Shown here piece after piece: positions 1-64,000 of a stretch of DNA of 64,000 nucleotides (position 1 is the first letter of the stretch; each line of letters opens with the position of its first letter). The notes beneath the pieces are model-generated. The model had not been told where the DNA came from. It worked only from the letters and a program-made list of their open reading frames with translations, and searched no databases. Source of the stretch: Streptococcus infantis ATCC 700779 (GTDB lineage: Bacteria > Bacillota > Bacilli > Lactobacillales > Streptococcaceae); contig NZ_GL732439.1 of assembly GCF_000187465.1 (NCBI RefSeq), positions 897,226 to 961,225 on the forward strand, written 5' to 3'. Made by a program: the position numbers and the translations under genes.

Positions 1-35
1 GGGGCTCCTTCAGCTGCTACAAATAAAATTTTCAT
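1..35 (-). CDS. glgA: Glycogen synthase, 5' end only
   Basis: Only the first eleven codons are present, reading [11 protein letters not shown], the usual beginning of bacterial ADP-glucose-dependent glycogen synthase. The ATG overlaps the glgD stop codon in an ATGA arrangement, so translation is probably coupled. It would elongate alpha-1,4-glucan from the ADP-glucose made by GlgC/GlgD. The rest lies beyond the window edge, so no catalytic residue can be checked. The call rests on this short match and on its place after glgD. Confidence 0.8.
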   Translation of the reverse strand, partial: MKILFVAAEGA

Positions 36-1171
36 GAAAGAATGTCCTCTGTTACTTTTTCACCTTTTTTGATGACAACAGGATTTTCTGCTGTACCACG
101 AATAATAACTCCATCAGCTACTTCAGCACCCTTATCAATAATTGCATATTCAACCTGAGCACCTTCACCAATGACAACACGAGGGAAAACAATAGATTCT
201 TTAACTAAGCTATCTTTATGAATTTGAACATTACGCGAAACAACTGAACGAACAACCTTACCTTCGACAATACTACCTGAAGCAAACTGCGAAGTATTTA
301 CTTCACAACCAGGTGCATAATAAGTTGGTTCTTCGTTTTTCACCTTTGTGTGAATCTTTTGATTTGGAGAGAATAAAGAGTAGAATTTATGCAGATCAAG
401 CATATCAATATTGGCTTGGTAATATGTTTCTACAGAATGAATATTAGCTAAGTAACCAGTATACTCGTATGCAAAAGCACCTGATTCTACTGCTAAGTCA
501 CGTAGAACATAACGTAGTTTTTCTGGGTGTTCTTTCTGAGCTTCTTCTTCCAGACGTTCAATTAACCATTGAGTATCTACAACAAAGATATCCGTTGACA
601 TGTTGTAGTATTCTTGTTCAGCTTTTTTATCGAAGAGTTTGTGAGAGAGCACGTGGTCAGTTTCATCAATATCTAGGATAGCATTTACTTCTGAAATATC
701 CTTTTTAGGTAGTTTTTTATAAACAACCGTAATAGGAGATTTTGTAGTATTATGCAAATGGAAAACCTGAGTAAGATCAATATTTACCAAAACGTCACAG
801 TTCAAGGAAACTGTTTGGTTAGATCCAGAACGTTTTAAATAAGTCAAGAGTTGTTGATAATACTCCTTACCAACAGTACTACTTTCCACACGAGTATTGT
901 AGATTCCAAGATAGTAGTGGCTAAGAAGGGTATTCAAGCCCCATTCACGTCCAGAACGAATGTGGTCAAATACAGAGCTGATGTTATCTTGTTGGAAGAT
1001 TCCAAAGACACTTCGAACACCAGCATTTGCTAAACTTGAGAGTGGGAAGTCAATCAAACGATACTTTCCTCCAAATGGCAAACTTGCCACTGGACGGTTA
1101 CTTGTCAAGGTTGACATATCATGGAAACCAACGGTATTTCCTAAAATCGCTGAATATTTATCAATCTTCAT
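32..1171 (-). CDS. glgD: GlgD subunit of glucose-1-phosphate adenylyltransferase
   Basis: This 379-residue protein has the nucleotidyltransferase fold followed by a C-terminal left-handed beta-helix region (hexapeptide-like repeats from about residue 290). The N-terminal glycine-rich loop GGxGTRL, present in its neighbour GlgC, is replaced here by [10 protein letters not shown], and the later [10 protein letters not shown] segment is kept. That is the pattern of Firmicute GlgD, which is thought to modulate GlgC in a GlgCD complex rather than catalyse by itself. It overlaps glgC by 11 bp and glgA by 4 bp, so the four glycogen genes form one coupled operon. It supplies ADP-glucose for glycogen storage in the cytoplasm. 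Confidence 0.93.
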
Positions 1172-2303
1172 CTGTTGCTACCCCCACTACTTCGTTATAT
1201 CCGACTACTTGTACTTCTTCTGTACCATCAATTTCAACACCATCGGCAATAATTGCACCTTCACCGATGATTGCACGTGTAATTTTAGCACCTCTACCGA
1301 TAACTGCTCCACTCATGATGACAGAATCAACAACTTCTGCTCCCTTACGAACTTGAGCAGCTGTAGAAAGAATGGAATGTTTTACAGTACCATTCACGTA
1401 ACATCCATCTACTACTAGAGAGTCTTCTACTTGAGCAAATTCTCCAAGGTAGTTTGGTGGAGCGATAAGGTTACGAGAATAAATTTTCCATTGACGATTT
1501 CGGCTATCTAGAGCATTTTCTGGAGAGATGTATTCCATATTTGCTTCCCAAAGAGATTCGATTGTACCGACATCCTTCCAGTATCCATTAAATTCATAAG
1601 CATAGACACTTTCACCTGTCTCAAGATAATTTGGAATAACATTCTTTCCGAAATCAGACATATCTAGGTTAGCCTTTTCAGCAGCAACTAGCATGTTGCG
1701 AAGTCGTTTCCAGTCAAAGATATAAATCCCCATTGATGCCTTGGTTGATTTTGGTTGAGCAGGTTTTTCTTCGAATTCAACAATGCGATTATTAGCATCT
1801 GTATTCATAATACCGAAACGACTAGCTTCTTTTAGTGGTACATCCAAAACAGCAACTGTCAAGCTGGCATTGTTATCCTTGTGTGATTGGAGCATATCAT
1901 CATAGTCCATCTTGTAGATATGGTCTCCTGAAAGAATCAAAACATACTCAGGATTAATGCTATCGATATAGTCAATATTTTGGTAAATCGCATGACTTGT
2001 ACCTTCAAACCAACGATTTCCTTCACTTGCAGAGTAAGGTTGAAGGATAGAAACACCTGAATCAATTACATCAAGACCCCAACTAGAACCATTACCAATG
2101 TGACTGTTGAGAGCTAGTGGTTGATACTGTGTAATAACCCCAACATTGTGGATACCAGAGTTGGCACAGTTAGAAAGAGCAAAGTCAATGATACGGTAGC
2201 GCCCACCAAATTGCACAGCAGGTTTTGCAATGCTTTGAGTGAGTTTACCGAGACGAGTTCCTTGCCCACCGGCAAGGATTAAAGCTAGCATTTCATTCTT
2301 CAT
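1161..2303 (-). CDS. glgC: Glucose-1-phosphate adenylyltransferase catalytic subunit
   Basis: GlgC makes ADP-glucose and pyrophosphate from ATP and glucose-1-phosphate, the committed step of bacterial glycogen synthesis. The 380-residue product carries the pyrophosphorylase loop [12 protein letters not shown] at residues 11-22, then [15 protein letters not shown] and the sugar-phosphate region with FEEKP and SMGIYIF. The C-terminal third is a beta-helix domain. Length is normal for the short Gram-positive form. It overlaps glgB by 11 bp upstream and glgD by 11 bp downstream, which suggests translational coupling. The intact loop here and its loss in GlgD fit a catalytic/regulatory pair. Confidence 0.96.
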
Positions 2304-4221
2304 TTTCTACTCCTTTTTGAGATTTATTTGATTCTTTTTTAGCGGGTTTTAAGCGACGTTTGATTTTCCAGATACTTGCCCCCAAAGCTGGCAAGGTAAA
2401 GGTCAAAGTCTGCTCATAATCCTTCCATAATCCTTCTTGAGTTTGAACGGTTTGATTGTGTTCTTTCCAAACACCTCCCCATTGATCCAACTCTGTATTC
2501 CAAATTTCTTCATACACACCTGCAACTGGCAGTCCAATTGTGAAATCAGGACGTTCAACCGGTGCCATATTGAAGACACAGACTAGCATCTCTCCTTTCT
2601 TTCCTTTACGAATAAAGGAAAGAACACTCTGATCTCTATTATCTGCATCGATAATTTCAATTCCATCATAGCTTGTATCAATTTCCCAAAGACAACGGTG
2701 GTCCTTATAAAGTTGATTCAACTGAGATGTGAAGTATTTCATCTTGGCATTCATTGGATCTTCAAGGTTTGACCATTCTAATTGCTCTTCTGATTTCCAC
2801 TCTAAGAATTGACCGAATTCGCTACCCATAAAGAGCAATTTCTTACCAGGGTGGCAAATTTGATAAGTATAAAGGTTTCTAAGGCCTGCAAATTGATTGT
2901 AACGATCCCCCCACATCTTATGCATCATACTCTTCTTACCATGTACAACCTCATCATGTGAGAATGGTAGGAGATAATTTTCATTAAAAACATACATAAA
3001 ACTGAAGGTTACAAGGTTAAAATCATACTTGCGGTAAATTGGATCTTCTTCGTAGAAACGTAAGATGTCATTCATCCATCCCATGTTCCACTTGTAGTCA
3101 AATCCAAGACCACCCATCTCTTTCGGACCTGTTATTTTAGTTGCCGAAGAGCTTTCTTCTGCAATCATCATGACATCAGGGTGAGCTAGCTTAATAACAG
3201 TATTTAAACGCTGAAGGAAATAATAGCCTTCGTAGTTAAGATTTCCACCGTCTTTATTTGGTGTCCAAGGTGCATTATCATAATCAAGATAAAGGATATT
3301 ACTTACGGCATCTACACGGATACCATCTAAATGATAAAAATCAATCCAGAACTTAATGCTAGAAATTAGGAAAGATTGTACTTCGTTTTTGCCTAAGTCG
3401 AAGTTTAATGCCCCCCAACCATAGTTATGAGCTTTGTTATGGTCTTGATATTCAAAAGTCGGAGTTCCATCATAGTAGGCTAAGGCATCATCATTGATTG
3501 TAAAGTGACCTGGAACCCAGTCCACGATAACACCGATATTGTTTAAGTGACACTCCTCAACAAAGTCTTGAAACTCTTCTGGTCTTCCGTAAGAATGTTC
3601 TAAACCGAAATATCCCATCAGTTGATAGCCCCAACTCAAACCTAGCGGGTGAGCCATCAAAGGCATAAACTCAATATGAGTGTAGTTCATTTCAACTAAG
3701 TAAGGAATCAGCTCATCTTTTAATTGAGCAAAACTATATGGAGTTCCATCTGGATTTCGTTTCCACGAACCAGCGTGTGCTTCGTAAATATTTACTGGTC
3801 TTTCGAAGAATCCCAAACGTTTTCTACGAGCTAACCAAAGTCCATCCTTCCATTTCTTTTCTGGAATTTCTGTTAACACAGCCCCTGTTCCTGGACGTGC
3901 TTCATACCGAACAGCTAAAGGATCAATCTTCATAAGCTGATGACCGTTAGCCCGTGTGATATGATATTTATAAATCTGACCTTCTTGGGCAAAAGTTGTA
4001 AAAACTTCCCAAACTCCAGATTCGTTTCGAACCATAGGGATTTGATTTTCAACCCAATTCGTGAAATCACCGACTAGATGAACAGCCTGCGCATTTGGAG
4101 CCCAAACACGGAATGTGTAACCCCATTCCCCGTCTTTCTCCTCACGATGTGCGCCCAAATAGTGCTGAAGATGGAAATTTTCGCCTGTTGTAAAAGTTCT
4201 TAAAGCTTCTAATGTATCCAT
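2293..4221 (-). CDS. glgB: 1,4-alpha-glucan branching enzyme
   Basis: The enzyme makes alpha-1,6 branches in glycogen. The 642-residue protein has an N-terminal carbohydrate-binding module (about residues 25-115, [18 protein letters not shown]) and a GH13 barrel. The nucleophile lies in [10 protein letters not shown] (Asp304), the acid/base in IAEESS (Glu355/356) and the transition-state pair in FSHDEV. The C-terminus ends in a lysine-rich tail (about 615-642) with no obvious function. It is the first gene of the glycogen operon and has its own strong promoter with an overlapping CcpA site. That implies repression while glucose is plentiful, which is worth testing for a storage pathway. Confidence 0.96.
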
Positions 4222-4237
4222 AAATCCCCCTTTATAT

Positions 4238-4251
4238 TGTAAGCGTTTTCT
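4238..4251 (-). promoter_or_regulatory. CcpA cre site at glgB transcription start
   Basis: TGTAAGCGTTTTCT on the plus strand fits the catabolite-responsive element consensus TGWAARCGYTWWCW at every position. It lies just downstream of the glgB -10 box and so overlaps the predicted start of transcription, the classic position for CcpA repression. Confidence 0.8.
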
Positions 4252-4259
4252 ATATTTCT

Positions 4260-4288
4260 ATTATACTATCTTTTAAGAAAACTTTCAA
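4260..4288 (-). promoter_or_regulatory. glgB promoter
   Basis: On the minus strand TTGAAA (4283-4288) and TATAAT (4260-4265) are separated by 17 bp, a near-consensus sigma-A promoter. The predicted start near 4253 leaves a 5' leader of about 30 nt. Confidence 0.8.
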
Positions 4289-4591
4289 CCAATTTCCGAA
4301 TTATCATAAATATTTTTTAGAAAATCTTCAAGTAATTATCTTGACATTTCTTAAATTTTCAGTATTTATTGATATTCTACCTTGATATCAGTTTTTGTAG
4401 CATTAAATTACTTACAATATTTTTTTCAATGCTAATTTTGCAAAACAGATACTTTAAAAACTTAACGTTATTTTCATGAATCAAACTTTTTGTTCGGATA
4501 AAGTATCTTAAGTACAATTTTATCAAATTTTCTGAAATTTTCAACTATTTTTGGTAATATTCCCATATTTTTTATTAGGACAAATTTATAT
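4289..4591. other. AT-rich intergenic region between glgB and pulA
   Basis: No gene is seen in this stretch. It is strongly AT-rich. The only motif picked out is a CodY-like 15-mer at 4526-4540 (AATTTTCTGAAATTT, one mismatch to AATTTTCWGAAAATT), about 240 bp upstream of the glgB -35 box. A role for it is uncertain. Confidence 0.4.
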
Positions 4592-4622
4592 ATAAAAAAA
4601 CTCAAGATTAATCTTGAGTTTT
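4592..4622 (-). terminator. Terminator after pulA
   Basis: A perfect 10-bp stem, AACTCAAGAT/ATCTTGAGTT, is flanked by a T run on the minus strand and by A/T tracts on the other side. It ends the pulA transcript and could work in both directions. Confidence 0.85.
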
Positions 4623-4628
4623 ATTTTT

Positions 4629-6911
4629 TTAAATTAAAACATTCATAACTGCAACGCTCACATTATCAAGAGTGTTTTCTTGGTTTGAACGACTATTTGT
4701 TACCAACATTTCTAGATTTCCAGCATTTTCATAATAGAAAGATGCACCTTTGGCATTAAATACAACCAAGAAATGTTCCTTAGTTCCCTGAATCTCATAG
4801 ACAATCCAGCCACTATTTTCAATAGCTGTGTGAACAAAGACGTGACGGTATACTTCTTCGTATGTAGGGTATGAAAAGGCCCTAGTCTTTGTTTTAAGAC
4901 CTATAATCTGACGAATAAATTCTATGCTTTCTTGACGCTCATTGATTAAGTTCCAGTCTACCTGGTTAACAGCATCTGGAGCATTGTAACTGTTCATAGC
5001 ACGTTCGCGATCATCATGAGTCAACTCACCGTTTTCACCTGTAGCAACCAGTTTGGTACGTCCAAACTCTTGACCAAGTTCCATAAAGGAGATACCTTGC
5101 ATGAGTAGATTCATTGCAGTTGCTGTTTCTACCTTTTTCATGATACTTGCTTGGTCTTCTGTTGGATGAAGTGTCGCTAATAAATCATGCAAGTTATAGT
5201 TATCATGGGCTTCTACATAGTTGACAACCTGGTTAGGGCTTAGATAAGAGCCCAGTTCACGACTACCAAGGATAGCTTTGGCAACAATTGGTTCAGTGGC
5301 AGCACCACTTACGAAGCCTGATTTGATATCACCATAAACTTCAGCACCTTTAACCGCATTACGTTGATCATCATTGAAAAAGCCAATATTAGGTAATTGA
5401 TAGGCATTGTCTTTCTTAGCCTTATCATAAGGAGCAAGTCCAGTTCCCATATCCCACCCTTCTCCATAAAGGATTATTTTAGGATCGACTTCATCCATAG
5501 CCCAACGAATCATCTGCATCGTTTTAACATCATGGATTCCCATCAAGTCAAAGCGGAAACCATCAATATTAAACTCATTCACCCAATAAAGAAGTGAATC
5601 AATCATGTACTTACGGAACATTTCGTGTTCACTAGCAGTCTCGTTTCCTACACCTGTACCATTTTGATAACTTCCATCGCGATTCATTCGGTAATAATAG
5701 TCTGGAACTGTTGTTTGGAATGGGGCATCAACAGTTGAAAACGTATGGTTGTATACCACATCCATAATGACGCCAATTCCAGCATCATGATAAGCTTGAA
5801 TCATCGTCTTCAAATCACGGATGACTTGACCTGGATCATTTGGATTCGTAGACATGCTGGTTTCTGGTGCATTGTAGTTTTGTGGATCGTAACCCCAGTT
5901 GTAGGTCACATTTCCATCTGCATCATACTCTTTATGACGGTCAGCAATCGGCTGTAGTTGAACATAGTTAACACCAAGTTCCTTGATGTAGTCAAATGCA
6001 GTAGACTGACCGAAGTGATTGACTGTTCCAGTTTGGGCAGCACCTAAGAATGTTCCTCTTAATTCTGGAGCAACACCAGAAGTTTCAGACTTGGTCAAGT
6101 CACGAATGTGCATTTCGTAAACAACCGCTTGACAAGAATTTTCCAATCGCCAAGTAGCTTCCGTTCCATTCTTAACTTCAAAACCTTCAACTTGACGTTC
6201 TTTTTCTGAAAGAATCGCTGAACGTTTACCATCTGGACTTGTCGCAATGGTATATGGATCTCGTGTCAATGATTGATGATGTGGAAAATTAATCTGATAT
6301 TGATAGGCACGACCAGCAAGACTTTCAGGAACTGTCAAATTCCAAACTCCAATTGTATTATCCTTGTGACTATATGAATAACTGTTGCCACGTTGCATTT
6401 CATAAGTCTTTAGGATAGCCGCATCATTACTTGCTGATTCATAAACTACAACTTGTACAGTTGTTGCTGTTGGCGACCAAAGTTTAAAGCTTGTTTCTTC
6501 TTCGGAAACCTGACATCCCAACTCTCCTTGGTAACCCCAGTGGTGATCAAAACTAGCACTGTTAATCGCTTTATCAAAAGCAAATGGATTTTGATCTTTA
6601 TAGTGTGGACTTGCAATGGCTGGGTTTTCAGAATAATAAACGGTGGCATCTCCATCTAAAATCCAAACTTCTGTTAAGAGTGGATAATGATTGAGTCGGA
6701 TAGGATATTCTTTGCTTACTCCATCTTTATCAACTGTAAACACCATTTGTTCAAGAGGTGTTTCACTTGATTGGGTAAATGAAAATTTATCTCCAAAGTA
6801 TTCTTGCTCTTTAACAAATTCTATTGAATCAGCTAGGCTTTTACTAAAGTTGCAACTCTGATATGCTTCATCCTTACGATGATAATGAATAAGTACAGGA
6901 TAGTTGTACAT
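4629..6911 (-). CDS. pulA: Type I pullulanase (glycogen/maltodextrin debranching)
   Basis: The 760-residue enzyme hydrolyses alpha-1,6 links in pullulan, glycogen or branched maltodextrins. It has N-terminal beta domains including a CBM48-like module (about 125-240), then a GH13 barrel. The type I signature YNWGYDP is at 337-343, the nucleophile in DGFRFDLMG (Asp455), the acid in YGEGWD (Glu484), and the HD motif in VEAHDNYN. There is no signal peptide, LPXTG or membrane segment, so it acts in the cytoplasm, unlike the large surface pullulanase SpuA/PulA of pathogenic streptococci. Sitting next to the glg operon, it likely serves glycogen and dextrin breakdown. Confidence 0.93.
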   Translation of the reverse strand: MYNYPVLIHYHRKDEAYQSCNFSKSLADSIEFVKEQEYFGDKFSFTQSSETPLEQMVFTVDKDGVSKEYPIRLNHYPLLTEVWILDGDATVYYSENPAIASPHYKDQNPFAFDKAINSASFDHHWGYQGELGCQVSEEETSFKLWSPTATTVQVVVYESASNDAAILKTYEMQRGNSYSYSHKDNTIGVWNLTVPESLAGRAYQYQINFPHHQSLTRDPYTIATSPDGKRSAILSEKERQVEGFEVKNGTEATWRLENSCQAVVYEMHIRDLTKSETSGVAPELRGTFLGAAQTGTVNHFGQSTAFDYIKELGVNYVQLQPIADRHKEYDADGNVTYNWGYDPQNYNAPETSMSTNPNDPGQVIRDLKTMIQAYHDAGIGVIMDVVYNHTFSTVDAPFQTTVPDYYYRMNRDGSYQNGTGVGNETASEHEMFRKYMIDSLLYWVNEFNIDGFRFDLMGIHDVKTMQMIRWAMDEVDPKIILYGEGWDMGTGLAPYDKAKKDNAYQLPNIGFFNDDQRNAVKGAEVYGDIKSGFVSGAATEPIVAKAILGSRELGSYLSPNQVVNYVEAHDNYNLHDLLATLHPTEDQASIMKKVETATAMNLLMQGISFMELGQEFGRTKLVATGENGELTHDDRERAMNSYNAPDAVNQVDWNLINERQESIEFIRQIIGLKTKTRAFSYPTYEEVYRHVFVHTAIENSGWIVYEIQGTKEHFLVVFNAKGASFYYENAGNLEMLVTNSRSNQENTLDNVSVAVMNVLI

Positions 6912-7017
6912 GTTTTTCCCTAATTTCTAATTATTAATTTATATAGTAACATTTCTTGATTCACTTATTTGGATAGAAGCAAGAAATGATAGATGATTAT
7001 TCTAGACTGTGTATTCC

Positions 7018-8985
<1,968 letters not shown>

Positions 8986-9023
8986 TTACCATAAAAAGGA
9001 CTATAGAAACAATATAGAAGCTC

Positions 9024-9065
9024 TAAAAAAGAAAATGAGAAGGATATTTCAATCACTTCTCATTT
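9024..9065 (-). terminator. Terminator after pbuX
   Basis: An inverted repeat AATGAGAAG ... CTTCTCATT is followed on the minus strand by a T-rich run just after the pbuX stop codon. Confidence 0.75.
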
Positions 9066-9069
9066 ATTT

Positions 9070-10329
9070 TTATTTTTTACGATTCAAAATAGCGTTCAAA
9101 ATGATGGCCACTGTACTTGCAATGACGATACCATTTGAGAAGAACATTTGTAATTCTGTTGGTAAAGTATTGAAGAGGTTACTTCCGTTTAATCCCACAC
9201 CGGCAGCAATAGAAACTGCTGCAATAAGGAAATTGTGTTCATTATGTTCGAAATCCACACGAGACAAGATTTGCATCCCTTGTAGAGAAACAAAACCAAA
9301 CATGACCAGCATGGCTCCACCTAGAACAGGGCTAGGGATAATCTGCGCTAAGGCACCAAACTTAGGCAAGAGACCAAGTAAGATAAGAAAACCTGCAGCA
9401 TAGTAGATCGGCAAACGTGTACGAATACCTGAAAGTTTAACCAAACCTACATTTTGTGAAAACCCTGTATAAGGGAAGGTATTGAAAAGTCCACCAAGTA
9501 AAACAGCAAGACCTTCAGCACGATAACCATTACGGAGACGAATGCTATCGATTGGATCTTTAGTAATATCAGAAAGGGCAAGATATACACCAGTTGATTC
9601 TACCATTGATACAGTAGCGATAATACACATCATTACAATAGAAGAAATCTCAAATTGTGGAGCACCAAAGTAGAATGGAGTTGGGATATGAACAAGTGGA
9701 GCTTCTGCTACTGGAGAGAAATCAACCAAGCCCATAGTCGCAGCGATGATAGTACCTGCAATCAAACCAATCAAAATAGAAATTGACTTAATAAATCCTT
9801 TTGTAAAGATATTAACCAAAAGAATGATGAGAATGGTGATTGTTGCTAATGCTAAACTTTGTCCCGTTGGTTTTTCGACGTTATTTCCCATATTTCCGAT
9901 AGCTACAGGAATCAAAGTTAAACCGATTGTTGTAATGACAGAACCTGTTACGATTGAAGGAAACAGATTTGCAACCTTAGAAAATACGCCAGCTACAAGA
10001 ACGACATAAATACCAGAAGCAATCAAGGCACCAAACATAGCACCACTACCGTGACTTTGTCCAATCATAATAAGTGGAGCAACAGACTGGAAAGCTACCC
10101 CAAGAACAATAGGTAAACCGACACCAAAATATTTATTAAGTTGCAATTGTAAGAGAGTTGCGACCCCACACATAAAGATATCTGTAGAGATAAGGTATGT
10201 CAGTTGTTGAGGTGAGTAACCTAGGGCACCTGCAATCATGATTGGTACCAGGATTGAACCTGAGTACATGGCAAGTAAGTGTTGCAAGCCCAATACGGCC
10301 GCTTTTGAGTGGTTTTCTTTTTGATTCAT
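9070..10329 (-). CDS. pbuX: Xanthine permease (NCS2 family)
   Basis: This 419-residue integral membrane protein belongs to the nucleobase:cation symporter-2 family and probably imports xanthine with protons. About twelve to fourteen hydrophobic segments run through the sequence. Family landmarks include the early GLQHLLAMYSGSILVPIMIAG and the NCS2 region around GLFNTFPYTGFSQNVGLVKLSG. Its ATG overlaps the xpt TAA by one base, so import and phosphoribosylation of xanthine are translated together. Both genes lie behind the guanine-type riboswitch. Uracil permease is less likely because of the xpt coupling. Confidence 0.92.
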   Translation of the reverse strand: MNQKENHSKAAVLGLQHLLAMYSGSILVPIMIAGALGYSPQQLTYLISTDIFMCGVATLLQLQLNKYFGVGLPIVLGVAFQSVAPLIMIGQSHGSGAMFGALIASGIYVVLVAGVFSKVANLFPSIVTGSVITTIGLTLIPVAIGNMGNNVEKPTGQSLALATITILIILLVNIFTKGFIKSISILIGLIAGTIIAATMGLVDFSPVAEAPLVHIPTPFYFGAPQFEISSIVMMCIIATVSMVESTGVYLALSDITKDPIDSIRLRNGYRAEGLAVLLGGLFNTFPYTGFSQNVGLVKLSGIRTRLPIYYAAGFLILLGLLPKFGALAQIIPSPVLGGAMLVMFGFVSLQGMQILSRVDFEHNEHNFLIAAVSIAAGVGLNGSNLFNTLPTELQMFFSNGIVIASTVAIILNAILNRKK

Positions 10330-10910
10330 TAGATGTCTGCCTCCTTGAAGATAACTCTTCCATTTTCAAAACGCTCTAAACGAGCAAGTGATACGACTTG
10401 ATGACCTGATTTTTCTAACAGTTCACGACCATCTTGGAAAGATTTTTCAATCACAATCCCGACGGCCTCGACTGTAGCACCAGCTTGTTCGATAATCTGA
10501 ATCAAACCTTTAGCTGCTTGACCATTAGCCAAGAAATCATCAATAATTAATACTTTATCTCCAGGAGATAAGAACTTCCCTGCAATGGAAACGGTACTAG
10601 TAACTTGTTTAGTGAAAGAATAAACCTCAGCAGTCAAAATTCCTTCATTCATGGTAATATTTTTTGCCTTCTTAGCAAAAATCATAGGTACATCTAATTG
10701 TTCTGCAACATATAGAGCTGGAGCAATTCCAGATGCTTCAATGGTTACGACTTTGGTAATACCTGCATTTTTAAAATATTCTGCAAAGGTGCGGCCAATC
10801 TCGCGCATTAACTTATAATCAACTTGGTGAGTTAAGAAAGAATCCACCTTAAGAATATTCTCACCTAGAATATTCCCATCTTTTAAAATACGTTCCTCTA
10901 GTAATTTCAC
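10329..10910 (-). CDS. xpt: Xanthine phosphoribosyltransferase
   Basis: Xpt converts xanthine and PRPP to XMP, feeding GMP synthesis. The 193-residue length is typical. The PRPP-binding loop [16 protein letters not shown] lies at about residues 122-137, and the N-terminal region has the [23 protein letters not shown] segment typical of Xpt rather than of hypoxanthine/adenine enzymes. It is the first gene after a riboswitch-terminator, so guanine is expected to stop its transcription. The next gene is the xanthine permease. Confidence 0.95.
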
Positions 10911-10921
10911 AATAACCTCCG

Positions 10922-10951
10922 AAATAAAAAGGGACTTACATAGTAAGCCCC
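10922..10951 (-). terminator. Riboswitch-controlled terminator of xpt-pbuX
   Basis: The stem GGGGCTTAC/GTAAGTCCC (one G-U pair) with a TAT loop is followed by a T run on the minus strand, 46 nt after the aptamer. The 5' arm contains CTTACT, which can instead pair with AGTAAG from the 3' strand of aptamer helix P1. This is the standard OFF-switch design. Confidence 0.85.
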
Positions 10952-10996
10952 TTAGAAAGATTGAAACAGATATTCCTGCTTCTTTAATCTCTCTTC

Positions 10997-11068
10997 GACT
11001 TACTCATTGTTAGGTATTTACGGTACCTTGTAGAAACGCCACGCCAATTCGCGACATAAATAAGTAAT
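10997..11068 (-). promoter_or_regulatory. Guanine-class purine riboswitch aptamer
   Basis: The minus strand shows the purine-aptamer core: P2 (GTCGCG/CGTGGC) closing loop AATTGG, junction GTTTCTAC, P3 (GGTA/TACC) closing loop CCGTAAA, and junction AACAATGAG, with P1 formed by ACTTATT/GAGTAAGT. Aligned to the Bacillus subtilis xpt aptamer, the ligand-pairing position (C74) is a cytosine, which means guanine/hypoxanthine specificity. The GG of L2 and CC of L3 can form the loop-loop contact. It begins only 8 nt after the guaC stop codon. Confidence 0.92.
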
Positions 11069-11075
11069 CATATTT

Positions 11076-12059
11076 TTAGTGAGCATCTCCATTCCAGATA
11101 GAGTTCTTCACAATCACATAATCCACATGTCTAAGATCAGCTACCTTTCGACCTCCAGCATAAGAAATCGAACTTTGCAAATCTTGTTCCATTTCAGTTA
11201 GGGTATCTTGTAAATGTCCTTTGGCAGGAAGAAGAATTTTCTTACCTTCGACATTCTTATAGGCACCTTTTTGGTATTCTGAAGCGGAACCATAGTATTC
11301 TTTAAATTGTTTCCCATCGACTTCGACAGTTTTACCAGGGCTTTCGATATGGCCTGCAAATAAAGAACCAATCATAACCATACTTGCACCAAAGCGGATT
11401 GACTTGGCAATATCTCCGTGTGTACGGATACCACCATCGGCAATAATCGGTTTACGCGCAGCCTTAGCACACCAGCGAAGAGCTGCTAACTGCCAACCAC
11501 CAGTACCAAAACCAGTTTTAACCTTAGTAATACATACTTTACCTGGACCGATCCCGACCTTAGTAGCGTCTGCTCCAGCATTTTCAAGTTCACGAACTGC
11601 CTCGGGAGTACCAACGTTACCGGCGATGACAAAGGTATCTGGCAATTCTTTCTTAATGTGCTGAATCATTGAAATCACGCTGTCGGCATGTCCATGAGCG
11701 ATATCAATAGTGATGTACTCTGGAGCATCTTCCTTTAATTGACTAACAAAATCATATTCGTAATCTTTAACACCAACAGAGATAGAAGCAATCAACCCTT
11801 TTTCATGCATGCGTTTCACAAAAGGAATGCGTCCAGCTTCATCAAAGCGATGCATGATATAGAAATAACCACCTTTTGCAAGTTGTTCTGCAACATCTTC
11901 ATCCAAGATAGTTTGCATATTAGAAGGAACAACTGGTAATTTAAAGGTGTACTTCCCTAGTGTCACCTGTGTGTCAGCTTCTGCTCGACTTTGAAGAACA
12001 CACTTATTAGGAATTAGCTGAATATCTTCATAGTCAAAAATCGGAAATTCGTTTAACAT
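11076..12059 (-). CDS. guaC: GMP reductase
   Basis: GuaC reduces GMP to IMP with NADPH, returning guanine nucleotides to the common purine pool. The 327-residue protein is an IMPDH/GMPR TIM barrel without CBS domains. The catalytic cysteine is in GPGKVCITK (Cys176), followed by [28 protein letters not shown] for phosphate binding. A consensus promoter precedes it. The guanine riboswitch and xpt-pbuX follow directly, so guaC may form the first gene of an operon whose distal part alone is guanine-sensitive. Confidence 0.95.
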
Positions 12060-12136
12060 TTCGATGTCTCGTTTCTTTTATAATGACCTACCTATGCTTG
12101 CGCATCACTACGCCTTTTCCGACGTTTCCTTTAAAG

Positions 12137-12165
12137 ATTATAAACTAAGGTAAAGTTTTTGTCAA
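12137..12165 (-). promoter_or_regulatory. guaC promoter
   Basis: TTGACA (12160-12165) and TATAAT (12137-12142) are both exact consensus boxes with a 17-bp spacer on the minus strand. The predicted leader of roughly 70 nt contains no purine aptamer. Confidence 0.85.
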
Positions 12166-12214
12166 TTATTTTGAAACCTAAAATTTATAACGTTCGGATT
12201 TTACTCGTGATTTC

Positions 12215-12244
12215 ACAAAAAATAGAGAGTTTATAGACTCTCTA
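12215..12244 (-). terminator. Terminator overlapping mcrC stop
   Basis: AGAGAGT/ACTCTCT stem with a T-rich tail on the minus strand. The upstream arm begins at the mcrC stop codon. Confidence 0.75.
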
Positions 12245-13543
12245 ATTTTGTTTTATATTATTTTGAAAAATTTTTTCTGACTTCCCTAGCATTTCATAGA
12301 ATTCGCTGTAGGATGACGTCTTTTGAGGAATTTGGATAGACCACTTTTTAAGCAAGACCCCATAACCTTCAACTTTTCCTATTTCACTACTTACTGTCTG
12401 ATCTATGCTAGGGAAAATCAAGCCAGCTTTCTCTGCTTGTAAGATATAAGCATAAGAAATCAATTGAAATAGATCATCACGATTGATTCCCTTTTCAGTC
12501 AATTCCAATTTTTTATATTTAGCATCTAGAATGATTTTTAACTCTTTATGATAAAAATCTGGAAATACCTTTCGTTTCCCACCAGAAAATACAGAGATAC
12601 CACCTTTCTTTTCTTTATTGCGTGGATGGATGAATTCTTTTGGCAACAAGGTATGAACATACTCTTCCCAAAGCCAGGCAACATCAAAAAGAATACCATG
12701 GATTTTTTGCTCTTGGTATCCTAAACCATGCTCTTCTCTATTTAGGATCATCAGGCAAAGTTCTTGCAATTTTCTGTACTCGCGAAAGTAGGCATGACGA
12801 AGGGGTTTATCTTGATTTCGTCGAATAACCTTAGCACGATCAGCTTGTTTATACGAAGGTGTTACACGAATTATTTCTGTAATATTTTCACGATTAGTAT
12901 ATATGATGCCTCTTCCTAGAGATTTTTGATTTTTAATGTACTCGATAGTATGACGAATCAGCTGCATCATCGGATTGTCATAAGTAAATTCTCTTGTAGT
13001 ATAAGCAATATTACCTGTGAAAGGAAGATTTTTCTTGAGATGATTTACTACATCAATCACTCCCTTGATATGACTATCATTATGGGAAAACCTCTGGTAT
13101 TCCTTATAAAGTCCCTTTCGCATAGCAGCTTCCAAATACTTTGGAAAGAGGTAGATTAAAAGCTGATAGAGTATTTCCTCGCGCGATAAACCAACATCCA
13201 AACTAGTGAGATTGATATTTAGAACTTTCTGCAATAGATAATGCAAAAAATAGTCATCACTTTTACTCGAAAAGCGAGAAGAAATGGTTAATCTCTCCTG
13301 ACCACACCCCAGAAATCCAATCACATTCCCTGTTTTAATTTTCTGATTGACTGTTTCCAAAATCTTTTGGTCCTTATCCAAATCAGGAGAATTTTTCAGG
13401 TCGTTTGGAAATATAAAGATACTATCTTCTTGAGAAAGATTATCTAGAGTTCTATCTAGAAGAACTTGACTAATTTTAGGATATTCTGTGATAAACTCTT
13501 CTTTGTTTAAGCCCTGTTGATTGTCAGTTAACTGCATCGTCAT
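12242..13543 (-). CDS. McrC-like nuclease subunit of McrBC-type restriction system
   Basis: This looks like the endonuclease partner of an McrBC-type, modification-dependent (type IV) restriction complex. The C-terminal nuclease core has the PD-(D/E)xK pattern: FPDF (about residues 327-330), then ILDAKYKK with Asp-Ala-Lys, preceded by the FDVAWLWEEYV helix typical of McrC. The N-terminal half is expected to bind the McrB ring. It overlaps the mcrB 3' end. Upstream of ATG 13543 no Shine-Dalgarno sequence is seen, so translation is probably coupled; TTG 13549, GTG 13546 or ATG 13537 are other possible starts. Target modification cannot be read from the sequence. Confidence 0.85.
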   Translation of the reverse strand: MTMQLTDNQQGLNKEEFITEYPKISQVLLDRTLDNLSQEDSIFIFPNDLKNSPDLDKDQKILETVNQKIKTGNVIGFLGCGQERLTISSRFSSKSDDYFLHYLLQKVLNINLTSLDVGLSREEILYQLLIYLFPKYLEAAMRKGLYKEYQRFSHNDSHIKGVIDVVNHLKKNLPFTGNIAYTTREFTYDNPMMQLIRHTIEYIKNQKSLGRGIIYTNRENITEIIRVTPSYKQADRAKVIRRNQDKPLRHAYFREYRKLQELCLMILNREEHGLGYQEQKIHGILFDVAWLWEEYVHTLLPKEFIHPRNKEKKGGISVFSGGKRKVFPDFYHKELKIILDAKYKKLELTEKGINRDDLFQLISYAYILQAEKAGLIFPSIDQTVSSEIGKVEGYGVLLKKWSIQIPQKTSSYSEFYEMLGKSEKIFQNNIKQN

Positions 13544-15431
13544 CACCAATATCTTGCTGATTTGTCAGATCATATGCTTTTTTCAAAGTATTCAGTATTT
13601 CATCTTCTTCATAAGAACCACGCAAGTAATCTTCCAAAAGTGGTTTAAGATAATCAGACCAGAGTAACTCATAGTCAAAGTCTACTTCTTCCAGTTTAAG
13701 GAAATAACTTGGTCCGATATGATAATGACTATTCAGTTCTTGAACTTTTTCAATTTTAGCATTCAAGTTTCTTAGACGCGCTTTAGCTTCTTCAGCCTTA
13801 TCACCAAGAGCATCATCTAGCATGCCTAGTTGGCTTTCAGCAGTAACTTCAATAAAACGGAAACGACGGCGCATTGCAAAATCAAAGGTGTCCACCGAAC
13901 GGTCAATATCATTCATAGTTCCAATGATGTAAACATTTTCTGGGATATAAAACTTTTCATCAGTTTCGTGTAGATTGGCATATTGGGTAGATACACTTCC
14001 CTTTTCACCACGATATCCAGGATCAATGGAGAAAAAGAGTTCACCAAAAATCTTAGAAATCTCACCACGGTTGATTTCATCGATGATGAAAACGAATTTC
14101 TTGTCTGTATCAATTTCTGTTGGGGAAAGGTAGTCTTTCAGACCAAATCTCTTTCTCAATGTTTCTAGGACAGTTCTTCCACCACTTTTGTAGTATTCTT
14201 GCTTATTATAATTTTTATCTTTATACAACTCGTAAACATATTTGCGAGGTAGTGACCATCCTGGAACACCACTATCATAATTTACTGACAAATTTTGTCT
14301 ACTATTAACAGATAAGTAAGATGTTTTTGTTATATATTCTTTTTCTTCAGTAACATTTATATATTCTAAGTAAGAGTCCCAAGCCTCATCAAAATTATCT
14401 TGTCCTCCAATCAATTGGGCTTCTTTTGCTTTCTGACAGAAATCTTTAAAAATACCATCCTGTAGCCTAAACTCAATAGCTCCATCCCCATTTGATACTG
14501 GTCTTAACCCCTCCACAAAATCTGTATAGTCATAGGATGGATGAAACTGAACAAAGCCGATTTGGTCTTCGTTGCCATCCGTTAATTCTTTGGCAATTTC
14601 TTTAGCAAGATAAGTTTTTCCTGTACCAGGTGCACCACGAAGGATGAGGTTTTTGGATTGTAGTAGAGTTTGACTCAATGGATAATAAACCTTATATTCT
14701 AGAGACATTTTTTCTTCTTTCTTTTCTTTTTCGTCTAAAAATTGTGTTGAATAATCAAATAAGATACTTCCCAACAATGATGGTTCCAGCTCAGGATACT
14801 TTTGCAATACAAGTTGACAAATCTCATGATTCTGAAGATAAGGCCCCCCTTGATTTTTTTGAGGAAGTAGCTTGTTCCAGAATCTCTTTTGACTATTCAT
14901 ATTTACCCCTAAAAAAGAATGATTCTCAGAATAAATACAAAGTAATTTTGTCACCACCGCAGAACGACCAATAAATTCATTCTTTGAATTTTTCATGTCA
15001 AAGATAGGATTATTGAAATCTAATTTTCTACCTGCTTGAATGATCTCATACAAATCAGTTTTTAATTTGTTAAAACGGTCTTCTAGTTCTGATTCTGGAA
15101 TGACTTTATTAGCTTGATTCTTATAGCTTTTAGTATCCTCATTCCAATAAATACCAAATTTTGAAGAACCTCCGCCTCCAATTCCCATAAATAAAGATTT
15201 GTATTTTCCCCTCTCAAGACCGTAGCAAAAAGAATTACTTTGAGCTCCTTTCCCAATGACGTATTCATCGATAGATAGTGTTAAAATTCTATCAAGTGGC
15301 CACTCTTTAAGAAATTCTTCACGTAATTGTTCATTGTAAATACTATATTTAGATGCATCTTCTCTTAATCTTATTTTATTTTCTTGGTACCAAGCATAAA
15401 AATTTTCCAAACTGACTTTTCTTTTCAGCAT
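13524..15431 (-). CDS. McrB-like AAA+ GTPase/ATPase of restriction system
   Basis: The 635-residue protein has a Walker A GAPGTGKT (about 266-273), Walker B FVFIIDEINRGE and the McrB sensor segment IGTMNDIDRSVDTFDFAMRRRF. This AAA+ motor class drives DNA translocation for McrC. The N-terminal 240 residues are not the DUF3578-type methyl-cytosine domain of E. coli McrB as far as I can see. They contain WPLDRILTLSIDEYVIGKG and a glycine-rich MGIGGGGSSKFGIYW segment, probably a separate DNA- or modification-recognition module. The start was set at ATG 15431 because AAAGGAG precedes it by 8 nt. A further 17 codons are open upstream without a ribosome site. Confidence 0.85.
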   Translation of the reverse strand: MLKRKVSLENFYAWYQENKIRLREDASKYSIYNEQLREEFLKEWPLDRILTLSIDEYVIGKGAQSNSFCYGLERGKYKSLFMGIGGGGSSKFGIYWNEDTKSYKNQANKVIPESELEDRFNKLKTDLYEIIQAGRKLDFNNPIFDMKNSKNEFIGRSAVVTKLLCIYSENHSFLGVNMNSQKRFWNKLLPQKNQGGPYLQNHEICQLVLQKYPELEPSLLGSILFDYSTQFLDEKEKKEEKMSLEYKVYYPLSQTLLQSKNLILRGAPGTGKTYLAKEIAKELTDGNEDQIGFVQFHPSYDYTDFVEGLRPVSNGDGAIEFRLQDGIFKDFCQKAKEAQLIGGQDNFDEAWDSYLEYINVTEEKEYITKTSYLSVNSRQNLSVNYDSGVPGWSLPRKYVYELYKDKNYNKQEYYKSGGRTVLETLRKRFGLKDYLSPTEIDTDKKFVFIIDEINRGEISKIFGELFFSIDPGYRGEKGSVSTQYANLHETDEKFYIPENVYIIGTMNDIDRSVDTFDFAMRRRFRFIEVTAESQLGMLDDALGDKAEEAKARLRNLNAKIEKVQELNSHYHIGPSYFLKLEEVDFDYELLWSDYLKPLLEDYLRGSYEEDEILNTLKKAYDLTNQQDIGDDDAVN

Positions 15432-15520
15432 CAATCTTACTCCTTTTATAATAATGTTCGAATAAAAAACTATATATTTCATATATAGAATATCATATCC
15501 TATAAAAAATGAAAAGAATT

Positions 15521-15571
15521 TCTAAAGAAAAAGCCCAGCGTTAGGAGTTTCAATGTCTCTTAACACTAGAC
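15521..15571 (-). terminator. Terminator of the leucine operon
   Basis: A 17-bp stem (15529-15545 with 15555-15571), in which every non-Watson-Crick position is a G-U pair in the minus-strand RNA, is followed by a T run. It lies just after the YrdC-like gene. Confidence 0.8.
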
Positions 15572-15582
15572 TTATTTTTATC

Positions 15583-16362
15583 TTAATAATACTCCCCTTG
15601 ACGGTAATCCCATGAGTTAAAGGTGTCTGACAGATGCATCATGATTTTATCGATCTCAAGTCCTTTACGGATCACAACTGGTGCTGGTGAAGTTGAACGT
15701 GCTCCTCCTTGTTCTGGAATAAGCTTGCCGTCTTTATCAACCATAGAGACCATCACACCTTGCTCGTAGCGAGTTTCGATTGTTTTGTCTGGTTGGATTG
15801 AGGCAACGTAGTCGTCTGCTTCGATGACAAGATCCACTGCTCCTTCGATACGTTGACCGATTCCTTCAACCTTACCACGATTTCCTTTTCCAGAAGGGTT
15901 TGCAGATGAAGCGTAGACCATTTTCCCTTCTTCCCAAAGTTTGGCAGCTAATTGTTCACCAGCTTTACCAAACTTGATAACAAAACAACTCGTTCCACGA
16001 ACGTCAGTCATGAGTTCTTCACGTCCATCACCATATGCTTTCAATTTTTCAAAAGCTTCTGGTTTCCAAGGCAGAATACAACCAAGGAGAATATCTTCGT
16101 CCCAATGTTTTTGATAGAAGGCTTCGATTTCAGGATTTAGCTGTGCTAAAGCGCGAAGCTCATCCATACTACCACAGAGGACAACGCCTGGTTTGTTACG
16201 ATTACGTTCTTTGGCTTCAAATTTACGCTCAAGTCCAGCCTTGTCGCTAGTCATGATAATGTAACCGACTTTAGTAGGACAAACGATACATCCGCCCTCA
16301 CCTTTTAAAATGTCATAGCCTTCTTGTGAAAGTGTTCCGTCCCATTGAATGTGTTTTGTCAT
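15583..16362 (-). CDS. YrdC/Sua5-domain protein
   Basis: The 259-residue product has the YrdC fold: EGGCIVCPTKVGYIIMTSD near the N-terminus, the KxR-like KERNRNKPGVVL segment, and SSANPSGKGNRGKV, which matches the S-x-N nucleotide-binding motif. Proteins of this fold make threonylcarbamoyl-AMP for tRNA t6A or bind nucleotides or RNA. This copy lacks a C-terminal Sua5 domain and carries a distinct tail after residue 220. It is the last gene of the leu operon, 33 bp after leuD. Whether it is the essential t6A enzyme or a paralogue is unclear, and its link to leucine synthesis is unexplained. Confidence 0.75.
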   Translation of the reverse strand: MTKHIQWDGTLSQEGYDILKGEGGCIVCPTKVGYIIMTSDKAGLERKFEAKERNRNKPGVVLCGSMDELRALAQLNPEIEAFYQKHWDEDILLGCILPWKPEAFEKLKAYGDGREELMTDVRGTSCFVIKFGKAGEQLAAKLWEEGKMVYASSANPSGKGNRGKVEGIGQRIEGAVDLVIEADDYVASIQPDKTIETRYEQGVMVSMVDKDGKLIPEQGGARSTSPAPVVIRKGLEIDKIMMHLSDTFNSWDYRQGEYY

Positions 16363-16395
16363 AGTTCTATTTCCTTTTCTATATTTATTCTAATC

Positions 16396-16983
16396 CTACC
16401 AGTAGGCTGGACGTTGTTTTTCATAAGCAGCAATCAAATCTTCATACTGCAAGGTAATACCGATATCATCCAAACCATTTAAGAGCTTGTGTTTCCACTC
16501 GCTATCAATTTCAAAGGAGAATTCTCCGACTGGTGAAATGATTTTTTGTTGTTCCAAGTCGACCGTCACTTGATCAGTTGGTTGTATTTGGGCGAGTTTT
16601 TCTCTAACTTCCCTTGGTTGAACAATTGGCAACATGCCATTATTGAGTTCATTATTGTAATGAATATCTCCAAAAGATCCTGCAATTACGACCTTAAAAC
16701 CATAGTCTGCTAGCGCCCAAGCAGCGTGCTCCCTCGAAGAACCAGCTCCAAAGTTATCTCCCGTGATGAGGATAGTAGCTTTGCGATATTCAGGTCGGTT
16801 AAAGACAAAATCTGGATCCTCAGTGTACTTATCGTCCAGATAACGCCAAGCATACATGAGGTATTTACCAAAACCTTTCTTGTCAATCAACTTCAGAAAC
16901 TGTTTGGGAAGAATTTGGTCGGTATCGATATTGTCATTCATCAGAGGAACGGTTGTTCCTGTATAAACTGTAAATTTCTCCAT
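16396..16983 (-). CDS. leuD: 3-isopropylmalate dehydratase small subunit
   Basis: LeuD pairs with LeuC to isomerise 2-isopropylmalate to 3-isopropylmalate. The 195-residue protein has the swivel-domain signature, including [15 protein letters not shown] near the start and [17 protein letters not shown] at about residues 75-91, which binds substrate. Length is normal. It begins 9 bp after leuC on the same transcript. No oddities are seen. Confidence 0.96.
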
Positions 16984-16992
16984 ATCCTCTCC

Positions 16993-18375
16993 TTACTGAG
17001 CTTCTGGCATTTGTCGAACATCTACGAAACGCCCTGCAATAGCTGCTGCTGCTGCCATTGCTGGACTGCAGAGGTGTGTTTTAGCACCAAAACCTTGTCT
17101 ATCTTCAAAGTTGCGGTTACTGGTTGAGGCACAGTGAACACCATCTGGTACTTTGTCAGGATTCATTCCTAGGCACATGGAGCAACCTGGGTCTCTCCAC
17201 TCAAAGCCAGCATCTTGGAAAACCTTATCCAAGCCCAACTTTTCAGCAGCTCGTTTGACTGGTCGAGAACCAGGTACCACAATAGCTGTTAAATTGGGAG
17301 CTATTTTCTTTCCTTTGACAAATCGCGCAGCCAGTTGCAAATCACTAAGTCTAGCGTTGGTACAAGAACCAATAAAGACATAGCCTAGTTGGATATCTGC
17401 TGGTTTTTGACCTGGTTGCAAATCCATGTAATGATAGGCTCGTTCATCATTCATATCCTTAATTTCTGGAAAACTAGAATCAAAGTCAACGCCCATAGCA
17501 GGATTAGTACCCCAAGTCACCATAGGAGCCAATTCTGAGACATCCAAACGAATAACCTTATCATAAACGGCATCTTCATCACTAACCAGTCTTTTCCAAT
17601 CAGCTACTGCTTCATCAAAGTCCTTGGGAACACACTCTCGACCCTTCAAATAATCATAAGTCCTCTGATCTGGATTCATAATTCCCATCTTAGAGCCAAA
17701 CTCGATAGACATATTGCAGATAGTCATTCGTTCTTCCATACTAAGTGCATCAATGGCCTGACCTCGATACTCCACCACGTAGCCAACACCACAAGCAACA
17801 CCGTATTTGGCAATTAAGGCTAGAATGAAATCTTTGGCATAAACCCCTTTTTGAGGAACTCCTGTGAATTCCACCAACATTTTTTTGGGTTTAACCTGCC
17901 AAATGGTTTGGGTTGCAAAGACATGTTCAACCTCACTGGTTCCAATACCGAAGGCAATCGCTCCAAAAGCTCCGTGAGTTGCAGTATGGCTATCACCACA
18001 GACGATAAATTTTCCTGATTGTGTTCTTCCTGTTTCTGGACCAACCATATGAACGATACCTTGCTTTTCTGAACCGTGGGCCGCATGTTCGATTCCAAAC
18101 TCTTCAACATTTTCAGCTAACTTATCAATCTGTGCTTTGGAGATTACATCTCGAATATCATATATATTGACCGTCGGGACATTGTGGTCAAAGGTACCAA
18201 ATGTTAAATCTGGTCGTCTCAATCTACGTCCTGCATCCCGCAATCCTTGAAAAGCTTGCGGACTGGTCACCTCGTGAATATAGTGCTGATCTACATACAT
18301 GAGTTGAGGCTGTCCTTCTTCTCCTGTAATCACATGGAGGTCCCATAATTTATCAAAAATCGATTTTCCTGCCAT
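16993..18375 (-). CDS. leuC: 3-isopropylmalate dehydratase large subunit
   Basis: LeuC holds the [4Fe-4S] cluster of isopropylmalate isomerase. The 460-residue aconitase-family protein has the cluster-ligand segments [14 protein letters not shown] (about 332-345) and [12 protein letters not shown] (about 395-406), giving three cysteines, plus the early HVATHEV-type substrate region [12 protein letters not shown]. Length is typical of the bacterial heterodimeric form. It lies between a DUF1294 gene (3 bp away) and leuD in the leucine operon. Confidence 0.97.
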
Positions 18376-18378
18376 CCA

Positions 18379-18648
18379 TTACCTCCATATCAAATACAAA
18401 GCTACTAGTGTAGTCACTATTCCTAGGAACCAAACCGTTTTAAAATACCATTTTCTAGTCTTGTGATGAAAGGTAACACCTGCCAACCAAGCACCAAAAC
18501 CACCACACAAGAATGCAAATGATAATAAATATTTTTCCGGGATGCGCCAAGCACCTTTTCTTGCTTTGGATTTGTCAATACCATAAATCATAAATACCAA
18601 TAGATTCCAAATCAAAATAGCAAAAGTAATTCCTTGATTTATCTTCAT
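18379..18648 (-). CDS. DUF1294 small membrane protein
   Basis: This 89-residue protein has three predicted membrane segments (about 7-22, 43-62, 69-87). The motifs NLLVFMIYGIDKSKARKGAWRIPE and GGFGAWLAGVTFHHKTRKW are characteristic of DUF1294, whose function is unknown. Its ATG overlaps the leuB TGA (ATGA), and leuC starts 3 bp later, so it is translated within the leucine operon. A transport or membrane role connected with the pathway cannot be excluded, but the insertion may be accidental. Confidence 0.8.
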   Translation of the reverse strand: MKINQGITFAILIWNLLVFMIYGIDKSKARKGAWRIPEKYLLSFAFLCGGFGAWLAGVTFHHKTRKWYFKTVWFLGIVTTLVALYLIWR

Positions 18649-19682
18649 AGTCTTTCAATGATGGCTTCTGTCATTTCCTTGGTTGAAGCCTCTCCTCCTA
18701 TATCTCTCGTTAAAATTCCTGCTGCTAAAGTTGCTTCAACTGCTTCTTCGATACGTTTAGCATCCTCATATCGCCCAAAACTATCTCGCAACATCATAGC
18801 AACTGATAATATCATAGAAATGGGATTGGCGATTCCTAGGCCTGCTATATCAGGTGCTGAACCGTGAATAGGTTCATAAAGACTCGGACCATTTTCAGAA
18901 TGACTGGCTGATGGCATAACACCCAGTGTACCAGATAGAACACTTGACTCATCCGAGAGGATGTCCCCGAAAAGATTCTCTGTTACGATAACATCGAACT
19001 TAGCAGGATTAGTAATCATAAGCATGGCAGCTGAGTCCACCAACTGGTGCTCCAAGGTTACATCTGGAAAATCTTTTGCGACTTCCTCAGCCACTCTTCG
19101 CCAAAGTTTTGATGTTGCCAAAACATTTTGCTTATCAATACTGGTAAGGATTTTTCTCCGACTTCTTGCGATTTCAAAAGCCTTACGAATAATCCGCTCT
19201 ACTTCCTCATAACTATAATCATTGATATCACGCGCTTTTCGGTCTTCAAGGATATGATCACCAAAGTAAATTCCACCAGTCAACTCACGTACTACAACAA
19301 AGTCAACACCCGCAATTCGTTCAGGTTTGAGAGGCGATAAGTGCTTAAGGCTATCAAAAATTTTAACTGGACGAATATTGGCATAAAGATTAAGTTCCTT
19401 GCGGAGTGCCAAAAGCCCTTGTTCGGGTCGAACTGTAGCATTATCATACTGAGCACTACCTATTGCAGCAAGGAGGATAGCGTCCGCTTCTCTAGCAGCC
19501 TTGAACGTTTCGTCTGGTAAGGGGTGTCCTGTAACATCAATACCTGCACCTCCAAAAGGTCTTCTATCTATCTCATAGTCAAAGCCTGTTTTTTTGGCTA
19601 TCGATGCTAGAACTTCTAAACCAGCTTCCATGATTTCTGGGCCAATACCATCACCTGCTAGGGCAACAATTTTTTTTGTCAT
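18645..19682 (-). CDS. leuB: 3-isopropylmalate dehydrogenase
   Basis: LeuB oxidises and decarboxylates 3-isopropylmalate with NAD+ to the leucine keto-acid. The 345-residue sequence has the family start IVALAGDGIGPEIM, the substrate arginines (RPEQGLLALRKEL, ANIRPVK), the Mg2+/NAD signature NLFGDILSDESSVLSGTLGVMPSAS and the C-terminal GSAPDIAG motif. It follows leuA by 11 bp and overlaps the next ORF by 4 bp. This is a normal functional copy. Confidence 0.97.
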   Translation of the reverse strand: MTKKIVALAGDGIGPEIMEAGLEVLASIAKKTGFDYEIDRRPFGGAGIDVTGHPLPDETFKAAREADAILLAAIGSAQYDNATVRPEQGLLALRKELNLYANIRPVKIFDSLKHLSPLKPERIAGVDFVVVRELTGGIYFGDHILEDRKARDINDYSYEEVERIIRKAFEIARSRRKILTSIDKQNVLATSKLWRRVAEEVAKDFPDVTLEHQLVDSAAMLMITNPAKFDVIVTENLFGDILSDESSVLSGTLGVMPSASHSENGPSLYEPIHGSAPDIAGLGIANPISMILSVAMMLRDSFGRYEDAKRIEEAVEATLAAGILTRDIGGEASTKEMTEAIIERL

Positions 19683-19693
19683 AGCTTACTCCT

Positions 19694-21256
19694 TTAAAGA
19701 CTAGGCATGTCGCGATAGGAAACATTTGGACCTATCTCTCCGGTATTCTCTTTTTGAACAAAAGTATTAGCATTGATGTAGGCAATAGCTGAAGCCTTCA
19801 ACACATCGAAATCAATTCCGGCTGCGTTAAAGATGGTTTCTGTATCTTTGTTTTCAACAGTAACTAAGACTCTTGCCTGAGCGTCTATACCATCCGTTAC
19901 CGCATCAATAGTGTAGGACACCAAGCGAACAGATTGGTTGAAGAATTTGTCAACAGCGTTAAAGATAGCCTCAACAGAACCTTGTCCAGTTTCATTAAAG
20001 TCGACTTTCTCACCATCCAAATTAGCCAATCTAACAGTCGCTTCAATTTCATTTTCCGCATGAGTTTGAAGTTGTAAATCATCAAAGTGAAATCCTTCTG
20101 GGTTTTCAACCATGGTTCCAGCTACTAGAGCACGAATATCCGCGTCTGTGACTTCTTGTTTCTTATCTGCAAGTGATTTGAATTTGTCAAAGAGTGGCTT
20201 GATATCCTCTTCTGTGAAGTCTAAGGCCAGTTCTCTCAGTTTTTCTACAAAGGCATGGCGACCAGATAATTTTCCAAGTGGGAGGCTATTACTCTTGACA
20301 CCGACTAATTCAGGGGTTATGATCTCATAAGTGAGAGGATTTTTAAGGACTCCATCTTGGTGAATACCAGATTCATGAGAGAAGGCATTTCCTCCAACAA
20401 CTGCCTTATTTTTTGGAACTGGAATCCCTGAGAAGCGAGAGACCATTTCGGACGTATTAATCGTTTCGTTTAGGACGATACTTGTCTCCGCTTGATAATA
20501 ATCTTGTCGAATATTGAGGGCTACTGCTATTTCTTCCAAAGCAGCATTCCCAGCTCGTTCTCCAATACCGTTAATGGTTCCTTCAACACGTCCCGCACCA
20601 TTTTTAACAGCAGCAAGGCTATTTGCTACCGCCATTCCAAGGTCATCATGGCAGTGAGGCGAATAGATAATCTGACGGTCTGTTTGGACATTGTCAATCA
20701 GATATTTAAAGATACTTCCATATTCCTCTGGAGTTGTAAAACCTACTGTATCAGGAATATTGATATAAGTCGCACCCGCATCAACCGCAGTTTGAACAAC
20801 TTGTAGGAGAAAGTCCAGCTCAGTTCTAGTCGCATCTTCTGGAGAGAATTCTACTACTTCAAACTTACTCCGTGCATAGGAAACATGTTCACTGATAGCT
20901 TCCAAAATCTCTTCCTTACTCTTATTGAGCTTATACTTACGGTGAATAGGACTTGTTGCTATAAAGACATGTATTTGTGGATACTTAGCATCCTTAAGTG
21001 CTTCATAACAAGCGTCAATGTCTGATTTAACAGAACGAGCTAAGCCTGTCACGGCTGTTTTTTTCATAGCCTTAGCAATTTCTTGAACAGCTGTAAATGA
21101 ATCTGGACTGGCAGCCGGAAAACCAGCTTCGATTGCTGAAATTCCCCATTTCTCTAGCTGTTTTGCTATAGCAACCTTTTCCTTTATTGAAAAATTGACA
21201 CCTGGTGTCTGCTCACCATCTCGAAGACTGGTATCTAAAAACTCAACTACACGCAT
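19694..21256 (-). CDS. leuA: 2-isopropylmalate synthase
   Basis: LeuA condenses acetyl-CoA with 2-oxoisovalerate, the first committed step to leucine. The 520-residue form has the catalytic DRE-TIM barrel (FLDTSLRDGEQTPGVNFS at the start, HCHDDLGMAVANS and NGIGERAGNAALEE) and the C-terminal leucine-binding regulatory domain (about 390-520), so feedback inhibition is expected. The start was set at ATG 21256, preceded by AAGGGAG; thirteen further in-frame codons upstream fall in the attenuator terminator region. It heads the leu operon and is controlled by a leader-peptide attenuator and probably CodY. Confidence 0.96.
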   Translation of the reverse strand: MRVVEFLDTSLRDGEQTPGVNFSIKEKVAIAKQLEKWGISAIEAGFPAASPDSFTAVQEIAKAMKKTAVTGLARSVKSDIDACYEALKDAKYPQIHVFIATSPIHRKYKLNKSKEEILEAISEHVSYARSKFEVVEFSPEDATRTELDFLLQVVQTAVDAGATYINIPDTVGFTTPEEYGSIFKYLIDNVQTDRQIIYSPHCHDDLGMAVANSLAAVKNGAGRVEGTINGIGERAGNAALEEIAVALNIRQDYYQAETSIVLNETINTSEMVSRFSGIPVPKNKAVVGGNAFSHESGIHQDGVLKNPLTYEIITPELVGVKSNSLPLGKLSGRHAFVEKLRELALDFTEEDIKPLFDKFKSLADKKQEVTDADIRALVAGTMVENPEGFHFDDLQLQTHAENEIEATVRLANLDGEKVDFNETGQGSVEAIFNAVDKFFNQSVRLVSYTIDAVTDGIDAQARVLVTVENKDTETIFNAAGIDFDVLKASAIAYINANTFVQKENTGEIGPNVSYRDMPSL

Positions 21257-21284
21257 GAGAATTCTCCCTTCACATTTTCGATAT

Positions 21285-21322
21285 AGAAAAAACATCTCAC
21301 TCGGGGTTCCAAGCGAGATGTT
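21285..21322 (-). terminator. Leucine attenuator terminator
   Basis: A stem ACATCTCGCTTGG/CCGAGTGAGATGT (with two G-U pairs) followed by six Ts on the minus strand lies 29 nt before the leuA start. Upstream CCAAGCG (near 21334-21340) can pair with CGCTTGG of the stem and so act as antiterminator. Confidence 0.85.
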
Positions 21323-21350
21323 GATTTACTCCCGCTTGGTAAGCCAAACA

Positions 21351-21374
21351 GGACTAATGCTTTTGCACTAGTCC
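21351..21374 (-). promoter_or_regulatory. Leader hairpin 1 (pause/anti-antiterminator) of leu attenuator
   Basis: GGACTAGTGC/GCATTAGTCC forms a strong ten-pair hairpin with an AAAA loop (one G-U pair). Its 5' arm overlaps the last two codons of the leader peptide, so a ribosome at the stop would alter its folding. It precedes the antiterminator segment. Confidence 0.7.
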
Positions 21375-21421
21375 GAGTACCTCAACAACAAAGCAAATTG
21401 ATTAAACTTAGCTGTTTTCAT
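21368..21421 (-). CDS. leuL: Leucine leader peptide
   Basis: A 17-codon ORF encodes MKTAKFNQFALLLRYSD with three consecutive leucine TTG codons at positions 11-13. AAAGGAG lies 10 nt upstream, and the ORF sits between the leuA promoter and a terminator hairpin. These are the marks of a leader peptide for ribosome-mediated attenuation, known for example from the Lactococcus leu-ilv operon. When charged Leu-tRNA is scarce, ribosome stalling at the Leu codons should favour the antiterminator and expression of leuABCD. Confidence 0.85.
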   Translation of the reverse strand: MKTAKFNQFALLLRYSD

Positions 21422-21457
21422 GTTTGGCTTTCTCCTTTGTCTGATGTCTTGTTTAGT

Positions 21458-21486
21458 ATTCTAGCATAGGAAAAATCACTTGTCAA
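21458..21486 (-). promoter_or_regulatory. leu operon promoter
   Basis: TTGACA (21481-21486) and TAGAAT (21458-21463) with a 17-bp spacer on the minus strand. The start is predicted near 21451, about 30 nt before the leader peptide ATG. Confidence 0.85.
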
Positions 21487-21498
21487 GAAAAAATCCAA

Positions 21499-21513
21499 TA
21501 TTTTCTGAAAATT
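21499..21513. promoter_or_regulatory. CodY box upstream of leuA
   Basis: TATTTTCTGAAAATT differs from the CodY consensus AATTTTCWGAAAATT at one position. It lies 13 bp upstream of the leu -35 box. CodY senses branched-chain amino acids and represses leu genes in related bacteria, so the site is plausible. Confidence 0.7.
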
Positions 21514-21566
21514 TCTTCAATAAAGAATATTTTGCGAATTGAAAGTATTTGAAAACTCAAATATAT

Positions 21567-22223
21567 TTATTTCTTAGAAGTCAAAAACCAACTTCTCTCA
21601 AATAATTCAAGGACCTTTTCGTCAGTTAGAGTTTCATCAAGTGGAAGACTAATCCAATAGCGTTTATTCATATGAAAGGCTGGATAAATCCCATTTTGTG
21701 AAAGCAAGTCAGCTACTTGGTCGTGTTTGAGGTTGACTGCTTCCACTAGCCCTTCTCTACCCTTATCTAGCCTATCCCAAGGAATTCTCATTAAAATAGC
21801 ATACCACTTCTGATTATCTTCATGGCGCAAAACCGCCGTATCAGGTGATTTCTCCCATAGATATTCCAGCTGATTGCCATACTTTTCTTGAACAAGCGTC
21901 ATGATTCTCTTGGTCTGTGGACAGAGAAATTCCTCTACCTCAAAACAAGCCTTTCGAATGCCATAAAGAACTTCTAAACAAGCCTCTCGAACGCTTCCGA
22001 CAAAAGTACCTCTCATACTTTCCATATGAACTTGAGGATAGAGGTCCCTAGTTTCTTGGTCATAAACTCGAAAACTTAAGTCCCCATCCTCAACTGTAAC
22101 CATCATGAGAAAATCTCCCTGCAAGATAGTCGAACTATAGGTCCATACACCTTGATTTTCTACAAAACCATACTCTTTAGCCTTTTTACTATTAAACTGA
22201 TAGGCTTTAAAAATTTCAAACAT
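21567..22223 (-). CDS. MmcQ/YjbR-like (DUF419) protein
   Basis: The 218-residue protein ends in a YjbR/MmcQ-type domain (about 105-215), seen in KWYAILMRIPWDRLD, LVEAVNLKHDQVADLLSQNGIYPAFHMNKRYWISLPLD and the closing helix LFERSWFLTSK. This fold (CyaY-like, sometimes called DNA-binding) has no firmly known role. The first 100 residues are a family-specific extension. No Shine-Dalgarno sequence directly precedes the ATG; a GAAAGGA sits upstream of a hairpin (22231-22254) that could bring it near the start when folded. Confidence 0.75.
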   Translation of the reverse strand: MFEIFKAYQFNSKKAKEYGFVENQGVWTYSSTILQGDFLMMVTVEDGDLSFRVYDQETRDLYPQVHMESMRGTFVGSVREACLEVLYGIRKACFEVEEFLCPQTKRIMTLVQEKYGNQLEYLWEKSPDTAVLRHEDNQKWYAILMRIPWDRLDKGREGLVEAVNLKHDQVADLLSQNGIYPAFHMNKRYWISLPLDETLTDEKVLELFERSWFLTSKK

Positions 22224-22230
22224 AAGCGAA

Positions 22231-22254
22231 AACTGCTACCAAAAGCTAGCAGTT
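22231..22254 (-). promoter_or_regulatory. Hairpin between cutC and the YjbR-like gene
   Basis: AACTGCTA/TAGCAGTT inverted repeat between the cutC stop and the next start codon, with GAAAGGA at its 5' base and an ATG 7 nt after its 3' base. It could be a weak terminator (TTTT tail) or a structure that moves the ribosome site next to the start. Confidence 0.45.
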
Positions 22255-22266
22255 CCTTTCTATTTT

Positions 22267-22899
22267 TTAAAAGACAACCTTTGTTCCATGTAATTGTGTC
22301 ACACCCAGTTGATCGATAAAGGTTTGACGGTTGTCCATGTCAATCCCACCACCCGGTAAAATTTCGATTTTTCCTGCAGCGTGTTCTAAAATTCTGCGGT
22401 AGTGAGCAAAACGTTTCTCTAACGAGTCGCCAGATACACCAGCTCGAGTGAGGATGCGTGTTACACCAGCCTGGCTGAGCCAATCAATGGCTTCCAACTG
22501 CTCTTCATCGCTCAAATCATCGAAAGCCATGTGGAAGACAATCTCCATACCTTTAGATGCAGCAATCAACTTTTCGAGGTTAGCCTTATCCAATTTCTTA
22601 TCTGCTGTTAAGGCACCAAAGACAACCCCTTGGCTTCCTGCTTGAGCAGTTAGACGAATATCCTCAAGCATAATAGAAATCTCGAGGTCATTGTAAACAA
22701 AGTCACCACCACGTGGACGAATCATAGTCATGATGGTCGTATCATAGTCGGCCGCCAGTTCCACAGCTGCCTTTGTCACTCCGTAGCTTGGAGTTGTTCC
22801 ACCAACTGCTAAATTATCACAGAGCTCAATACGGCGAGCGCCAGCTTGCATAGCCTTTTCAAGCAAGGTTACATTTTCAGCACAAAATTCGTAAATCAT
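22267..22899 (-). CDS. cutC: CutC family protein
   Basis: This 210-residue TIM-barrel protein matches CutC: MIYEFCAENVTLLEKAMQAGARRIELCDNLAVGGTTPSYG at the start, TIMTMIRPRGGDFVYND, and IEILPGGGIDMDN near the end. CutC was named for copper tolerance in E. coli and Enterococcus, but its biochemical role remains unsettled. Here it has no copper transporter or regulator next to it. An extended -10 element (TGATATAAT, near 22930-22938) precedes it. Length is somewhat short but within the family range. Confidence 0.9.
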   Translation of the reverse strand: MIYEFCAENVTLLEKAMQAGARRIELCDNLAVGGTTPSYGVTKAAVELAADYDTTIMTMIRPRGGDFVYNDLEISIMLEDIRLTAQAGSQGVVFGALTADKKLDKANLEKLIAASKGMEIVFHMAFDDLSDEEQLEAIDWLSQAGVTRILTRAGVSGDSLEKRFAHYRRILEHAAGKIEILPGGGIDMDNRQTFIDQLGVTQLHGTKVVF

Positions 22900-22991
22900 T
22901 TGATACTCCTTGAAGGTTTCTTTGATATTATTATATCATATTGTTTTAAGTAACCCCTACTTTTTATCAAGGAAAATCATGACTTTTTTAG

Positions 22992-23351
22992 CTATTCTTT
23001 ATCTGGAATTACCTTAAAGAGATAATAGGTTATAAATACTGTTAAGCAGCCTAAAGCAATTTTTACAGGTAAGAGCGGAGCAAAATAAATGGAGATTCCC
23101 ATCAAAATATAAATCGATACGATAATCTTCTTCTTTCGTTCACGCGCAATAGACTTAGTTTCTCTGAAGTCCGCAACATAAGTTTGGTAGAGCTTGGTAT
23201 GATAGAGCCAATCTTCAAAACGTTTAGAGGATTTTGAAAAACAAGCAATTGACAACAAGAGAAAGGGTGTTGTCGGTAATAGTGGCAAGGCAACTCCAAC
23301 GATTGCTAAAGCTAAAGAAATGAATCCAATGCAAAGATAAATAATGCGCAT
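22992..23351 (-). CDS. YbaN-like DUF454 membrane protein
   Basis: The 119-residue protein has hydrophobic segments at about 2-20, 20-36, 77-92 and 95-110. The central motif LPTTPFLLLSIACFSKSSKRFEDWLYHTKLY is the hallmark of DUF454 (YbaN) inner-membrane proteins of unknown function. TAGGAG precedes the ATG by 6 nt. It appears to be a single-gene unit ahead of the topA terminator and has no informative neighbours. Confidence 0.85.
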   Translation of the reverse strand: MRIIYLCIGFISLALAIVGVALPLLPTTPFLLLSIACFSKSSKRFEDWLYHTKLYQTYVADFRETKSIARERKKKIIVSIYILMGISIYFAPLLPVKIALGCLTVFITYYLFKVIPDKE

Positions 23352-23420
23352 ATCTGCTCCTAAGTAAGAATAATCTTCTTCTAGTTAAGCATAAAAAGAT
23401 AAAATCTGTCAAGTTTAAAT

Positions 23421-23451
23421 TAAAAAGAGCTGAAATTATCATTTCAGCCCT
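23421..23451 (-). terminator. Terminator after topA
   Basis: GGGCTGAAAT/ATTTCAGCTC stem with a TTTTT tail on the minus strand, 9 nt after the topA stop. Confidence 0.85.
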
Positions 23452-23459
23452 AATTATTT

Positions 23460-25547
23460 TTATTTAATCTTGTCTTCTTCGTAGTCACCATTGCTACATA
23501 CGATCTGTTTCCCGCCACCACGGATTTTTTTCTCCATGAGGAAGTGACCACATTTAGGACAATCACGTCCAACAGGTTTATCCCAAGAGGTAAACTCACA
23601 TTCTGGATAACGATTGCATCCATAGAAAATACGATTACGTTTGGTTTTGCGTTCGATGATTTGCCCTTGATGGCATTTTGGACATGTAACACCAACTTCT
23701 TTAACAATGGCCTGCGTATGTCGACAATCTGGGAAATTACTACATGCATAAAACTTACCGAAGCGTCCAATCTTAATCACCATCGGACTACCACAAACTT
23801 CACAGTCAAATCCTGCTGGTTCGTCCTTGATTTGAATTTTTTCCATCTCTGCTTCAGCTTTTGCGACCTCTTTAGAGAATGGTTTGTAAAATTCATCAAT
23901 AACCCGTTGCCACTCTTCTTTTCCGACCTCGACATCGTCCAGTTTACCTTCCATTTCAGCGGTAAATTTCACGTTAACAATATCTGGGAAGTATTCAACA
24001 ATCAGCTTGTTAACGACTTGTCCTAGATCAGTTGGTTCAAAGCGTTTAGATGCTAGTCTTACATAGTAACGTTTTTGAATTGTTTCAATGGTTGGAGCAT
24101 AGGTAGATGGACGTCCAACTCCGTTTTCTTCCAAGGTTTTAATCAGTGTTGCTTCTGAATATCGTGCCGGTGGTTGTGTGAAATGTTGTTCAGGTTTGCT
24201 ATTAACCTGTTTGACCACATCTCCTACTTCCATATCAGGCAGCATCTTATTTTTATCAGAATCGTTGTAAATGGCTAAATAACCATCAAACTTAACCTGA
24301 CTACCATTCGCCGCGAATTGAACACCATTTTGCGAAAGTTTAACAGCCATGGTATCAAAAATTGCACCAGTCATTTGACTCGCTACAAAGCGGTTCCAGA
24401 TAAGGGTATAAAGTTTTAGCTGGTCTTTATCCAAATACTTAGCAATTTTCTCAGGTGTATTAAAGACACTTGAAGGACGAATAGCTTCGTGGGCGTCTTG
24501 AGCGCCATAGGCATTTTTCACCTTGCTACCATGTTTAGAATACTTACTACCAAAACGTTCATTGATGTAGCTAGCGGCTTCATTCTGAGCAACTGGACTG
24601 ATACGAGTAGAATCCGTACGCATATAGGTGATCAAACCTTGGACACCTGTACCAATATTGATTCCTTCATAGAGTTGCTGAGCAACCATCATAGTCTTTC
24701 GAGTACGGAAGTTAATCTTGTTAGCAGCATCCATCTGCATAGAAGACGTTGTATATGGAAGAGGAGCATTGCGCTTTCTTTCCTTTTTATCTACTTGATC
24801 AACAGTAAAGTCTTTACTGCTAAGATGAGATAAAACTTTTTTGACTTCATCATTGGTAGTCAACTTCATCTTCTTGCCATTCATTCCATAAAAAGAAGCT
24901 TGAAATTGCTTGGTACCTTTTTTAAAGACACCATCAATTGTCCAATATTCTTCTGGTTGGAAGGCATTGATTTCATTTTCACGATCAATGATTAGCTTAA
25001 GAGCAACAGACTGAACACGCCCTGCTGATAAGCCTTTTTTAACCTTTTTCCAAAGAATTGGTGAAATTGAATACCCCACTAAACGGTCCAAAACACGACG
25101 GGCTTGTTGGGCATCCACCAAATCCATATCAATCTTACGAGGTTCTTTAAAGGCATTTTTTACTGCATCTTTGGTAATCTCGTTGAAAACAACACGGTTG
25201 GTATCATTCTCGTCTAGATCTAAAATATGCGCTAAATGCCATGAAATAGCCTCCCCTTCTCGGTCCGGGTCACTTGCAAGAAATACTTTATCAGCTTTCT
25301 TAGCTTCTTTTTTCAAATCATTGATGAGAGGACCTTTCCCACGAATATTGATATATTGCGGTTCGTAATTATTTTCCACGTCAACTGACATACTTGATTT
25401 TTTCAAATCACGAATATGTCCTACGCTGGCTAAAACCTTATAATTACGTCCTAGATATTTTTCAATCGTTTTCGCCTTAGCAGGCGACTCCACGATTACA
25501 AGATTTTTTTTACTTGTTGATTTTTTCTTTTTGGTTGCCGTTACCAC
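23460..25547 (-). CDS. topA: DNA topoisomerase I
   Basis: TopA relaxes negative supercoils by single-strand passage and balances gyrase. The protein has an N-terminal Toprim domain ([33 protein letters not shown]), the active-site tyrosine in [14 protein letters not shown], and C-terminal zinc ribbons (CEVCGSPM...CSNFPDC, CPKCHQ...CNRYPEC, and a third that lacks its last cysteine). The start was set at GTG 25547 (695 residues) because AGAAGG lies about 9 nt before it. An ATG six codons upstream falls inside that ribosome site. It has its own near-consensus promoter. Confidence 0.96.
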
Positions 25548-25583
25548 AGTATCACACCTTCTCAAAGTAATTAAACTTTATAA

Positions 25584-25612
25584 AGTGTAAACCATTTTTA
25601 AAAACCTGTCAA
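25584..25612 (-). promoter_or_regulatory. topA promoter
   Basis: TTGACA (25607-25612) and TACACT (25584-25589), 17-bp spacer, minus strand. A palindrome ACTTTATAAAGT covers the -10 flank and may be supercoiling-sensitive; this last point is inference. Confidence 0.8.
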
Positions 25613-25666
25613 GACATAACACCCTATAATAGAAGAAAAGTTTTCTAAATGAAATCATTTCATTCA

Positions 25667-26530
25667 TTAAAATTCAAATTCTGCTAGTATATCCTGCCCA
25701 CATGTTGCTAGTTTTGCTCCTTCTTGGATTAAATGATGACAGCCGTCTGAGCGTCCATCTAAAATGGAACCTGGAATCGCAAAGACATCTCTACCTTCCT
25801 CCATGGCACGCTCACAAGTGATTAAGCTACCAGATCTCATTTTGGCTTCTGCAACGATAACTCCTCGACACAATCCTGCAATAATCCGATTTCTGGCAGG
25901 AAAATGAAATTTTAAGGGTTCTTCCCCTGGCCCGTACTCACTTAGTATTAAATGATTGTCTCCAATATATTCTTGAAGACGTTTATTGGAGCGTGGATAA
26001 TAGGCATCTAAACCAGTCCCAATAACGCCAATCGTTTTGCCCCCAGTTTGAAGAATTGACATGTGGGCTGCTGTGTCGATTCCTCTAGCAAGTCCACTCA
26101 CAACAACTAATTCATTTTCCAATTCTTCAATGATTTTACGGACTGATTTGGTTCCTATTTGACTACAAGAGCGACTACCAACAACAGCAACCTTGGGTAA
26201 TTTCAAGAGATTTAAATCTCCTTTATAAAAAAGCAATACAGGAGCATCATAAATTTCACTGAGTGAAATGGGATAAACATCATCCAAAATTGAAAATGAT
26301 GGGAACTTTTCAAAATCTTTCTTCAGGCGTTCCATGCTTTCAAAAGTCAGTTTATGGTACCGCTCCATAAAAACTACTGGATTACGACACTCTGAGGCTT
26401 CAGCGATTGTCTCTAAACTCAATTCCTGATCATAAATTTCTCCGTATTGAAGTACTTTCAGAACTTGCTGATTACTTAAGCCCGCTTGCTTTAACTTATA
26501 AATCTCAAAATTATCAATCTTAATCTTCAT
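25667..26530 (-). CDS. dprA: DNA processing protein DprA
   Basis: DprA loads RecA onto incoming single-stranded DNA in natural transformation and, in pneumococcus, shuts off competence by binding ComE~P. The 287-residue protein has a SAM-like N-terminal domain and the Rossmann core with VAVVGSRSCSQIG, VVSGLARGIDTAAH, GTGLDAYYP and FPARNRIIAGL. It is close in length to the pneumococcal protein. AAGGAG precedes the ATG. An exact com box lies 34 bp upstream, so transcription by the ComX sigma factor during competence is expected. The strain is thus probably transformable. Confidence 0.96.
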   Translation of the reverse strand: MKIKIDNFEIYKLKQAGLSNQQVLKVLQYGEIYDQELSLETIAEASECRNPVVFMERYHKLTFESMERLKKDFEKFPSFSILDDVYPISLSEIYDAPVLLFYKGDLNLLKLPKVAVVGSRSCSQIGTKSVRKIIEELENELVVVSGLARGIDTAAHMSILQTGGKTIGVIGTGLDAYYPRSNKRLQEYIGDNHLILSEYGPGEEPLKFHFPARNRIIAGLCRGVIVAEAKMRSGSLITCERAMEEGRDVFAIPGSILDGRSDGCHHLIQEGAKLATCGQDILAEFEF

Positions 26531-26563
26531 TATTAACTCCTTGTCATCCTATCTCTATTTATA

Positions 26564-26571
26564 TATTCGTA
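26564..26571 (-). promoter_or_regulatory. Late-competence com box (ComX promoter) of dprA
   Basis: TACGAATA on the minus strand is the exact streptococcal cin/com box recognised by ComX (SigX). A T-rich tract, which is also the T tail of the dapA terminator, lies directly upstream. Confidence 0.88.
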
Positions 26572-26575
26572 GAAA

Positions 26576-26616
26576 AAGAAAAAAACTCCCAACAATTTTT
26601 ACTTGTAGGAAGTTTC
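26576..26616 (-). terminator. Terminator after dapA
   Basis: A 12-pair inverted repeat with one mismatch (AACTTCCTACAA with TTGTTGGGAGTT) is followed by seven Ts on the minus strand. Confidence 0.75.
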
Positions 26617-26633
26617 TTTTTATATTTGTTATC

Positions 26634-27569
26634 TTAATAATCAGGTCGAAGAACTCCAGTGACAGTCGCTTTAGTCGCCTCATAGTCTCCGTCAATAACA
26701 ACCTTGATAATGCGTTTAGCATCCTCTTCAGGCGTAGGAACCAATGGAAGGCGGGTTGGACCAGCTTCAAATCCCATATAGTTGAGGACTGCCTTAACAG
26801 GTGCAGGACTTGGGTATGAGAAGAGAGCATTAACCTTGGGAATAAACTTACGTTGAATAGCTGCCGCTTTCTTCATATCACTCTCTTCAATCGCAGTGAA
26901 CATTTCATACATTTCATCACCATTGGTATGAGAAGCAACAGAGATAACCCCGTCAGCACCAAGGTTCATCGCATGAAAAGCATCTCCATCTTCACCAGTG
27001 TAGATCAAGAATTCTTCTGGTTTGTGCTCAATCAAATAAGCCATATTTGCAAGGCTAGTACATTCTTTAACACCAATGATGTTTGGATGTTCCGCTAAGC
27101 GAAGCATGGTTTCTGGAGTCAATTCTACTACTACACGACCTGGAATGTTATAGATAATGATGGGTAAATCAGAGGCATCTGCAATAGCTTTAAAGTGCTG
27201 GTACATACCTTCTTGAGATGGTTTATTGTAGTAAGGAACAATTGCGAGACCAGCCGCAAAGCCTCCAAAATCTGCCACTTCTTTGACGAACTCAATAGAG
27301 TCTCGTGTATCATTAGTACCGACACCAGCAATTAAAGGAACACGGCCATTAACAACTTTCTGAACTGCTGCAAACAACTGCAATTCCTCATCGTGAGTAA
27401 GAGTCGGACTCTCAGCAGTCGTCCCCGCCAAGAGAATTCCGTCTGTATGATGTGCCAATAAATGTTCAATCAACTTTGGAATAGCGTCGAAATTTATTGA
27501 CCCATCCTCATGGAAAGGGGTAATAAAAGCAGTGATAATTTTACAATCTTTTAAATCTTGATAAGACAT
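26634..27569 (-). CDS. dapA: 4-hydroxy-tetrahydrodipicolinate synthase
   Basis: DapA condenses pyruvate with aspartate semialdehyde in the lysine/diaminopimelate branch, needed here for cell-wall lysine. The 311-residue TIM-barrel protein has GTTAESPTL (about 49-57), the catalytic tyrosine in IIIYNIPGR (Tyr140) and the Schiff-base lysine in GVKEC (Lys168). asd, which makes its substrate, lies upstream on the same strand. The two are separated by a 228-bp structured repeat. AGAAAGG precedes the ATG. Confidence 0.96.
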
Positions 27570-27595
27570 AGAAAAAACCTTTCTCTATATAAGAA

Positions 27596-27823
27596 AGAGG
27601 CTGGGGCTTACTTGCCTTTGCCTCCTGTTCTGTTCGTAAAATAAGTAGATTCGCTTTCTAGCGAAGGAGAAATCAAACTCTTCGAGTTACTGATTTCTGT
27701 CTCATAACGCAGTGGTTGATTGGAACTACTCATGTTTGCAACATTCGTACTTACTAATCAACTGTGCGGGGGCAAAACTACGAAATCAAACTCTTCGAGT
27801 TACTGATTTCTGTTTTGCTCCCT
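27596..27823 (-). repeat. Structured intergenic repeat, copy A (asd-dapA)
   Basis: In the direction of the asd transcript it starts directly at the asd stop codon and ends with a GAGGC...GCCTC hairpin and T-rich tail. It shares blocks with copy B at 43265-43443: AGAAATC/GATTTC, CCGCACAGTTGA, TCAACCACTGCG and CCAGCCTCTTT. Copy A also holds two identical 32-bp modules (27669-27700 and 27782-27813), each an inverted repeat with AACTC/GAGTT at its tip. No ORF is supported. I do not recognise it as BOX, RUP or SPRITE. Confidence 0.7.
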
Positions 27824-28898
27824 ATTTCAATTCAAACTTCAACTCAGCTGTTGGGTGTACTAGACCACGTTCATGTAAAGTCTCTGCAATTTGAACTGAG
27901 TTCCAAGCAGCACCCTTGAGAAGGTTATCAGAAACCACCCACATGTGGATCCCTTTTTCAGCATCCAAGTCTTTACGGATACGTCCGACAAAGGTATCGC
28001 GAGAACCAACCGCATTGATAGCTTGAGGATAGATTTGATGAGCCAAATCGTCTTCAAGAACTGCACCTGGAAAGGCAGCAATCGCAGCTTTGACTTCATC
28101 GATTGGAGCCACTTCTTTTGTTTCAATATAAACTGACTCAGAGTGAGCTGACAAGACAGGAATACGCACGCAAGTTGCTGAAACGGCAATGCTATCGTCT
28201 TCCATTATTTTCTTAGTTTCGTTTGTCATCTTCATTTCTTCATAAGTGTAGTCATTATCAGTGAAGACGTCAATTTGAGGAAGGGCATTAAAAGCAATTG
28301 GATAGTGTTTCTTATCGCCACCTGATGGCAAGATTTCCGCATGCAAATCACGTGGATTTACACCATCATTCAATACTTCACGCAATTCACGTTGTGTCTC
28401 AAGAATAGCTCCCATACCAGCACCTGAAACAGCTTGATAAGTTGAAACAATGATACGATCTAAGCCCCATTTTTGACGAACTGGTTCAAGAGCTACCATC
28501 ATTTGAATAGTTGAACAGTTAGGACATGCGATGATCCCGTTATGAGCATCAAGAGCATGGGCGTTTACTTCAGGAACAACCAATGGCACATCTGGATTTT
28601 GACGGAAATAAGAAGTGTTATCTACTACTACTGCCCCTGCTTTAACAGCATAAGGTGCGTATTTTGCAGAAGTTGAACCACCAGCTGAGAAGAGAGCAAT
28701 ATCAACTCCTTCAAAAGCTTCTTCTGTTGTTTCTTCAATAGTCACATCTTGGCCCTTGAATTGCAAGACCTTTCCTGCAGAACGTGCAGACGCAAGGTAG
28801 CGAATCTTATCAATTGGAAGAGTTGATTCTTCCAACATTTTGATCATTTGAGCACCAACGGCACCTGTAGCACCGACAACAGCAACTGTATATCCCAT
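27822..28898 (-). CDS. asd: Aspartate-semialdehyde dehydrogenase
   Basis: Asd reduces aspartyl phosphate to aspartate semialdehyde, the branch point to lysine, threonine and methionine. The 358-residue protein begins with the NADP-binding [14 protein letters not shown], and its active-site cysteine is in [11 protein letters not shown] (Cys128). Length is typical for the Gram-positive form. The stop codon abuts the structured repeat. A promoter and a CodY-like site precede the gene, and dapA lies downstream. Confidence 0.96.
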
Positions 28899-28914
28899 AA
28901 CAAACCTCTTTTGG

Positions 28915-28929
28915 AATTTTCTAAAAATT
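28915..28929. promoter_or_regulatory. CodY-like box in asd leader
   Basis: AATTTTCTAAAAATT has one mismatch to the CodY consensus. It lies between the -10 box and the asd start codon, a position suited to repression. Evidence is the motif alone. Confidence 0.5.
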
Positions 28930-28943
28930 TCTATAATAGAAAT

Positions 28944-28972
28944 ATTATACTACTTTTTAGAAAAATTGAAAA
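28944..28972 (-). promoter_or_regulatory. asd promoter
   Basis: TTTTCA (28967-28972), 17-bp spacer, TATAAT (28944-28949), minus strand. The -35 box is weak. Confidence 0.6.
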
Positions 28973-29001
28973 GTCTTTACCTTATCTATTTTCTGAAATT
29001 A

Positions 29002-29038
29002 AAAAGAAAAAAGGTCGCTATCATTAGCGAACCTTTTT
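29002..29038 (-). terminator. Terminator after srtA
   Basis: AAGGTTCGCTA/TAGCGACCTT stem with loop ATGA and a T6 tail on the minus strand. Confidence 0.85.
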
Positions 29039-29053
29039 CAAAAAATTTTCGAA

Positions 29054-29800
29054 TTAATATCTTTGTTTATACGGTTTATTAAATGCAGCTAAGACATCTG
29101 ACGGAGTGTCTGAATAAGATTTGATTTCTTTTAAATCTCCCTTTACGATAATCCGTTCGGTTGCATCATAGTCTACACAAGTCACCAAGGTAATTTCATT
29201 GATACCTTCACGATCATCAATTTCATCAACTCGATCTGGGGTTACGTGTTTCACTTCCCGAATTTCGTAGGTATAAACTTTATCCTTATCAGTCAGATAA
29301 ATCTTCATACCTTCTTTGGCATTAACCAAAGGAGAAAATAGCATTTGGCTAGCATTCTCAGCTGTAAAGATATGGTGACTAGCTAGAGAATAATTTCCTT
29401 CACCCATTTTTTGATTTGGTTTCATGGTTCCTGCTCCGTAGAACAAGTTTACATTGTCCAAACCTTTAAAGATTGGCAAGTTGATTTCTACTTCGGGAAC
29501 TGCAATTCCACCTATAACAGGCAACTGTTGTGCATCCCATTGGGATGATAAAACAGCCTCCGAAGAAATAGCTTTCACGGAATTAAAATCAAAATTTCCT
29601 TCTGCACCATTGTTCTCTTCAAGCTTCTCTTTAGAGACTTGACTAACTTGATACTTGTTAGTATTCCAAACCATAAAGATATTACGAATCTTTGAGTTAA
29701 AAATCAAGGCTAGAGACAAAAGGATTAGAAAGCCAGCTAAAATATTAATCAGCAGATTCTTACGTTTACTTTTTTTACTCTTAGTTCTTTTTTGAGACAT
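29054..29800 (-). CDS. srtA: Class A sortase
   Basis: SrtA cleaves LPXTG motifs and joins surface proteins to peptidoglycan. The 248-residue protein has a basic N-terminus, one membrane anchor (about 15-34) and an extracellular catalytic domain. His142 is in SLASHHIF, Cys208 in TLVTCVDYD and Arg216 in TERIIV, matching the streptococcal triad. It overlaps the gyrA stop by one base (TAATG), the conserved gyrA-srtA pairing of streptococci, and a terminator follows. No substrate genes are nearby, as usual for the housekeeping sortase. Confidence 0.95.
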   Translation of the reverse strand: MSQKRTKSKKSKRKNLLINILAGFLILLSLALIFNSKIRNIFMVWNTNKYQVSQVSKEKLEENNGAEGNFDFNSVKAISSEAVLSSQWDAQQLPVIGGIAVPEVEINLPIFKGLDNVNLFYGAGTMKPNQKMGEGNYSLASHHIFTAENASQMLFSPLVNAKEGMKIYLTDKDKVYTYEIREVKHVTPDRVDEIDDREGINEITLVTCVDYDATERIIVKGDLKEIKSYSDTPSDVLAAFNKPYKQRY

Positions 29801-32268
29801 TATTCTTCACTTTCTGTTTCGTTGTCTGCCCCAACTTCTTCTTTCTCAGCTGCCGCAACTGTTGTAAAGGTTACAATCTTAGCATTCTCATCTAAACGCA
29901 TAACCTTAACTCCCATGGTTGAACGTCCAGTTTGAGAAATATTGGCAACATTTGTACGAATCATGACACCGGTATCTGTGATAACCATCAAATCTTCGTC
30001 ACCTTTTACTGTTAGAAGACCAGCAAGATGACCATTCTTATCTGTAATATTGGCGGTCTTCATACCTTTACCAGCACGACCTTTAGTTGGATATTCAGTG
30101 GCAACTGTACGCTTACCGTATCCTTTTTCGGTGATAATGAGGACCTCATCTTGGTCAGTGATTACTCTAGCTCCAACTACAGCATCGCCTTCACGAAGGT
30201 TTACCCCTTTAACACCAGTAGCACTACGACTCATGCTACGAACGGATGACTGGTTGAAACGAACTGCATAGCCTAACTTAGTACCGATAATGATATCAGT
30301 ATCTTCTTGAGTAAGAAGAACATTAATCAATTCGTCCTCATCTTTCAAATTCAAGGCTTTTAGACCATTTTGGCGAATGTTGGCAAATTCTTTAACGCTA
30401 GTTCTCTTAACAATACCTGCTCGAGTCGTAAAGAAGATGTATGCATCATCACTACGTTCTGATTCGATATTAATGATAGTTTGGATGCTTTCTCCCTCAT
30501 CCAGTTTCAAGAGGTTAACTACAGGCAATCCCTTGGCTGTACGACCATACTCTGGGATTTCATAACCTTTCAAACGATAGACACGGCCTTTGTTGGTAAA
30601 GAAGAGCAAGTGATCATGGGTGCTGGTAGAAACCAACTCACGGACAAAGTCATCATCCTTGACTCCTGTTCCCTGTACGCCACGTCCACCACGTTTTTGG
30701 GCAGTAAACTCGTCTTGGTCCAAACGTTTAATATAACCTTTATTTGATAGAGTGATAAGAACATCAGACTCTTCAATCAAGTCTTCATCTTCAAGCGTCA
30801 AGACTTCACCAACCATTAACTCAGTACGGCGTTTATCTTCATACTTGCGTTTGACTTCATCCAATTCTTCCTTGATGATTTGAGCCACACGTTCTGGTTT
30901 TGCAAGAATATCTGCTAAGTCGGCAATCAAAGCAATCAACTCATCATATTCAGATTGAATCTTATCACGCTCCAAGCCAGTCAAACGACGGAGACGCATG
31001 TCTAGGATTGCTTGGCTTTGACGTTCAGATAGCTTGAACTTGCTCATCAATTCCGCTTGAGCTTCTTGGTCAGTTTCGCTGGCACGGATGATACGAATGA
31101 CTTCATCAATATGATCCAGAGCAATTAGCAAACCTTCCAAAATATGCGCGCGTGCCTCAGCTTTTTCTTTATCAAATTGAGTGCGACGAGTCACAACTTC
31201 TTTTTGGTGCTCAATGTATGCATCCAAGATTTGGCGAAGCGATAAAATCTTTGGAACACCATTTTGGATAGCAAGCATGTTAAAACCAAAGCTAGTCTGC
31301 ATCTGAGTCATCTTGAATAAGTTGTTCAAAATAACATTAGCTGATGCGTCGCGTCTAACTTCAATAACAAAGCGAACACCTTCACGGTTAGATTCATCAC
31401 GAACAGCTGTAATTCCATCGATACGTTTTTCCTGAACTAAGCGCACAATATGCTCATGAACTTTTGTCTTATTAACCATATACGGGAATTCAGTAACAAC
31501 GATACGTTCGCGACCTGTTTTAGTTTCTTCAATTTCCGTACGAGAACGAAGAACAATAGATCCCTTACCAGTCTCATACGCCTTGTGAATACCTGATTTA
31601 CCCATAACTAGGGCACCAGTTGGGAAGTCTGGACCAGGCAAAACTTCCATCAAATCTTTGGTTGTAACTTCAGGATTATCCATGACGAGTTTAACAGCAT
31701 CAATAGTTTCACCCAAATTATGAGGTGGAATATTGGTCGCCATACCAACGGCAATACCTGTGGCACCATTAACCAAAAGATTTGGGAAACGAGCTGGTAA
31801 AACAACCGGTTCTCGCTCGTTGGCATCATAGTTATCAACAAAATCAACAGTATTTTTATTGATATCGCGAAGCATTTCAAGAGCAATCTTGCTCATACGT
31901 GCTTCGGTATAACGTTGCGCGGCAGCACCATCACCGTCCATAGAACCAAAGTTACCGTGTCCATCTACAAGCATGTAACGGTAGCTCCACCACTGAGCCA
32001 TACGAACCATAGCTTCATAGATAGATGAGTCCCCGTGTGGGTGGTATTTACCCATTACGTCCCCTGTAATACGGGCAGATTTCTTATGAGGTTTATCAGG
32101 CGTAACTCCTAATTCGTTCATTCCGTACAAAATACGACGATGAACAGGTTTCAACCCATCACGAACATCAGGAAGAGCACGCGATACGATTACACTCATG
32201 GCGTAGTCGATAAAGCTAGTCTTCATCTCCTTGGTCAGATTGACATTCACTAAATTTTTATCTTGCAT
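29800..32268 (-). CDS. gyrA: DNA gyrase subunit A
   Basis: GyrA is the DNA-cutting subunit of gyrase and a fluoroquinolone target. The start was set at ATG 32268 (822 residues, beginning [10 protein letters not shown]) because GAGG lies 9 nt before it; an ATG five codons upstream has no ribosome site. The catalytic tyrosine is Tyr120 (AAAQRYTEA). In the quinolone region [10 protein letters not shown], Ser81 and Glu85 are the susceptible-type residues. The C-terminal half holds the six beta-pinwheel repeats (about 495-800), including the GyrA box at QKRGGRG, followed by an acidic tail. Confidence 0.97.
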
Positions 32269-32305
32269 TAACAAATGCCTCATTTCACTATTAGTAACTA
32301 GATAT

Positions 32306-32314
32306 ATTATACCA
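32306..32314 (-). promoter_or_regulatory. gyrA extended -10 promoter
   Basis: TGGTATAAT on the minus strand is an extended -10 element. No good -35 box is seen at 17 bp. It is divergent from the ldh promoter. Confidence 0.65.
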
Positions 32315-32346
32315 TAGTTTGGACTATTTTACAGTTTAACAACACG

Positions 32347-32361
32347 TGTAAAACGTTTACA
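32347..32361. promoter_or_regulatory. cre-like palindrome upstream of ldh
   Basis: TGTAAAACGTTTACA is nearly palindromic and fits the CcpA cre pattern except for one extra base. It lies 22 bp upstream of the ldh -35 box, a position from which CcpA activates the Lactococcus las operon. Confidence 0.5.
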
Positions 32362-32383
32362 TATTTATCCCGAAGGTATATCC

Positions 32384-32412
32384 GTGACAAAGCTTAGCAA
32401 AAGTGATAGAAT
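32384..32412 (+). promoter_or_regulatory. ldh promoter
   Basis: GTGACA (32384-32389), 17-bp spacer, TAGAAT (32407-32412). Confidence 0.75.
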
Positions 32413-32414
32413 GA

Positions 32415-33449
<1,035 letters not shown>

Positions 33450-33472
33450 TTCAATTAAATTTTTAAAAAAAG

Positions 33473-33507
33473 AAATGTCTAGACAAAACAGTCTAGACAT
33501 TTTTTTA
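33473..33507 (+). terminator. Bidirectional terminator between ldh and the thioredoxin-like gene
   Basis: A perfect 10-bp stem ATGTCTAGAC/GTCTAGACAT with A tracts on one side and T7 on the other. It serves convergent ldh and the minus-strand lipoprotein gene. Confidence 0.9.
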
Positions 33508-33512
33508 TAACG

Positions 33513-34076
33513 TTAATCCATTTGTGCAAACGCCGCTTCTGCATCTGCATTACTAATTGCACCTATTTGGATTTTGGCAATTTTACCATTTGAATCAATT
33601 AGAAATTCTGTTGGAATGCTTCGAATCTGATAGGCTTGGAAGGTTGTCGCCTTGGTGTCATATAGGACAGGTATATCCTTATAGCCCTGCTCCTCAAACC
33701 ATTTTGGAAATTGGTCTATGGTTTTTTCACCTTGAAGGCCTGGTGCAATAACAGATAATATTTCAAAATCACGATCTTCTTTTGCAGCAAGTTCCATTAG
33801 TTCTGGCATGCTTTTTTTACATGGTCCGCACCAAGAAGCCCAGAATTTTAGATAAACTTTTTTACCTTTAAAATCAGATAGTTTGACTTCTTTTCCATCC
33901 ATCGATTGGAGCGTAAAATCAGGTGCTTCTGCTCCTACAGCTATTTGCTTAACCGTTGCTTGTTGCTGTGCTTGAGTCGTTTGATTTTCTTGACTTGATT
34001 TTCCCTCTTCTTTGCCACAAGCAATCAGAAGAAATAGGGATAAAATACTAAGTCCGAAATAGATAAATTTTTTCAT
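33513..34076 (-). CDS. Thioredoxin-like (TlpA/Etrx-type) surface lipoprotein
   Basis: The 187-residue lipoprotein has a signal peptide with lipobox LLIAC (Cys20), a short Gln/Thr linker and a TlpA-like thioredoxin domain with WCGPCK (Cys83, Cys86) and a cis-proline loop RSIPTEF. It should reduce disulfides on extracellular partners, drawing electrons from the CcdA protein encoded just upstream. Pneumococcus has two such lipoproteins, Etrx1 (CSIC) and Etrx2 (CGPC). The CGPC motif and the absence of msrAB next door favour the Etrx2 type. That assignment is from memory, not a search. Confidence 0.88.
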   Translation of the reverse strand: MKKFIYFGLSILSLFLLIACGKEEGKSSQENQTTQAQQQATVKQIAVGAEAPDFTLQSMDGKEVKLSDFKGKKVYLKFWASWCGPCKKSMPELMELAAKEDRDFEILSVIAPGLQGEKTIDQFPKWFEEQGYKDIPVLYDTKATTFQAYQIRSIPTEFLIDSNGKIAKIQIGAISNADAEAAFAQMD

Positions 34077-34088
34077 ATGTAACTCCTT

Positions 34089-34796
34089 TTATCCTAATAA
34101 TCCAGATAAGACATTTAACTGTCCCAACATTAATAAAATTCCCATGAGAATAATTAGCAAACCACCAATTCTTTTCAGTAAGAGTAGATGAGATTTAATT
34201 CTACTAAAATAAGGCATAATCAGACCTGATGCCAAAGCCAACACTAAAAATGGAAGCGCCATTCCAAGTGTATAAATTAGGGTTAATAAGGCCCCTTGAA
34301 GAGCTCCATTTCCTCCTGAGGCAGCTAATGCTAAAACTGAACTTAAAACTGGACCAATACATGGAGTCCAACCAAAGCTAAAGCTGATACCTAATAGAAA
34401 GGCTGATAGATATTTACTAGACTGTTTTTGATCAAATCTTACTGTTTTTTGGAACTCTAATTTTCGTAAATGAAGGATTTCCATCTGATGTAAGCCTAGT
34501 ATGATAATAATGCCTCCCATAACATAACGAAACCAATCAGCATAGAGTAAATTGCCGAGAAATCCTGCTCCAAACCCTAGAATAAAGAAAATCAGAGAGA
34601 TACCTGCGATAAAACAGAATGTCCGAATTAATCCTGACCAGGCAACATCCTTACCTAAAAACCGAAATGTCTTTGACTGCTCTTGATCATCTAACAAAAC
34701 ACCTGCATAAACTGGTAACAAGGGAAATATGCAGGGTGAGAAAAACGATAAAACCCCAGCTAAAAATACAGAGATAAAAAATATAATACTTTCCAA
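34089..34796 (-). CDS. ccdA: CcdA-type thiol electron transporter
   Basis: The 235-residue protein has six membrane helices and the paired cysteines of the DsbD/CcdA family in FFSPCIFPLLPVYAGV and WTPCIGPVLSSVLALA. It carries reducing power from cytoplasmic thioredoxin across the membrane. The thioredoxin-like lipoprotein starts 12 bp downstream in the same operon and is the likely recipient. No cytochrome c genes are near, as expected for Streptococcus, so surface disulfide reduction is the likely job. Confidence 0.92.
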   Translation of the reverse strand: MESIIFFISVFLAGVLSFFSPCIFPLLPVYAGVLLDDQEQSKTFRFLGKDVAWSGLIRTFCFIAGISLIFFILGFGAGFLGNLLYADWFRYVMGGIIIILGLHQMEILHLRKLEFQKTVRFDQKQSSKYLSAFLLGISFSFGWTPCIGPVLSSVLALAASGGNGALQGALLTLIYTLGMALPFLVLALASGLIMPYFSRIKSHLLLLKRIGGLLIILMGILLMLGQLNVLSGLLG

Positions 34797-34893
34797 TTAA
34801 GAACCTTCTTTCATATAGTCATCTTTTATTTTACTATAAAAGAAAACGTTTGTAAGATATCTGCTACGCAAATTTGATTTCAACTTTAACGAA

Positions 34894-34921
34894 TAAAAAA
34901 AGGAGCTCAGCTCCCTTTTTT
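34894..34921 (-). terminator. Terminator after map
   Basis: GGGAGC/GCTCC hairpin between A7 and T8 tracts, able to work on both strands, 3 nt after the map stop codon. Confidence 0.8.
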
Positions 34922-34923
34922 TA

Positions 34924-35784
34924 TTAATAAGTTCCCTCTTCACCTTGACTTGTCAAGATTACAGGTCCATCCTTGGTGATAACAAACTGGTGTTCATACT
35001 GACATGATAGACCACCGTCGATAGTTTTGTGCGCCCAACCTGTCTTCATGTCTGTATCGATTTCCCAATCACCTGTATTAATCATAGGTTCGATTGTCAA
35101 AACCATACCTTCACGAAGACGAAGACCACGACCAGCTACACCATAGTTGGGAACCATTGGTTCTTCATGCATAGTTGGGCCAACACCGTGTCCTACAAGA
35201 TCACGAACAACGCCGTATCCACGACTTTCAGCATATTCTTGAATCGCTGCCCCAATATCGCCAATTCGGTTACCAACAACAGCTTGCTCGATACCCTTAT
35301 ACATAGCTTCCTTGGTCACGTCCATCAAGTTTTTAACTTCTTCTGATGGTTTACCAACTGCGTATGCCCAACAAGAATCAGCCAAGCCACCCGTAAAGTT
35401 TTGAGTATATTTTTTCATCTGCTCAACGTTGTTAAAATTAAGTTTAGAAACATTGAGGTCAGACTTCGCGATTGGCCCACCAAGAACCATGTCAACCTTG
35501 AGAAGGTCACCCTCTTTGAGGATATAATGACGAGGGAAGGCGTGTGCTACTTCGTCATTGAGCGAACAGCAGGTTGCATATGGATAGTCCATCATTGCTC
35601 CATCAACACCAATCTGTAGTGGAAGGAAATTTTCTTCTTTACAACGACGGCGAACATACTCTTCTACTTCCCACATATCAACACCTGGCTTGATGATATC
35701 ACGCAAGCCAATGTGAATGCTTGCAAGAAAATCGCCAGCCTTATCCATAGCTTCGATTTCTCTAGCTGATTTCAATGTAATCAT
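34924..35784 (-). CDS. map: Methionine aminopeptidase type I
   Basis: MetAP removes the N-terminal methionine from new proteins. The 286-residue protein has the type I core with conserved LKVDMVLG, DLVGHGVGPTMHEEP and LTIEPMIN metal-ligand regions. Compared with the usual ~250 residues it has an insert of roughly 27 residues after LGGPIAKSD, the feature of streptococcal MetAPs. AGGAGT precedes the ATG. It lies 15 bp after spxR on the same strand. Confidence 0.95.
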   Translation of the reverse strand: MITLKSAREIEAMDKAGDFLASIHIGLRDIIKPGVDMWEVEEYVRRRCKEENFLPLQIGVDGAMMDYPYATCCSLNDEVAHAFPRHYILKEGDLLKVDMVLGGPIAKSDLNVSKLNFNNVEQMKKYTQNFTGGLADSCWAYAVGKPSEEVKNLMDVTKEAMYKGIEQAVVGNRIGDIGAAIQEYAESRGYGVVRDLVGHGVGPTMHEEPMVPNYGVAGRGLRLREGMVLTIEPMINTGDWEIDTDMKTGWAHKTIDGGLSCQYEHQFVITKDGPVILTSQGEEGTY

Positions 35785-35799
35785 GTTTACTCCTAGATT

Positions 35800-37077
35800 C
35801 TAATTAATTTTTACAGTAACATTTGCTTTTGATACAATTTGATGATTGAGATAAATATCATAATCAATAATAGCCGATCGTCTCGTATGATGAATAATTC
35901 TAGCTTGAATCCGTAGAACATCATCAATCTGAACAGCCTGTAAGAAGTAAATCAACATTTGTTCAATGATGAGGTTACGCCCGCTATTAACAACCAAGTC
36001 TTGCGTCATATGAGTCAAGATTTCCGAAAGAACACCATTAGCCAGAACACCATTTTTTTCTAACATAAAGGGTTCGACTGTAATAACAACTTCATCATGA
36101 TGATAAGATAGCTTCTGTCCAATCTGTTCTGAAAAGGTTGGTAAAGTTGAGACCTGAGAACGACTCATTTTTTCCATAACATCACGTCTAGTAATGACAC
36201 CAAGCAAGGTTTGATTGCTCCGTACAACAGGTACCATTTCAAAATCCTCAGCAATCATTCTCTGGCTCACGTTAGCAATATTTGTGGCTAAACCGGTCAT
36301 GTAGACAGTTCTTGTCATGACCTTATCAATGGTAGTCCCTGGTGATTTATCTCCAGCATCACGCATGGTCACGACACCCACAACAACCTTATGCTGATTG
36401 ATAACAGGGAAGCGACTACTTCTATTCTTACGAACTAAATCTAAATAATCTTTTACAGTATCCGTTTCTTGTAAAAAACCATATTCATGACAAGTGCGAT
36501 AGATTTTTTCCACTGTTAGAATATCTGTCTTTATTTGTACATTTGACAAAGCTCGGTTAATCATGGTCGCAACGGTAAATGTGTCATGTTTACTGCGTAA
36601 CACTGGGATATTTTTCTTATTAGCAGCATCCAAAACATCTTTATGAACTTCAAATCCACCTGTTACCAAGACAGCATTTTCATTTTCAAGCGCCAATAAT
36701 TGGATTCGTGTTCTGTCACCGACAATAAGTAGACCGCCATCATGAAGATAAGAAAGAATATTCTTTTCTGTCATGGCTCCAATGGAGAATTTACTGAATT
36801 CTCTCTCCAAACCAGCTTGGCCAGCTAAAACTTCCGAACCAGTGACTTCTGCAATTTCTGCAAAGGTTAATCTCTCAATGGCAACTTTTTTTGACTTGAC
36901 ACGGACAGTTCCACTTCGAGGACGTGTTTCAACCAATCCTCTATTTTCAGCTTCTTTGATAGCACGATAAGCTGTACCATCACTCACTCCCAGCCTATTT
37001 GAGATACTTCGAACACTGACCCGTTTTCCGACTGGTAATTCTTCTAAATAAGCTAAAATTTCTTGGTGTTTACTCAT
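35800..37077 (-). CDS. spxR: CBS-HotDog transcriptional regulator (SpxR type)
   Basis: The 425-residue protein has four parts in order: a winged helix-turn-helix (1-60, LPVGKRVSVRSISNRLGVSDGTAYRAIKEAE), a DRTGG domain (about 70-180), two CBS motifs (about 195-310, MTRTVYMTG and VITRRDVMEK) and a HotDog/MaoC-like fold (320-425). That architecture matches Bacillus YtoI and pneumococcal SpxR, which raises expression of spxB (pyruvate oxidase, H2O2 production) and virulence genes. CBS and HotDog parts suggest sensing of adenine nucleotides and acyl-CoA. It overlaps the upstream acetyltransferase gene by 8 bp. Confidence 0.88.
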   Translation of the reverse strand: MSKHQEILAYLEELPVGKRVSVRSISNRLGVSDGTAYRAIKEAENRGLVETRPRSGTVRVKSKKVAIERLTFAEIAEVTGSEVLAGQAGLEREFSKFSIGAMTEKNILSYLHDGGLLIVGDRTRIQLLALENENAVLVTGGFEVHKDVLDAANKKNIPVLRSKHDTFTVATMINRALSNVQIKTDILTVEKIYRTCHEYGFLQETDTVKDYLDLVRKNRSSRFPVINQHKVVVGVVTMRDAGDKSPGTTIDKVMTRTVYMTGLATNIANVSQRMIAEDFEMVPVVRSNQTLLGVITRRDVMEKMSRSQVSTLPTFSEQIGQKLSYHHDEVVITVEPFMLEKNGVLANGVLSEILTHMTQDLVVNSGRNLIIEQMLIYFLQAVQIDDVLRIQARIIHHTRRSAIIDYDIYLNHQIVSKANVTVKIN

Positions 37078-37621
37078 TTAGCTCTCCTTTTGTATAGCGA
37101 AATTCTAGATAATCCCGCATCTTACGAGTATATCGATCACTACCCTTAAAACGACGATATAGAACGAAGCCTGATTTTTGTGCAACCTTTTGACTAGCAC
37201 TATTTTCTAAATGTGTCACAATAGAAAGTTGCTTTAATTCAAACTGACCCATAGACAAATCGCGTAATTTGGTAACTGCTTCCGTCATATATCCCTGAGA
37301 CCAATAGTCTTTCCTTAAAAAATAGCCAATTTCTGCTTCTTTACGGATTTCATCTAGCTTTTCAAACTTGATGGCTCCAATCATCTTCTGTGCTTTCTTA
37401 TCACAAATCGCCCAAATTCCCAAGGGTGATTTCATAAAGTAGTTAGCAAGAGCATATTGACTTTCCTCAATGCTGGCTTGCGTAGGAAAAATAAATTGGA
37501 GATTTTCAGGGTCTGATGCTAGAGCATGAAAGTCATCTACATCCGTAAAAAAGAATGGACGGAAAAACAAACGTTCCGTCTCATAGAAAGAATACATTGC
37601 TAATTTTGTCCAGATATTCAT
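37070..37621 (-). CDS. GNAT family N-acetyltransferase
   Basis: A RimJ/RimL-like GNAT domain fills this 183-residue protein: ETERLFFRPFFFTDVDDFHALASDP at the start, IGYFLRKDYWSQGYMTEAV as the acetyl-CoA loop, and THLENSASQKVAQKSGF near the end. Its substrate cannot be told. The start was set at ATG 37621 with GAGG 6 nt upstream; the four preceding codons begin with TTG and overlap that site. It lies between murA and spxR with an 8-bp overlap into spxR. Confidence 0.85.
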   Translation of the reverse strand: MNIWTKLAMYSFYETERLFFRPFFFTDVDDFHALASDPENLQFIFPTQASIEESQYALANYFMKSPLGIWAICDKKAQKMIGAIKFEKLDEIRKEAEIGYFLRKDYWSQGYMTEAVTKLRDLSMGQFELKQLSIVTHLENSASQKVAQKSGFVLYRRFKGSDRYTRKMRDYLEFRYTKGELNE

Positions 37622-37638
37622 TGTGTTCCTCAAAATGG

Positions 37639-38898
37639 CTAATCTTCGATTAGCTCAATATCTGCTCCAAGGTTACGTAATTTTTCAATAATATTTGAGT
37701 AGCCTCTTAAAATGAACTCTACACTAGTAATTTCTGTTCTACCTTCAGCCATTAATCCAGCAATAACCAAGGCAGCTCCTGCACGTAAGTCAGTGGCTCT
37801 TACACTTGCACCGTGTAAAGGATTGCCACCCTTGTAGAAAATATGGTCATTCGTTGTAGAAATATCTGCATTCATTTTGGCTAATTCGAAGACATGATTG
37901 ACACGTTTTTCATAAATAGTATCGATTAATGTTCCTCGTCCTTCAGCTTTCAACAAAAGAGGAGTAATCGGTTGTTGAAGGTCTGTAGCAAATCCTGGAT
38001 ATGGAGCTGTTTTGATATTTACAGCCTTAAGATTTGTTTGTTCTTCAACATAGATACTGTCTTCAGAAACCGTCATATGAACACCCATTTCTTCAAGTTT
38101 TGCAATAAAACCTTCTAAGTGTTCATAAAGTACATTGTTAATACGAATTCCTTGTCCCACAGCAGCAGCCATTGCAATATAAGTCCCTGCTTCAATACGG
38201 TCAGGAATTACCTGATGGCGAGTTCCATGAAGGGATTCAACACCATCGATAGTAATCATATCTGTACCTGCACCACGAATATGAGCTCCCATATTATTTA
38301 ACAAAGTAGCTACATCAATGATTTCAGGCTCTCTAGCCGCGTTTTCAATGACTGTACGTCCTTGAGCTTTAACCGCTGCAAGCATTGTGTTAATAGTTGC
38401 TCCAACACTAACAGTATCCATATAAATATGTGCACCTTGTAATCTAGAGCCGTTTGTTGAGAGATTCATATTGTCTCCCTCATAGGTTGTCTTAGCACCC
38501 ATAGCTTCGAAGGCTTTTAAATGCAAGTCAATCGGACGAGGTCCTAAGTCACATCCACCAGGTAAACCTACTGTTGCTTCACCGAAACGTCCAAGAAGAC
38601 TACCGTAGAAATAATAGGATGCGCGAAGACTGTTGATTTTACCATATGGCATTGGTTTGTTTTGAACACCACGAGGATCAATCTCTAAAACATCATCATA
38701 GCGCTTTACACTAGCACCCATAATTTCCATGATATCAACCAAACTAGCAACGTCAGAGATGTCTGGAACACAGTCCAAAATAACTACATCATCTGACAAA
38801 ATAATAGCTGGAATCAGAGCTACCACACTATTTTTCGCTCCGCTAATGGTTATCTCACCCTTTAATGGGCGTCCGCCGTTAATGACAATTTTTTTCAT
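37639..38898 (-). CDS. murA: UDP-N-acetylglucosamine 1-carboxyvinyltransferase
   Basis: MurA transfers enolpyruvate to UDP-GlcNAc, the first committed step of peptidoglycan synthesis. The 419-residue inverse-barrel protein has the start [19 protein letters not shown], the fosfomycin-target cysteine Cys116 in [15 protein letters not shown], and Arg/Asp residues in [13 protein letters not shown]. Low-GC Gram-positives carry two MurA paralogues. Which one this is cannot be settled here, though its place beside spxR is shared with pneumococcal murA1 as I recall. Confidence 0.94.
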
Positions 38899-38946
38899 TA
38901 TTTTTTATATACTCTTTCACTATTTATTCATAAGGTCTCACCCTAT

Positions 38947-38955
38947 ATTATACCA
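38947..38955 (-). promoter_or_regulatory. murA extended -10 promoter
   Basis: TGGTATAAT on the minus strand, about 50 bp before the murA ATG, with no clear -35 box. Confidence 0.55.
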
Positions 38956-39069
38956 TATTTCTTTCTTATTATCTATTATAATAAATCAAATAAGTTCCTT
39001 GAGATTTTATTGAGTGAGAATAGTTTCTGAAGTAAACTTAAAAAATAACTGATACTAATATTGTTCAAG

Positions 39070-39101
39070 AAAAAAAGCTTTCCAAAAATATTGGAAAGCC
39101 T
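39070..39101 (-). terminator. Terminator after rpmA
   Basis: GGCTTTCCAA/TTGGAAAGCT stem with a T7 tail on the minus strand. Confidence 0.85.
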
Positions 39102-39111
39102 TATTTAATGT

Positions 39112-39405
39112 TTATTTTGCGATTGGGTAAACAGAAACTTGTTTCTTATCGCGACCTTTACGTTCGAAACGTACTACGCCTTCAACTTTAGCGAACAAAG
39201 TATCGTCTCCACCACGTCCAACGTTTACACCTGGATAGATGTGTGTACCACGTTGACGGTAAAGGATTGATCCACCAGTTACAGTTTGTCCGTCAGCTGC
39301 TTTAGCTCCAAGACGTTTAGCTTGTGAATCGCGTCCGTTTGATGTAGAACCTCCACCTTTTTTGTGGGCGAAAAGTTGCAAGTTGATAAGAGTCATTTTT
39401 AACAT
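39112..39405 (-). CDS. rpmA: 50S ribosomal protein L27 (with cleaved N-terminus)
   Basis: L27 reaches toward the peptidyl transferase centre. The 97-residue precursor has the Firmicute extension [19 protein letters not shown]; Prp protease is known in Staphylococcus to cut this extension, which here predicts a cut between Phe12 and Ala13. The body ([39 protein letters not shown]) is standard. GGAGG precedes the ATG. The protease gene lies 16 bp upstream in the rplU-prp-rpmA operon, directly supporting processing. Confidence 0.97.
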
Positions 39406-39421
39406 AATGTTTTCCTCCGTG

Positions 39422-39775
<354 letters not shown>

Positions 39776-39781
39776 TTAAAA

Positions 39782-40096
39782 TTAAGCGTTGATTGCGTTG
39801 ATGACAACTTTAGTGTATGGTTGACGGTGACCTTGTTTACGATGGCTACCTTTTTTAGGTTTGTACTTGTAAGTAACAACTTTCTTTTGTTTTCCTTGTT
39901 TTTCAACAGTTCCAACTACAGTAGCTCCAGCAACAAGTGGAGTTCCGACAACAGTGTTTTCACCACCAACAAGAACAACTTCGTTAAAAGTAACTTCTTG
40001 ACCAGCTTCAACGTTCAATTTTTCAACGTAAACTGCTTGACCAACTTCAACTTTAACTTGTTTTCCGCCAGTTTTGATAATTGCGTATGTGCTCAT
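39782..40096 (-). CDS. rplU: 50S ribosomal protein L21
   Basis: The 104-residue product is a standard L21, starting [19 protein letters not shown] and ending with [19 protein letters not shown], which binds 23S rRNA. The start at ATG 40096 has AGGAGG 6 nt upstream. An open stretch of 25 codons further upstream lies in the structured leader and lacks a ribosome site. It is the first gene of rplU-prp-rpmA. The long untranslated leader suggests autogenous control. Confidence 0.97.
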
Positions 40097-40324
40097 TATG
40101 CACCTCCTATGATTTTTTGGGGTTACCCCGAATTTTTGTGAAGACTCGCCTAGCATCGTGGGACGAACCACTTAAAAGAAGAGCTCTTAGTATAACAAAG
40201 AATAAACTAGGAATTAAGCCGAAGACATAACTTATGTTAGGCAAGGCGATAATGACGAAGTTTAAATTTGTTATATGACGAGCAACGATGTTCGTGCGGT
40301 TGCACAGGACTGTGCATAGTCAAC
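40097..40324 (-). promoter_or_regulatory. Long structured 5' leader of rplU (L21-leader type)
   Basis: About 228 nt lie between the predicted start and the L21 ATG with no supported ORF. Visible structures include a GGGG/CCCC hairpin close to the ribosome site, the pair ATAACAAA/TTTGTTAT separated by about 70 nt, and a palindromic AAGAGCTCTT. Firmicute L21 leaders are a known RNA family. I infer membership from position and structure, not from a covariance match. Confidence 0.55.
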
Positions 40325-40330
40325 TCTACA

Positions 40331-40359
40331 AGTATAGCATGATTCCAAATTTTTGACAA
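40331..40359 (-). promoter_or_regulatory. rplU promoter
   Basis: TTGTCA (40354-40359), 17-bp spacer, TATACT (40331-40336), minus strand. Confidence 0.75.
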
Positions 40360-40365
40360 GTATTT

Positions 40366-41061
40366 TCACTCAAAATTCAGCCTTTTATCAGACTTTTTTC
40401 GCAAAGAAGATAAAAGCATACTTAGATAAAAAATACTCATCATGATAGGGACACCTAAAATCGTTTTTTCGTTGAAGATAATCGTTAAGTAAGCTGAAAA
40501 TACTACTCCTAGAATGAAACTAACAAGAAGGCTTACAAAAATCAATCCTTCCATCAAAAAGGCTGTATGCTTGGTCCGGACGTATTCGCCAAAAGCCAAC
40601 ATGGTGCGTTTGATATTTCCCGTCATAAAGGCATTATTATAGGCAATTCCAGAAACCTCTCCAAAAGCTGTTGTAACGAGACCCATACAAAAAGCCAGAG
40701 GAGGAATAATAAACATGTTATCAACACTTAATGGAACAAAGCCGATTATCAATGATAAAATAGCTAATGGAACAAGTGATAGAATGGGTTTTTTAACAAT
40801 GCGAAGTTTTTCCTTGTAAATCGTAAGCAAAAAAACGCCTAACATGAAAGATAAAAGTGTCAATATCTTTATTTCAGCATCAACCAAATTTTTCTGAACG
40901 ATTCCGACTGATAGAAATACCACATTCCCCGTTTGCCCAGCGACTAAGGTATTCCCTCTTACAATAAACGTATAGGCATCGACATAGCCTGCACAAAAAG
41001 TCAAAAAAAGCGCCAATCTTTTTGAATGACGAGAAATTTTTCTCATAGGTAATAATCTCAT
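40366..41061 (-). CDS. YoaK family (DUF1275) membrane protein
   Basis: The 231-residue protein has about six membrane segments and the DUF1275 markers FCAGYVDAYTFIVRGNTLVAGQTGNVVFLSVG and EVSGIAYNNAFMTGNIKRTM. Function is unknown; transport has been suggested for the family. AGGAG lies 6 nt before this ATG, although a second ATG five codons in is possible. It is a single-gene unit whose 3' end overlaps the rplU promoter region. Confidence 0.85.
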   Translation of the reverse strand: MRLLPMRKISRHSKRLALFLTFCAGYVDAYTFIVRGNTLVAGQTGNVVFLSVGIVQKNLVDAEIKILTLLSFMLGVFLLTIYKEKLRIVKKPILSLVPLAILSLIIGFVPLSVDNMFIIPPLAFCMGLVTTAFGEVSGIAYNNAFMTGNIKRTMLAFGEYVRTKHTAFLMEGLIFVSLLVSFILGVVFSAYLTIIFNEKTILGVPIMMSIFYLSMLLSSLRKKSDKRLNFE

Positions 41062-41207
41062 ACTAATCTCCTAAATATACTGTAACTATTGTACCATTTT
41101 TTCTAGAAATTTCGAAGTATCAAAGCAAAAGAATTATCTCAAGCTAACGAGTTGACTCTTTCTATGATATAATGAAATCAATCATTACTTGTGGAAAAGG
41201 AGTAACT

Positions 41208-42185
41208 ATGCTAAAACTTGGTATCATAGGAACTAGTTCAATCAGCCATCATTTTCTAGAGGCTGCCCATACTAGCGGGAACTTTCAACTGGGTGCAGTC
41301 TATTCTAGAAAAATTGAAACCGCAGAAAATTTTGTTGAACAGTATCAAGGCGTTAAGCTATTTGATCAGTTAAATGATTTCTTTAATGATTCATTCGATG
41401 TGGTATACATTGCTAGTCCGAATTCCCTGCATTTTAGTCAAGCAAAAATGGCTTTATCTGCTGGAAAACATGTTATCCTTGAAAAACCAGCTGTCACTCA
41501 ACCACAAGAATGGCAGGATTTAGTTGAAACGGCTAAAGATAATAAATGTTTTATCTTTGAAGCAGCAAGAAACTACCACGAAGATGCTTTTGCCACAATC
41601 AAAGACTTTCTTGCGAACAAACAAATTCTGGGTGCAGACTTTAACTACGCTAAATATTCTTCTAAGATGCCTAACCTACTTGCTGGCGATACTCCTAATG
41701 TTTTCTCAGACCGTTTTGCAGGTGGTGCACTTATGGATCTTGGTATTTATCCTATTTATGCAGCTGTTCGCTTATTTGGAAAACCGACTCATGCAACCTA
41801 TCAAGCTCAGAAACTAGATAATAGCATTGATTTAAATGGGGATGGTATTCTCTCATATCCTGACTATCAAGTACACATCAAAGCAGGAAAGAATATCACT
41901 TCTAATCTTCCTTGTGAGATTTATACTACTGATGGGACCTTGACACTTAATACCATCGAGCATGTCCAATCAGCTTTTTTTACAGACCATCAAGGAAATG
42001 ATGTTCAACTTCCTATCCAGCAGGCTCCTCACACCATGACTGAGGAAGTTGCTGATTTCGCAAACATGATCAAGCAAGCAGACCGGACTCTCTACCAATC
42101 TTGGATTGATGATGCGACACATGTCCACGACCTACTTTACACTATGCGCCAGGATGCTGGCATTAGATTTGAGGCAGAAAAATGA
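41208..42185 (+). CDS. Gfo/Idh/MocA family oxidoreductase
   Basis: The 325-residue protein has an N-terminal NAD(P) Rossmann fold (LKLGIIGTSSISHHFLEAA), the family motif VILEKPAVTQPQEW with the lysine of the EKP signature, and the C-terminal alpha/beta domain (DLGIYPIYAAVRLFGKP). Such enzymes act on sugars, inositols or similar polyols; the substrate is not evident. The start was set at ATG 41208 because AAAGGAG lies 5 nt upstream. Its stop overlaps the helicase ATG (ATGA). Confidence 0.9.
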   Translation: MLKLGIIGTSSISHHFLEAAHTSGNFQLGAVYSRKIETAENFVEQYQGVKLFDQLNDFFNDSFDVVYIASPNSLHFSQAKMALSAGKHVILEKPAVTQPQEWQDLVETAKDNKCFIFEAARNYHEDAFATIKDFLANKQILGADFNYAKYSSKMPNLLAGDTPNVFSDRFAGGALMDLGIYPIYAAVRLFGKPTHATYQAQKLDNSIDLNGDGILSYPDYQVHIKAGKNITSNLPCEIYTTDGTLTLNTIEHVQSAFFTDHQGNDVQLPIQQAPHTMTEEVADFANMIKQADRTLYQSWIDDATHVHDLLYTMRQDAGIRFEAEK

Positions 42186-43264
42186 AAACCAAACTACCTA
42201 CCGAATGGCAAGAATTGATTGATCAACTGGGATTCCAAGAATTTACTCCCATTCAAACTCAACTTTTTGAACCTATAACAGAAGGTGAAAACCTACTTGG
42301 AGTCAGTCCAACTGGTACAGGGAAGACTTTAGCCTATCTCCTACCTAGTCTTCTCAAACTCCAAAAGAAAAAAGCCCAACAATTATTGATTTTAGCACCT
42401 AATACTGAGCTTGCTGGACAAATTTTTGAAGTCACTAAAACCTGGGGTGAGGCCATCGGATTAACAGCTCAGCTATTTCTATCTGGTTCGAGCCAGAAAC
42501 GCCAAATTGAACGACTTAAAAAAGGACCAGAAATTCTGATTGGAACACCTGGTCGTATCTTTGAACTCGTCAAATTGAAAAAAATCAAGATGATGAATGT
42601 GGAAACAATCATTCTTGATGAATTCGACCAACTCCTTGATGATTCTCAAATTCATTTTGTTGAAAAAATTACCAACTATGCACCTCGTGACCATCAACTT
42701 ATTTACATGAGTGCCACTACCAAATTTGACCAAGATAAGATTGCACCTAACACGCGCATCATTGATCTATCAGACCAAAAGTTAGACAATATTCAACATT
42801 TCTACATGCAAGTAGACCAACGTCACAGAGTAGATATGCTTCGTAAACTAGCACAGGTTGAAGATTTCCGTGGTCTTGTCTTCTTTAATAGCTTGTCTGA
42901 CCTTGGAAGCGCCGAGGAAAAATTACAATATCGTGATGTTTTAGCAGTTTCGCTAGCTAGCGATGTCAACGTTAAATTTAGAAAAGTTATTTTAGAAAAA
43001 TTCAAAGATAATCAACTGACACTACTTCTTGCCACAGACCTTCTCGCTCGTGGTATCGACATTGATAGCCTGGAATGCGTGATTAACTTTGATGTCCCTA
43101 GAGACAAGGAAACTTACACTCACCGTGCAGGTCGTACAGGACGTATGGGTAAAGAAGGCTATGTCATCACTCTTGTCACCCATCCAGAAGAGCTTAAAAA
43201 ACTGAAGAAATTTGCAAGTGTACGTGAAATCGTCTTGAAAAATCAAGAACTCTATATCAAATGA
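42182..43264 (+). CDS. DEAD-box family RNA helicase
   Basis: This short 360-residue helicase has both RecA-like domains: Q motif (GFQEFTPIQTQL), Walker A in SPTGTGKT, GTPGR, Walker B as DEFD instead of DEAD, SAT (MSATTKF), ATDLLARGIDI and HRAGRTGRMG. It ends almost directly after motif VI with no C-terminal RNA-binding extension. Roles in ribosome assembly or RNA decay at low temperature are usual for relatives. It overlaps the oxidoreductase gene by 4 bp. The structured repeat copy B begins at its stop codon. Confidence 0.92.
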   Translation: MKTKLPTEWQELIDQLGFQEFTPIQTQLFEPITEGENLLGVSPTGTGKTLAYLLPSLLKLQKKKAQQLLILAPNTELAGQIFEVTKTWGEAIGLTAQLFLSGSSQKRQIERLKKGPEILIGTPGRIFELVKLKKIKMMNVETIILDEFDQLLDDSQIHFVEKITNYAPRDHQLIYMSATTKFDQDKIAPNTRIIDLSDQKLDNIQHFYMQVDQRHRVDMLRKLAQVEDFRGLVFFNSLSDLGSAEEKLQYRDVLAVSLASDVNVKFRKVILEKFKDNQLTLLLATDLLARGIDIDSLECVINFDVPRDKETYTHRAGRTGRMGKEGYVITLVTHPEELKKLKKFASVREIVLKNQELYIK

Positions 43265-43443
43265 GAGTGGGGCAGAAATCGGTAATTCGTTAGAATTCGA
43301 TTTCGTCGTCCCACCTCCGCACAGTTGAGTAGGGCTGTAAAAGCTGATGAAATCAGCGTAGTAGAGCCCACTCAACCACTGCGTCTTGCTCGACAATCCA
43401 AAGACAATTTAGAGGCTAGGACTTTTGTCCCAGCCTCTTTTTC
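43265..43443 (+). repeat. Structured intergenic repeat, copy B (helicase 3' side)
   Basis: This 179-bp element runs from the helicase stop codon to a terminator. Its blocks match copy A (27596-27823): GGGGCAGAAATC, CCGCACAGTTGA, CTCAACCACTGCG and CCCAGCCTCTTT. CCGCACAGTTGA and TCAACCACTGCG are near-complementary and enclose an inner stem (GCTGAT/ATCAGC inside GGGCT/AGCCC). The last part (43411-43443) is a strong hairpin plus T run. No coding capacity is seen. Confidence 0.7.
43411..43443 (+). terminator. Terminator at the end of repeat copy B
   Basis: AGAGGCTAGGAC/GTCCCAGCCTCT stem with one mismatch, loop TTTT and a T-rich tail on the plus strand. It ends the oxidoreductase-helicase transcript. 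Confidence 0.85.
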
Positions 43444-43821
43444 TTATCCCCAAGTAATTTCTAAACGGTAGTTGGCAAATGGAACTCCTTCTTTGTTTTG
43501 TAGTTGGTAGGCTAGTTCAATCTTCTCTTCACTAACTTCATAGTGGCTTGTTTGGATGATAAACTCCTGCAGTCCCATAGGTGTTGGAATATAGGCTAAA
43601 CTATCAGAATCTTTCAGAAAACGCATGATGGTCTTGGGATTTGAGAAACGTGACATGACCAGTTCCTCCCCATTAAATTTCAAAACTACTTTTTCTTGCT
43701 CCTCATTGTAAAAAAGGAGATAGGAAAAATCTCCCCTTTCACGTAACTCAACATCATAAAGTTGGTCGATTACTTCCAATTGTTCATCGAACTTGATGGT
43801 ATTTCTCATTCTAATCTTCAC
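43444..43821 (-). CDS. DUF1934 (YwiB-like) protein
   Basis: This 125-residue protein matches the DUF1934/YwiB family, a small lipocalin-like beta-barrel of unknown role: MKIRMRNTIKFDEQLEVIDQLYDVELRERGDFSYLLFYNEE, PKTIMRFLKDSDSLAYIPTPMG and a C-terminal NYRLEITWG. The gene is convergent with the helicase and divergent from the HD protein, and no partner gene is apparent. Confidence 0.8.
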   Translation of the reverse strand: MKIRMRNTIKFDEQLEVIDQLYDVELRERGDFSYLLFYNEEQEKVVLKFNGEELVMSRFSNPKTIMRFLKDSDSLAYIPTPMGLQEFIIQTSHYEVSEEKIELAYQLQNKEGVPFANYRLEITWG

Positions 43822-43878
43822 AACTATTCCTCTTTCTTCTCACTTATCCCTACTATTTTACCAAAAAGGCAAGGAATT

Positions 43879-43887
43879 TGCTATAAT
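43879..43887 (+). promoter_or_regulatory. Extended -10 promoter placing the HD gene start at +1
   Basis: TGCTATAAT is an extended -10 element whose last base lies 7 nt before the ATG at 43894. Transcription is predicted to start at or next to that A, giving a leaderless mRNA. The -35 region is weak. Confidence 0.65.
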
Positions 43888-43893
43888 GGTCTT

Positions 43894-45198
43894 ATGAATG
43901 AAAAAGTATTTCGTGACCCAGTTCACAACTATATCCACGTTAATAATCAAGTCATTTATGACCTGATCAATACCAAAGAATTTCAGCGGCTCCGTCGCAT
44001 CAAACAGCTTGGGACATCTAGCTATACATTCCATGGTGGAGAGCATAGTCGTTTTTCTCACTGTTTGGGTGTCTACGAAATTGCTAGGCAAATCACGGAG
44101 ATTTTTGAGGAGAAATATCCTGAGGAATGGGATTCTAATGAGTCTTTACTAACCATGACTGCGGCTCTTCTACATGATCTCGGACATGGTGCCTACTCTC
44201 ATACTTTTGAAAATCTCTTTGACACGGACCATGAGGCAATTACCCAGGAAATTATCCAAAGCCCTGATACAGAGATTCATCAGGTTCTTTTGCAGGTAGC
44301 ACCGGACTTTCCAAAAAAAGTAGCCAGCGTTATCGATCACACTTATCCAAACAAACAAGTGGTTCAGCTCATTTCGAGTCAGATTGATGCAGACCGTATG
44401 GACTATCTCCTTCGCGACTCCTACTTCACCGGTGCTTTTTATGGCCAGTTTGATCTGACACGTATTCTTCGTGTCATTCGTCCTGTTGAAAATGGCATCG
44501 CCTTTCAGCGTAATGGGATGCATGCCATCGAGGATTATGTACTCAGTCGTTACCAGATGTACATGCAGGTTTATTTCCACCCAGCCACACGCGCCATGGA
44601 AGTCCTTCTGCAAAATCTTCTCAAACGTGCTAAGGAGCTCTATCCTGAAAATAAGGACTTCTTTGCCCTTACATCCCCACATCTACTGCCATTTTTTGAG
44701 AAGAAGGTAACCTTATCTGACTATCTTGCACTTGACGACGGGGTTATGAATACCTATTTCCAACTCTGGATGACTAGTACAGATAAAATTCTAGCTGATC
44801 TTTCGCAACGTTTTATCAACCGTAAGGTCTTTAAATCTATTACTTTTTCTGAGGACGACCAAGACAAACTTGAGATCATGCGGAATTTCGTAGAAGAAAT
44901 TGGGTTTGACCCCAACTACTACACTGCTATCCATAAGAATTTTGACCTTCCTTACGATATTTATCGACCAGAGTCTGCAAATCCAAGAACTCAAATCGAG
45001 ATTGTCCAAAAGAATGGCGAGCTGGCAGAACTTTCTAGCCTATCTCCTATCGTCCAATCTCTTGCAGGAAGCCGTCATGGTGACAACCGTTTCTACTTCC
45101 CTAAAGAAATGCTTAAGCAAAACAGTATTTTCACGAATATCATTCAACAATTTTCACATTTGATTGAGAATGATCATTTTACTCCAGACAAGAAATAA
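43894..45198 (+). CDS. HD-domain phosphohydrolase (dNTPase-like)
   Basis: The 434-residue protein is an HD-superfamily phosphohydrolase related to dGTPase/YwfO: GTSSYTFHGGEHSRFSHCLGVYE, the metal-binding HD in LLHDLGHGAYSH, DHEAITQEII, and SSQIDADRMDYLLRDSYFTG. A deoxynucleotide triphosphohydrolase activity is likely, but the substrate is not proven. The start at ATG 43894 aligns with the family beginning MNEKVFRDPVHNYI. No Shine-Dalgarno sequence precedes it, which with the promoter position suggests a leaderless transcript. The HAD phosphatase follows 12 bp later. Confidence 0.9.
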   Translation: MNEKVFRDPVHNYIHVNNQVIYDLINTKEFQRLRRIKQLGTSSYTFHGGEHSRFSHCLGVYEIARQITEIFEEKYPEEWDSNESLLTMTAALLHDLGHGAYSHTFENLFDTDHEAITQEIIQSPDTEIHQVLLQVAPDFPKKVASVIDHTYPNKQVVQLISSQIDADRMDYLLRDSYFTGAFYGQFDLTRILRVIRPVENGIAFQRNGMHAIEDYVLSRYQMYMQVYFHPATRAMEVLLQNLLKRAKELYPENKDFFALTSPHLLPFFEKKVTLSDYLALDDGVMNTYFQLWMTSTDKILADLSQRFINRKVFKSITFSEDDQDKLEIMRNFVEEIGFDPNYYTAIHKNFDLPYDIYRPESANPRTQIEIVQKNGELAELSSLSPIVQSLAGSRHGDNRFYFPKEMLKQNSIFTNIIQQFSHLIENDHFTPDKK

Positions 45199-45210
45199 CA
45201 GAGGAAATTT

Positions 45211-46017
45211 ATGAGTATAAAACTAATCGCCGTCGATATTGATGGTACCCTGGTTAATAGCAAAAAAGAAATTACTCCAGAAGTTTTTGCAGCTATCCAA
45301 GATGCCAAAGCAGCTGGGGTCAAGGTTGTCATTGCAACAGGACGCCCCATCGCTGGTGTTGCCAAACTTCTTGACGACTTGCAGTTGAGAGACGAAGGAG
45401 ACTATGTTGTGACCTTCAACGGTGCCCTTGTCCAAGAAACCGCTAATGGCCATGAGATTATCAGCGAATCCTTGACTTACGAGGACTATCTTGATATGGA
45501 ATTTCTCAGCCGTAAACTGGGAGTCCATATGCATGCTATTACCAAAGACGGCATCTACACTGCCAATCGCAATATCGGAAAATACACCGTACACGAGTCA
45601 ACTCTCGTCAGCATGCCAATTTTTTACCGTACACCTGAAGAGATGGCTGATAAAGAAATCGTCAAATGTATGTTTATCGACGAACCAGAGATTCTCGATG
45701 CTGCTATTGAAAAGATTCCAGCAGAATTTTACGAGCGATACTCTATCAACAAATCTGCTCAATTTTACCTAGAACTCCTTAAAAAGGATGTAGACAAGGG
45801 ATCTGCTATCACTCACCTAGCTGAGAAACTTGGACTAAGCAAAGATGAAACTATGGCGATCGGTGATGAAGAAAATGACCGTGCCATGCTAGCAGTCGTT
45901 GGAAATCCCGTTGTTATGGAAAACGGAAACCCAGAACTCAAAAAAATCGCCAAATACATCACCAAAACAAATGATGAATCCGGCGTTGCCCATGCCATTC
46001 GAACTTGGGTCTTGTAA
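45211..46017 (+). CDS. Cof-type HAD-IIB phosphatase
   Basis: The 268-residue protein has HAD motif I in AVDIDGTLVNS, motif II threonine in VIATGRP, a C2 cap (about 85-190) and motif IV in IGDEENDRAML. Cof/YidA-type enzymes dephosphorylate sugar phosphates and flavin-related compounds in the cytoplasm; the substrate cannot be fixed. AGAGGAAA lies before the ATG. It is likely co-transcribed with the HD protein and ends at a strong terminator. Confidence 0.92.
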   Translation: MSIKLIAVDIDGTLVNSKKEITPEVFAAIQDAKAAGVKVVIATGRPIAGVAKLLDDLQLRDEGDYVVTFNGALVQETANGHEIISESLTYEDYLDMEFLSRKLGVHMHAITKDGIYTANRNIGKYTVHESTLVSMPIFYRTPEEMADKEIVKCMFIDEPEILDAAIEKIPAEFYERYSINKSAQFYLELLKKDVDKGSAITHLAEKLGLSKDETMAIGDEENDRAMLAVVGNPVVMENGNPELKKIAKYITKTNDESGVAHAIRTWVL

Positions 46018-46040
46018 ACTGAATAGAATATAATAAAAGC

Positions 46041-46083
46041 ACCCCAGAAGTTAGAGAAAAAGTCTAACTCCTGGGGTATTTTC
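46041..46083 (+). terminator. Terminator after the HAD gene
   Basis: ACCCCAG..GTTAGA/TCTAAC..CTGGGGT hairpin followed by ATTTT. On the minus strand the same stem is followed by GCTTTTATT and may also end the lipoprotein-cluster transcript. Confidence 0.8.
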
Positions 46084-46091
46084 ATTACAGA

Positions 46092-46565
46092 TTACTCTTC
46101 TGATTCCCTTTTTATTTTTGGAATTTTCTTATTATCAAGTTTAGGAATGCCATTGTTCTCAATCTTGGGAAGGTTCTTTAGTTCATCGGCAGTAGGCACC
46201 TTCTGGTATACCTTAGCAGGCCTATAGAGTAAAGCAAACGATAATAACAAGGCAATAATGCTCCCAACAGTTGCTATGTTTCGTTTACTCGCTTCTGTCG
46301 AAGGGACCCTGGCTCCGCTTGTACTAAGGTCCTTCCATTCAGGATGCTCTGCTTCAATCGCTTTTTTCTCTTCCCAAAGTGGAACGAGTAAGAAATGGTT
46401 GAACGGAACAACTGTAGCCATAGCTGTCGCGCCTAGCGGGATAAATCTATTGAGATTTATGATGAGCAAGATACTTAGGATAGAAAATAATACGAATAGA
46501 AGGATTACTAATACTAGGCGAATTTTATATTCTTTTTTTATTCGAAGGTATTCTTCTTGGGACAT
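46092..46565 (-). CDS. Small membrane protein, function unknown
   Basis: I do not recognise this 157-residue protein. It has three likely membrane segments: about 17-37, 40-62 (with LGATAMATVVPFNHFLLVPLW) and 97-113. A charged loop lies at 65-95. The cytoplasmic-looking tail (118-157) holds repeated short blocks LPKIE, IPKLD and IPKIK rich in Pro, Ile and Lys. It is the last gene of the lipoprotein cluster, 46 bp after the larger membrane protein and on the same strand, so it is probably part of that operon. Confidence 0.7.
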   Translation of the reverse strand: MSQEEYLRIKKEYKIRLVLVILLFVLFSILSILLIINLNRFIPLGATAMATVVPFNHFLLVPLWEEKKAIEAEHPEWKDLSTSGARVPSTEASKRNIATVGSIIALLLSFALLYRPAKVYQKVPTADELKNLPKIENNGIPKLDNKKIPKIKRESEE

Positions 46566-46611
46566 CTAACATATTACCTCTTTCTCCAAAATTCTATACA
46601 TCTGAAAAGCA

Positions 46612-47499
46612 TTAGTCCAGTGACTCCTGCTGTAAATCTTTGATAAACTTCACAACTTGACGGTTTCCAATCCTAACATGATAGCCACCGCTATTATTGA
46701 CTAGTTTATCCCCTTCATATCGATCAATCTTTACAGCATAAAGACCACTAGGTAAGGGTTGATTGTTAAAAAACTCTTTCAATTGCGATTCAAGGTCTTT
46801 AAGATAAGCATCATATAACTGATCCTTCTTGTCTTCTGGAGTGTAGTATCGAAATTGAAATTCTGGTATAAAGATATCTTTTTGGAAAAGATATTGAGCA
46901 TCCATAGGATACATCCCTTGTAATGCTTGTCCTTTTCTTTGATTTTCCTCTAAAATTTCATCATAAAGATACATATTGCCAGATTTACTATTAAATTGAA
47001 AATCAATCCCATCGTATTTCAAAGCAGTCATTTTGGGATCTGTTATTGAAGTATCCAATGTTTTTAAAAACTCACTGGTGCCTGGACTTATTTCAATCCC
47101 TAGATAGGCTAATTCTGGAAAAGCGTGATAAATTTTTTTGTTTTGTTCATAATCTACTTCTGCATCCGTCTTTTTATACTTTTTGTTTTCCGAAGGACGA
47201 GTATAGTATTCAAAGCGAGAATTAGCCTGATAGGTTTTACCATCTATATTTTCAGTGTAAGTACCATGGATTACAAATCCTCCTACACTTGTATAGTTTT
47301 TTTCGTATTTTTCTAACTCAAACTGACCTGTAAGACCGTAGTTCTCATAAGAACGATGTACAGCTTGCTCAAGTTCATTCCGACTTGCATGGGCAAATAG
47401 ACCCCACATATCCATCATAGCAATAATAGGACTCAGTACTATGAATATTGCAAATAGTATAACCATGGATAAACAACCAATTAATAAGCCTTTTTTCAT
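46612..47499 (-). CDS. Membrane-anchored extracellular protein, function unknown
   Basis: The 295-residue protein starts with an anchor helix (about 4-27) and has a soluble domain likely outside the cell; no lipobox cysteine is present at the end of the helix. I do not recognise the domain. The start was set at ATG 47499, because the upstream bases (TTAGGGATAGAAAT) are shared with the start region of lipoprotein 2 and one paralogue has a stop codon just before. It follows lipoprotein 4 and micro-ORF c at the same ~750-bp spacing as the array, as if it replaced a repeat unit. Confidence 0.7.
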   Translation of the reverse strand: MKKGLLIGCLSMVILFAIFIVLSPIIAMMDMWGLFAHASRNELEQAVHRSYENYGLTGQFELEKYEKNYTSVGGFVIHGTYTENIDGKTYQANSRFEYYTRPSENKKYKKTDAEVDYEQNKKIYHAFPELAYLGIEISPGTSEFLKTLDTSITDPKMTALKYDGIDFQFNSKSGNMYLYDEILEENQRKGQALQGMYPMDAQYLFQKDIFIPEFQFRYYTPEDKKDQLYDAYLKDLESQLKEFFNNQPLPSGLYAVKIDRYEGDKLVNNSGGYHVRIGNRQVVKFIKDLQQESLD

Positions 47500-47529
47500 A
47501 TTTCTATCCCTAACTAGCATTTGTATTGC

Positions 47530-47571
47530 TTACCTTTCGACCCGACGATTGCTCTTTTCGATTTCGTTCAT
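47530..47571 (-). CDS. Micro-ORF c, 13 codons
   Basis: Reads MNEIEKSNRRVER. It lies between lipoprotein 4 and the membrane protein and is colinear with two sister ORFs at 49027 and 49788, keeping length, frame and stop codon (TAA). The ribosome site is weak here (GGGATGA). It may be a translated peptide or a conserved nucleotide spacer. Confidence 0.4.
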   Translation of the reverse strand: MNEIEKSNRRVER

Positions 47572-47577
47572 AAACTA

Positions 47578-48249
47578 TCATCCCTTTTGTTTAAATATAG
47601 TTAAATCCAACTGAACTGTCTTATCTTTCGAATTCATCTGAATTGTAATACCATAAATTGTATAACTAGAATAGCTAACTATTATTCGACAGGTTGTATC
47701 ATCTGGCATATCGTACTTATTTTTAAGATATTTATAGAGGTCAGATTGATTTTCTGACTCGTAGATAATATCACTCAATTCAGTTTCAGCGCTCTTAAAG
47801 GTTTCTTTTATATCCAAAGAAGCAAAATAATCTCTTTGTACTACTAAATTAAGAATTTCTTCATCATATAAAGGAGTTACCTCCGACCCATAATTTAACT
47901 TCCCATTTGAGTATGTAACAGGAACCGATTCTTTTTTATCTCCGGTTTTTATTGTATAGTCACCCTTAATGGCTGATTCAGTAATATCTAAATCAATCTC
48001 ATAATCCTGTACTTGAGTTCCAGCTTTTATATAAACATCACAAATATAAGCCTTTAATCCCGTAAAGTCCTTCTTGTCTTGTTCTAAAAATTTAAATATA
48101 GGATCAAACGTTTTTTCAAATTCGTACTGTTCTTTTGTTCTGTTTTTGGGAATGGTTTCACCACCCAAACTACATCCACTCAGTGCAAAAAGTGTCAAAA
48201 ACATCAGCATTACACTGACAACCCAAAATAAGTATTTATGATTTTTCAT
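47578..48249 (-). CDS. Tandem lipoprotein 4
   Basis: The 223-residue protein has a signal peptide with lipobox ALSGC (Cys26) followed by GGETIPKNRTKEQYEFEKTF, shared by all four paralogues. The mature part is soluble and charged, with a central DIKGDYTI-like strand and LFDEEILNLVVSRDYFASLD-like region (here LYDEEILNLVVQRDYFASLD). Its first ~70 codons are almost identical to those of lipoprotein 3 while the C-terminal 40 residues differ. I do not recognise the family. A surface immunity or binding role is possible but not shown. Confidence 0.75.
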   Translation of the reverse strand: MKNHKYLFWVVSVMLMFLTLFALSGCSLGGETIPKNRTKEQYEFEKTFDPIFKFLEQDKKDFTGLKAYICDVYIKAGTQVQDYEIDLDITESAIKGDYTIKTGDKKESVPVTYSNGKLNYGSEVTPLYDEEILNLVVQRDYFASLDIKETFKSAETELSDIIYESENQSDLYKYLKNKYDMPDDTTCRIIVSYSSYTIYGITIQMNSKDKTVQLDLTIFKQKG

Positions 48250-48319
48250 GTAAAAATTTCTCCAATTTTGAAATTAGTGCTATTTTTAGCTTACAATCTT
48301 TTTGATCGGATTCAAAAAA

Positions 48320-48994
48320 TTACTTTCCTTTCGCTAAATAAATTGCAGCACTGATTTGAACCAATTTTTCTTCAGATTCTAAACTTAGTAGTATATCGTA
48401 TCTGTCATAATACGCATATCCAAGACTAACTGAAAGTTTTGTGTCAGATGGAAGATTATACTTTTCCACTATTTTTTTATATAACTCTGATTGATTTTCT
48501 GACTCGTAGATAATATCACTCAATTCAGTTTCAGCGCTCTTAAAAGTCTTTTTCACATCTAAGGAAGCGAAATAATCTCTTGAAACCACTAAATTAAGAA
48601 TTTCTTCATCAAATAAAGGATCTATCTCTGACTCGTAATTTAACTTACCATTAGAGTAAGTAATAGGAACTGTCTCTTTAGTGTCACCACGTGTTATTGT
48701 GTAATCACCTTTAATGTCAGCTTGATTAATATCTAAGTCCACTTCGTAGTTTTTGACTTCAGCTTGTTTTTTTATATAAACATCACTAGTGTATGACTTT
48801 AATCCCGTAAACTCCTTCTTATCTTGCTCCAAAAATTTAAACATAGGCTCAAAGGTTTTTTCGAATTCGTACTGCTCCTTTGTCCTGTTTTTGGGAATGG
48901 TTTCACCACCCAAACTACATCCGTTTAGTGCAAAAAGTGTCAAAAACATTAGCATTACACTAACAACCCAAAATAAGTATTTATGATTTTTCAT
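48320..48994 (-). CDS. Tandem lipoprotein 3
   Basis: This 224-residue paralogue has the lipobox ALNGC (Cys26) and the common GGETIPKNRTKEQYEFEKTF start. It shares KTFKSAETELSDIIYESENQS with lipoprotein 4, then departs: its last 45 residues (from YNLPSDTK) share little with the other three, suggesting a swapped or fast-changing C-terminus. An in-frame stop codon just upstream shows that translation starts at this ATG, which guides the start choice for its relatives. No function is recognised. Confidence 0.75.
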   Translation of the reverse strand: MKNHKYLFWVVSVMLMFLTLFALNGCSLGGETIPKNRTKEQYEFEKTFEPMFKFLEQDKKEFTGLKSYTSDVYIKKQAEVKNYEVDLDINQADIKGDYTITRGDTKETVPITYSNGKLNYESEIDPLFDEEILNLVVSRDYFASLDVKKTFKSAETELSDIIYESENQSELYKKIVEKYNLPSDTKLSVSLGYAYYDRYDILLSLESEEKLVQISAAIYLAKGK

Positions 48995-49026
48995 ATTTTG
49001 TATCCCTAACTAGAATTTATATTGCT

Positions 49027-49068
49027 TTACCTTTCAACCAGACGATTACTCTTTTCGATTCCGTTCAT
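49027..49068 (-). CDS. Micro-ORF b, 13 codons
   Basis: Reads MNGIEKSNRLVER between lipoproteins 2 and 3. GAGG lies 5 nt before its ATG and overlaps the stop of lipoprotein 2, so re-initiation is plausible. Differences from copy c include silent third-base changes (AGT/AGC, GTT/GTC). Confidence 0.45.
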   Translation of the reverse strand: MNGIEKSNRLVER

Positions 49069-49075
49069 AAAAACC

Positions 49076-49744
49076 TCATTCTTTTGCAAAAATAACGTTA
49101 CTTATTTGTACAATCTTCTGATTCGATTCTAGTTGTATAGTAGCTCTATATATAGTTGAGCTTGAATGATTTATTACTACTATACATGTCGTTTCTTCTG
49201 GTAAATCATATTTACTTTTCAGATGTTTATAGAGGTCAGAGTTTTGTTCTGGCTGGTATACAATCTCACGAAGTTCTGTCTCTGCGCTCTTAAAAGTTTC
49301 TTTTACACCTAATGAAGTAAAATAATCTCTTTTAACAACTAAATTGAAAATTTCCTCATCAAATAAAGGATTTATCTCAGACTCATAATTTAACTTGCCA
49401 TTAGAATATGTAACAGGAACAGTTTCTTTATTCTCCCCATGTGTTATTGTGTAATCACCTTTAATGTCAGCTTGATTAATATCTAAGTCCACTTCGTATT
49501 TTTTGACTCCATCTTCAGTTTTTATATAGACTCTACTAATGTATATCTTTAGTCCCGTAAAATCCTTCTTGTCTTGTTCTAAAAATTTAAACATGGGTTC
49601 AAACGTTTTTTCGAATTCGTACTGCTTCTTTGTCCTGTTTTTGGGAATGGTTTCTCCACCCAAACTACATCCATTTAGTGCAAAAAGTGTCAAAAACATT
49701 AGCATTACACTAATAAGCCAAAATAAGTGTTTATGATTTTTCAT
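49076..49744 (-). CDS. Tandem lipoprotein 2
   Basis: The 222-residue paralogue has signal sequence and lipobox ALNGC (Cys26), then the shared N-terminal block and LFDEEIFNLVVKRDYFTSLG. The C-terminus (YDLPEETTCIVVINHSSSTIYRATIQL) resembles lipoproteins 1 and 4. Seven further codons are open upstream of ATG 49744, but the sister gene lacks them, so the shorter start was chosen. It follows micro-ORF a. It is presumed to sit on the outer face of the membrane. Confidence 0.75.
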   Translation of the reverse strand: MKNHKHLFWLISVMLMFLTLFALNGCSLGGETIPKNRTKKQYEFEKTFEPMFKFLEQDKKDFTGLKIYISRVYIKTEDGVKKYEVDLDINQADIKGDYTITHGENKETVPVTYSNGKLNYESEINPLFDEEIFNLVVKRDYFTSLGVKETFKSAETELREIVYQPEQNSDLYKHLKSKYDLPEETTCIVVINHSSSTIYRATIQLESNQKIVQISNVIFAKE

Positions 49745-49787
49745 ATTTCTATCCCTAAGTACCATTTATATTGTATTATCAATAGCA

Positions 49788-49829
49788 TTACCTTCTAATC
49801 CATCGATTACTCTTTTCGATTCCATTCAT
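49788..49829 (-). CDS. Micro-ORF a, 13 codons
   Basis: Reads MNGIEKSNRWIRR and has the best ribosome site of the three (GGGAGGAG, 6 nt before the ATG), placed right after the stop of lipoprotein 1. The first nine residues equal those of copy b; the last four differ in sequence but not in length. Confidence 0.5.
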   Translation of the reverse strand: MNGIEKSNRWIRR

Positions 49830-49841
49830 CGAGTCTCCTCC

Positions 49842-50501
49842 CTAGTTTTCAAATATTCTTAAATCTATTTGAATTGACTTAGTCATTGATTTCATTTGTA
49901 TAGAAGTTCGATAAATACCTCCACTGGAGTGTTTAATTCTTACTCTACAGTTGGTATCTTCTGGTAGATCATACTTATTTTTTAGGTATTTATAAAGTTT
50001 AGAGTGATTTTCTGGTTGGTAGATGATTTCACGAAGCTCTGTTTCAATGCTATCAAAAGTCTCTTTCACATCCAAGGAAGCGAAATAATCTCTTGAAACC
50101 GCTAAGTTAAGAATCCCTTCATCAAATAATGGGTCTGTATCTGATTCATAATGCAACGTCCCACTAGAGTATGTGACAGGAACTGTTTCTTTGTTTTCCC
50201 CAGCTATTATTTTGTACTTACCTTTAATGTCAGCTTTATTAGTATCTAGGTCAACTTCATAATTCTTTACGTCGTCTCCAGTTTTTATATAAACACTACT
50301 TTGATATGCTTCTATCCCAGTAAATTCTTTCTTTTCTTGCTCCAAAAATTTAAACATGGGTTCAAAGGTTTTTTCAAATTTGTATTGTTCTTTTGTCCTG
50401 TTTTTTGGAATGGTTTCACCAACTAAACCACATCCATTCAGTGCAAAAAGTGTTAAGATTATTAGCATTACACTAATAAGCCAAAATAATCCTTTTTTCA
50501 T
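49842..50501 (-). CDS. Tandem lipoprotein 1
   Basis: The first gene of the array encodes 219 residues with lipobox ALNGC (Cys23) and the block VGETIPKNRTKEQYKFEKTFEPMFKFLEQ. It is the most diverged at the N-terminus (MKKGLFWLISVM rather than MKNHK...). The domain continues with VDLDTNKADIKGKYKI, LFDEGILNLAVSRDYFASLD and an extended C-terminal strand pair. AGGAG precedes the ATG and a promoter lies just upstream, so the whole cluster is likely read from here. Function is not recognised. Confidence 0.75.
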   Translation of the reverse strand: MKKGLFWLISVMLIILTLFALNGCGLVGETIPKNRTKEQYKFEKTFEPMFKFLEQEKKEFTGIEAYQSSVYIKTGDDVKNYEVDLDTNKADIKGKYKIIAGENKETVPVTYSSGTLHYESDTDPLFDEGILNLAVSRDYFASLDVKETFDSIETELREIIYQPENHSKLYKYLKNKYDLPEDTNCRVRIKHSSGGIYRTSIQMKSMTKSIQIDLRIFEN

Positions 50502-50527
50502 TTCATTCTCCTAAACATTCTACGTCC

Positions 50528-50556
50528 ATTATACCACACCATGGATATCTTATGAA
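50528..50556 (-). promoter_or_regulatory. Promoter of the lipoprotein cluster
   Basis: TTCATA (50551-50556), 17-bp spacer, TATAAT (50528-50533) with an extended TGG just before it, minus strand. I see no comparable promoter or terminator between the later genes of the cluster. Confidence 0.65.
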
Positions 50557-50576
50557 TGCTTCAAAATTTGGTCAAA

Positions 50577-50605
50577 GAAAAAACACTGGTTATCCAGTGT
50601 TTTTG
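50577..50605 (-). terminator. Terminator after tRNA-Arg
   Basis: AACACTGG/CCAGTGTT stem with loop ATAA and a T-rich tail on the minus strand. Confidence 0.8.
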
Positions 50606-50615
50606 TGACTAGTTT

Positions 50616-50687
50616 CGCTCCCTGCAGGAATCGAACCTGCAACTACTCCTTAGGAGGGAGTTGTTATATCCATTGAACTAAGGGAGC
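50616..50687 (-). tRNA. tRNA-Arg (anticodon CCT)
   Basis: The minus strand folds into a 72-nt tRNA: acceptor GCTCCCT/AGGGAGC, D-arm with AGTTCAATGGATA, anticodon loop CTCCTAA (anticodon CCT, reading AGG), T-arm with GCAGGTTCGATTCCTGC and discriminator G. The CCA end is not encoded. It follows rplS closely. Confidence 0.95.
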
Positions 50688-50689
50688 TA

Positions 50690-50722
50690 GAGAAAAACCC
50701 TGCCGAATGAGCAGAGTTTTTT
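50690..50722 (-). terminator. Terminator after rplS
   Basis: AACTCTGC/GCAGGGTT stem (one G-U pair) and T5 tail on the minus strand, ending only a few bases before tRNA-Arg. Confidence 0.75.
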
Positions 50723-50730
50723 TCATCGAA

Positions 50731-51078
50731 TTAACGACGGATTTCTTTGATACGAGCTGCCTTACCTTGAAGAGCACGCAAGTAGTACAATTTCGCACGA
50801 CGTACTTTACCGTAACGAACAACTTCGATTTTTTCAACACGTGGAGTGTGGATTGGGAAGATACGTTCAACACCTACACCGTTAGAGATTTTACGAACTG
50901 TGTAGTTTTCTGAGATGCCAGCACCTTTACGTGCAATAACAACACCTTCAAAGATCTGAACACGTTCACGGTTTCCTTCGACAACTTTCGCGTGTACACG
51001 AACAGTGTCACCAGGACGGAATGAAGGGATATCTGTACGAAGTTGACCTTCAGTCAAGCTTTGGATTAATGGATTCAT
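50731..51078 (-). CDS. rplS: 50S ribosomal protein L19
   Basis: The 115-residue protein is a standard L19, located at the subunit interface: [35 protein letters not shown], then [31 protein letters not shown]. It forms a single-gene unit whose leader carries a long inverted repeat, similar in place to the Firmicute L19 leader. Preferred codons dominate, as expected for a ribosomal protein. Confidence 0.97.
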
Positions 51079-51120
51079 TTTATTCTCCTATCTTTGTCAA
51101 TCTTGAGGAAACTTCCTCAG

Positions 51121-51191
51121 CGGATAAACTGTATTTTTGTGCGTCCATTACACACAAGATACAGTTTATCAAATTTCCTAGAAAAAGTAAA
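51121..51191 (-). promoter_or_regulatory. rplS promoter and L19-leader-type inverted repeat
   Basis: TTTACT (51186-51191) and TAAACT (51163-51168) are 17 bp apart, with an extended TGA before the -10. The -10 box lies in one arm of a 12-bp inverted repeat (GATAAACTGTAT/ATACAGTTTATC) that encloses TTGTGTG/CGCACAA. Either the repeat is a DNA operator or transcription starts further upstream and it is an RNA leader hairpin. Confidence 0.5.
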
Positions 51192-51196
51192 GAAAT

Positions 51197-51526
51197 TTAA
51201 AGCAAAATTCCCAAAAAAATTGCAAGAAAACCAAGCAAGTAGGTTAATAATAAATAACTATAAAATGCCTTCTTGTCATTGATCAGTCTTTGGAGTTCAT
51301 CATTCAAAGTTGAGAAAGTAGTCAAACCACCACAAAAACCAGTTGCAAGAATAAGATAGACTTCTTTTGATTCCACATGATTATAAAATAAGCCAATCAG
51401 AAAACAGCCAAGAATATTGGCTATGAGAGTTCCTAGAGGCAGTACTGAACCCTGATTATAACGGGAAAAGAAATAACGAACAAGAGCACCAAATCCACAA
51501 GCAAGTGCTAGATAAAATACTACCAT
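51197..51526 (-). CDS. crcB: Fluoride channel protein CrcB/Fluc, subunit 1
   Basis: The 109-residue protein has four membrane helices and the Fluc markers GFGALVRYFFSR, GTLIANILGCFLIG and TGFCGGLTTFSTL. Fluc proteins act as dual-topology dimers to export fluoride; adjacent gene pairs usually form oppositely inserted heterodimers. The start was set at ATG 51526 with GGGAGG 5 nt upstream; a TTG six codons earlier overlaps it. It overlaps the stop of the second crcB gene. Confidence 0.92.
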   Translation of the reverse strand: MVVFYLALACGFGALVRYFFSRYNQGSVLPLGTLIANILGCFLIGLFYNHVESKEVYLILATGFCGGLTTFSTLNDELQRLINDKKAFYSYLLLTYLLGFLAIFLGILL

Positions 51527-51894
51527 TTCTTCCTCCCTAGACAATAAGCAAATAGAAGCCCACCACCGATGCTCAAAAGCAAATAGGTCACCAAACTAAG
51601 GTACCGCCCTGTGTCCAACAATTTCACAGCATCTAATAGGAGACTAGAAAATGTCGTTAAGCCGCCACAGAATCCTGTTCCAAGCGCTAGAATAGTGCCT
51701 TTACTACTTCCCTTATAAACCAGATAACCTTTTACAAGGTAGACAAGGCAAAAAATTCCTAAATAGTTGACTACTAGTGTTCCCCATGGGAAGTCTGGAC
51801 TAGATGGCAACCATCTCGAAATCTGAAAACGCACAATTCCTCCCAGCATACCAGCTAGAAAGATTCCTAGAGGGTAAAATTTTTCTTTATTCAT
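51520..51894 (-). CDS. crcB: Fluoride channel protein CrcB/Fluc, subunit 2
   Basis: The 124-residue paralogue of the neighbouring gene has four helices with GMLGGIVRFQISRWLP, GTLVVNYLGIFCLVYL and TGFCGGLTTFSSLLLDAV. The two proteins together should make the functional channel with opposite orientations. Its ATG overlaps the chorismate mutase TGA by 4 bp. No fluoride riboswitch was found upstream of this operon. Confidence 0.92.
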   Translation of the reverse strand: MNKEKFYPLGIFLAGMLGGIVRFQISRWLPSSPDFPWGTLVVNYLGIFCLVYLVKGYLVYKGSSKGTILALGTGFCGGLTTFSSLLLDAVKLLDTGRYLSLVTYLLLSIGGGLLFAYCLGRKKW

Positions 51895-52157
51895 TTGATC
51901 GTTTTATCCTGATAATCACGTGAACGTTTGAGAATATCTGAAAAAGTCTCAACAATTGTATCTTCGTATTTTTTATTGCCTACACGACTTTTGACTTTCT
52001 CAAAGATAACTTCTTCTCTTTTAGTATCTAGAATAGGTTTTCCTGAAGCTTTTTTATAGGCGACTACTCCTTCAACTAAATGCATCCTCTCTTCTAAAAG
52101 TTGAACGATCTGGTCATCGATTTTATCGATTTCTTGTCGAATATTATCTAAATCCAT
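51891..52157 (-). CDS. Chorismate mutase (AroQ type)
   Basis: An 88-residue all-helical chorismate mutase converts chorismate to prephenate for Phe/Tyr synthesis. Catalytic-site residues are visible in MDLDNIRQEIDKIDDQIVQLLEERM, VVAYKKASGKPILDTKREE and the C-terminal helix IVETFSDILKRSRDYQ. It is free-standing, not fused to a dehydratase. It is first in a three-gene unit with two fluoride-channel genes, an order for which I know no functional reason. AAGGAG precedes it. Confidence 0.9.
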   Translation of the reverse strand: MDLDNIRQEIDKIDDQIVQLLEERMHLVEGVVAYKKASGKPILDTKREEVIFEKVKSRVGNKKYEDTIVETFSDILKRSRDYQDKTIK

Positions 52158-52180
52158 AGAGTCTCCTTTTTAATTGAACT

Positions 52181-52189
52181 ATTGTACCA
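52181..52189 (-). promoter_or_regulatory. Extended -10 promoter of chorismate mutase-crcB unit
   Basis: TGGTACAAT on the minus strand, about 24 bp before the ATG; the -35 box is not clear. Confidence 0.5.
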
Positions 52190-52229
52190 AAAAAGCACTA
52201 AATAGGCTAGTAAAGTCCTAATCCTGTTT

Positions 52230-52264
52230 AATAAAAACTGCACTGACAATTTTCATCAGTGCAC
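52230..52264 (-). terminator. Terminator after flavodoxin
   Basis: TGCACTGA/TCAGTGCA stem followed by GTTTTTATT on the minus strand. Confidence 0.8.
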
Positions 52265-52271
52265 TTCATGC

Positions 52272-52715
52272 TTATCCTACTTTAGCAGCTAATTCTTCAG
52301 CGAATTGCTCCAAGCGTTCAATATCTTCTTCCTCGGCAGAAAGGTCAACTTTAACGCACTCTGAACCCTTTTCAGCTCCAGTGGCGATAAATACTCGGTC
52401 GAAGTCATCAACTGCTTTACAGAATTCATCGTAGAAAGTATCACCAGATCCGACTACACCATAGATTTTACCGCTCAAGTTGAGGTCTGCTAGATCTTCG
52501 TAGAAGTCCATCATCTCATCTGGTAATTCTCCATCTCCGTAGGTATAGGTTGCGACAATGGCGATGTCTGCTTCTAAAAAGTCAGAAGCGTCAACGGTTG
52601 TACACTCATCAACATCGACATCTAATCCACATTCTCTTAATTTATCTGCTACAATATCAGCGATTTCTTCAGTATTACCGGTCATACTGGCAAATACAAT
52701 TTTTGCTAATGCCAT
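52272..52715 (-). CDS. Flavodoxin
   Basis: The 147-residue protein is a short-chain flavodoxin: FMN-phosphate loop ASMTGNTEEIAD (about 10-21), TYTYGDGELPDEM (about 56-68) and VVGSGDTFYDEFCKAVDDF as the flavin-contact loops. It carries low-potential electrons in the cytoplasm; the partner is not evident nearby. GAGG lies 7 nt before the ATG. It is a single-gene unit transcribed away from the phosphodiesterase gene. Confidence 0.93.
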   Translation of the reverse strand: MALAKIVFASMTGNTEEIADIVADKLRECGLDVDVDECTTVDASDFLEADIAIVATYTYGDGELPDEMMDFYEDLADLNLSGKIYGVVGSGDTFYDEFCKAVDDFDRVFIATGAEKGSECVKVDLSAEEEDIERLEQFAEELAAKVG

Positions 52716-52818
52716 AAGGTCCTCCTCAATTAATCTTTCTCCATTATATCACATCTTTTTGATTTTAAAAATAAAAACTCTTGTGCTAAAATGAAATGAG
52801 AAAGAATTGAGGTTCATT

Positions 52819-53757
52819 ATGGAAATTTGTCACCAAATTTTAGAAAAAATTAAAGAATATGATACTATTATCATTCACCGTCATATGAAACCAGACCCTG
52901 ACGCTCTGGGGAGTCAGGTAGGTTTAAAAGCCTTGCTTGAGCATCATTTTCCAGAAAAAACGATAAAAGTAGTTGGTTTTAATGAACCAACCTTAACTTG
53001 GCTTGCTAAAATGGATCAGGTAGAGGACACAGACTATCAAGGTGCACTGGCCATTATCTGTGATACAGCAAACACAGCACGTATTGATGATAAACGATAC
53101 ACTAAGGCTGAGACTATTATCAAAATTGACCACCATCCAAATGACGAAGTCTACGGCGATCTTGTTTGGGTAGATACGAACTCTAGTAGTGCGAGTGAAA
53201 TGATTGCTCTTTTTTCTGAAGCAACTAACTTAGAATTATCCGACTACGCTGCTAAAATGCTCTGCGCTGGAATTATTGGTGATACCGGCCGTTTTCTCTA
53301 CCCTTCTACTTCTGCACGCACGCTTCGTATCGCAAGTCAACTCAGAAAACATAACTTTGACTACGCTGAATTAACTCGTAAAATGGATACTATGAGTTTT
53401 AAGATTGCCAAACTCCAGGGTTATGTTTATGACCACTTAGAAGTTGATGAAAATGGTGCTGCTCGTGTTATTCTCACCCAAGAAATCTTGAAAAAATACG
53501 AGGTTACTGATGCAGAAACAGCAGCCATCGTTGGAGCTCCAGGCCGTATTGATACTGTTAGCCTTTGGGGAATCTTTGTGGAGCAAGCAGATGGTCACTA
53601 CCGCGTACGTCTTCGCAGTAAATTTGTCCCAATCAATGAAGTTGCAAAAGAACATGATGGCGGTGGCCATCCTCTTGCTAGCGGAGCAAATTCATATAGT
53701 TTAGAAGAGAATGAGCTCATCTACCAAAAATTAAAAAACTTGCTGAAAAATAGATAA
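52819..53757 (+). CDS. DHH-family phosphodiesterase (Pde2/NrnA-like)
   Basis: The 312-residue protein has the DHH domain (IIHRHMKPDPDALGSQ, CDTANTARID, KIDHHPND, GDTGRFLYPSTS) and a DHHA1 domain ending with the substrate loop DGGGHPLASGA. Such enzymes degrade pApA, nano-RNA and pAp; in pneumococcus Pde2 turns pApA into AMP and so helps close c-di-AMP signalling. No membrane or GGDEF part is present, which fits Pde2 rather than GdpP. The start was set at ATG 52819, with GAGG 6 nt upstream. Confidence 0.9.
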   Translation: MEICHQILEKIKEYDTIIIHRHMKPDPDALGSQVGLKALLEHHFPEKTIKVVGFNEPTLTWLAKMDQVEDTDYQGALAIICDTANTARIDDKRYTKAETIIKIDHHPNDEVYGDLVWVDTNSSSASEMIALFSEATNLELSDYAAKMLCAGIIGDTGRFLYPSTSARTLRIASQLRKHNFDYAELTRKMDTMSFKIAKLQGYVYDHLEVDENGAARVILTQEILKKYEVTDAETAAIVGAPGRIDTVSLWGIFVEQADGHYRVRLRSKFVPINEVAKEHDGGGHPLASGANSYSLEENELIYQKLKNLLKNR

Positions 53758-53849
53758 AAAGCTTGCCAAACTTTTCAGAATCTGATAGACTAGTATGGTA
53801 ACAATCTATGGCTCGCAAAGAGACCATGGCAGAAAGGAAATATTGCAAA

Positions 53850-54092
53850 ATGAAAAAAGATATCCATCCAGAATATCGCCCAGTTGTCTTCATGGACACA
53901 ACTACTGGTTACAAATTTCTTAGCGGTTCAACAAAACGCTCTAGCGAAACTGTTGAGTTCGAAGGCGAAACTTACCCATTGATCCGTGTGGAAATTTCAT
54001 CAGACTCACACCCATTCTACACTGGACGTCAAAAGTTCACTCAAGCAGATGGACGCGTGGATCGTTTCAACAAAAAATACGGTCTCAAATAA
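53850..54092 (+). CDS. rpmE2: 50S ribosomal protein L31 type B
   Basis: The 80-residue product [16 protein letters not shown]...FNKKYGLK is the zinc-independent L31: the CxxC zinc ligands of type A are absent. Streptococci commonly have only this form. The start was set at ATG 53850, matching the family; AAAGGA lies 11 nt upstream and fourteen further open codons are ignored. It is followed by its own terminator. Confidence 0.95.
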
Positions 54093-54122
54093 TCAACCGC
54101 ATCACTTGTATACGGTTAAACG

Positions 54123-54153
54123 AAAACAACTTCGATTCGGAGTTGTTTTTTTG
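54123..54153 (+). terminator. Terminator after rpmE2
   Basis: AACAACT/AGTTGTT stem, with the inner TCGATTCGG loop, followed by T5 on the plus strand. Confidence 0.8.
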
Positions 54154-54246
54154 TTGCTTTCATGAGTATCATCGATAAGTTTTTCAAATGTAGTTCGACT
54201 AGAAGTACTATTTTAACTTCCCCTACTACTTTCATGCTCCCTACAA

Positions 54247-54281
54247 ACAAAAAAGCCTGTCACTTAATATGACAGACTTTT
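54247..54281 (-). terminator. Terminator after hup
   Basis: AAGTCTGTCA/TGACAGGCTT stem with a T6 tail on the minus strand. Confidence 0.85.
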
Positions 54282-54291
54282 TATAAAATCA

Positions 54292-54567
54292 TTATTTAAC
54301 GGCTTCTTTAAGAGCTTTACCAGCTTTGAATGCTGGAACTTTAGAAGCTTTGATTTTGATTTCTTTACCAGTTTGTGGGTTGCGACCTTTACGAGCTGCA
54401 CGTTTACGAACTTCGAAGTTACCAAAACCGATCAATTGAACTTTTTCACCAGCTGAAAGGAATTCAGTTACAGCTGCGAATACAGCGTCAACTGCTGCTG
54501 CTGAATCTTTCTTAGTCAATTCTGTAGCTTCTGCTACTTTAGCGATCAAATCTTGTTTGTTTGCCAT
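54292..54567 (-). CDS. hup: DNA-binding protein HU
   Basis: The 91-residue protein is a standard [23 protein letters not shown], then [33 protein letters not shown] with the DNA-intercalating Arg-Asn-Pro arm. It is the main nucleoid protein of streptococci, which usually lack other HU/IHF members, and is probably essential. The start was set at ATG 54567 with GGAGG 9 nt upstream. Its promoter has a palindrome filling the spacer. Confidence 0.97.
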
Positions 54568-54608
54568 GTTAATGAATCCTCCAAAATTATTTCTAATTAA
54601 CACTTATA

Positions 54609-54637
54609 ATCATAACCTAAAATTGCTTTTAGGTCAA
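54609..54637 (-). promoter_or_regulatory. hup promoter
   Basis: TTGACC (54632-54637), 17-bp spacer, TATGAT (54609-54614), minus strand. Confidence 0.8.
54615..54634. promoter_or_regulatory. Palindrome filling the hup promoter spacer
   Basis: ACCTAAAA-TTGC-TTTTAGGT is a perfect 8-bp inverted repeat lying between (and touching) the -35 and -10 boxes. Its position suits a repressor operator; the protein is unknown. Confidence 0.5.
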
Positions 54638-54674
54638 GTCAAAAACACGTTTTTATTGATTTTTCTTCATTTTT

Positions 54675-55511
54675 TTAGGAATTATAGCGAATTAAGATCG
54701 CCCAGGCGTTTTCTCCGGTGTGAGTTTGGATAATTGAGCCTGTTTCTAGAACTGAAATTGGTTTTTCAACGTAAGGTTGTAGAACAGCTTTCATCTCGTT
54801 TGCAAACTCATTTGTACCTGCATAAGAAATACCAATCTCGGCTACTGAACGATTTGAAATAGTGGCTACTAACTCATCCAACCATTTCTTAAAGGTTTTT
54901 GAACCACGTCCTTTAACAATCGGTTGAAGCTCATGGTCTTTCATTTGCATAACTACTCGAATATTAAGTAAAGAGCTCAACAAACCAGTAACGCGGCCAA
55001 TGCGACCACCTTTTACAAGATTTTCTAAAGTTGAAACACCGATGTAGAGTTCAGTGTGATTTTTTACGTCCTCTACATGCGTTAGAATAGTTTCAAGGTC
55101 TTTTCCTTCTTGAGATAGTTTAGCAGCTTCCACAACTTGGAACTTCAAGGCCTGATCTGTGAATGAACTATCCAAAACAGTGACATCTGCTGTTGATAAA
55201 CTTGCTCCTTGACGAGCCGCTTCAACAGTCCCTGATAAAGCATGGGACATGTGAATAGCTAGAATCTGACTACCATCCTTACCCAAATCATCAAAAACTT
55301 CTGCAAAGAGTCCCACTGGTGGTTGACTAGTCTTAGGAAGATTTTTACTAGCTTGCATCAAGCGAAGAAATTCTCCTTCTTCGAGATCTGCATCTGAATA
55401 AAGGACACTATCAATCATTACAGATAGTGGAACAACAGTAATATCAAATTCTTTAACCACTTCTGGTTCAATAGTAACCGAAGAATCCGTTACAATTTTT
55501 ACTTTTGTCAT
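54675..55511 (-). CDS. DegV family fatty-acid-binding protein
   Basis: The 278-residue protein is a DegV/FakB-type fatty acid-binding protein: [25 protein letters not shown] at the start, [31 protein letters not shown] and [24 protein letters not shown]. FakB proteins present fatty acids to the kinase FakA for phospholipid use. Several paralogues are usual in streptococci and chain specificity cannot be told. It is a single gene between hup and the TPR gene. Confidence 0.9.
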
Positions 55512-55638
55512 TTTGCCAATCTTTCTATTTTTACTATTGTTGATTATTCAACTTATAACTATAACAATTATATCAAAAAAATACTAAAAGTTCATACTCA
55601 ATCCACCTAAATTTAAAGCAATTTATACTTCTTTTTAA

Positions 55639-55674
55639 TAAAAAAAGAAAATCACCTTTGCTTGGTGATTATCT
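55639..55674 (-). terminator. Terminator after the TPR gene
   Basis: AATCACC/GGTGATT stem with a T-rich tail on the minus strand. Confidence 0.75.
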
Positions 55675-55681
55675 TTTGTAT

Positions 55682-56914
55682 TTAAGATAAATAATCATAC
55701 AAATCTTGCATTTGTAAATCATCGGGTACTAATTGTAGATAGGATTGAATGTAGTCTTTTGCTTCTTCTAGCTTACCTAACTCTCTTAACAAATAAATAA
55801 ACTGTTCCAAAAACTCTGGATTATCCTTGAGTTCAGTAACAAGTTCCTTATAGTGTTCATAGGCCACATCTAATTCTTCAGTTTCTTGATAGCTTCGAGC
55901 AATCATCCATTTAGTCAAGAGGTTTTCAGGTTCATAGACTGCTAAAGCTAGAATATCTTCGTATCTTTCTTGTTCTTGGTAGATGGTAGCTAAGCGTAGC
56001 AAAATTTCTTCCTGGTCATCAGCATTCTCTTGTGCTTGAATCAGATAAGCTTCTGCTTGCTCAGGTTGATGCAACTCATAAGACAACTGAGATGCAAGGA
56101 GTAAGAGTCGAGTTTCAAAAGGATTTTTTGACAAGCCCTGTTGAGCTATTTTAAGAGCCTCTTCAGTCTGATGCTCCTTATGCAGTGCTTGACTGTAACC
56201 ATACTCATAACCCTCAAAATCTGGAGAAATAGTGTCTAGTTGTTTAAAGTATAGTACGGCTTTCTGGTAGTCTTCTTGGTCAAAATAGAGACTTGCAAGC
56301 TCAAAGGCTGTTTGGTCATCATATTCTAATTCTAAGGCTTTTTCTAAAAATTCTATTGCAGATTCAAACTTACCTAAACGTGCATAAGCAAGACCAATTC
56401 TCTGATAGGTCGAAATTCCAGTTTGATCGTAGATAACTCGATTATCTAATTGAGCATAGCCTTTAATGGCTTCTAAATCGTTTCCTAGCTCGCTATCTAG
56501 CTCAGCTAGTCCAAATATTAGGAGAGGGTCATCAGAGTAGCTACGAGCTTCTAGAAGCTTCTCACGAGCAACATCTGTCAATCCTTCCATTTGATATAAA
56601 TCTGCTTTTAAGGCAAGAGCTGATACGTACCATTCACTTTCCGGACCAATATTCTCTAAATAATCAAAAGCCTCCTCAATCAATCCATCCTCACCAGCTA
56701 TTGCAGCTAGATTGATGTAGACTTCTGGAAATTTCGGTGCTAGTTTCTCATAGATTTGTGCTGCCTGTGGATAGAAACCAATCCCTTCGAGATATGCAGC
56801 AAGTTCAAGAAGAACTTCATCTGAATCTTCATCTAGGGCTTTTTGGAAAAAAGATTCTGCTTTTGATAAATCTTGTTGCTCCAAGGCTTCGAGCATTTGT
56901 TGACTATTGTTCAC
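55682..56914 (-). CDS. TPR-repeat protein
   Basis: The 410-residue acidic protein consists almost wholly of tetratricopeptide repeats (about ten helix pairs), such as YAQLDNRVIYDQTGISTYQRIGLAYARLGKFESAIEFLEKALELEYDDQ. There is no signal peptide or membrane segment, so it acts in the cytoplasm, probably as a scaffold; partner proteins are unknown. It overlaps the upstream transporter gene by 11 bp, suggesting coupled translation and perhaps related roles. Confidence 0.85.
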   Translation of the reverse strand: MNNSQQMLEALEQQDLSKAESFFQKALDEDSDEVLLELAAYLEGIGFYPQAAQIYEKLAPKFPEVYINLAAIAGEDGLIEEAFDYLENIGPESEWYVSALALKADLYQMEGLTDVAREKLLEARSYSDDPLLIFGLAELDSELGNDLEAIKGYAQLDNRVIYDQTGISTYQRIGLAYARLGKFESAIEFLEKALELEYDDQTAFELASLYFDQEDYQKAVLYFKQLDTISPDFEGYEYGYSQALHKEHQTEEALKIAQQGLSKNPFETRLLLLASQLSYELHQPEQAEAYLIQAQENADDQEEILLRLATIYQEQERYEDILALAVYEPENLLTKWMIARSYQETEELDVAYEHYKELVTELKDNPEFLEQFIYLLRELGKLEEAKDYIQSYLQLVPDDLQMQDLYDYLS

Positions 56915-58067
56915 CTTCAGTCTCCTCTACTGGTTCATAAAGTCCACTAACTCCTTTATACCAATCAAAAATCGCTGAGATGACCACTTTTGCGGAAGCG
57001 TAGATTGGAATACCTAGCAATACACCCCAAATACCAAACATGGATCCTGAAGTTAACAGTACAAAAAGAATAGTAATTGGGTGAATATTTAATTGACTAC
57101 CCAAAATCAGTGGAGAAACAAAACGTCCTTCAATAGTTTGCTCTACAATGAAAACGATAATAACTTTTAAGAGCATAACAGGACCAGCAATCAAACCCAA
57201 AACAAGAGCTGGAATCATTGCAAGAAAACTACCTAGATAAGGAACTAAATTGAGAAAACCGGCTGTAATACCTAAAGTAACAGCATAACGAAGTCCAATA
57301 ATCTTAAAGAAGATAATAAACATGATAGCTACGATTACAGCCACTGTAATTTGCCCTCGAACATAATTGGAAAGTTGTTGATTGACTTCTGAAAGAACCT
57401 TACCAACTGGTTCTCTCAATTTATTTGGTAAGAATTGAGTAATATAGTCTCTAAGTCCTTTTCCGTCTCGAAGGAGATAAAAGAGCATAAATGGCATGAT
57501 GATCAGAGCGACAATGACCTGTGACGTTCCACTGATAAGAGCACTCACCCAGTTAACAGCCTTAGAAGAAATATTACTTGCCCAAGCAGTTGCCTGTGTT
57601 GAAAAATTAGCTAAAACTTGCTCCAGTTGGGGTCTAAAGTCATCTGGCAAACGCTTGGTTACAAGGTCACCAATGACTCTATCAGCATCCTCGAGATAAC
57701 TTGGGACATTTTGCGCAAAAATTACTACTTGACGTTGAAGGTTTGGAATGGCAACGGCTAGTCCAATAATCAAGAGAATGGCAATAATGATAAAGATAAT
57801 ACTGATGGCTAAGACACGGTTAATCTTGTACTTCTCCATCAGATCTACTAGTGGATTTAAGAGGTAAAAAAGTAGACCCGATAAGATAACCGGCAACATT
57901 ACTACTGATAAAAAGTCTATAACTGGGAAAAATAAAAAGCTAATTTTACTGAGAATAAAAATATTGAGACCTAATAACAAGGTCACCAAAAAAACAGTGA
58001 TCGCTTTATTGTCTAAAAACCATTTAAAAAACCAAGATAAGGTAAAGTGTTTCTCTTTTTGTTCCAT
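56904..58067 (-). CDS. AI-2E family transporter
   Basis: The 387-residue membrane protein has about eight helices and the family region VEQTIEGRFVSPLILGSQLNIHPITILFVLLTSGSMFGIWGVLLGIPIYA near its end. Members include the proposed autoinducer-2 exporter TqsA and Na+/H+ antiporters, so substrate prediction is unsafe. No luxS or quorum gene is near. It overlaps the TPR gene. Confidence 0.88.
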   Translation of the reverse strand: MEQKEKHFTLSWFFKWFLDNKAITVFLVTLLLGLNIFILSKISFLFFPVIDFLSVVMLPVILSGLLFYLLNPLVDLMEKYKINRVLAISIIFIIIAILLIIGLAVAIPNLQRQVVIFAQNVPSYLEDADRVIGDLVTKRLPDDFRPQLEQVLANFSTQATAWASNISSKAVNWVSALISGTSQVIVALIIMPFMLFYLLRDGKGLRDYITQFLPNKLREPVGKVLSEVNQQLSNYVRGQITVAVIVAIMFIIFFKIIGLRYAVTLGITAGFLNLVPYLGSFLAMIPALVLGLIAGPVMLLKVIIVFIVEQTIEGRFVSPLILGSQLNIHPITILFVLLTSGSMFGIWGVLLGIPIYASAKVVISAIFDWYKGVSGLYEPVEETEGEQ

Positions 58068-58217
58068 TTTTTCTTCCTTTCCTTTGTCCTAACATTATAC
58101 CATGTTTTAATAAAAATAAGGGTATTTTATAGTCTTTTAGGAAGGGATAAATTTGTCTTCTTGACAAGGGAAGAGCTGTTTGACTGACTTAGATTTTTCA
58201 TCAAGCAGGCCTTTTTA

Positions 58218-58226
58218 TGTTATAAT
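58218..58226 (+). promoter_or_regulatory. Extended -10 promoter of the lactonase gene
   Basis: TGTTATAAT 28 bp before the ATG; the -35 region is weak. Confidence 0.55.
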
Positions 58227-58254
58227 TGAATTATCTTTTTCTAGAGGTATGAAT

Positions 58255-59268
58255 ATGAAAGAAATAGTATATTTTGGAACCTATACACGACGTATTTCTC
58301 AAGGGATTTACAAGGCTGATTTTGATACTGAGACTGGCAAACTCTCAAATCTAGAACTATTTGCAACCGAGCCAAGTCCAACCTATTTAGCCTTTGATCA
58401 GCATCAGCATCTCTATACTGTCGGAAGCCATGATGACAAAGGTGGAATCGCAGCATACAGAACTGATGGTGTCCTCCTGAATCACGTCGTTGAAGAAGGT
58501 GCTCCTCACTGCTATGTTGCAGTCGATGAGACACGGAGTCTAGTCTACGGCGCTAACTATCATAAAGGTCAAGTCCTAGTCTATAAACGTAAAGAAGATG
58601 GCTGTCTTGAATTGGCAGACAAAGTTCAACACACTGGCCATGGTCCACATGAAAACCAAGCTTCTCCCCACGTACACTACACCGATTTAACACCAGACCA
58701 ATATTTGGTAACTTGTGACTTGGGTACTGACGAGGTCATTACCTATGATGTCGATCTAGAAGGAAAGTTGACGAAACTAGCAACTTATAATTGTAATCCC
58801 GGCGCTGGTGCTCGTCACCTTGTTTTCCATCACCACTACAAGATTGCTTATCTCATCTGTGAACTCAACAGTACGATTGAAGTATTGATTTACGATGGAG
58901 TTGGAGAATTTGAACAAATGCAGGTCATTTCAACCTTACCAGATGACTATAGTGGTTTTAATGGTACTGCGGCTATTCGTCTTTCTAAAGATGGCAAATT
59001 CCTCTACGCTTCTAACCGAGGCCATAATTCTATCGCTGTTTATAGCATTTTAGCAGATGGAAGCTTGGAATTATTAGAGATTGTTCCAACCAATGGGAAA
59101 AATCCACGTGATTTTGATTTGTCACCTGACCAAGAATTCCTTATCGCTGTTCACCAGGATTCTGATAACGCGACTGTCTTTAAGCGCAATCCTGAAACTG
59201 GTAGACTGGCAGAACTCTCTAATGAATTTCATGTTCCTGAAGCAGTCTGCATAAGTTTCAATAAATAG
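58255..59268 (+). CDS. Lactonase family protein (6-phosphogluconolactonase-like)
   Basis: The 337-residue protein is a seven-bladed beta-propeller of the YkgB/Pgl family: FGTYTRRISQGIYKADFD at the start, GHGPHENQASPHVHYTDLTPD in the middle (putative active-site loop), NPGAGARHLVFH and NRGHNSIAVYSI later. It likely hydrolyses 6-phosphogluconolactone in the pentose phosphate pathway. The start was set at ATG 58255 with GAGG 7 nt upstream; the longer open frame includes the promoter. It forms a single-gene unit. Confidence 0.88.
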   Translation: MKEIVYFGTYTRRISQGIYKADFDTETGKLSNLELFATEPSPTYLAFDQHQHLYTVGSHDDKGGIAAYRTDGVLLNHVVEEGAPHCYVAVDETRSLVYGANYHKGQVLVYKRKEDGCLELADKVQHTGHGPHENQASPHVHYTDLTPDQYLVTCDLGTDEVITYDVDLEGKLTKLATYNCNPGAGARHLVFHHHYKIAYLICELNSTIEVLIYDGVGEFEQMQVISTLPDDYSGFNGTAAIRLSKDGKFLYASNRGHNSIAVYSILADGSLELLEIVPTNGKNPRDFDLSPDQEFLIAVHQDSDNATVFKRNPETGRLAELSNEFHVPEAVCISFNK

Positions 59269-59271
59269 GGC

Positions 59272-59309
59272 ATAAAAAAATGAACTTGTTTTACAAGTTC
59301 ATTTTTTAT
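59272..59309 (-). terminator. Bidirectional terminator between lactonase gene and atpC
   Basis: AATGAACTTG/CAAGTTCATT stem between A7 and T6 tracts, ending both convergent transcripts. Confidence 0.9.
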
Positions 59310-59310
59310 T

Positions 59311-59730
59311 TTATAATTTATTTCCGACATTGATACGGTTAATAGCACGTTGCAATGCAATTTTAGCACGGCGCTCTTGGTCGATTAAGTGTTTGTCTTG
59401 TGCTTCTTCGATTTCACGTTCTGCACGAAGTTTAGCACGTTCTGCACGACTAACATCAATATCGCGCGCACGTTCAGCTGAGTCAGCAATAATGGTAATA
59501 ACATTATTAGCAATCTCAATGATTCCTCCGTTTACTGCAATCCAGTTCACATGAGTATCATCATCGATGCGTTTAACCTTTACTTCATCAACTGCTAGAA
59601 CCGCAATCATATTTTCATGTCGTGGCAAGATCCCCATCTCACCATCCAGAGTTCGTACCGATACAAAGCTGGCATGGTGATCATAGACGAGGCCATCTGG
59701 TGTCACGATCTGGACAGTTAAATGTGCCAT
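59311..59730 (-). CDS. atpC: F1-ATPase epsilon subunit
   Basis: The 139-residue central-stalk subunit has the N-terminal beta-sandwich ([39 protein letters not shown]) and the C-terminal helical hairpin ([28 protein letters not shown]) that restrains ATP hydrolysis. It is the last gene of the atp operon, 10 bp after atpD. In streptococci the complex mainly pumps protons out at acid pH. Confidence 0.97.
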
Positions 59731-59740
59731 AGATCACCTC

Positions 59741-61147
<1,407 letters not shown>

Positions 61148-61202
61148 CTACTTCTCCTATTCTGTATAAGATACTGTCGGTTCCTAGCTCAACTAGGTCC
61201 TA

Positions 61203-61307
61203 ATACTCTTCGAAAATCTAATTCAAACCACGTCAGCGTCTCCTTACCGTACTCAAGTACAGCCTGTGGCTAGCTTCCTAGTTTGCTCTTTGATTTTCAT
61301 TGAGTAT
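61203..61307. repeat. RUP-like repeat inside the atp operon
   Basis: A 105-bp element has imperfect 16-bp terminal inverted repeats (ATACTCTTCGAAAATC and ATACTCAATGAAAATC when read inward). Inside are the blocks CCACGTCAGCG, GTACTCAAGTAC and GGCTAGCTTCCTAGTTTGC. These match the pneumococcal RUP family as I remember it: about 107 bp and believed to be mobilised by an IS630-type transposase at TA dinucleotides. It lies between atpG and atpD. Confidence 0.75.
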
Positions 61308-61338
61308 AAGTTCATTTTCATACGAGCTGGACTAGAGC

Positions 61339-62217
61339 CTATTCTAAGGCACTAGCTCCTGCTACGATTTCTGTAATTTCTTGTGTAATCGCCGCCTGTC
61401 TGGCACGGTTATACTGGATAGTCAAATCATTGATAACTTTTTTAGCATTATCTGTCGCTGTCTGCATTGCCGTCATCCCTGCCGCATTTTCAGCTGTCTT
61501 GGCATCAATTATAGCACCGTAAATCATACTTTCTGCAAACTGTGGCAATAGTTGATCCAAGATTTCTTCACGACTTGTTTCAAGCTCAAATGTCAAGCTG
61601 TAGTTATCATCTGCTTCATTTGGGTCCAAGTCGACAATTGGAAGCATCTGCTCCACACGCATTTGACTTGTCAGTGTATTCACGTGGTGGTTGTAGCAAA
61701 CATAGAGCTCATCGAAAAGTTCATTTTGGTACATTTCAATAGTTTTTGAAATAATCTTGCGAACTTCATCGAAGCTTGGTTGACTGGCTAGACCACGCAA
61801 TTCATAAATTGGCTGAATTCCACGAGCTTTAAAGAAGTCTGCTCCCATACCACCGATACAGATGACTTCAAAATCATCACCTGAAGGATGGTATTCTTGT
61901 TGAAGTTCCATGACTGCCTTCAAGATTGAAGAGTTATATCCTCCAACAAGACCGCGGTCAGATGTAATGACGATATAGCCTGTTTTCTTGACCGGACGGC
62001 TAATCAACATTGGATTTGTTGATCCGCCAGCACCATCCCCGTGAAGGATGTCTGTAAGGAGTTTACGGACTTTTTGAGCATAAATCTGGAAGTTGCGTGC
62101 AGCTTCTTCAGAACGACCTAACTTAGCTGCAGAAACCATCTGCATGGCGTTAGTAATTTGACTAGTATTTTTCGTTGAGGCGATTTTTGTTTTAATATCA
62201 TTTAGAGATACTGCCAT
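61339..62217 (-). CDS. atpG: F1-ATPase gamma subunit
   Basis: The 292-residue rotor subunit has the N-terminal helix [30 protein letters not shown], the central Rossmann-like part with [19 protein letters not shown], and the C-terminal helix [42 protein letters not shown]. Length is normal. It begins 15 bp after atpA; the gap to atpD is widened by the repeat. Confidence 0.97.
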
Positions 62218-62232
62218 CTGACACCTCTATTC

Positions 62233-64000
<1,768 letters not shown>

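Follow-up and report, generated by a model that had tools for sequence, protein, structure and literature searches.

Four tandem lipoprotein genes of Streptococcus infantis ATCC 700779 probably form an orphan immunity array against type VII-secreted, TslA-like phospholipases (SA1320 family) of competing oral streptococci, a reading to which we assign a probability of roughly 0.83. Its computed basis is the pairing of homologous genes with toxin genes in other genomes, the lipase homology of those toxins, a predicted DUF576 fold, copy-number variation, mosaicism and a search of the genome that found no full-length SA1320 gene; together these support it. The closest known counterpart is TilA, a DUF576 tandem lipoprotein that is the immunity protein of the type VII-secreted Staphylococcus aureus phospholipase TslA, which it binds with a Kd of 14.2 nM and against which it protects (PMC10730906).

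Organisation and Divergence of the Array

The window, that is, the whole 64,000-nucleotide stretch of contig NZ_GL732439.1 that was analysed, carries on its minus strand four intact paralogous lipoprotein genes followed by two membrane-protein genes. The lipoprotein genes are copy 1 (219 aa, 49842..50501), copy 2 (223 aa, 49076..49747, with an alternative start at 49765), copy 3 (224 aa, 48320..48994) and copy 4 (223 aa, 47578..48249). Next come a membrane-anchored protein (46612..47520; 302 aa from the start at 47520, or 295 aa from an ATG at 47499) and, last in the row, a 157-aa membrane protein (46092..46565). All six ORFs are open, and start-to-start spacing is 754, 753, 745 and 750 bp, the last measured to the ATG at 47499, which confirms the original prediction of four regularly spaced lipoprotein paralogues and an equally spaced membrane-anchored gene. 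A lipobox was found in all four copies and reads LNGC in copy 1. Transcription of the array as a single unit is plausible, from a promoter-like site that precedes copy 1 and has an extended -10 (TATAAT, 10/12; 50528..50556, minus strand; a consensus match only) to a 16-pair hairpin resembling an intrinsic terminator after the gene of the 157-aa protein (46040..46078, minus strand; a pattern match only). We go no further than plausible because neither class of site was commoner than in shuffled sequence, with 21 promoter-like sites observed against 20.6 and two terminator-like sites against 2.3.

Identity to copy 1 is 71, 64 and 64% for copies 2, 3 and 4, and a search of the genome at E-values up to 10 returned no further copies. 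For the wider family, we reduced 141 raw profile matches, many of them one gene in overlapping loci, to 55 unique mature sequences and then to 40 below ~93% similarity. The newly built lipoprotein HMM also caught an unrelated helical fragment in one locus (L030, E-value of 3.6e-4), which was ignored. The copies are mosaic, and their first ~60 codons are nearly uniform. Pairwise dN/dS, a weak test, ranged from 0.05 to 0.41 and gave no sign of positive selection; a truncated copy of 172 aa (L007) was left out of the mosaicism and dN/dS analysis.

The original prediction also gave the last two proteins a possible role in anchoring or regulating the lipoproteins. Both membrane-protein genes persist without lipoproteins in three loci (L141, L142 and L155). 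Homologues of the 302/295-aa protein, at about 73% identity, lie within type VII secretion loci. In some other streptococci, essC is directly followed by a ~224-aa gene, to whose first ~147 residues the 157-aa protein corresponds. An anchoring or regulatory role is therefore unsupported.

Predicted Fold of the Lipoproteins

No Pfam or NCBIfam model covers the lipoproteins or the two membrane proteins at cut-off, and the DUF576 models PF04507 and TIGR01742 did not match the four window copies at E-values up to 10. PF04507 was matched in five of 250 Bacilli genomes, all of one genus, and in none of 59 Streptococcaceae genomes including that of the window, in a search where the controls were also unmatched. 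Two immunity models were rejected as candidates, namely PoNi (PF08929, PoNi_C; best 17.8 bits against a cut-off of 25, E-value of 0.006) and a T6SS immunity lipoprotein model that fell below cut-off (E-value of 0.018). Against solved structures, sequence comparison returned nothing better than chance for the lipoproteins (best E-value of 0.47) and no rows at all for the 295-aa protein.

We modelled the mature part of copy 1 with AlphaFold. The five models had mean pLDDT values of 78.5, 78.2, 65.5, 60.3 and 53.1, so only two agree in quality, and the best had a pTM of 0.76. The top five Foldseek rows for the copy 1 model were chains of 4EGD, 4EG9, 4BIG and 4BIH (best E-value of 1.4e-7), four structures that a tandem lipoprotein passing TIGR01742 matches by sequence at E-values of 4e-80 or better. 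Structural comparison with VIA gave Z-scores of 14.3, 14.3, 12.4 and 10.8 to the DUF576 structures and 8.6 to the next family; the best alignment covered 183-185 of 196 residues with an rmsd of 3.6, and identity to the solved DUF576 members in these alignments was 14-15%. Aligning the lipoprotein family to DUF576 with hhalign gave a moderate match with a P-value of 3.8e-5 (probability 71%, 153 columns), compared to 0.046 for TipC and 0.0029 for the 295-aa protein as controls. The window lipoproteins, as represented by the model of copy 1, are predicted to have the fold of the S. aureus DUF576 tandem lipoproteins. That the domain could not be placed in a known family still holds for the family models searched, none of which passes, but not for the predicted fold.

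Pairing with SA1320 Genes

Of 284 Streptococcus genomes searched, 21 contain SA1320 genes that score above the cut-off, 23 genes in all. A lipoprotein homologue lies immediately upstream on the same strand of 11 of these genes, in 10 of the 21 genomes, and the co-occurrence of the two families across genomes was significant (Fisher p 9e-5). In seven of the 11 pairs a match to EssC, the type VII secretion ATPase, adjoins; S. oralis DD21 and two S. parasanguinis strains have the order EssC-sized gene, lipoprotein, toxin gene. By a coordinate test, the remaining 12 SA1320 genes have no upstream homologue, and at least six of them have a different small lipoprotein instead. One SA1320 gene (L064) has a very weak relative there, and ORF lists contained no abutting lipobox gene for four others (L063, L065, L067 and L074). 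Two loci (L195 and L196) have lipoproteins of ~300 aa before staphylococcus-like SA1320 genes; their start motif is similar, but they were not counted as members of the window family because the profile comparison was negative (P-value of 0.54).

Some alleles closely resemble individual toxin-paired ones. From residue 26 onward, window copy 3 shares 92% identity with a lipoprotein that is paired with a toxin in another genome (G236), and copy 4 of the S. infantis locus L005 shares 90% with the lipoprotein beside the toxin gene of S. parasanguinis 6.1. The lipoprotein is present in 39 of the 284 genomes, in 29 of which no SA1320 gene passes the cut-off, as judged from four scored candidates per genome, so the function of most copies is assigned by analogy. 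The genome of the window has EssC, and a search for a full-length SA1320 gene in it found none, which makes the array look like orphan immunity.

By sequence, the SA1320 proteins themselves carry an N-terminal lipase domain homologous to that of TslA. An alignment of 17 SA1320 proteins matched staphylococcal TslA-type proteins with a P-value of 1.7e-19 over 301 columns and streptococcal ones with 1.4e-30, with controls at 0.31 and 0.68, and the SA1320 model matched two of three staphylococcal TslA-type proteins scanned. The 17 were drawn from 20 loci with a filter that included GxSxG, so this alignment is no evidence for the motif; counted separately without that filter, GxSxG occurs near residue 108-163 in 20 of 21 full-length SA1320 ORFs, two of which are the same protein, and L063 lacks it. 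Pieces of broken genes (L050/L080, L070 and L071) were left out of the toxin alignments. An AlphaFold model of an SA1320 toxin made from three sequences was too poor for use (pLDDT 36.7, pTM 0.25).

A Variable Chromosomal Site

Upstream of the array, rplS (50731-51078) and a tRNA-Arg gene (50616..50687, minus strand) bound a variable site. Constant copy number, which the original prediction had named as counting against it, is not what this site shows: among 17 related genomes, one per species, the lipoprotein count ranges from zero to four. In relatives, Imm6, IFS and DUF6572 genes occupy this site. Like the window array, these acquired immunity islands have no adjoining toxin; unlike it, their proteins belong to other families without a lipobox in the ORF lists, whereas the window site amplifies one family in tandem.

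Comparison with Known Systems

S. aureus TilA/Lpl/Csa proteins (DUF576, PF04507; TIGR01742) are likewise encoded by tandem lipoprotein genes in variable number, with the same fold, here predicted. As in the window's relatives, tilA lies directly upstream of a type VII-linked GxSxG lipase-type gene, while the window array itself has no toxin gene beside it. Both families recombine through a conserved block, at the 5' end here and mid-gene in S. aureus. The aligned SA1320 partners are longer (770-876 aa) than six staphylococcal TslA-type proteins (441-486 aa). TslA has a C-terminal helical LXG-like domain and partners, TlaA1 and TlaA2, that are encoded downstream (PMC10730906). At three streptococcal loci (L008-L010), reading ORFs without a profile showed no abutting pair of ~100-aa genes after the SA1320 gene, with L008 partly masked.

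The window array also resembles TipC, the membrane-anchored, outward-facing and multi-copy streptococcal type VII immunity proteins whose paralogues recombine (PMC9484751). TipC proteins protect against TelC in S. intermedius and others, and the window array likewise has multiple copies and recombination between paralogues. Identity with TipC was rejected: the window copies do not match NF033863 at E-values up to 10 and the profile comparison gave a P-value of 0.046. A true TipC gene is located elsewhere in the same genome (L097:17838-18458).

Immunity and Its Alternatives

In the immunity explanation, each lipoprotein would sit on the outer face of the membrane, where it would bind and block one variant of an SA1320-family phospholipase that rival oral streptococci may deliver via type VII secretion. 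Several divergent copies would provide cover against several toxin variants, and recombination may add, remove and reshuffle copies, with the nearly uniform first ~60 codons as its anchor. The original guess of an immunity array against secreted toxins is well supported by the toxin pairing, the fold, the variation in copy number and the location at a site that hosts immunity islands.

It is very unlikely that the lipoproteins are variable surface antigens or proteins of host interaction, as once proposed for S. aureus Lpl/Csa in host cell invasion and immune stimulation. Published work links Lpl proteins to the invasion of keratinocytes and to immune stimulation (PMC10730906), and antigenic variation would fit tandem, diverging copies, but this explains neither the toxin pairing nor why other immunity genes occupy the site in relatives, and the dN/dS values, though a weak test, show no sign of positive selection. 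General lipid- or substrate-binding proteins with an LprG/LppX/LolA-like fold and a housekeeping or nutrient role, close to toxin genes by accident, are very unlikely. LprG, LppX and LolA do appear in the fold searches, and a common fold shows no function; still, they rank below the DUF576 structures, with Z-scores of 8.6 or less against 14.3. Presence is patchy, at 39 of 284 genomes, copy number at the site ranges from zero to four, and a homologue directly upstream of 11 of 23 SA1320 genes compares with a chance expectation of almost none. We consider it highly improbable that the lipoproteins are accessory or chaperone proteins that aid the export or folding of SA1320 proteins rather than block them. 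Toxin-linked copies immediately precede the toxin gene on the same strand, which would agree with such a role. Most copies, however, occur in genomes where no SA1320 gene passes the cut-off, as expected of orphan immunity rather than of a secretion aid, and the secretion partners of TslA are small helical proteins encoded downstream (PMC10730906).

A more specific and doubtful proposal within the immunity explanation is that recombination exchanges the lipoprotein body together with the first ~75 toxin residues as a single specificity cassette, for which orphan arrays would be allele reservoirs. On this tentative reading, the breakpoints would fall within the uniform 5' part of the lipoprotein gene and around codon 75 of the toxin gene. 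Toxin residues 1-75 track the lipoprotein across five pairs and 10 comparisons (Mantel, 5/120 permutations), a pattern that was noticed post hoc, and among 50-residue toxin windows rho with the lipoprotein reached 0.78 for residues 1-50 and did not exceed 0.34 in the others. Across eight pairs and 28 comparisons, rho was highest for the C-terminal part (0.91), followed by residues 1-75 (0.82) and the lipase part (0.69). Linkage alone could produce the correlation between residues 1-75 and the lipoprotein. If the cassette exists, immunity would be specified by the N-terminal segment of the toxin and not by its catalytic core.

Implications

The array had been put forward as a possible undescribed surface system. 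Its kind is known from S. aureus TilA/Csa/Lpl, but the streptococcal branch is unrecognised by the family models searched, and the evidence supports a sequence-unrecognised version of a known kind, with a probable role in immunity. Among the papers listed by full-text literature searches, judged mostly by titles and the openings of abstracts, none dealt with DUF576-like or TilA-like proteins in Streptococcus, and none of 12 text matches read in PMC5020093, out of 19, places DUF576 in Streptococcus. The immunity explanation would carry a TilA-like defence over from staphylococci to streptococci of the human mouth and airways, in a family that no searched model recognises, and it would suggest what a patchily distributed and variable group of surface lipoproteins does. 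Allele-toxin pairs, such as copy 3 with the G236 toxin, open the function and specificity of tandem lipoproteins to testing.

Structure and predicted fold of the lipoprotein array

The original prediction of four tandem paralogous lipoproteins and two membrane proteins held. All genes are present and intact on the minus strand (46092-50501), where lipoprotein copies 1 to 4, at a start-to-start spacing of 745-754 bp, precede a membrane-anchored protein of 302 or 295 aa and a membrane protein of 157 aa. When the six copy pairs were aligned, the starts of the four copies were nearly uniform and divergence grew toward the C-terminus, with a mean amino acid identity of 0.82-0.92 in columns 1-60 versus 0.42 in columns 181-220. 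Pattern matching identified a promoter-like site with an extended -10 upstream of copy 1, as well as a terminator-like hairpin of 16 pairs 3' of the final array gene. A genome search found no further copies elsewhere in the window genome, and among named relatives the one nearest to copy 1 (92%) lies on a contig of Streptococcus infantis.

Neither NCBIfam nor Pfam matched the lipoproteins at cut-off; their predicted fold was closest to structures of DUF576, the S. aureus tandem lipoprotein family. AlphaFold2 prediction from 17 mature sequences reached a pLDDT of 78.5 and a pTM of 0.76, a quality attained by only two of five models. The top five Foldseek rows against the PDB were chains of 4EGD, 4EG9, 4BIG and 4BIH (E-values of 1.4 × 10−7 to 5 × 10−5), representing SAOUHSC_02783, Csa1B and Csa1A, and these same four entries are the ones matched in sequence (E-value of 4 × 10−80 or better) by a tandem lipoprotein passing TIGR01742. 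VIA-align gave Z 14.3 for 4EGD and 4EG9 (183 and 185 residues, rmsd 3.6, identity 14-15%); the Csa1 proteins scored 12.4 and 10.8, followed by mycobacterial LppX (Z 8.6). Profile comparison with DUF576 was moderate and pointed in the same direction as the fold (P 3.8 × 10−5, 71% probability; controls 0.046 and 0.0029). As the window lipoproteins share the fold of TilA-type proteins and their relatives' genes the same genomic position, but fall outside DUF576 as defined by sequence, we name them TilA-like rather than members.

Pairing with SA1320-family genes

Of 284 Streptococcus genomes searched with a profile built from the four copies, 39 contained homologues. Eleven homologues, in 10 of the 39 genomes, lie directly upstream and on the same strand of a gene of the lipase-type SA1320 family (NF047388); the window genome is not among the 10. 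Across the 284 genomes, 23 SA1320 genes in 21 genomes scored above the model cut-off, and the two families co-occur by genome (Fisher p = 9 × 10−5). Among the matches listed, with up to two candidates per genome scored, a match to the type VII secretion ATPase EssC adjoins seven of the 11 pairs (G125, G142, G146, G185, G224, G236 and G265; partial in G125 and G185), the G274 pair is ~10.6 kb from one, and three pairs (two in G017, one in G191) have none nearby. In S. oralis DD21, as in two strains of S. parasanguinis, lipoprotein and toxin follow an EssC-sized gene (1130-1469 aa), and the SA1320 model confirmed the toxin of locus L008. Since a different, smaller lipoprotein precedes at least six other SA1320 genes (L066, L068, L069, L070, L071 and L073), this layout is broader than the window lipoprotein family. 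No abutting lipobox gene was present in the ORF lists at the SA1320 genes of L063, L065, L067 and L074. Lipoprotein and short toxin-start fragments are repeated upstream of the SA1320 gene in L071:190-1581 and L073:3800-4850, as if cassettes of an immunity gene and a toxin 5' end had been stacked.

The aligned SA1320 proteins span 770-876 aa, and 20 of the 21 full-length ORFs examined carry GxSxG near residue 108-163 (absent from L063). Their profile matched TslA-type proteins found at tandem-lipoprotein loci in a staphylococcus-like genus (P 1.7 × 10−19 over 301 columns) and a streptococcal TslA-type set (P 1.4 × 10−30), compared with 0.31 and 0.68 for two unrelated control sets. PMC10730906 describes TslA as a type VII-secreted phospholipase A and TilA, of the DUF576 family, as its immunity lipoprotein, encoded directly upstream in tandem copies of varying number. 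Two ~300-aa tandem lipoproteins also precede an SA1320-family gene in a staphylococcus-like genus (L195:5515-9811, L196:5893-10329); their start motif EKVPDRMPAQEY recalls the streptococcal ETIPKNRTKEQY, and they showed no profile similarity to the streptococcal family.

Predicted type VII-linked genes of the window genome

The window genome encodes a full EssC (C1:1808888-1812709), and none of the best four of nine candidates was an SA1320 gene above cut-off. With all three candidates scored, the sole match to a three-toxin SA1320 profile was a TslA-type gene at C1:1545275 (E-value of 4.1 × 10−11). The surrounding TslA-like four-gene cassette (L095:4531-7241; G000:C1 ~1544530-1547240) has the order tilA-tslA-tlaA1-tlaA2: a DUF576-like lipoprotein (family-level profile P 8.7 × 10−9), a 435-aa lipase-like protein with GHSLG, and 136- and 129-aa proteins. 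Many Streptococcus genomes contain similarly long SA1320-model matches below threshold, and eight such loci were examined. Downstream of the genome's own EssC, L097:16196-19080 encodes a protein of 545 aa, which may be an LXG-type toxin though without a model match, then two similar small genes, the first of which, the one covered by the model scan, is a TipC-family immunity gene.

Homologues of the 295-aa protein (~73% identity) are found in other genomes within the type VII region, downstream of EssC (e.g., L127, L128). The 157-aa protein aligns with the N-terminal ~147 residues encoded by a ~224-aa gene. In G130, G025 and G191 this gene begins ~30 bp past the EssC match; G204 (82% identity) and G236 have the same arrangement on the minus strand. 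Both genes therefore look type VII-linked and may have an immunity or accessory role. The suggestion that their products anchor or regulate the lipoproteins was not supported, as neither depends on the lipoproteins.

Variation at the site and among alleles

The interval bounded by rplS/tRNA-Arg and the gene for the Cof-type hydrolase was read wholly or partly, using mechanical ORF lists, in 17 genomes (G066 and G072 via L005 and L006, contigs equal in length). Among these related genomes, one per species, the count was not constant, varying from zero to four. Four lipoproteins occur in three genomes (G000, G066, G072), two in G204 (one truncated) and G092, one in G005, G130 and G206, and none in nine (G065, G069, G070, G071, G126, G153, G165, G242, G244), with a short remnant kept in G153. 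Other genomes also encode Imm6, IFS and DUF6572 proteins here; judged by visual inspection alone, the site further holds an ABC-transporter-like set in L142 and a different lipoprotein in L137. PMC12558993 describes DUF6572 on S. suis type VII immunity proteins. Lipoprotein relatives also occupy other chromosomal sites (e.g., L046, L059, L111). In orphan relatives at L046:8140-8808, L111:7527-8195 and L108:8192-8854, the lipobox cysteine is replaced by W or F; these proteins would remain anchored via an uncleaved signal helix.

Allele comparisons indicate that copy bodies are common to different strains and that the first 62 codons are exchanged. The body of window copy 1 is 94-99% identical in nucleotides to copy 1 of S. 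infantis locus L005, and its first 62 codons are closest to other genes. The first 62 codons of L005 copy 2 are 96% identical to window copy 3, and beyond codon 62 it shares at most 59% with each of 16 other genes compared. For other type VII immunity genes, PMC9484751 documents that tandem paralogues recombine. Compared from residue 26 onwards, window copy 3 and the toxin-paired lipoprotein of G236 are 92% identical, and L005 copy 4 shares 90% identity with the toxin-paired lipoprotein of S. parasanguinis 6.1. When eight toxin-paired sequences were compared, window copies 1, 2 and 4 reached 72-76%.

Among five close pairs, lipoprotein identity tracked toxin residues 1-75 (rho 0.86, Mantel 5/120), versus rho -0.29 (95/120) for the lipase core and 0.28 (23/120) for the C-terminal part. 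The pattern is clear in the two S. parasanguinis strains, whose lipoproteins are 74%, toxin residues 1-75 75% and the remainder 98-99% identical. When all eight pairs are included, the correlation is equally good for the C-terminal part (rho 0.91), a result that shared ancestry would produce. The residues 1-75 correlation was found post hoc, and gene adjacency alone could produce it; the lipoprotein and toxin residues 1-75 may possibly form a specificity cassette. Based on homology, pairing, fold, variation and setting, the best explanation for the window array is an orphan array of TilA-like predicted immunity lipoproteins.
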